Assembly (NCBI RefSeq): GCF_016789985.1
Contig: NZ_JAEUOL010000290.1
Span: 1-34,186, forward strand
Origin: Accumulibacter sp.
GTDB taxonomy: Bacteria > Pseudomonadota > Gammaproteobacteria > Burkholderiales > Rhodocyclaceae
Length of the DNA stretch: 34,186 bases
Reading direction: 5' to 3'
Part shown: in pieces, positions 1 through 34,186 of the stretch
Layout of the letters: each line of letters opens with the position of its first letter
Numbering within the stretch: the stretch's first letter is position 1
Notes under the pieces: model-generated
What the model saw: the letters and a program-made list of their open reading frames with translations, nothing else
What the model was told of the DNA's origin: nothing
Database searches by the model: none
Program-made: the position numbers and the translations under genes

Positions 1-145
1 CCTGCGCCTTGTCTCCGCCCTTCTGGCAGAATGCGACGAGGAATGGATGACCGGGAAAATCTACCTCAACCTGAATGACTGATGGCTATATCCCGATGGA
101 ATCCCTTGGGGGCTTTTACAGAAAAGAAGTTGCGCTGCCGCGAAT
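1..145 (+). mobile_element. Right end of an IS256-family insertion sequence (partial)
   Basis: The element runs off the left edge. It is recognised from the transposase C-terminus at 2-82 and a following short non-coding end. The end contains a segment around 124-143 which, read on the minus strand, has the TTCTGTAAAAG type of composition seen in terminal repeats of mutator/IS256 elements. The right boundary is estimated at about 140-160, where the minus-strand methyltransferase reading loses its family similarity. The left end, terminal-repeat partner and target duplication lie outside the window, so the family call rests on the short protein tail. Confidence 0.55.
2..82 (+). CDS. IS256-family (mutator-type) transposase, C-terminal 26 residues
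   Basis: An open frame enters from the left edge and ends at TGA 80-82. The last residues include EEWMTGKIYLNL. This resembles the typical end of IS256-family transposases: a conserved run ending in E-W, then a basic G-K/R-x-Y-L tail. The catalytic DDE domain is outside the window. The frame is too short for certainty and the call is by pattern memory, supported by the neighbouring methyltransferase gene being cut exactly here. Confidence 0.6.
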   Translation: MRLVSALLAECDEEWMTGKIYLNLND

Positions 146-668
146 CAACCTTCTGCCAGATCACATTGGCAACAAAATTCGCCGCGCCAAACACCTGCTC
201 CATCAACAGCCCGAGATGAAACACCTCGTTGTCGTCGATGGAAACGAAAATCACGCCATCCTCGCTCAGCAGTTCCTTCGCCAGTTCGAGCCGTCGATAC
301 ATGAACTCCAGCCACTTGGAATGGCGGTAGCTGTCGTCCTTGTCGACGAAGCGGTCGTTGTAGATGAAGTCACGGTTGCCGGTGTTGTAGGGCGGGTCGA
401 TATAGATGCACTTGACGCGGCCAGCGTGGGTCATGCGCAGATAGCGCAGCGCGTCGAAGTTGTCGCCTTCGATGATCAGGTTGCGCTGCGGGCCGTCACC
501 GCACGACAGCCCGGCGTCCCAATCGAGGGCGACGAAATCACTGTTGACCGACAGGTCATGGTCGATCTCGTCGCGTTCCCACACCAGCCCGAAGCGTGGT
601 CGCCGGTCGCGCTCGCGTAACAGGCGCAACAGTTGTTCGCGGGTATAGTCGTCGTAGTTATCGGCCAT
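66..668 (-). pseudogene. Type III-like adenine DNA methyltransferase (Mod), 3'-truncated by an IS
   Basis: The 200-residue frame matches the N-terminal part of site-specific DNA adenine methyltransferases of the type III Mod group. The SAM region is around LIIEGDNFDALRYL (residues ~65-78). The catalytic DPPYNTGN motif lies near residues 91-98, followed by the conserved FIYNDRFVDKDDSYRHSKWL and GVIFVSIDDNE blocks. Full Mod proteins are usually over 500 residues; this one stops after 200. Family similarity fades just after VIWQK (residue ~170). The last ~25 residues appear to be translated from the end of the adjoining insertion sequence, so the target-recognition and C-terminal parts are missing. 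The start is ATG at 668. A lone fragment like this should not methylate specifically. No restriction (Res) partner is visible. Confidence 0.8.
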
Positions 669-1093
669 CGAGTGACAAAGACAGGGGTGTCGAGAGGTGA
701 CGCAGTGTAGCTCCCGCGTCGTCTATGGCGCCAGCGTCGACGGACTGATTTTGTGAAGCAGACTCAGCCGTCGCCGCCCGGGCCATCACGCAGACCGGCA
801 GTCCGCAGCTTCATCCGGTCAAGTCATTGCGCCGTTGCCGCCCACGAAACTGCGGCGAAGCCATCATGCTCGGCGTTCAGCCGCCGGAAGGTACGCCAGT
901 GCATCCCCGTGGGCTTGCCGCCGCAGAGAATCGCCACACGCCGCCCGCCAGGCTTGCAGTCTGTCCGTTCCAGCAGCGCTGGATACGTCAGCGCTTGCCA
1001 GTCGTCGCCGCCGCTTTGAGTGCGATGGCTCAGAGTCAAGCGGTGGCTCATGAGGTGTTTCGCGGAAGGCTTCGAACCATGCCGGAAAGCTTG
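669..1093. other. Gap between truncated mod and mnmE: decayed accessory DNA
   Basis: About 425 bases lie between the mod fragment and the mnmE stop. The only recognisable content is the remnant frame at 824-1051. I see no promoter, terminator with a T-run, tRNA or repeat array here. The stretch looks like junction debris at the border between the accessory patch and the core operon. Confidence 0.5.
824..1051 (-). pseudogene. Remnant of a widespread small hypothetical (zinc-ribbon-like) protein
   Basis: A 75-codon frame contains LTLSHRTQSGGDDWQ, then YPALLERTDC and GRRVAILCGG. This order (a beta-strand block, W-rich middle, then C-GRRVAIL-GG) resembles from memory a small hypothetical family found around mobile regions in Proteobacteria. 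Intact members continue between the two blocks with a W-F-x-C-P segment and end with a C-x-x-C-Y/H motif. Here the middle cysteine segment is absent, so TDC joins straight to GGRRVAIL, and the C-terminus continues into unrelated sequence. This looks like internal deletion and decay. No function is assigned; it may not be expressed. Confidence 0.4.
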
Positions 1094-2437
1094 TTATTTT
1101 CCGATACAGAATCGACCGAAAATCTCGCCGAGCAGATCGTCGGCGGTGTACTCGCCGGTGATCGTCCCCAAGGAGCGCTGCGCCAGGCGCAGTTCCTCGG
1201 CGAACAGTTCGAGCTGCGGTAACTGCGCCTGCGCTGCTTCGATGTGCTGGCGCGCCGCCAGCAGTGCGCGCAGATGGCGTTCACGGGCGATGAAAACGTC
1301 CTCGACCGGGTGCCAGCCGACGATGCGCAGCAGCTCTTGGCGCAACAGTTCGATGCCTTCGCCGGAGCGTGCGGAGAGCGCGATGACCACCCCTGTGCCA
1401 TCCTCGTATCGTTCCGCCAGCCGCGTAACGAGGTCGATCTTGTTGTAAACCGTCAGCCGCGCCAGATGCGCCGGCAACTGGTCGACAATCGCTTGCTCGG
1501 CCTCGCCGAGGCCGCTGCAGGCATCGACCAGCAGGACGACGACGTCGGCGCGCTCGATTTCACGCCAGGTGCGCTCGATGCCCAGGCGCTCGACCGGATC
1601 TTCGGTATCGCGCAGGCCGGCGGTGTCGATGACATGCAACGGGATGCCGGCGAGCTGCAGCGTGCCGCGTACCAGATCGCGCGTTGTGCCGGGATGCGCG
1701 GTAACGATGGCCAGCTCGTCGCCGGCCAGGCGGTTGAGCAGGCTGGATTTGCCGACGTTCGGCTGTCCGGCGAGCACGACATGCAGACCGCCCTGCAGCA
1801 GGCGACCCTGCTGGGCGCGCTCGAGGACCCCGACGAGGCGGTCCCGCAGGCGCTGCAGGCGAGCGAAGGCATCCGCCGCTTCGAGAAAGTCGACCTCTTC
1901 ATCCGGAAAATCGAGCGTCGCCTCGACCAGCGCACGCAGTTCGATCAGTTGCTCGAGCAGGAGCCGGATTTCGCGCGAGAACTCGCCGTGCAGCGAACGG
2001 ACGGCACTGCGCGCGGCGGCGGTGGTCGCGGCATCGATCAGGTCGATGACCGCTTCGGCCTGGGCGAGGTCGAGCTTGCCGTTGAGGTAGGCGCGACGGG
2101 TGAACTCGCCGGGTTCGGCCAGTCGGGCACCGAGTTCGAGGCAGCGCGCGAGCAGCATCTGCAGAACGACCGCACCGCCGTGCCCGTGCAGTTCGAGGAC
2201 ATCCTCGCCGGTGAAGGAGCGCGGCGCCGGGAAGTGGAGCAGCAGACCGCTGTCGATCACCGTTCCATCGGCCGCCCGGAAGTCGGTCAGTATGGCCGTC
2301 CGGGCCGGCGGTTGTCGGCCGCTCAGTGCCCGGGCGAAGTCGAGCAGGCCGCTACCGGAGACCCGAATGACACCGATGCCGCCGCGACCAACAGCGGTCG
2401 CGATGGCAGCGATGGTGTCGGTCCTTGCCTGGCTCAA
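1094..2437 (-). CDS. mnmE: tRNA uridine-5-carboxymethylaminomethyl modification GTPase MnmE
   Basis: MnmE, with MnmG, installs the (carboxymethyl)aminomethyl group at C5 of wobble uridine 34 in certain tRNAs in the cytoplasm. The N-terminal folate-binding domain begins [20 protein letters not shown]. The inserted G domain shows G1 GQPNVGKS (about 224-231 in this numbering), G3 [14 protein letters not shown] and G4 YNKID. The protein ends in the family-defining FCIGK with its catalytic cysteine. I place the start at TTG 2437, whose TTGA overlaps the yidC stop and gives 447 residues, close to the E. coli length of 454. An in-frame ATG at 2494 would add 19 unrelated-looking residues inside yidC. 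It is last in the rpmH-rnpA-yidD-yidC-mnmE operon. Confidence 0.95.
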
Positions 2438-4119
2438 GCCTTGCTGTCGTTGGCGGCCTTTCCGCCACTTTCGATCATCCGGGTGATCTGCCATTGCTGG
2501 GCGATCGACAGGATGTTATTGACCACCCAGTAGAGCACCAGACCGGCCGGGAAGAAGAAGAACATGACGCCGAAGATGAAGGGCATCATTAACATCACCT
2601 TGGCCTGGATCGGATCGGGCGGCGTCGGGTTGAGCTTGGTCTGGATCAGCATCGTGACCATCATGATCACCGGCAGGATGTAGTAAGGGTCCTGCGCCGA
2701 GAGGTCGGTGATCCAGAGAATCCACGGTGCATCGCGAATCTCGACCGCACCGAGCAGGGCCCAGTAGAGGGCGATGAACACCGGGATCTGCACCAGGATG
2801 GGCAGGCAACCACCGAGCGGGTTGATCTTTTCGCGCTTGTAGAGCGCCATCATTTCCTGGTTGAGCTTCTGACGATCATCGCCATAGCGCTCCTTGAGCT
2901 GCATCAAGCGTGGTGTCACCGTTCTCATCTTGGCCATCGACTTGTAACTGGCCGCCGACAGCGGGAAGAACAGGAGCTTGATCGCCACGGTCAGCAGGAC
3001 GATCGACCAACCCCAGTTGCCGACCAGCTTGTAGATCGCTTCGAGGCACCAGAAGATTGGCGCGGCGATGATCGTCAGCCAGCCGTAATCGACCACCAGC
3101 GGCAGACCCTGCGCTCCGACACCACCCTCCGCCTTGGGTTTGGCCAGTTGCTCGAGGGTGGCTTGGATCTGCGGACCGGCATAGATCGGCACCGAGAACG
3201 CCACCTTGGCGCCGGGCGCGGCGAGTGGCGCGGGCACAATGACGCCGGCCGCCACTGCCGGACTGACCTTGCTCTCCAGTTTGCGCATGTAGAACTCGCG
3301 CAGCAGACCGGGTTCCGGCAACCAGGCGGCGACGAAGTAATGCTGGATCATTGCGATCCAGCCATTGTCGGCCTTGCCGGCGAACTTTGCCTTGCCGTCC
3401 TCGATGTCGGCAAAGGCGACCTTCTGGAACTTGTCCTGATCGGTGTAGACCGCCGGCCCGGTGAAGGTGGACACCATCGAACTCTCGCCTTCGGGGGGCT
3501 TGATGTCGCGCTGCAACTGATAATAGGCATGTACGGCCAGTTCCTTGTCGCTGCCGTTGTCAATTTCGTGCGCCAGCTCGATCAGGTAGCTGCCGCGCGT
3601 GAAGGTATACACCTTGGCCACCTTGATGCCATTGGCGGCCACCGCCTCAAGCCGCAGAATGACGGTTTGCGCATCCTTGGTCAGTTCCCGGTTGCCGGGT
3701 ACCACCGCGAAACTCGTCTTGTGGTTCGGCAGGTTCTCGCCGATCAGGCCACTCTGCGCCAGGTACTGGTGCTTCGCCTCGAACAGTGCCAGGTCCTTGC
3801 CCTTGTTGTTGGCATCCTTGTACTGCGTCAGATCGAGACGCACGATGTCGCCGCCGACGGTGGAAATCTCCGCCTTGAGCAGATCGGTGCTCACGGTGAC
3901 GGTGGCGGTCTTCTCGGCGACGGCCGCCACGCCGGTCGGCGGCGGCGCCTCGGGCAGCGGTGCATGCAGGTTGGCGGTGGGCTTCGGCGCGGGCGCTTCG
4001 AGCGCTGCCCCGGCAACGGCCGGCACTGCCTTCGGCTGATTGTATTTCTGCCAGGCATCCCACAGCATGACCAGCGAAAACGAGAAGACAAGGAGGAGAA
4101 GCAGGCGTCGGTTATCCAT
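2434..4119 (-). CDS. yidC: Membrane protein insertase YidC
   Basis: YidC inserts and folds inner-membrane proteins, alone or with SecYEG. The 561-residue length fits the proteobacterial long form. An N-terminal signal-anchor helix ([20 protein letters not shown]) is followed by a proline/alanine-rich linker (about 32-65). A large periplasmic beta domain follows, then the conserved C-terminal core starting near [13 protein letters not shown]. The core includes [20 protein letters not shown] with the hydrophilic-groove arginine/lysine region, and [21 protein letters not shown]. The ending lies after [18 protein letters not shown]. It is separated from yidD by 26 bases and its TGA overlaps the proposed TTG start of mnmE. 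Confidence 0.97.
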
Positions 4120-4145
4120 GAAAGCCTATACGATTCAAGTGTTGT

Positions 4146-4355
4146 TCAGGGTACGGGATCGAAACCACCCGGATTCCACGGATGACAGCGGGACAGTCGG
4201 CGAAGCGAGAGCCCGGTGCCGCGCAGGACGCCATACTTGCTGACGGCTTCGGCGGCGTATTCGGAACAGCTCGGAAAGAAACGACAACGCCGGCCCAGCA
4301 GCGGGCTGACCGCGTAGCGATAGAAGCCTATCAGGGCAAGCAGGAGGTGTTTCAT
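4146..4355 (-). CDS. yidD: Membrane protein insertion efficiency factor YidD
   Basis: This small 69-residue protein helps YidC-dependent membrane insertion and sits at the inner face of the membrane by an amphipathic N-terminus. The family signature is complete: [26 protein letters not shown], with the C-x(5)-C-S-x-Y pattern, then the [18 protein letters not shown] ending. It starts at ATG 4355, four bases after the rnpA stop, implying translational coupling. It lies between rnpA and yidC, its usual location. Confidence 0.95.
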
Positions 4356-4359
4356 CGGC

Positions 4360-4761
4360 TCATCGTCGGGGTGAGATTGCCTTGCTCAACAAACCCTGGA
4401 TTTCCTTTGCCATGGCTTGCCGGTCAATGACTGGTGGCTTGGCCGCCAGCCGCAGAACGAAATCGCTGCAACGCAACTGCGCCCGCAACAGCCGGAACTG
4501 CTCTCTGGCCAGCCGTCGCACCAGGTTTCGATCCACCGAACGACGCAGGAAGCGCTTGGCAACCACCAGCCCAAGTCGCGCCCCGGAGACCTCGTCGGCC
4601 CCATGAGGTCGATAATGTAGCAGGAAATACCGGCTTTTCAGCGCTCTCCGGAAAGCAAAAACGGATGAGTACTCATCCGTTTTGATCAGGCGATATTGCT
4701 TGGGGAACGCCGCTGCGGACCGTGGTTGACTGCTCGCGGGATTTGCCGGGCTGCCGCTCAA
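4360..4761 (-). CDS. rnpA: Ribonuclease P protein component
   Basis: RnpA binds the RNase P RNA and assists 5' maturation of tRNA precursors. The conserved core begins [17 protein letters not shown], runs through RYFLLHYRP and the RNR-like box [25 protein letters not shown] (RxxxRNxxRR), and ends [10 protein letters not shown]. The frame has no ATG between the rpmH stop and the core. The best start is TTG at 4761, overlapping the rpmH TGA as TTGA and giving 133 residues. A longer ATG frame from 4950 would run antisense-free through rpmH in another phase and is unlikely. The start is therefore uncertain; the product is not. Confidence 0.88.
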
Positions 4762-4892
4762 ACGGCCAGACGGTGGCGACCCTTGGCGCGACGCGCCCGA
4801 ATGACGGCGCGACCGCCACGGGTGGACATGCGCACGAGAAAGCCATGCGTGCGCTTGCGGCGAACAACCGACGGCTGGTAGGTACGTTTCAT
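4758..4892 (-). CDS. rpmH: 50S ribosomal protein L34
   Basis: This is a 44-codon frame with the full L34 sequence: [19 protein letters not shown] at the start, then a basic [19 protein letters not shown] and the ending HRLAV. L34 is a small, highly basic protein of the large ribosomal subunit. It is the first gene of the rpmH-rnpA-yidD-yidC-mnmE operon and is read away from dnaA, the classical origin arrangement. A strong promoter lies at 4931-4960. The stop TGA at 4758-4760 overlaps the proposed TTG start of rnpA. Confidence 0.97.
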
Positions 4893-4930
4893 GGTTAAGC
4901 CTTTGAAGTGAAAGCAGGAAAAAGGTTGAG

Positions 4931-4960
4931 ATTAGACCGCGTCCGGACAACGATTGTCAA
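4931..4960 (-). promoter_or_regulatory. Sigma-70 promoter of the rpmH operon
   Basis: On the minus strand a perfect -35 TTGACA (4960-4955) and a -10 TCTAAT (4936-4931) are separated by 18 bases. Transcription would start near 4924, about 32 bases before the rpmH ATG. It is the strongest promoter match in the origin area and faces away from dnaA. Confidence 0.75.
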
Positions 4961-4980
4961 GGCCATATTTTTGTCTGCGC

Positions 4981-4989
4981 TGTGGATAA
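4981..4989 (-). promoter_or_regulatory. Perfect DnaA box TTATCCACA
   Basis: TGTGGATAA on the plus strand is an exact match to the high-affinity DnaA box on the minus strand. It lies 20 bases upstream of the rpmH -35 and overlaps the position expected for the dnaA -35 (4983-4988). This suggests autoregulation of dnaA and possibly part of the origin. Confidence 0.75.
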
Positions 4990-5011
4990 CCTCGGTCCAA
5001 CGGGTTAGAAT
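4983..5011 (+). promoter_or_regulatory. Probable dnaA promoter
   Basis: A -10 TAGAAT at 5006-5011 is preceded, 17 bases upstream, by a weak -35 TGGATA (4983-4988) embedded in the DnaA box. This would give a leader of about 190 bases before dnaA. The -10 is good and the -35 poor, consistent with a promoter under DnaA control. The call is inferred only from sequence. Confidence 0.45.
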
Positions 5012-5062
5012 CTCTCCCTCGCGATTCCCGACAAGGAGCGCGCCGGGCAGCAGGGGGAAAGG

Positions 5063-5116
5063 ATGTCCGGCCGGCCGGCAACCCGTCCCGATCGCTTCAA
5101 ACACCCGGAAAAGTGA
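5063..5116 (+). CDS. Possible 17-residue leader ORF upstream of dnaA (uORF1)
   Basis: ATG 5063 to TGA 5114-5116 encodes MSGRPATRPDRFKHPEK. A purine-rich GGGGGAAAGG sequence lies immediately before the ATG and could serve as a ribosome binding site, though the spacing is tight. It lies inside the predicted dnaA leader, three bases before the next tiny ORF. Such short ORFs arise by chance; the evidence is the ribosome site and the tandem arrangement. Confidence 0.25.
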   Translation: MSGRPATRPDRFKHPEK

Positions 5117-5119
5117 CCC

Positions 5120-5212
5120 ATGGTTCTGATTGCAAGAACAAAAACAGCCTTTCGTCGAGAGCCGCTGCGGCTCGCCAGCCGGGTCACGATGCGACCACAT
5201 GATTGCCGATGA
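5120..5212 (+). CDS. Possible 30-residue leader ORF overlapping the dnaA start (uORF2)
   Basis: ATG 5120 opens a 30-codon frame whose TGA (5210-5212) overlaps the dnaA ATG (5209-5211) as ATGA, the usual geometry of translational coupling. A GGAAAAG stretch ends a few bases upstream. The peptide is basic (starts [17 protein letters not shown]) and matches nothing I recognise. dnaA itself has no clear Shine-Dalgarno sequence, which makes coupling plausible but unproven. Confidence 0.3.
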
Positions 5213-6609
5213 GTAGTTTCTGGTCCTCTTGTCTGAGCCAGTTCGAGCAGGAACTCCCGCCTCAGCAATTCAACACCTGGATTCGTCCGCTGCGTCTCGA
5301 AGGTGAGAACGACCTGGCACGCGGTTTGCGCCTGCTGGCACCGAACGGCTTCATCCTGAAATGGGTCAAGGAACGCTACCTGACGCGCATTGAAGCAATG
5401 GGCAGCGAGTACTTTTCGGCACCGGTCAACATCACTCTGACCCTCGGCGAACGCGTGGCAGCGAGCGCGAAGACGGCATCGGCACCAGAAGGCAAGACGC
5501 CGGCCAGTGTCACCGTCAGCCCGTCTGCCTCCGGTACGCCGGCGAACCGCAATCCGCTGGCCGAAAAGGATCGCTCGGGCTACGAAAGGACGCGGCTGAT
5601 CTGCCACTTCACCTTCGACAATCTGGTCGTCGGCAAGGCCAACGACCTTGCTCGCGCAGCCGCCAGACAGGTTGCGCTGAGCCCCGGTGAAGCGACCTAT
5701 AACCCCCTGTTCATCTACGGTGGCGCCGGCCTGGGCAAGACCCACCTGGTGCACGCCATCGGCAACGAGATCCTGCAGAACTGCCCGGACAAAGTCGTGC
5801 GTTACGTCCATGCCGAGGACTACTACTCCGACGTGGTGCGCGCCTACCAGCAGAAATCCTTCGACGTCTTCAAGCGCTACTATCGCTCGCTCGATGTGCT
5901 CTTGCTCGACGACGTCCAGTTCTTCAACGGCAAGAACCGGACCCAGGAGGAATTCTTCTACGTTTTCAATTCCCTGAGTGAGTCGAAGAAGCAGATCGTG
6001 ATCAGTTGCGATACCTATCCCAAGAATATTTCGGGGCTGGAGGATCGCCTGATCACACGCTTTGACTGGGGATTGACGGTTCAGATCGAGCCGCCGGAGA
6101 CCGAGATGCGCGTCGCCATCCTGAAAAAGAAAGCCGATCAGGAAGGTGTGGCGCTCGACGACGAGGTCGCTTTCTACATCGCCAAACACCTGCGCTCCAA
6201 CGTCCGCGAACTCGAGGGCGCGCTCAAGAAGGTGCTCGCCTACTCGGCCTTTCATGGTCAGCGGATTGTTCTCGAACTGGCCAAGGAAGCGCTCAAGGAC
6301 CTGATTGGCTCGGTCAACCGGCAGATCACCGTGGACAACATCCAGAAGACGGTGGCCGACTACTTCAAGATCAAGGTGGCTGACCTGTTCTCCAGGAAAA
6401 GGACGCGGGTGATCGTCAGGCCACGGCAGATCGCGATGTGGCTGGCCAAGAATCTGACCTCGCAAAGCTATCCAGCGATCGGTGAATCCTTCGGCGGCCG
6501 CGACCACACCACGGTACTGCATGCCGTGCGCACGATCGACGACCTGCGCCTCAAGGACAACGCGCTGAACCACGATGTGCATATCCTGTTGCAGGTGCTG
6601 AAGGGTTGA
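5209..6609 (+). CDS. dnaA: Chromosomal replication initiator protein DnaA
   Basis: DnaA binds DnaA boxes and, as an ATP-bound oligomer, melts the origin. The 466-residue protein has domain I ([23 protein letters not shown]), a low-complexity domain II linker (about 85-120), and an AAA+ domain with Walker A GGAGLGKT (171-178) and Walker [10 protein letters not shown] (Asp234/Asp235). Domain IV carries the DNA-binding signature [11 protein letters not shown] (about 429-439). I choose ATG 5209, giving the usual MSSFW start; a TTG two codons upstream is possible. It diverges from rpmH and precedes dnaN, the standard origin order. Confidence 0.97.
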
Positions 6610-6629
6610 GCGAAGGAGCGGGACAAACC

Positions 6630-6686
6630 GGTGGGCAAAGTACGGACAAATGGTGGACAAGTACGACAGGAACGACCTGTGGGTAA
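6630..6686 (-). promoter_or_regulatory. Cluster of DnaA-box-like 9-mers downstream of dnaA
   Basis: Four same-oriented near-matches to TTWTNCACA occur on the minus strand. They are TTACCCACA (6686-6678, one mismatch to TTATCCACA), TTGTCCACC (6660-6652), TTGTCCGTA (6649-6641) and a weaker TTGCCCACC (6638-6630). They are followed on the plus strand by an AT-rich stretch (about 6740-6840). Together these resemble an origin with boxes next to an unwinding element. None is a perfect box. Confidence 0.45.
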
Positions 6687-6739
6687 CTTGTGCGATTCTG
6701 CCCACAGTCTCAGAGCACTCCTGTACACTCGCAAATGTG

Positions 6740-6821
6740 TCATCAGTAGCTTGAATTGGTTGTAGATTTCTTAGATATCAACAGACTTGTCGGGACTATT
6801 GTCTTTATAGGATCTAGATAT

Positions 6822-6838
<17 letters not shown>
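6740..6838. other. AT-rich stretch before dnaN (candidate unwinding element)
   Basis: In this GC-rich window, this stretch of about 100 bases is conspicuously AT-rich. It includes AGATTTCTTAGATATC and TTTATAGGATCTAGATATAT. It sits right after the DnaA-box-like cluster and spans the dnaN ribosome binding site (AGGA 6809-6812). It may combine the dnaN promoter and a DNA unwinding element. Confidence 0.4.
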
Positions 6839-10468
<3,630 letters not shown>

Positions 10469-10551
10469 GTGTCCGCGCTGGCGGAGCCGAGCGGCAGTTG
10501 CGGTTGGTGGCCGTCACCGGTTCCCCCGTTCTGCCGGTTGCAACCTGCCCC

Positions 10552-11373
10552 TCAGCGAATCGGCCGATGCTGGTTGATTGCATCGCGCGTCGTTTCGGCA
10601 ACTCGCCGCGCTCGCGTGGCGTAGTCTTCGCCAGTGCCGGCATAGAGGATTGCGCGCGATGAATTGATCATCAGACCGCAGCCGCTGGAGCTGCAGCCGG
10701 CGCGCACGGTAGCTTCGATGTTGCCACCCTGGGCACCAATGCCGGGAACCAGCAAGGGCATATCGCCGGTCAGCGCACGAACGCGCGCGATTTCGTCGGG
10801 GAAGGTGGCGCCGACCACCAGCGCGCATTGCCCGTTATCGTTCCATACGCTGCTCACCAAGCGAGCGACCCGTTCATAGAGTTTCTCGCCGCCGACGTCG
10901 AGGAACTGCAAATCGCTACCGCCCGGGTTCGACGTTCGGCAGAGCAAAATGGTGCCCTTGTCACGGTAAGCCAGATAGGGTGCCACCGAATCGTGTCCCA
11001 GGTAGGGGTTGACCGTGATCGCATCGGCCTTGAAGCGTTCGAAAGCTTCAATTGCGTACTGCTCGGCGGTACTGCCGATATCCCCCCGCTTGGCGTCAAG
11101 GATGACGGGAATGCCGGGGTGGTACTGGTGAATGTGTTCGATCAAGGCTTCGAGCTGGTCCTCGGCGCGCCGTGCCGCGAAGTAGGCAATTTGCGGTTTG
11201 AAGCAGCACACGAGGTCTGCAGTGGCATCGGCGATCGCCCGGCAAAACTCGAAAATGGCGTCCCGTCTGCCCTGCAGATGGGCGGGAAAGTGCGTCGGAT
11301 CGGGGTCGAGACCGACGCAGAGCAGGCTGTCACGCGTATGCCAGGCCGAGTTCAAGGCATTGATGAAGTTCAT
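10552..11373 (-). CDS. pyrF: Orotidine 5'-phosphate decarboxylase (type 2)
   Basis: PyrF converts OMP to UMP, the last step of de novo UMP synthesis. The 273-residue length and the motif [18 protein letters not shown], with the catalytic Lys and Asp pair, mark the type 2 family used by many betaproteobacteria and actinobacteria rather than the shorter E. coli type. Other family blocks are [10 protein letters not shown] at the start, [24 protein letters not shown] and [11 protein letters not shown] near the phosphate site. It is convergent with gyrB and preceded by a TAAAAT -10 at 11401-11406. Confidence 0.95.
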
Positions 11374-11400
11374 CGACGAATCACCGTTTGTAAAGTTCCA

Positions 11401-11406
11401 ATTTTA
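11401..11406 (-). promoter_or_regulatory. Candidate -10 element for pyrF
   Basis: TAAAAT on the minus strand lies about 28 bases upstream of the pyrF ATG, which gives a short leader. No convincing -35 is seen at 16-18 bases, so the call rests on the -10 and spacing alone. Confidence 0.35.
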
Positions 11407-11581
11407 CGGGCTATCAGGCGCGACTGTTTGCTCTGGCGCGCAGTGATCGGCAGCATGGCCGGTGGCGGTGACCTGGGACCAGAGGGTGGGCCAGTGCTGT
11501 TCCCAAATCCACCTGCTTTCCGGATGAACGGCAGGGAAGCAAGTAAACTGGAGGCTTTCCCGAGGAGGGGCGGACATCTCG

Positions 11582-12241
11582 ATGAAGAAACTCGCACATG
11601 ATGACTATCTGGCGCTGCGTGCCGGCGCAGTGGTGCTTGAAGCCGACGGATTTGGCGACAAGGTGTTGCGCCTGGCCGATGGAACGATGTGCAAGCTGTT
11701 TCGCCGCAAGCGCCTGCTGTCATCGGCCGCGTGGTATCCCTATGCGCAACGTTTCGCCGACAATGCGGCGACTTTGGCTCAGCGGGGTATTCCCGTGCCC
11801 GGGATCATCGATGTCCTGCGCATCCCTTCCATCGAGCGCGACGCGGTGCACTACCGCCCGCTCGTTGGGTGGACGCTACGCGAAATGCGCCGTGCCGGGA
11901 TAGCGGCCGATGTCGAGCAAGGGCTGAAAGTAGCCTTTACCCGGTTTGTCATCCTTCTGCACGAGAAGGGGGTGTATTTTCGTTCATTGCACTTGGGGAA
12001 CGTGGTGTACACGCCGGATGGTCGCTTCGGTCTGATCGATATCTCCGACGCGCGGTTCCGTCCGCAGCGTCTCGGCAAGAACCTGCGGCAGCGCAATCTT
12101 CGCCTGCTTACGGGCATCGCCGACGAAGCGGACTGGATCGATGCGGCAGCCGTGATCAACGCCTGGCGTGCTCCACCGCCACCGGAGATCGATCAGTCGA
12201 CTAGCGAAGACTGGTCGGCGGGAGCGGGAAGGCATGTCTGA
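11582..12241 (+). CDS. Lipopolysaccharide-kinase (WaaP/Kdo)-like protein, 'toluene tolerance' type
   Basis: This 219-residue soluble protein has a compact protein-kinase fold of the LPS core kinase (WaaP/KdkA) group. The pattern resembles proteins labelled 'toluene tolerance' in pseudomonads. Seen are GDKVLRLADGTMCKLFRRKR (beta-strand lysine region), the catalytic-loop-like YFRSLHLGNVVY (about 130-141) and the metal-binding LIDISD. In the loop, the place where active kinases have the catalytic Asp (as in D-L-H-x-x-N) is occupied by Ser, while the Asn is kept. GAGGAGG lies 13 bases before ATG 11582. Substrate is unknown; a role in envelope glycolipid phosphorylation is inferred from the family only. 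Confidence 0.7.
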   Translation: MKKLAHDDYLALRAGAVVLEADGFGDKVLRLADGTMCKLFRRKRLLSSAAWYPYAQRFADNAATLAQRGIPVPGIIDVLRIPSIERDAVHYRPLVGWTLREMRRAGIAADVEQGLKVAFTRFVILLHEKGVYFRSLHLGNVVYTPDGRFGLIDISDARFRPQRLGKNLRQRNLRLLTGIADEADWIDAAAVINAWRAPPPPEIDQSTSEDWSAGAGRHV

Positions 12242-12331
12242 TCTTCGCGCAGCGGGCTCGCCAGCGCGCAACGACCAGCGGCGGAAGCAGGGTATCTGGC
12301 CCTGCCCCAGCCTTGCCGAATCGCCATCCGC

Positions 12332-12360
12332 TTTACAAGGATCATCCCCAACCCTATAAT
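12332..12360 (+). promoter_or_regulatory. Strong sigma-70 promoter of the tRNA pair
   Basis: TTTACA (12332-12337), a 17-base spacer and a perfect TATAAT (12355-12360) place the transcription start near 12367, nine bases before tRNA-Ala. It is the closest match to consensus in the window. Confidence 0.85.
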
Positions 12361-12375
12361 CTGCGCTTCTTTCGA

Positions 12376-12451
<76 letters not shown>

Positions 12452-12476
12452 GCAAATCGAAAGATCACTCATCCGG

Positions 12477-12552
12477 GTCCCCATCGTCTAGAGGCCCAGG
12501 ACACTACCCTTTCACGGTAGGTACCGGGGTTCGAATCCCCGTGGGGACGCCA
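12477..12552 (+). tRNA. tRNA-Glu (anticodon TTC)
   Basis: The 76-base cloverleaf is complete with encoded CCA. The acceptor arms GTCCCCA/TGGGGAC pair perfectly. The anticodon stem CTACC/GGTAG has loop CTTTCAC with anticodon TTC. The T arm is CGGGG-TTCGAAT-CCCCG. It lies 25 bases after tRNA-Ala and is presumably cotranscribed with it. It is also the tRNA that supplies glutamate for haem synthesis by the C5 route (compare hemB downstream). Confidence 0.96.
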
Positions 12553-12771
12553 GGAATCCGGTCATCTGTCCCGGTTGTTACTGAGCCGAGGAAACCCTGC
12601 CGTTCAGTGGCGTACTTCACGCAACGTGTCCGCACCCCTCGCTGGCGCCGCGCCAGCCGACGGAGACAACAAGCAATTCTCCCGGCTCCCGGCCGGCCTC
12701 GTTTGTTACCGTACGGTGCTGCGAACCTTCTTGCTAAAGGTCGACAATTCCAGTAAGTTGGCCAGCCATGT
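12553..12771. other. Spacer between tRNA-Glu and the TPP riboswitch
   Basis: The stretch shows no gene. A 7-bp palindrome with arms GCTGGCG/CGCCAGC and loop CCG is at 12641-12657, without a T-run. A weak promoter-like TTGCTA-17-TAAGTT is at about 12731-12759. The thiC promoter must lie here, but I cannot place it firmly. Confidence 0.35.
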
Positions 12772-14881
<2,110 letters not shown>

Positions 14882-14979
14882 GCATGGGTGCTCCGGAGGC
14901 GTGCTCCTCGCGGGCCGGCAGCGGATCTGACAGCGAACCGGCCGTTGGCACTCGCCACGGACCCATTCGCCAGATTGGC

Positions 14980-15720
14980 TCAGCGGGCGTAGAGGCAGGC
15001 GGCAATCCCCGTCGCGATCGCATCGGCCATGCGCCACTGGTTTTCCGGGTCGAGCAGAGCCAGTTCCTCTGCCCGGTGTTTGATCACACCGGCTTCGAAA
15101 AGTACGGCCGGAAGTGTCGTGCGGTAGAGCACCACCAGCTTGTCGTAGTAGTACACGGCATTGCTCGCATCGGCCGGCTGACGAGGTATTCCGGCCAGCG
15201 GATTGGCGTGATGCATGGCGGGCACGAAGCCGGCTCGACGCAAGCGGCTACCGATTGCCGAAGCACAGCGCAGGCTGGTGGTCAGGTCGGGGTTGTCACG
15301 CGAAACGAAAAGGGAAAAACCGCTGTAACGATCGCTGTAGGTCTGGATGGTGCCGTCCCAGTCCCATTCCTGCAACAGATCGGCGTGTACCGAATCGTGA
15401 TGGACAGCAATGAAGAAATCCGACCCGGTGGCCTGCTGCGGACGAGCGACCAGGCTTTCGATCAAACCGTCCAGGTTGACCGGGCGTACCCGAAGCCCGC
15501 GCTCGGCGAGCTGACCGATCAACTGGCGGGCCAACACCAGGTTGAAGTCGAACTCGTGCGCACCGCGGGCGCTGGTGGCTCCATGAGCGGCGAGTGTGTG
15601 CCCGACGTCAACCGATACCTCGACCGCGTGTAGTCCGCTGTGCGACACCAGGAGGCCGAGGGTGAAGACTGCCCAGGGCGGCGGGCGTCGGGCACAGGTT
15701 GCGGTGCGTCGTGCAGGCAA
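14980..15720 (-). CDS. N-acetylmuramoyl-L-alanine amidase (Amidase_3 family)
   Basis: A zinc amidase of this family cleaves the amide bond between MurNAc and the stem peptide in the periplasm. The N-terminus is basic and then hydrophobic (PPPWAVFTLGLLVSHSGLHA), a plausible signal peptide of about 32 residues. Zinc-ligand candidates are His in VDVGH, Glu in GAHEFDFN and the first His of VHHDS. The catalytic Glu would be in VLFEAGVI. The start is TTG 15720, supported by AAGGA eight bases upstream. It follows the DUF1840 gene with essentially no gap. A single catalytic domain without an AMIN or SPOR domain suggests a non-AmiC-type enzyme. Confidence 0.85.
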   Translation of the reverse strand: MPARRTATCARRPPPWAVFTLGLLVSHSGLHAVEVSVDVGHTLAAHGATSARGAHEFDFNLVLARQLIGQLAERGLRVRPVNLDGLIESLVARPQQATGSDFFIAVHHDSVHADLLQEWDWDGTIQTYSDRYSGFSLFVSRDNPDLTTSLRCASAIGSRLRRAGFVPAMHHANPLAGIPRQPADASNAVYYYDKLVVLYRTTLPAVLFEAGVIKHRAEELALLDPENQWRMADAIATGIAACLYAR

Positions 15721-15721
15721 G

Positions 15722-16063
15722 CTAGAAGTCCTTGGTTGCCTCCCAGAGAACGAAACCCTCCTCCTTGCGGGTCCACTCCAGCAACTCGATCAAGGGATAG
15801 GCGCGCTGACCCAGACCGACTCGGTTGGCCTCGTCTTCGTCATCCCGACCACCGTGGGTTTCTGTGTCCGCCTTGTTGCTGGCTGAAGAACTCTTGCCGT
15901 CGGTGGCGGCGATGCGCAGTCGACTGATTGCTTCGGGCAACTGCTCGGTGGTGATTACGCCGCGCGCGCTGCAATCCTTGCCGATGGCCTCGAGCAGTTG
16001 TCGCGCGACGGGTGCAAACATCATGATCTGACCGGAAGTGCTCGAAATGAATTTGACTAACAT
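15722..16063 (-). CDS. DUF1840 family protein
   Basis: This 113-residue soluble protein belongs to the uncharacterised DUF1840 family common in betaproteobacteria. The family opening MLVKFISSTSGQIMMFAPVA is followed by ARQLLEAIGK and ARGVITTEQLPEAISRL. A charged, low-complexity middle (about 60-85) leads to the conserved QRAYPLIELLEWTRKEEGFVLWE end. I choose ATG 16063, preceded by GGAGA at good spacing, over the ATG five codons upstream. It is coupled to the amidase gene; function is unknown. Confidence 0.85.
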   Translation of the reverse strand: MLVKFISSTSGQIMMFAPVARQLLEAIGKDCSARGVITTEQLPEAISRLRIAATDGKSSSASNKADTETHGGRDDEDEANRVGLGQRAYPLIELLEWTRKEEGFVLWEATKDF

Positions 16064-16253
16064 TGCTACCGTCTCCATGGACTTTGGGCGGCCCTATTGT
16101 TGCAGGTGACAGATCGGACAACAATAGTCGCCGAGCACTTGCTCGTGTCCCCTGTATTGCGTGAAACCCGAATCCAGTCACCCGCTGCTTGTACAGTCGT
16201 CGGCAGGGATGACGGCAGGTTTGGGGTCGTTCGTTGAGAAAGGCGGTTTGCTG

Positions 16254-16994
16254 GTGATCGAACTTGAACGCTTGCTGCAGTCTCAGGGCTTCGGTAGTCG
16301 GGCCGAGTGCCGGGCCCTGATTGCCAGAGGTCGGGTGACGGTCGACGGCAGCTTTTGCGATGATCCGTCGGCCTGTTTTTCACCGGAGGGCCTCTCGTTT
16401 ACGGTCGATGGCGTGCTCTGGCCGTATCGCCGTCTGGCTTACCTGGCGTTGAACAAGCCGGCGGGCTACGAGTGTTCCCATCGCCCGGGACAGCATGCCA
16501 GTATATACATATTGTTGCCGTCACCGCTGGTAAAACGCGGCGTCCAGGCGGTGGGCCGCCTCGACCAGGACGCCACCGGATTACTGCTGTTCACCGACGA
16601 TGGCGCATTCATCCACGCTTACACCTCACCCCGCAAACTGGTGCCGAAGGTCTACGAAGTGGTGACCCGGCATCTGGTCGACGATGCGCAGGTGGCGGCC
16701 CTGCTGGGCGGGCTCGAACTGCACCGGGAAACCAAACCGGTCGCTGCGGTCGCCTGTTGCCGCTTGAGCGAAAGGCGCCTGCGCCTCACACTCACTCTGG
16801 GGAAATACCATCTGGTCAAACGAATGGTGGCGGCAGCCGGTAACCGCGTCGAATCGCTACATCGTCTGGCGATTGGCGGATTCATACTTCCGCCGGCACT
16901 GGCACCCGGCGCATGGATGTGGCTCGCAGAGTCCGATCTCGACCTCCTGGCGCGACGTGTACCGGATTCTTCGGACAAGAACTGGCCGGCTTGA
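16254..16994 (+). CDS. rsuA: 16S rRNA pseudouridine(516) synthase (RsuA/RluB/E/F family)
   Basis: This enzyme isomerises a specific uridine in rRNA; RsuA acts at U516 of 16S rRNA. An N-terminal S4-like RNA-binding domain (LERLLQSQGFGSRAECRALI, RVTVDG) precedes the catalytic domain. There YLALNKPAGYECS and the catalytic-Asp motif VGRLDQDATGLLLFTDDG are clear, followed by KVYEVV and a KYHLVKRMVAAAGNRVESLHR block. I choose GTG 16254 with AAGGCGG upstream, giving 246 residues; GTG 16161 would add 31 residues with no family match. The subgroup (RsuA rather than RluE/F) is judged by length and the KPAGYECS style. Confidence 0.85.
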   Translation: MIELERLLQSQGFGSRAECRALIARGRVTVDGSFCDDPSACFSPEGLSFTVDGVLWPYRRLAYLALNKPAGYECSHRPGQHASIYILLPSPLVKRGVQAVGRLDQDATGLLLFTDDGAFIHAYTSPRKLVPKVYEVVTRHLVDDAQVAALLGGLELHRETKPVAAVACCRLSERRLRLTLTLGKYHLVKRMVAAAGNRVESLHRLAIGGFILPPALAPGAWMWLAESDLDLLARRVPDSSDKNWPA

Positions 16995-17010
16995 GCGGGA
17001 GATCATTGCG

Positions 17011-17922
17011 ATGACATTGACCGAGTTGCGCTATATCGTAGCCTTGGCACGCGAGAGGCACTTCGGACACGCAGCGGAGAAATGCCACGTCAGTCAGCCG
17101 ACCCTCTCGGTGGCCCTGAAGAAGGTCGAGCAACGCTACGGCGTCACGCTTTTCGAACGTTCGTCGGCAGACGTACGCCTGACGATGATTGGCGAACAGA
17201 TAGCGGCCCAGGCCGAACGGGTTCTCGACCAAGCGGGCAGGCTGCGCGAGATCCTGGTGCAGGGCAAGGATCCACTGCACGGGCCGCTGCGCCTGGGCGC
17301 CATCTATACGATCGCCCCTTATCTGCTGCCGCGCCTGATTCCGGCCCTGCACGCTCGCGCGCCGCGCATGCCGCTTTACTTGCATGAGAACTTCACGGTT
17401 AACCTGGCCGCACAATTGCGACGTGGCGACCTCGATGTAATCGTCGTCGCTCTGCCGTTCGCGGAGCCGGGTGTCGTATCACGTGTCGTATATGAAGAGC
17501 CGTTCTGCGTGGTCATGCCGAAGGGGCATCCACTGGCGCATGAAAGCTCGATCGATCCCGCCCGGGTGGCGGCAGAGAACCTGCTCCTGCTGGGCAATGG
17601 CAACTGCTTCCGCGACCAGGTGGTGCAGGCTTGTCCGCAGCTCTCGGCCCCCGGAGGTACAGCCGGGGCACTCGAAGGAAGTTCCCTGGAAACGGTGCGC
17701 TACATGGTGGCCAGTGGCGCCGGAATTTCCGTCGTTCCCGCGTCGGCTGCTGCGTCGTGGCCACAGGAGGACGCGCTGCTTGCTTTTCGCCATTTCAGTG
17801 CCCCGGCACCGCTACGCAGGGTGGTCCTGGCCTGGCGAGCGACTTTTCCCCGACCACAGGCGATCGACGTGCTGCGGGCGGCAATTCTCGATGCGCCGCC
17901 ACCCGGGGTCGCCATCGGGTGA
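17011..17922 (+). CDS. oxyR: Hydrogen peroxide-inducible activator OxyR (LysR family)
   Basis: OxyR senses peroxide through a reversible disulfide and activates antioxidant genes. The N-terminal winged helix reads MTLTELRYIVALARERHFGHAAEKCHVSQPTLSVALKKVE. The redox segment CFRDQVVQAC places Cys at 199 and 208, exactly the E. coli OxyR positions, which separates it from other LysR proteins. The 303-residue length is typical. ATG 17011 is preceded by GGGAGA. It lies 16 bases after rsuA on the same strand and is probably cotranscribed. No katG/ahpC target is nearby. Confidence 0.93.
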   Translation: MTLTELRYIVALARERHFGHAAEKCHVSQPTLSVALKKVEQRYGVTLFERSSADVRLTMIGEQIAAQAERVLDQAGRLREILVQGKDPLHGPLRLGAIYTIAPYLLPRLIPALHARAPRMPLYLHENFTVNLAAQLRRGDLDVIVVALPFAEPGVVSRVVYEEPFCVVMPKGHPLAHESSIDPARVAAENLLLLGNGNCFRDQVVQACPQLSAPGGTAGALEGSSLETVRYMVASGAGISVVPASAAASWPQEDALLAFRHFSAPAPLRRVVLAWRATFPRPQAIDVLRAAILDAPPPGVAIG

Positions 17923-18098
17923 GAAGGTCTGCCGCTCCTGTTCGCGGGAATGGTCATTCAGGGTTGCCCAAGCTGGCGTAGAGCGATTCTTTCAGGATAC
18001 GCACTCCGCCGCGACGTACTGTGGTGTCGGGCCCGGGGCTTGCACTGTCGGCAAGACGATGGGAAACTGCCTGTTCCCCAAACAATTCGGAGAAACGC

Positions 18099-18920
18099 AT
18101 GAACGCTCAGGATATCTCGCGCTGGCAGGAAATGGTGCTGCAATACGGTTCGGAACTGGGCATCAAGGTTCTGGCGGCAGTCGCCTTCTGGGTGATTGGT
18201 CGCTGGCTGATCGGTCAGGTGGGCCACATGGTCCAGAGCGCTCTCGGACGGCAGAAGGTCGACGCCACGGTGATGCGCTACCTTGGCACCGTGATCAATG
18301 TCACCCTGAACATCCTGCTGGTGGTTGGCATTCTTGGTTACTTCGGCATTCAGACCACCACTTTCGCTGCTCTCTTCGCTGCGGCAGGTGTTGCCATCGG
18401 ACTGGCCTGGTCGGGGCTGCTCGCCAACTTCGCTGGTGGCGTCTTTCTGATCATCCTGCGGCCAATCAAGGTTGGGGATTTTGTTAGCGTTGGTGGCATT
18501 ATCGGCACGGTCAAGGAGGTCGGTCTGTTCAGTTCAGCGATTGTCACGCCGGACAATGTGTTGACCCTGGTGGGCAACAACAAGATTTTTGGCGACACCA
18601 TCCAGAACTTCTCGACCAACCCCTATCGCCGGGTGGACCTCAAGGCCCAGTTGTCCGGCGCTGCCGACCATGCGGCGGCAATGGCACTGCTCAAGGAAAA
18701 GATCTCCGCCATTCCGAACGTGATGGCCGATCCGCCGGTCGATGTCGAGATTCTCGAGTTCAACCTGGTCGGTCCGGTGCTCGCCGTGCGTCCCTATTGT
18801 CACACCGACCACTACTGGCAGGTTTATTTTGCGACCAATCGGACCATTCTCGAATCGTTGTCAGCCGCCGGTTTCCCGGCTCCGATGCCGGCGCAGGTGG
18901 TATTCGTCAATCAGAAGTAG
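18099..18920 (+). CDS. mscS: Small-conductance mechanosensitive channel (MscS family)
   Basis: MscS-type channels open under membrane tension to release solutes on hypo-osmotic shock. The 273-residue length and layout match the short E. coli MscS form. There are three N-terminal transmembrane helices, with TM3 rich in Gly/Ala (TTTFAALFAAAGVAIGLAWSG, then LLANFAGGVFLIILRPIKVGD). The beta domain (FVSVGGIIGTVKEVGLFSSAIVTPDN) and the cytoplasmic cage follow. ATG 18099 has GGAGA at ideal spacing. The transcription unit appears separate from oxyR, which ends 176 bases earlier. Confidence 0.95.
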   Translation: MNAQDISRWQEMVLQYGSELGIKVLAAVAFWVIGRWLIGQVGHMVQSALGRQKVDATVMRYLGTVINVTLNILLVVGILGYFGIQTTTFAALFAAAGVAIGLAWSGLLANFAGGVFLIILRPIKVGDFVSVGGIIGTVKEVGLFSSAIVTPDNVLTLVGNNKIFGDTIQNFSTNPYRRVDLKAQLSGAADHAAAMALLKEKISAIPNVMADPPVDVEILEFNLVGPVLAVRPYCHTDHYWQVYFATNRTILESLSAAGFPAPMPAQVVFVNQK

Positions 18921-18968
18921 GCGGCACGCAACGCAACAGACGGATCACCGGAAGCTGCGCCGTGCCGC
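18921..18968 (+). repeat. Inverted repeat after mscS
   Basis: GCGGCACG at 18921-18928 and CGTGCCGC at 18961-18968 form an exact 8-bp stem with a 32-base loop directly after the mscS stop. There is no T-run, so it is not a classical intrinsic terminator; it may stabilise the 3' end. Confidence 0.35.
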
Positions 18969-19041
18969 GTTGTGCTTGCCGCCAGATACCTGCTTGATGA
19001 CCCGGGCGGGCATTTTTCGCGCATGCCGGCGGGGCTAGTCG

Positions 19042-20202
19042 GTGGCTCCCAAGTTCCTACCCGGCAACCGCCTGACGCTGCTCAACAGTGGAGCGGAGTA
19101 CTTTCCGGCGTTGATCCGGGCTATCAGTGCGGCTCGGCACGTCGTCCATCTGGAGAGCTACATCTTCGAGGATGATGACACTGGTCGGGCCGTTGCCGAC
19201 GCCATGGAGAAGGCGGCCCGGCGCGGCGTGACGGTGCGGCTCCTGGTTGATGGCTTCGGCGCCCGTGACTTTCCGCAACTCCTGCAACCGCGTCTCGTTG
19301 CAGCGGGTGTCCAGGCGATGGTGTACCGGCCCGACATAGCGCGTTTTCAGTTGCGCCGTCATCGCCTGCGGCGCTTGCACCGCAAGCTGGCAATGATCGA
19401 TGGTCAGGTCGCCTTCGTTGGTGGAATCAATGTCATCGACGATCTCAATGCTCCCTACCAGATGTCACCGCGCTACGATTATGCAGTGCGCATCGAAGGT
19501 CCGCTGCTCGCGCCGATCCAGCAGGCACTGTACCGGTTGTGGGAGATCGTTCTGTGGGCCAAGCTCAACCGGCGCTATCGCTTGCCCGTGCATTCCCCGG
19601 CTGTCGCCGAAGCACGCGGCGAGCAGACGGCCGCTTTTCTGGTGCGCGACAACATTCGTCATCGGCGGGATATCGAACGGGCCTATCTCGACGCCATCGC
19701 CAGCGCGCAGGACGAAATCATTCTGGCCAATGCCTACTTTCTGCCTGGTCGTCGTTTTCGCCGAGTGCTTCGCCAGGCCGCGAGACGGGGCGTACGGGTG
19801 ACCATCCTGTTGCAGGGACGGGTGGAATACCGCCTGCTGCACTACGCGACACAGGCGCTTTACGGCCAATTGCTGGCCGCCGGGATACGCATCTTCGAAT
19901 ATCAGAGCAGCTTCCTGCACGCCAAGGTGGCGGTGATCGATCGCCGCTGGGCAACGGTGGGCTCGTCGAACATCGATCCCTTCAGTCTTCTGCTTGCCCG
20001 TGAGGCCAACATCGTTGTCCTGGATGTCGGCTTCGCCGAAAATTTGTGGCACAGCCTTGGTCAGGCAATGGACGAGGACGCCCTCGAACTGCCGGCGGAT
20101 AGCTGGCATCGCTTGCCGTGGCGCTCGCGCTTCCTGCGCTGGGCCAGTTACAATCTGGTGCGCATGCTGATCGGTATTACCGGTTACGGCGGCAAGCGCT
20201 GA
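19042..20202 (+). CDS. clsB: Cardiolipin synthase, ClsB type (phospholipase D family)
   Basis: This enzyme makes cardiolipin from phosphatidylglycerol (and, for ClsB, other phospholipid donors) at the inner membrane. Two HKD motifs are visible: H113-x-K115-x4-D120 (HRKLAMID) and H293-x-K295-x4-D300 (HAKVAVID), the second followed by GSSNIDPFS. There are no N-terminal transmembrane helices, and the length (386) is shorter than ClsA (about 480), pointing to the ClsB subgroup. The start is GTG 19042. Its 3' end overlaps the convergent gluQ by 19 bases. Confidence 0.88.
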   Translation: MAPKFLPGNRLTLLNSGAEYFPALIRAISAARHVVHLESYIFEDDDTGRAVADAMEKAARRGVTVRLLVDGFGARDFPQLLQPRLVAAGVQAMVYRPDIARFQLRRHRLRRLHRKLAMIDGQVAFVGGINVIDDLNAPYQMSPRYDYAVRIEGPLLAPIQQALYRLWEIVLWAKLNRRYRLPVHSPAVAEARGEQTAAFLVRDNIRHRRDIERAYLDAIASAQDEIILANAYFLPGRRFRRVLRQAARRGVRVTILLQGRVEYRLLHYATQALYGQLLAAGIRIFEYQSSFLHAKVAVIDRRWATVGSSNIDPFSLLLAREANIVVLDVGFAENLWHSLGQAMDEDALELPADSWHRLPWRSRFLRWASYNLVRMLIGITGYGGKR

Positions 20203-21131
20203 TCCGGGAAGGTGGCGGCTCGCGCCGGAACACGCTCTATGGACCAGACAGAAATCGCCCAGCGCCAGAACTCGGCCACTGATGCGACGCGCATCTCTGC
20301 GGGTACCGCATGGCCGAGAAACTCCAGCGCCGTAGCCAGCAGGCGGCTGTTCGCGCCGGGATGGACCGGCTCGGCACCGGTCTGCTTGGAAAGCTTTTCT
20401 CCTTGCGCATTGGTGACCACCGGCAGGTGGCCGTAGTCGGGAATCGACACTCCCAGGCGTCGCGCCAGCCAGATCTGACGTGGTGTGGAGTCAAGCAGGT
20501 CGACCCCGCGCACTACGGTGCTGATACCTTGCGCAGCATCGTCCACCACCACCGCCAGTTGGTAGGCGAACTCACCGTCGGCGCGGAGCAGAACAAAGTC
20601 GCCGACCGCCTCGGCGAGATTCTGTCCAATCATCCCCTGAATGCGATCCGCGAAGCAAACTTCTGCCGCCGGGACGCGCATTCGCCAAGCACGTGCGGCC
20701 CGCCCCGCGGGCAGACCCGTGCGGCATGTTCCGGGGTAGAGCAGCCCACCGTCCACCGCACGTCGCGCTGTACAGGCACGGATTTCCCGTCTCGAGCAGG
20801 CACAGGGGTAGACGTCACCGCCGGCCTGCAGGCGCTGCAGTGCGGCATGGTATACATCCTGCCGTTGGCTCTGAACCAGCACCTCACCGTCCCATTCAAA
20901 GGCGAATGCCTCCAGCGTCCGCAGGATCTGGTCCGCTGCGCCTGGCTGCGTTCTTTGCCGGTCGACGTCTTCGATGCGCAGCAGCCACTCACCGCCATGA
21001 GCGCGCGCATCAAGATAGCTGCCGAGCGCAGCGACCAGCGAACCGAAGTGCAGCGGACCGGTCGGCGACGGCGCGAAGCGACCGCGATAGGCAGTGCCGG
21101 TGCCGTGACCAGATGGTTTCGATCCGTTCAT
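20184..21131 (-). CDS. gluQ: Glutamyl-Q tRNA(Asp) synthetase
   Basis: GluQ attaches glutamate to the queuosine base at position 34 of tRNA-Asp. It is a paralogue of the GluRS catalytic domain without the anticodon-binding part, which fits its 315-residue length. The nucleotide-binding opening RGRFAPSPTGPLHFGSLVAALGSY, the zinc-site cysteines in YPCACSRREI with YPGTCR, and the KMSKS-like GEKLSKQTG are all present. ATG 21131 is chosen. The frame stays open far upstream across argB, but that part is antisense shadow. It diverges from argB. Confidence 0.93.
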   Translation of the reverse strand: MNGSKPSGHGTGTAYRGRFAPSPTGPLHFGSLVAALGSYLDARAHGGEWLLRIEDVDRQRTQPGAADQILRTLEAFAFEWDGEVLVQSQRQDVYHAALQRLQAGGDVYPCACSRREIRACTARRAVDGGLLYPGTCRTGLPAGRAARAWRMRVPAAEVCFADRIQGMIGQNLAEAVGDFVLLRADGEFAYQLAVVVDDAAQGISTVVRGVDLLDSTPRQIWLARRLGVSIPDYGHLPVVTNAQGEKLSKQTGAEPVHPGANSRLLATALEFLGHAVPAEMRVASVAEFWRWAISVWSIERVPARAATFPDQRLPP

Positions 21132-21201
21132 TGACTTGTCCCCCCGGCAAGCCTGGGGCGGCTGCCGTGTACAACCCCGGCTGTGTGCCAGCCACGCCGC
21201 C

Positions 21202-22145
<944 letters not shown>

Positions 22146-22158
22146 GCCGGAGCCGGTC

Positions 22159-22863
22159 CTGAAAGCCGCGTCCCCGGTCTGGCTTTTTGACCTCGACAAT
22201 ACGCTGCACAACGCGATACCGCACATCTTTCCGCACATCAATCGGTCGATGGTTGCCTACATTCGGGCGGAGCTCGGCGTTGATGTGGACGAGGCGACCC
22301 GCCTGCGGCAGGAGTACTGGCAGCGTTACGGTGCGACCCTGCTTGGCATGATGCGTCACCATGGCACCGACCCGCATCACTTCCTCTGGCATACTCACCG
22401 GTTTCCCGATCTCAAGCGGATGCTGGTTTTCGAGCGTGGCCTGCGCGCCATGCTGCGGAAATTGCCGGGACGCAAGATTGTTTTCTCGAACGCGCCGCTG
22501 CACTACAGCGAAGCGGTTCTCGAAGCGGTCGGGATCAGGCACTGTTTCAACACGCTGTATTCAGTGGAGCGACTTCGTTTTCAGCCGAAACCGGCGGCAG
22601 GCGGCTTCCGTTACCTGTTGCGCCGCGAGCGTCTGCAGGCAGCGGCCTGCATCATGGTCGAGGATTCGCTGGCCAACCTGCAGACAGCGAAGCGGCTGGG
22701 AATGAGAACGGTATGGATCAGTCGTAGTACGCGGCAACCATCGTGGATAGACCAGCGACTGGTATCCGTTCGGGAACTGCTCCGTACCCTGGGGCGTTTC
22801 CCGGCATCGGAATATCTTTCCCGACCTGCAACGGCTGCGGTAAAGTCCCGACACAGGAGCTGA
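22159..22863 (+). CDS. Pyrimidine 5'-nucleotidase-like HAD hydrolase with a proposed CTG start
   Basis: This HAD-superfamily protein resembles the Sdt1/pyrimidine 5'-nucleotidase group often found after argB in betaproteobacteria. Motif I WLFDLDNTLHNA is encoded at 22180-22215, before the first in-frame ATG (22249), and so must be translated. The frame upstream is closed by TGA at 22129-22131, and no ATG, GTG or TTG lies between. CTG 22159 is preceded by GGAG with six bases between, giving 234 residues. Other motifs are VFSNAPLHYSEAVLEAVG (II), FQPKP (III) and IMVEDSLANLQTAKRLGM (IV). Starting at 22249 would remove the catalytic aspartates. Confidence 0.85.
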   Translation: MKAASPVWLFDLDNTLHNAIPHIFPHINRSMVAYIRAELGVDVDEATRLRQEYWQRYGATLLGMMRHHGTDPHHFLWHTHRFPDLKRMLVFERGLRAMLRKLPGRKIVFSNAPLHYSEAVLEAVGIRHCFNTLYSVERLRFQPKPAAGGFRYLLRRERLQAAACIMVEDSLANLQTAKRLGMRTVWISRSTRQPSWIDQRLVSVRELLRTLGRFPASEYLSRPATAAVKSRHRS

Positions 22864-22875
22864 AGGCCGGCCATC

Positions 22876-25800
22876 ATGCGAGAGTTCAATTCACTCGAAC
22901 AGCAGTTGCTGGAATACAAGGCGATTCTTGATCACTCGGGGATTGCCGTTGTATGCACGCGCAACCGCCGGGTCTATCGTTGCAACCCGCGTGCCGAGGA
23001 GCTTTTCGGGTGGGACACCGGCAATTTGGTGGGCCAGCCGGACACGGTCTTCTACGCGGATGGCGAGGCCTGCGAAGCCCTGCGCAGGCAAGCACTCCCG
23101 CCTTTGCGGATAGGCCGGATCGTCGATCTCGAAATGGTAATGACGCGGCGTGACGGTACGACGTTTGTCGCTCACCTCATCGCGCGGGCGATCGATCCGG
23201 CGGCACCACGTGACGGGACGGTGTGGATCGTGCGCGACATCAGCCACGAGGTCCGGGCACGGGAGGAAAATGCGCGGCTGCTGCGTGAGCAGCAGCTCAT
23301 TTTCGAGAATGCGGAGACCGGCATCGTCATCCTGCGTGAGCGAATCATTCAACGCTGTAACCGGCGTTTTAGCGAGATCCTGGGTTACGCGCAGGATGAG
23401 CTGATCGGCAAGTCGACCCGAACATATTATCCTAGTGAACAGGCTTGGCTGGAGACTGGCGAAGCAGCTTACGCGGCTATCGCCAAGCACGGCATCTACC
23501 ACGGTGAGGTGATGTTTAGGCGCCGCGACGGCACTTCGATCTGGACCCACATTACCGGTAGCATGATCGAGCTGAACAACCCGGATGAAGGCTACGTCTG
23601 GTTGTATGAGGACGTGACCGAAAAGCGTCAGGCAAGTCGTGCAATGGATACCTTGCTGCGCGAGCAGACGCTGATTCTGGAACGTGCGCCGATTGGTATC
23701 GCTTTCGTACGCGATCGCATCATTCAGCGGTGCAATCCCGGCCTGGAGAGGATCTTCGGTTACCCGCCTGGGCAACTGCTTGGCCAGTCGACGCGTGTCT
23801 GCTTTGCCAGTGAGGAAGCCTGGTTGGCGAAAGGGGAACAGGCGCGCCGGTTGATGGCAGAAAGTGGAAGATTCGTTGGTGAAGTGGAGTACCGGCGGGC
23901 CGACGGGACGCCGATCTGGTGTCAGGTCACCGGCAGCCTGCTTGATCCTGAAAAACCCGCCGAGGGCCATGTCTGGCTGTTCGAAGACATCACTGCCCGC
24001 CGGGCTGCGGAAGAAGCACTGGTGGAAAGCCTCTGGGAACAACAGCTCATCTTTGACAATGCGATGATCGGGATTTCTTATCAGCGCGAACGTACGCTAC
24101 TGCGCTGCAATCGCCGTTGCGAGGAGATCTTCGGGTATCCGCCGGGTGGTCTGAAGGGACAGTCGACCCGTATCCTGTTTGCCAGTGAGGAGGCCTGGGA
24201 AGAGAGCGGGCGCCTGGTTTACGAGAACCATATTGCGACGGAAACCTTCGAGGGCGAATTCCTTTATTGCCGTCTGGATGGCAGTCCGATCCGCGTGCGG
24301 GTGATCGGCCGCACGATTGGCGAGCACCAGTCGGCCGAAACCTGGATCTGGACCTATGAGGATGTGACCGCCCAACGTGCTGCTGAAGACGCGTTGCGGC
24401 AGAGTCATCTCGAGCTCGAGCAGCGCGTCAACGAACGCACCCGTGAGCTTTCTCGGCAGCTCGACTTCCTGCGTCAGTTGATTGAAGCGATTCCCGGCCC
24501 GGTTTTTTACAAGAACATCGATGGACGCTATCTCGGCTGCAATCAAGCGTTTCTAGACATGATAGGCAAGGAGCGCAGCGCGGTGGTCGGTGCCACCGTA
24601 TACGACCTGGCGCCACCTGATCTGGCCGATCGCTATCGGGCGGCCGACGACGAGTTACTGCAGCACCCGGGTTCCCAGGTCTACGAATCGAAGGTGCGAC
24701 ACGCTGATGGTAGCTACCACGATGTCGTCTTTCACAAGGCCACCTACGGCAAACCGGACGAGTCCGGTGGTGGCCTGGTGGGTGTGATACTGGACATCAC
24801 TGAACGAAAACGGATGGAAGCCCGCCTGCAGCAGGCGGCAACGGTCTTTGACAGCAGCACGGAAGGCATCACCATTACCGCGCCGGATGGTTGCATCATT
24901 GCTGTGAACCGGGCATTCACCGAAATCACCGGTTACTGTGAGGATGAAGTCATCGGGCAGAACCCGCGCATCCTGCAGTCGGGGCGCCACGATCGCAGCC
25001 ACTACCATGCAATGTGGCAGGCACTGGCCAGTTGTGGGCGATGGCAGGGCGAACTGTGGAACCGCCGCAAGGATGGCCAGACGTTTCTCGAATCATTGAC
25101 GATCAGTGCCATCAAAGACCAGGAGGATCGGGTAACGCATTACGTCGGGGTTTTCTCGGACATTACCGAATTGCGCAAGGCGCACGACCAGCTCAACCAC
25201 CAGGCACATCATGACCCTCTGACCGGCCTGCCCAACCGCCTGTTGCTCGGCGACCGTCTGCACAAGGCGATGCAGCGCGCCCACCGTGATGAAACCGAAC
25301 TTGCCGTCCTGTTCATCGATCTCGATCGGTTCAAGATCATCAATGACACCTTGGGGCATCAGGTCGGCGACCGTGTTCTTTGTGAGGTTGCGAGACGTCT
25401 CAGCAAGCTGATGCGTGAATCGGATACGGTTGGTCGGCTCGGCGGCGACGAGTTCCTGATCATCGTCGAGGGAATCGTTGACCCGACCGTCGCCTCGCAC
25501 GTTGCGGACAAGATCCTCAACGTTCTGCAGGATGCTCCAGTGACGGTCGAACAGGAGTTCTTTGTCGGTGCCAGCATTGGGATCAGCGTCTTCCCGCGTG
25601 ACGGGAATGATGTCGAGACATTGATGAAGAATGCCGATGTCGCGATGTATCGCGCCAAGGAAAGAGGCCGCAACACTTACGAGTTCTTTACCAACGAGTT
25701 GACTCAATCGTCGCTGGCCCGTCTTCAGATGGAAACCGATCTGCGACGCGCCATCGAGCGTGGTGAATTGCTCATCTACCTGCAGCCGCAGTTCTCGCTG

Positions 25801-26484
25801 CGTACGGGAAAACTGCTCGGTGCCGAGGCTCTGGTGCGCTGGCAGCGCTCTGAGCAGGGGCTGGTCATGCCGAGCGAATTCATCAGACTGGCCGAGGAGT
25901 CCGGCCTGATCGTGCCAATCGGTGAATGGGTGCTGTATACGGCTGCCTGCCAATGGGCGGCCTGGATTGCGGATGGTTTTGCTCCGGGTGTTCTATCGGT
26001 CAATGTTTCCGGTGTCGAGTTTGCCCGTGGTAAAATTGAACAAATAGCGCGCAGAACAGTGGACATGTCCGGATTGCCAGCACACTTTCTGGAGCTGGAG
26101 ATCACCGAAAGCGCGATCATGAGCCATGCCGAGAACAGCGTCCAGGTTCTCGACAATCTGCGTGGCATGGGTCTCAGCCTGGTGATCGACGATTTCGGCA
26201 CTGGCTACTCTTCCCTGGCCTATCTCAAGCGCTTGCCTCTCAACAAGTTGAAAATCGACCAGAGTTTTGTTCGTGGGTTACCATCCGATCTTGAAGATTG
26301 TGCCATCACACGGGCCGTGATTGCGCTCGCTCACAGCCTTCAGTTGACCGTCATTGCGGAAGGCGTTGAGACCGAGGAACAGCGTCAGTTCCTGAACCGT
26401 GAGGATTGTGACGACATGCAAGGTTACCTGAGCGGAAGGCCGATGTCCGTCGATGAGTACCAACGGCGCTTCCTTGACGATTGA
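22876..26484 (+). CDS. Multi-PAS GGDEF-EAL protein (c-di-GMP turnover)
   Basis: This 1202-residue cytoplasmic sensor has no transmembrane segment. PAS1 spans ~8-125. Three tandem similar PAS/PAC units begin at residues 135, 260 and 385. A coiled-coil-like ALRQSHLELEQRVNERTREL lies near 506-530, then PAS5 (~536-645) and PAS6 (~655-775) lead to the output domains. The GGDEF domain starts HHDPLTGLPNR (~778) with an intact GGDEF at 856-860. The EAL domain has intact EAL at 984-986, ELEITES, DDFGTGYSS (from 1105) and IAEGVETEEQ. Both diguanylate cyclase and phosphodiesterase active sites look complete; which one dominates is unknown. It overlaps or abuts the acyltransferase gene. Confidence 0.93.
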   Translation: MREFNSLEQQLLEYKAILDHSGIAVVCTRNRRVYRCNPRAEELFGWDTGNLVGQPDTVFYADGEACEALRRQALPPLRIGRIVDLEMVMTRRDGTTFVAHLIARAIDPAAPRDGTVWIVRDISHEVRAREENARLLREQQLIFENAETGIVILRERIIQRCNRRFSEILGYAQDELIGKSTRTYYPSEQAWLETGEAAYAAIAKHGIYHGEVMFRRRDGTSIWTHITGSMIELNNPDEGYVWLYEDVTEKRQASRAMDTLLREQTLILERAPIGIAFVRDRIIQRCNPGLERIFGYPPGQLLGQSTRVCFASEEAWLAKGEQARRLMAESGRFVGEVEYRRADGTPIWCQVTGSLLDPEKPAEGHVWLFEDITARRAAEEALVESLWEQQLIFDNAMIGISYQRERTLLRCNRRCEEIFGYPPGGLKGQSTRILFASEEAWEESGRLVYENHIATETFEGEFLYCRLDGSPIRVRVIGRTIGEHQSAETWIWTYEDVTAQRAAEDALRQSHLELEQRVNERTRELSRQLDFLRQLIEAIPGPVFYKNIDGRYLGCNQAFLDMIGKERSAVVGATVYDLAPPDLADRYRAADDELLQHPGSQVYESKVRHADGSYHDVVFHKATYGKPDESGGGLVGVILDITERKRMEARLQQAATVFDSSTEGITITAPDGCIIAVNRAFTEITGYCEDEVIGQNPRILQSGRHDRSHYHAMWQALASCGRWQGELWNRRKDGQTFLESLTISAIKDQEDRVTHYVGVFSDITELRKAHDQLNHQAHHDPLTGLPNRLLLGDRLHKAMQRAHRDETELAVLFIDLDRFKIINDTLGHQVGDRVLCEVARRLSKLMRESDTVGRLGGDEFLIIVEGIVDPTVASHVADKILNVLQDAPVTVEQEFFVGASIGISVFPRDGNDVETLMKNADVAMYRAKERGRNTYEFFTNELTQSSLARLQMETDLRRAIERGELLIYLQPQFSLRTGKLLGAEALVRWQRSEQGLVMPSEFIRLAEESGLIVPIGEWVLYTAACQWAAWIADGFAPGVLSVNVSGVEFARGKIEQIARRTVDMSGLPAHFLELEITESAIMSHAENSVQVLDNLRGMGLSLVIDDFGTGYSSLAYLKRLPLNKLKIDQSFVRGLPSDLEDCAITRAVIALAHSLQLTVIAEGVETEEQRQFLNREDCDDMQGYLSGRPMSVDEYQRRFLDD

Positions 26485-26491
26485 AACCGCC

Positions 26492-28580
<2,089 letters not shown>

Positions 28581-28638
28581 CTATCATCTGTTCGTGATAA
28601 ACAAAAGGGATGAAAAACCGGAAATTGGCGGGGAACTC

Positions 28639-28667
28639 TTGCCCGAGGCGGTGTTCTGATATGTAGA
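28639..28667 (+). promoter_or_regulatory. Possible promoter of the candidate small RNA
   Basis: TTGCCC (28639-28644) and TGTAGA (28662-28667) are 17 bases apart on the plus strand. An overlapping TATGTA (28660-28665) is an alternative -10. This would start RNA near 28674, giving a transcript of about 90 bases ending at the terminator. The -10 is weak. Confidence 0.3.
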
Positions 28668-28673
28668 TGGCTT

Positions 28674-28763
28674 TGCCGTCTCCCGCTTCACCTCCCTGAG
28701 CGGGTGCCTTATTCCTTAAGGCATGTGTTGCCCCCGGCTCCCCCTTTGCCGGGGGTTTTTTTT
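28674..28763 (+). ncRNA. Candidate triple-hairpin regulatory small RNA beside engB
   Basis: On the plus strand, opposite to both flanking genes, three perfect hairpins follow in series. The first is CCCGCT/AGCGGG with loop TCACCTCCCTG (28682-28704). The second is TGCCTT/AAGGCA with loop ATTCCTT (28705-28723). The third is the terminator CCCCCGGC/GCCGGGGG followed by eight T's (28731-28763). No plus-strand protein gene precedes it, so the terminator must end a non-coding RNA. The loops are C/U-rich and complementary to Shine-Dalgarno sequences (CACCTCC), a hallmark of small RNAs that block translation. The U-tail suits Hfq. Its place convergent to engB resembles Spot 42 in E. coli and ErsA in Pseudomonas, by position only. 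The 5' end is a guess. Confidence 0.6.
28731..28763 (+). terminator. Intrinsic terminator (plus strand)
   Basis: An 8-bp perfect GC stem (28731-28738 with 28748-28755), a 9-base loop and eight consecutive T's make a textbook intrinsic terminator. It points to the plus strand only, as no T-run follows on the minus strand. Its T-run overlaps the engB stop codon. It belongs to the candidate small RNA. Confidence 0.9.
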
Positions 28764-29472
28764 AGCCTTTGCCAAGGTTGCCGGTATTTCTTGCGCTCCA
28801 GCCCATGGCACCGCGCTTCTTCGGGCGGGCGATCTTTTCGCTCGGCGGGTTTAGCGGCGGCGCCGTCTTCTCTGGTACTGTCAATCCGAGCCAGCCGGCG
28901 AGAACAGCCTCCGCCTGTGCGACCCCCGACTTTTTCAGGCTTGAGAATAGCTGCCAGCTGAAGCTGCCGCCAATGGCTCTGCATGCCTGCTCGACCTCAC
29001 GCATGGCGAGTATCTGTTGCTGCCGGGTCAGCTTGTCGGCCTTCGACAACAGAACGTGTATCGGTTTGCCGGTAGGGGCGAACCAGCCCAGCATCTGCAA
29101 GTCGAGTTCGGTCAGGGGATGGCGACTGTCCATAATCAGCACCAGACCGGTAAGCGCCTCGCGGTAGCGCAGATAGGGTGCGAGCAGACCCTCCCATTGC
29201 GAGCGAATCTCTTCTGGGGCCTTGGCAAAGCCGTAGCCAGGGAGGTCGACAAAGTATTTCCCGGGTTCGACGCGAAAGTAGTTCAGGTGCTGCGTTCGTC
29301 CCGGCGTCTTGGACACGAAGGCCAGGCGGATGTGGTTGGCCAGAGTGTTGATCGCGGAAGATTTGCCCGAATTGGAGCGTCCAGCAAAAGCGATTTCGGC
29401 CAGCGAGTCGCCCGGCAGATCCCGCAGGTGGACCACCGTCGTCTGGAAAACCACCTTCTGAAAAAGGGGCAT
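28762..29472 (-). CDS. engB: Ribosome biogenesis GTP-binding protein EngB/YsxC
   Basis: EngB (YihA/YsxC) is an essential GTPase that helps assemble the 50S subunit. The N-terminal strand [14 protein letters not shown] leads to G1 [14 protein letters not shown]2 lies in [14 protein letters not shown]3 is [10 protein letters not shown] and G4 is LSKADK. The protein (236 residues) is longer than the usual about 200-210 because of a basic, proline-rich C-terminal tail (about 200-236, [17 protein letters not shown]). It is divergent from the cytochrome gene, and its stop overlaps the T-run of the plus-strand terminator. Confidence 0.95.
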
Positions 29473-29598
29473 GGAAGGACCCGAAATGGATGGATGGGAC
29501 AGGCGCGCGCCCGAGGAGCAATCTGATATAGAATAACAGCTTTGCTGCTCGGCTTCTCCGGTCTCAGATCAGTCATCGTTGTCAATGGGAGTTTGGAC

Positions 29599-30234
29599 AT
29601 GATTCGTACAACGGCACTAGCGGTTCTCCTGGCCGCCAGTTTCCCCGCTTTCGGAACAGAACAGGCAAGAGCAAAGGTTGATCTGGTCAAAGCCAAGGAA
29701 ATTGCTGAAGGCGTGTGCGTTGCCTGTCACGCTGCCGATGGGAACAGCCAGACATCGGCCAATCCCATACTCGCCGGCCAGATTCCCGACTATCTCTACA
29801 AACAATTGGGCAATTTCAAGGCGACCGACGGCAAGCCGCCGGTACGCAACAACGCGATCATGGGCGGCATGGTGGCCGCACTGTCGGACGAAGACATGCG
29901 TAGCCTGGCGGTCTATTTTTCCCAGCAGAAGATCAAGCCCTCGCTGGCCAAGGACGAGAAGCTCTTGGCCGCAGGCAAGACGCTGTGGCGCATGGGAGAC
30001 TTCGCGAAAGGCGTACCGGCCTGTGCCGGTTGCCACGGTCCGACCGGTGCCGGCCTTCCAGCGCAATACCCGCGGCTGTCGGGGCAGTACGCTGAGTACA
30101 CCGCGACCCAGTTGAAGACCTTCAGGAGTCACGAGCGAGCCAACGATTCGGAAAAGGTGATGCGCGTGATTGCGGGCAAACTTTCCGATCATCAGATCGA
30201 CGCGGTTGCCGAGTACGCCGCCGGTCTGCGCTAG
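29599..30234 (+). CDS. Dihaem cytochrome c (cytochrome c4 family)
   Basis: This periplasmic electron carrier has two haem-binding motifs, CVACH (40-44) and CAGCH (142-146). Each sits in a c-type domain of about 90 residues, with Met ligands likely in the second half of each domain (MGGM and VMRV regions). The first 19 residues (MIRTTALAVLLAASFPAFG) form a signal peptide. The 211-residue length fits cytochrome c4. ATG 29599 has GGGAG at good spacing. It is divergent from engB across a short AT-rich element with a TATAGAAT -10 (29527-29534). The engB/cytochrome c4 pairing is common in betaproteobacteria, near cytochrome maturation genes. Confidence 0.92.
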   Translation: MIRTTALAVLLAASFPAFGTEQARAKVDLVKAKEIAEGVCVACHAADGNSQTSANPILAGQIPDYLYKQLGNFKATDGKPPVRNNAIMGGMVAALSDEDMRSLAVYFSQQKIKPSLAKDEKLLAAGKTLWRMGDFAKGVPACAGCHGPTGAGLPAQYPRLSGQYAEYTATQLKTFRSHERANDSEKVMRVIAGKLSDHQIDAVAEYAAGLR

Positions 30235-30360
30235 GAATCTCTGACGGAAAACCGACTCGGGCGATTGTTGTGCGCCCGGCACAGCCGGTCGCGTCCCCCT
30301 TGGCAATGAGCGCTGGACGTTCTAGCATGGGGGTGTCTCCCTGACCAGAAAGGACGCTTC

Positions 30361-30789
30361 ATGAAGACACTCAGGCAAATCCTCGCCGGCAAGAGCGGGC
30401 AACTGGCAACTGTCGCGCCCGACCAGCCGGTTTTTCACGCGCTCCGGGTGATGTCCGACGCCAACGTCGGTGCGGTTCTGGTTCTTGACGGTGAAAAGCT
30501 CGTCGGCATCTTCTCCGAGCGTGACTACGCACGCAAGGTGATTCTTTATGGCAAGGCATCGAAGGAGACCCCGGTGAGGGCGATCATGTCCGACAAGGTG
30601 CTTTACGTGACACCGGAGCAGACCGTAGACGAATGTATGGCGATCATGACCGAGAAACACTTCCGTCACCTGCCGGTCCTTGAGGATGGCAAGGTCATCG
30701 GGATTGTTTCGATTGGTGACGTGGTCAAGGAAATGATCTGTGCGCAGCAGTTCATCATCGAGCAAATGGAGAAGTACATCACCGGCTGA
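30361..30789 (+). CDS. CBS-domain pair protein
   Basis: This 142-residue protein consists of two CBS domains and little else: AVLVLDGEKLVGIFSERDYARKV ends the first, HLPVLEDGKVIGIVSIGDVVKEM the second. Such stand-alone pairs bind adenine nucleotides and act as energy or ligand sensors for unknown partners. ATG 30361 has AAAGGA seven bases upstream. No catalytic or membrane domain is fused. Neighbours give no clear partner. Confidence 0.9.
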   Translation: MKTLRQILAGKSGQLATVAPDQPVFHALRVMSDANVGAVLVLDGEKLVGIFSERDYARKVILYGKASKETPVRAIMSDKVLYVTPEQTVDECMAIMTEKHFRHLPVLEDGKVIGIVSIGDVVKEMICAQQFIIEQMEKYITG

Positions 30790-30963
30790 TCCATCAGACT
30801 CCCTGGTTTGTCCTGTCTTGGGATTGTTCGCCGCACCGAGCGTTTACAGGTCGGGATTCTCCTCCGTGCAGCGCTGGCTTACTTTTCGCCCCGTTCCATC
30901 CGGTCTCCTGGTTGCTGGCACACGACTGGCAGCTGGCTGAAAATCGGCTCACGCCAGCTCGGG
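30790..30963. other. Convergent spacer, nothing recognised
   Basis: The 174 bases between the CBS gene and the phosphatase gene contain no gene, RNA or clear terminator with a T-run. Confidence 0.4.
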
Positions 30964-31602
30964 CTACGGCAGTTCGTCAAGGCCGAACCTGGACAGGTGC
31001 TCGGTCTGGCTCCAGCTCAGCAGACTCCACGAGTTGTCGAGGACGCTCAGCCAGTTGATTCCGGCGTTGGGAATCAGGAAATCACGGGGACTGGACAAGG
31101 GGTTACCGCGAACCAGTCGGTTTACTATGTCGAGTACCCCACCGTGGGTAACCACGACAATCGTCTCGCCCAGATGCTCGGCGGCCAGCTCGCAAAGCCC
31201 GGTGCTGACGCGTTCGTGCAGTTGCTGCAGGCTCTCGCCACCGAAGGGGATGACGAAGCCGGGGTCGCGCGTTTCGAACGAGTGGTAATCAGCCGGGTAT
31301 CTGGCGCGTGATTCGTCATAGGTCAGCCCTTCAAAGAAGCCATAGCGCCGTTCACGAAACTGTGGTCGAAAGCGGGGGGACAGTTTCAGCTTGCTGGAGA
31401 TGCGTTCGGCGGTTTGGCGCGCGCGCAACAGGTCACTGCTGTACAGGGCGGTGATCGGTTCACCAGCCAACCAGTTCGCTGCGGCCTGCGCCTGGATCAG
31501 CCCAGCCGCATTGAGTCCGATGTCGATCTGCCCCTGAATACGCTTTTCGGCGTTCCAGGTGGTCTCGCCATGCCGGACAAGACAGATTCGGGTCTCTTCC
31601 AT
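30964..31602 (-). CDS. Histidine phosphatase family protein (phosphoglycerate mutase-like)
   Basis: This 212-residue enzyme has the phosphoacceptor motif LVRHGETTWN (His11) and the second-histidine motif VTHGGVLDIVNRL. ERRYGFFEGLTYDE is the usual E-loop. These define the cofactor-dependent phosphoglycerate mutase/phosphatase superfamily. The pattern fits GpmB/CobC-like broad phosphatases rather than glycolytic GpmA, which is longer (about 230-250). The exact substrate is unknown. A TAGAAT -10-like element lies at 31743-31738 on the minus strand, about 135 bases upstream. A 5' leader of that size would be unusual. Confidence 0.85.
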   Translation of the reverse strand: MEETRICLVRHGETTWNAEKRIQGQIDIGLNAAGLIQAQAAANWLAGEPITALYSSDLLRARQTAERISSKLKLSPRFRPQFRERRYGFFEGLTYDESRARYPADYHSFETRDPGFVIPFGGESLQQLHERVSTGLCELAAEHLGETIVVVTHGGVLDIVNRLVRGNPLSSPRDFLIPNAGINWLSVLDNSWSLLSWSQTEHLSRFGLDELP

Positions 31603-31931
31603 CGTTGCCGTTCAGATATTGTGGGTTCGCAAGTGCGCTGTAGCAGCGGCTGCTGGTCGGCCAAGCATTGGTGGGGCTCGTGGTCGGCTGGACAAGAAAG
31701 CAGCCCGTGGCCAGTGGGTCACTCTTGCGAAGACGCGATTCTAATCCATTTGCACAGTCGCTTTGGCGACTGCAGAGCGGCTTTGTGCGAGGGTGCCGGA
31801 CCCAACTCCCGGCCGCTCCGTCACCAGCGTTGGTCTTTCGCAGGGAAGCGTCGTACGCCAACGCCCGGGTTTGGCAAGAAGTCTCAGTGCCTTTTCGGCC
31901 GCTGTGGCGACTGATGTGATACCATCCGACT
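31603..31931. other. Intergenic region between the histidine phosphatase gene and ffs
   Basis: About 330 bases hold no protein gene I can support. It contains an exact 7-bp inverted repeat CAGTCGC/GCGACTG with loop TTTG (31754-31771), a minus-strand TAGAAT at 31743-31738 and the upstream region of ffs. Short frames here look like chance. Confidence 0.4.
31892..31920 (+). promoter_or_regulatory. Possible ffs promoter
   Basis: TTTTCG (31892-31897) and TGTGAT (31915-31920), 17 bases apart, would place transcription start near the 5' end of the SRP RNA at about 31928-31932. Both hexamers are weak. Confidence 0.3.
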
Positions 31932-32030
31932 TGGCGGGTCTCCCCGCATCGCAGGGTGGTGAACCTGGTCAGGTCCGGAAGGAAGCAGCCACAGCCATCT
32001 GATGTGAGTGCCGGGGGTAAGGCTCGCCAC
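31932..32030 (+). ncRNA. ffs: 4.5S signal recognition particle RNA
   Basis: The SRP RNA pairs with Ffh to target nascent membrane proteins. The universally conserved domain IV hairpin is intact: GGTGAACCTGGTCAGGTCCG, then GGAAGGAAGCAGCC, with the GGAA tetraloop and the asymmetric internal loop. The ends TGGCG (31932-31936) and CGCCA (32025-32029) close a long rod, giving the short bacterial form of about 100 bases. It lies just before dnaX, a common bacterial arrangement. Exact ends are estimated from pairing. Confidence 0.95.
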
Positions 32031-32134
32031 CTTCCTTCATCGCCGTCTCGCCCATCGTGACGAGGGGACCCTTGGTCCCGGGAGTGTCCCCGGCCCGACA
32101 GTGATCAAACAGCTCGGGGAGTCCTGACCCCATC

Positions 32135-32143
32135 TGCTAGAAT
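32135..32143 (+). promoter_or_regulatory. Extended -10 element directly before dnaX
   Basis: TGCTAGAAT is an extended -10 (TGn + TAGAAT). The transcription start expected about seven bases downstream falls on the dnaX ATG itself (32150). No -35 is evident, as extended -10 promoters allow, and no ribosome binding site can fit. Confidence 0.45.
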
Positions 32144-32149
32144 CCGCGC

Positions 32150-33796
32150 ATGAGTTATCAAGTCCTGGCGCGCAAGTGGCGCCCGCGAACGTTTGCCAGC
32201 CTGGTCGGCCAGGAACACGTTGTCCGGGCCTTGACGCATGCCCTGACCGCACAACGCCTGCACCACGCTTACCTGTTCACCGGTACGCGCGGGGTTGGCA
32301 AGACGACGCTGGCGCGAATCCTGGCCAAGGCCCTGAACTGTGAAACCGGCGTCAGTGCTATTCCCTGCGGCACTTGTTCGTCCTGCCAGGAAATCGATGC
32401 CGGGCGTTTTGTCGATCTTCTTGAGGTCGATGCGGCGACTAATACCAAGGTCGACGAGATGCGGCAACTCCTGGAGAACGCGGTCTATGCTCCGACCCGT
32501 GGTCGTTTCAAGGTCTATGTGATCGACGAAGTGCACATGCTTTCCACTTCGGCTTTCAACGCCATGCTGAAGACTCTTGAGGAGCCCCCTGAGCACGTCA
32601 AGTTCATTCTCGCCACGACCGATCCTCAGAAAATCCCGGTTACGGTGCTTTCGCGCTGTCTGCAGTTCAATCTCAAACAGATGACGCAGGCGCTGATCGC
32701 CAAGCATCTCAAACACATTCTCGAAGTCGAAGCAATCAGTGCCGAGGCCGGCGCGCTGCCCCTGCTGGCCCGCTCGGCAGGTGGCAGCATGCGTGATGCT
32801 CTGTCCCTGCTCGATCAGGCCATCGCGCATGGCGCGGGTAGCATTGAAGAAGCGCAAGTGCGCGAAATGCTGGGTACGGTCGATCTCGATCACCTGTTTG
32901 CAATTCTGGACGCCCTGCTTGCCGGGGATGCGGCGGCCATGCTGCAGGTAGCCAATGACATGGCGCTGCGCAGCCTGTCGTTCGATGCGGCCTTGCAGGA
33001 AATGGCCAGCCTGTTTACCCGGCTGCAAATCGCACAGCTTGCTCCGCAGGCGGTTGCCGAAGATCTGCCCGAGCGTGCCTCTCTGCTGGAAATCGCCGCG
33101 CACATGGATCCGGAGTTTGTCCAGTTGGCCTATCAGATTGCTGTGACCGGGCGCCATGAACTGCCTCTTGCACCGGATGAACTTACTGGGTTCACCATGA
33201 CCCTGTTGCGGCTATACGCTTTTCGTCCGCTGACAGAGAACGAAGCCGGTGGTCGGCCCGGGTCGCCCATCGTCGGTGTCGGAAGCCCGTTGGTCACGAC
33301 CGGCTCGACGCCGAAGCGCCCGACCTTGGCGCCTGCCGAGCCGGGCAGGACCAGTCCCGTACCCAATCAGCCGGCGGTTGAGCTGGTCTCGGCAGGCGAG
33401 AGGAAACCGCCAGCCGTGGCAGACCCCGACTGGGGTACCATGCTGGCCGCGCTTAAAGTGAGTGGCATGGCGCGCGAGCTTGCCCAGCACTGCGAGTTGC
33501 GCGACCTGGCAAGCAACCGGATGGTCCTGCGGCTTGCTCCGCGGCACCGGCACCTGCTGATGAAACCGGCGCAGGACAAGTTGCAGCAATCCATTACCGA
33601 GCATCTCGGGCGCCGTTTGCAGCTGGCCATCGAGGTCGAAGAGGGCACGGGAGATACCCCGGCCGCAGCAGCGCAGCGTGACCGGCGAGAGCGCCTGGAT
33701 CGCGCAATCGCATCGGTCGAACAGGATGGTCTGGTGCGGGAGATCATCGAAATGTTCGACGCCACCCTGATCGAATCGTCCATCAAACCCGTTTAG
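32150..33796 (+). CDS. dnaX: DNA polymerase III subunits gamma/tau
   Basis: DnaX is the ATPase of the clamp loader that places DnaN on DNA; tau also links polymerase and helicase. The opening [21 protein letters not shown], Walker [10 protein letters not shown] (45-53) and zinc-binding [16 protein letters not shown] define it. Further blocks are the DEVHML Walker [20 protein letters not shown] and the SRC sensor. A proline-rich linker (about 360-420) leads to a C-terminal tau domain. At 548 residues it is somewhat shorter than E. coli tau (643). No A-rich slippery heptamer like that of E. coli is seen, so a separate gamma form is not predicted by that route. It is followed by ybaB and recR. 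Confidence 0.96.
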
Positions 33797-33816
33797 TTCA
33801 AGTCGAGGCAAGCAAG

Positions 33817-34140
33817 ATGATGAAAGGCGGAATCGCCGGCCTGATGAAACAGGCTCAGCAAATGCAGGAAAACATGAAGAAGGCGCAGGAGCAGCTTGCG
33901 CAGCTCGAGGTCGAGGGGCAATCGGGCGCGGGCATGGTCAAGGTCTTGATGACCTGCGCACACAGCGTGCGGCGAGTGACGATCGACCCTGCCGTAATGG
34001 ACGATCGGGAGATGCTCGAGGATCTGATTGCGGCGGCGCTTAATGACGCCATGCGACGTGCCGAGGAAGCATCACAGGAGCGGATGGCCGGATTTTCCGC
34101 CGGGTTGAATCTGCCACCCGGATTCAAGATGCCCTTCTGA
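33817..34140 (+). CDS. ybaB: Nucleoid-associated protein YbaB/EbfC
   Basis: This small DNA-binding protein of the YbaB/EbfC family forms dimers shaped like tweezers and is associated with the nucleoid. The 107-residue sequence has the family opening [27 protein letters not shown] (an amphipathic helix), the core [27 protein letters not shown] and the ending [12 protein letters not shown]. It lies between dnaX and recR, the conserved order, and its TGA overlaps the recR start (ATGA pattern). Confidence 0.95.
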
Positions 34141-34186
34141 TGACGACTCCGTCAAGCCTCGAGTCGCTGATCGAGGCGCTGCGCTG
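34140..34186 (+). CDS. recR: Recombination protein RecR, N-terminus (partial)
   Basis: The frame starts at ATG 34140, overlapping the ybaB stop, and reads [15 protein letters not shown] to the window edge. This matches the beginning of RecR, the recombination mediator that acts with RecO and RecF at gaps. Position after dnaX-ybaB supports the call; the zinc finger and Toprim domains are outside the window. Confidence 0.85.
   Translation, partial: MTTPSSLESLIEALR

Follow-up and report, generated by a model that had tools for sequence, protein, structure and literature searches.

A member of the anti-hemB small RNA family in Accumulibacter with a sigma-E-type promoter motif and a probable relative in ErsA of Pseudomonas

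The 34,186-nt stretch of Accumulibacter DNA analysed here (the window) carries on its plus strand, at positions 28674-28763, a member of the known Rfam family RF02837, anti-hemB. Its three hairpins are kept by compensatory changes among betaproteobacterial relatives, its place beside engB is conserved, and a promoter motif of the ECF (AlgU/RpoE) type lies upstream. We consider it quite probable that the whole is best explained as an RpoE-type-driven, Hfq-assisted repressor that would act in trans through an anti-Shine-Dalgarno loop, and that would be orthologous to a small RNA that many other Gammaproteobacteria encode in the polA-engB interval. As far as the literature was searched (few subscription papers were covered), three points are new: a promoter motif of the sigma-E type, a 5' hairpin, and a connection with ErsA and the polA-engB small RNAs. 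The predicted sigma factor and the link to ErsA together suggest a testable role for anti-hemB in envelope stress.

Identity and structure of the RNA

A preliminary description of the window, made from its letters, had presented the element as an undescribed small RNA. An Rfam search returned RF02837 at 70.0 bits (Table 1), and the family is therefore already catalogued; within its own genome (93.7% complete) the window copy was the sole RF02837 match reported. The structural part of the description held. By direct reading, the plus strand forms three hairpins, the last of them a terminator with eight T's (stem GCCCCCGGC/GCCGGGGGT, 28730-28756; T's, 28756-28763), and the stretch folds at -39.9 kcal/mol with a z-score of -5.41, none of 200 dinucleotide shuffles doing as well. 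The ORF coordinates place hemB and engB both on the minus strand, as had been stated, the RNA lying between a divergent hemB and a convergent engB whose stop codon shares two bases with the T tract. Elsewhere in the window there are a small SRP RNA (31933-32031, +) and two tRNA genes (12376-12448 and 12477-12549, both +).

Compensatory changes in the three stems, which the preliminary description had proposed as a check, were found when 61 of the 71 fetched betaproteobacterial sequences were aligned; the ten omitted were mainly near-duplicates, plus the divergent L200, L202 and L208. Changes on both sides were seen at 14 of 20 pairs, and 95.7% of cells were paired. On each of five measures 0 of 500 shuffles equalled the alignment, and six slid structures all scored lower.

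The first hairpin had been said to expose CACCTCC, which indeed lies inside it at 28689-28695; the CCUCCC core is fully unpaired, but the CA ahead of it is mainly paired (unpaired probability 0.16 and 0.31). This core is strongly conserved: each of its six columns holds one base in at least 59 of the 61 relatives, and three columns do so in 61 of 61. The loop reproduces CCUCC, the core of the anti-Shine-Dalgarno sequence of the ribosome itself. The claim that all three loops are C/U-rich is true of the window copy, whose loop 2 (TTCCT) is all pyrimidine, but across the family loop 2 is not C-rich: CTCC or CCCC occurs in loop 1 of 61/61 relatives, in loop 3 of 52/61 and in loop 2 of just 8/61.

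The element also starts further upstream than had been described, with a fourth hairpin at its 5' end. A 5' helix score of at least 6 was reached by 142 of 190 betaproteobacterial copies versus 13 of 190 shuffled ones, and by 30 of 190 when real sequence 40 nt upstream was scored. With this hairpin the RNA would be about 99 nt long, with a fold of -48.1 kcal/mol, and its predicted length is close to that of ncS04, the anti-hemB homologue of Burkholderia cenocepacia, which is reported as 105 nt with a RACE-confirmed 3' end and is among the Northern panels of PMC5688073. The Rfam match, the covariation across 61 relatives and a mapped Burkholderia transcript give good support to the claim of a small RNA on the plus strand that exposes an anti-Shine-Dalgarno loop.

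Table 1. Features of the anti-hemB locus, in window positions
Feature	Positions	Strand	Basis or detail
hemB, divergent neighbour	27561-28571	-	ORF
-35 element of ECF (AlgU/RpoE-type) promoter motif, GGGAACTC	28631-28638	+	GAACT-N17/18-TCnnA enrichment; AlgU consensus
-10 element, TCTGA	28655-28659	+	16 bases after the -35 element
Whole predicted small RNA, about 99 nt, four hairpins	28665-28763	+	start inferred from promoter spacing and 5' hairpin
5' hairpin, AGATGGC-TTT-GCCGTCT	28665-28681	+	upstream of the RF02837 model match
RF02837 (anti-hemB) match	28679-28763	+	70.0 bits, cut-off 49.5, E 1.3e-14, model 1-81 of 81
Hairpin 1, presenting the anti-Shine-Dalgarno loop	28682-28704	+	CCCGCT/AGCGGG; 94.8% of cells paired, 61 relatives
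CCUCCC, unpaired core of loop 1	28691-28696	+	unpaired probability 1.0
Hairpin 2	28705-28723	+	TGCCTTA/TAAGGCA; 5/6 pairs with changes on both sides
Intrinsic terminator, C-rich loop and eight T's	28730-28763	+	7/8 pairs with changes on both sides
engB, convergent neighbour	28762-29472	-	ORF and synteny

The RNA is widespread in the window's order, where 190 of 300 sampled genomes scored over the cut-off and 232 gave a match at E<=0.001; the corresponding counts were 115 and 136 among 150 genomes of its family, the window's own genome being included in both samples. The class sampled is, we assume from GTDB usage, the Gammaproteobacteria, with the betas contained in the window's order. Its 274 genomes yielded 124 matches at E<=0.001 and 14 over the cut-off, these 14 including the window's own genome and one other of its order. 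Among 14 control genomes, 3 also gave matches below the cut-off; weak RF02837 matches are therefore partly noise. Two further sets were used below: a named set of 120 loci retrieved with the exact hairpin 1 motif, and a gamma set comprising every class genome outside the order (100 in total) that had an RF02837 match at E<=4.5e-5. Among the named loci, HemB/EngB/cytochrome identity was highest for L076, Candidatus Accumulibacter adjunctus (81.4% mean).

Promoter motif

The window motif GGGAACTC-N16-TCTGA agrees with the AlgU consensus, quoted in PMC10651043 as GAACTT-N16/17-TCtgA. Within the 90 nt upstream of the copy, GAACT-N17/18-TCnnA was found in 43 of 51 cases in the family, 11 of 20 in the order, 39 of 119 in the named set and 64 of 100 in the gamma set; the background in 90-nt strand windows was 5/6506 and 14/11542. 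The promoter and 5' hairpin counts in the named set cover 119 of its 120 loci, one being short of upstream sequence, with near relatives all kept. Because the background windows are mostly coding, a shuffled-upstream control was added: with a spacer of 14-19, the motif occurred in 95 of 190 betaproteobacterial copies versus 1.15 on average, and 3 at most, over 20 shuffles. Its position is the same in beta and gamma copies.

A clear RpoE is encoded in the window's own genome (325.4 bits, cut-off 236.15), besides four weaker ECF-like matches. We infer from the sequence that the acting sigma factor is an ECF factor of the RpoE/AlgU type. The motif was looked for upstream of this genome's rpoE and none was found, giving no sign of rpoE autoregulation. 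Genome-wide, a strict GGAACTT form of the motif occurred once on the forward and not at all on the reverse strand, versus 9 and 6 times (15) in a reversed control, and the sole occurrence lies elsewhere than at the small RNA gene; the counts therefore do not demonstrate a wider RpoE regulon sharing this motif. Many Burkholderia copies are without the consensus motif.

Some of these observations would suit a different account, in which a trans-acting anti-hemB RNA is transcribed from a housekeeping promoter and the GAACT/TCTGA elements have another role, or serve an ECF factor that has no part in envelope stress. Several Burkholderia-type copies carry TATATGATA or TATATCATA in the motif's stead, and both the motif-free rpoE and the four additional ECF-like matches could be read in the same way. 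In Burkholderia, ncS04 showed no significant change across the seven conditions tabulated in PMC5688073, where induction is described as largely absent after short stress, SDS included. Against this stand the strong enrichment of the motif, its correct spacing and a position that stays constant across beta copies, gamma copies and a copy of ErsA, and we regard the alternative account as unlikely.

Proposed action and gene neighbourhood

In the RpoE-driven reading that we prefer, RNA polymerase with an RpoE/AlgU-type ECF sigma factor would start at about 28665 and transcription would end at 28763, and the product, an RNA of about 99 nt with four hairpins, would bind Hfq via its U tail. Aided by the C-rich terminator loop, the CCUCCC loop of hairpin 1 would pair with purine-rich ribosome-binding sites, in trans and on several mRNAs made elsewhere, so as to block their translation. 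The RNA would form one branch of the response to envelope stress and would be the betaproteobacterial orthologue of the polA-engB small RNA of many other Gammaproteobacteria, of which ErsA would probably be a diverged member. We infer Hfq binding in Accumulibacter, repression and targeting on this basis. A search for perfect-complement targets gave three genomic sites before an ATG and none in the control; the ORFs at these sites, 63, 122 and 110 aa long, could not be recognised as genes.

The neighbourhood of the RNA is well conserved in the betas, with a divergent hemB and a convergent engB at 65 of 71 copies. Both genes flank 101 of the 120 named loci, hemB alone 7 and engB alone 5, the remaining 7 having neither as defined; at one named locus (L050) the exact hairpin 1 motif lies between polA and engB. 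Another (L073) is on a metagenome contig labelled Klebsiella pneumoniae, a label that is probably wrong since the contig shows the betaproteobacterial hemB-sRNA-engB arrangement.

The expected orientation in the gamma set (polA upstream and/or engB convergent) was found in 74 of 100 genomes: 38 with a same-strand polA upstream and a convergent engB downstream, 19 with engB as the only neighbour and 17 with polA only. Six more had polA and/or engB in another orientation and six a cytochrome c gene alone, while polA, engB and the cytochrome gene were all absent from 14 of the fetched stretches, some of them cut by contig ends. An anti-hemB-like RNA thus lies downstream of polA, on the strand of polA, in 55 of the 100 genomes. 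The hairpin sequence CCTCCCTGAGCGG occurs exactly in 37 of the 100 gamma genomes' copies and in 63 of 71 beta copies. R2, a model built from 29 gamma copies only, scored the window copy at 65.1 bits; those copies had first been found via RF02837, and the underlying alignment (A2) omits 9 of the 38 gamma loci that have both neighbours. Models R1 and R2 were applied to selected sources (30 and 24) rather than to all loci. Taken together, there is a strong case for homology between anti-hemB and the gamma polA-engB RNA.

Eight gamma copies with no polA or engB nearby keep the GAACT...TCnnA motif (L189, where a cytochrome gene is the only neighbour, L191, L259, L261, L262, L280, L281 and L289), which suggests either that they have moved but are genuine or that the genes were missed at contig ends. 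Tandem copies, two to four per locus, were observed at L177, L178, L179, L156, L159 and L226. There polA is a neighbour in L177 and L178 and engB in L177 and L179; no polA, engB or hemB was found near L156, L159 and L226, and L156 and L159 have GAAACT in place of the motif.

The name anti-hemB would imply antisense control, in cis, of a transcript reading through from engB into hemB, and the RNA does lie opposite the engB-hemB interval, with a terminator that overlaps the engB stop codon. Such a role is improbable: in the gammas polA, on the strand of the small RNA, commonly replaces hemB; engB is 3.7 kb away in named locus L107; in the 14 gamma stretches mentioned above, some of them cut by contig ends, no polA, engB or cytochrome gene was found; and the loop is conserved above the stems, contrary to what antisense pairing needs. 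That the element is a mere terminator with chance hairpins is scarcely credible, since a strong terminator and the weak matching of such models by CU-rich loops with terminators (DsrA, 22.7 bits with R2) have to be set against covariation in all three helices, the promoter motif and a mapped homologous transcript, ncS04, which already contradicts it.

Comparison with known small RNAs

The closest known RNA is anti-hemB (Burkholderia RNA 7)/ncS04 itself, to which the window copy corresponds in its full-length, over-cut-off match and its hemB/engB place; the RF02837 relatives collected here share its three hairpins and CCUCCC loop. It differs in carrying the ECF-type promoter motif that many Burkholderia copies are without, and its 5' hairpin and promoter fall outside the Rfam model. 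Hfq binding of ncS04 is cited by the authors of PMC5688073, and anti-hemB is tabled as a trans-acting RNA in PMC3521395. The available text of these two papers gives no function for it, and a word search of their main text found no mention of ErsA, polA or RpoE. The name anti-hemB occurs in PMC6515984 as well.

The preliminary description had also seen a likeness to the CcsR 'cuckoo' RNAs of alphaproteobacteria. This kinship fails: ar14 (RF02344), which we take as the representative of the cuckoo type, scored 18.5 bits on a cut-off of 58.8, and ar7, which like ar14 has C-rich loops, 15.7 bits on a cut-off of 60. RF02278, taken together with S17 of Bordetella and bdhR1, resembles the window RNA in its CU-rich unpaired stretches and in the pairing with ribosome-binding sites that is predicted for its members in PMC5688073, and S17 directly represses one target (PMC11722255). 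It differs in its score (26.4 bits, cut-off 50), in having two hairpins and in the other neighbours of S17. The window's own genome has one over-cut-off match to RF02278 (Betaproteobacteria toxic sRNA), at 67.7 bits (L032, G000:C259:4424-4488).

The location beside engB had been compared with those of Spot 42 and ErsA, and this proved a good lead, in that ErsA looks related; Spot 42 (RF00021) agrees in position only, lying between polA and engB (yihA) and convergent to engB. It is not among the matches to the window at E up to 1, and the ECF motif is absent from it. R2 matched E. coli at about 15.8-15.9 bits exactly at the spf position; with filters off, DsrA scored 22.7 bits and Spot 42 came second of 13 E. 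coli stretches, and as DsrA outscores it we rejected the match at spf as evidence. RF02837 gives a sub-cut-off match in E. coli, and since the 8-kb polA-yihA stretch held none at E up to 0.5, this match is not at Spot 42. Homology with Spot 42 is unsupported.

R2 scores call for similar caution beyond the class. In 14 genomes of the same phylum outside it, R2 matches had no polA, engB or hemB in the fetched flanks (<=1.5 kb), so that R2 scores of 26-36 bits alone are no proof of membership. One of these matches overlaps a tRNA-like sequence by eye.

The sX13 RNA of Xanthomonas (RF02232) lies downstream of polA and has three C-rich loops, and according to PMC3771888 the mRNAs that it represses carry G-rich motifs close to their start codons. 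Control in reporters depended on the C-rich loops as well as on the G-rich motif of the mRNA, and compensating mutations failed to restore control (PMC3771888). The same paper reports ar7 at polA and had already remarked on the shared polA locus and C-rich loops of sX13, Spot 42 and ar7. The RNA differs from the window copy in its score (17.6 bits, cut-off 50) and in acting independently of Hfq (PMC3771888), and the ECF motif is absent from two sX13 copies. Of ten sub-cut-off matches to the sX13 model, five are near polA or engB and five have neither, and among the latter R2 matched L311 and L313 and left three unmatched. R2 ranked sX13 second in its two genomes, the higher-scoring locus in each (40.6 vs 35.2 and 34.8 vs 34.0 bits) being a second terminator-ended, RNA-like element with loops that are CU-rich by eye (L319, L325). 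As these loci outscore it, the sX13 link rests on locus and overlap, and homology is possible.

ErsA (Pseudomonas, RF01719, Pseudomon-1) is located in the polA-engB gap and linked to Hfq (PMC8575079), and PMC7565897 describes its expression as depending strictly on sigma22. The window gave no match to RF01719 at E up to 1, and ErsA differs in having polA, not hemB, upstream and, in the copy examined, in being without hairpin 1 with CCUCCCUGAGCGGG. On the engB side the two loci are alike in orientation, hemB standing in polA's place in the window; both RNAs are convergent to engB with a C-rich terminator loop. An over-cut-off ErsA copy (genome G601) carries GAACTT-N17-TCATA at the same place, and a sigma22-type motif of the ErsA kind is present in the window as a motif, which is not to say as a function. 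In the class sample the ErsA model gave nine sub-cut-off matches, all nine adjoining polA and/or engB and six overlapping anti-hemB matches on the same strand. R2 ranked ErsA first in its genome; such scores being insufficient, the link rests on locus, overlap and promoter. As ErsA shares the engB side and orientation and the promoter motif, and as its model matches the same intermediate RNAs, it looks related: it is likely a diverged member of the group, and anti-hemB probably its betaproteobacterial relative.

One genome (G610) has four tandem copies in the polA-engB gap, of which anti-hemB matches all four, ErsA one and sX13 another. It is an evenly balanced question, on our reading, whether a single ancestral RpoE-controlled anti-Shine-Dalgarno RNA stood beside engB before the beta/gamma split and gave rise to anti-hemB, the gamma polA-engB RNA, ErsA and sX13. 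If it did, RNAs now filed as separate families would make up a single lineage of envelope-stress RNAs, to which Spot 42 might also belong, although its inclusion is unsupported.
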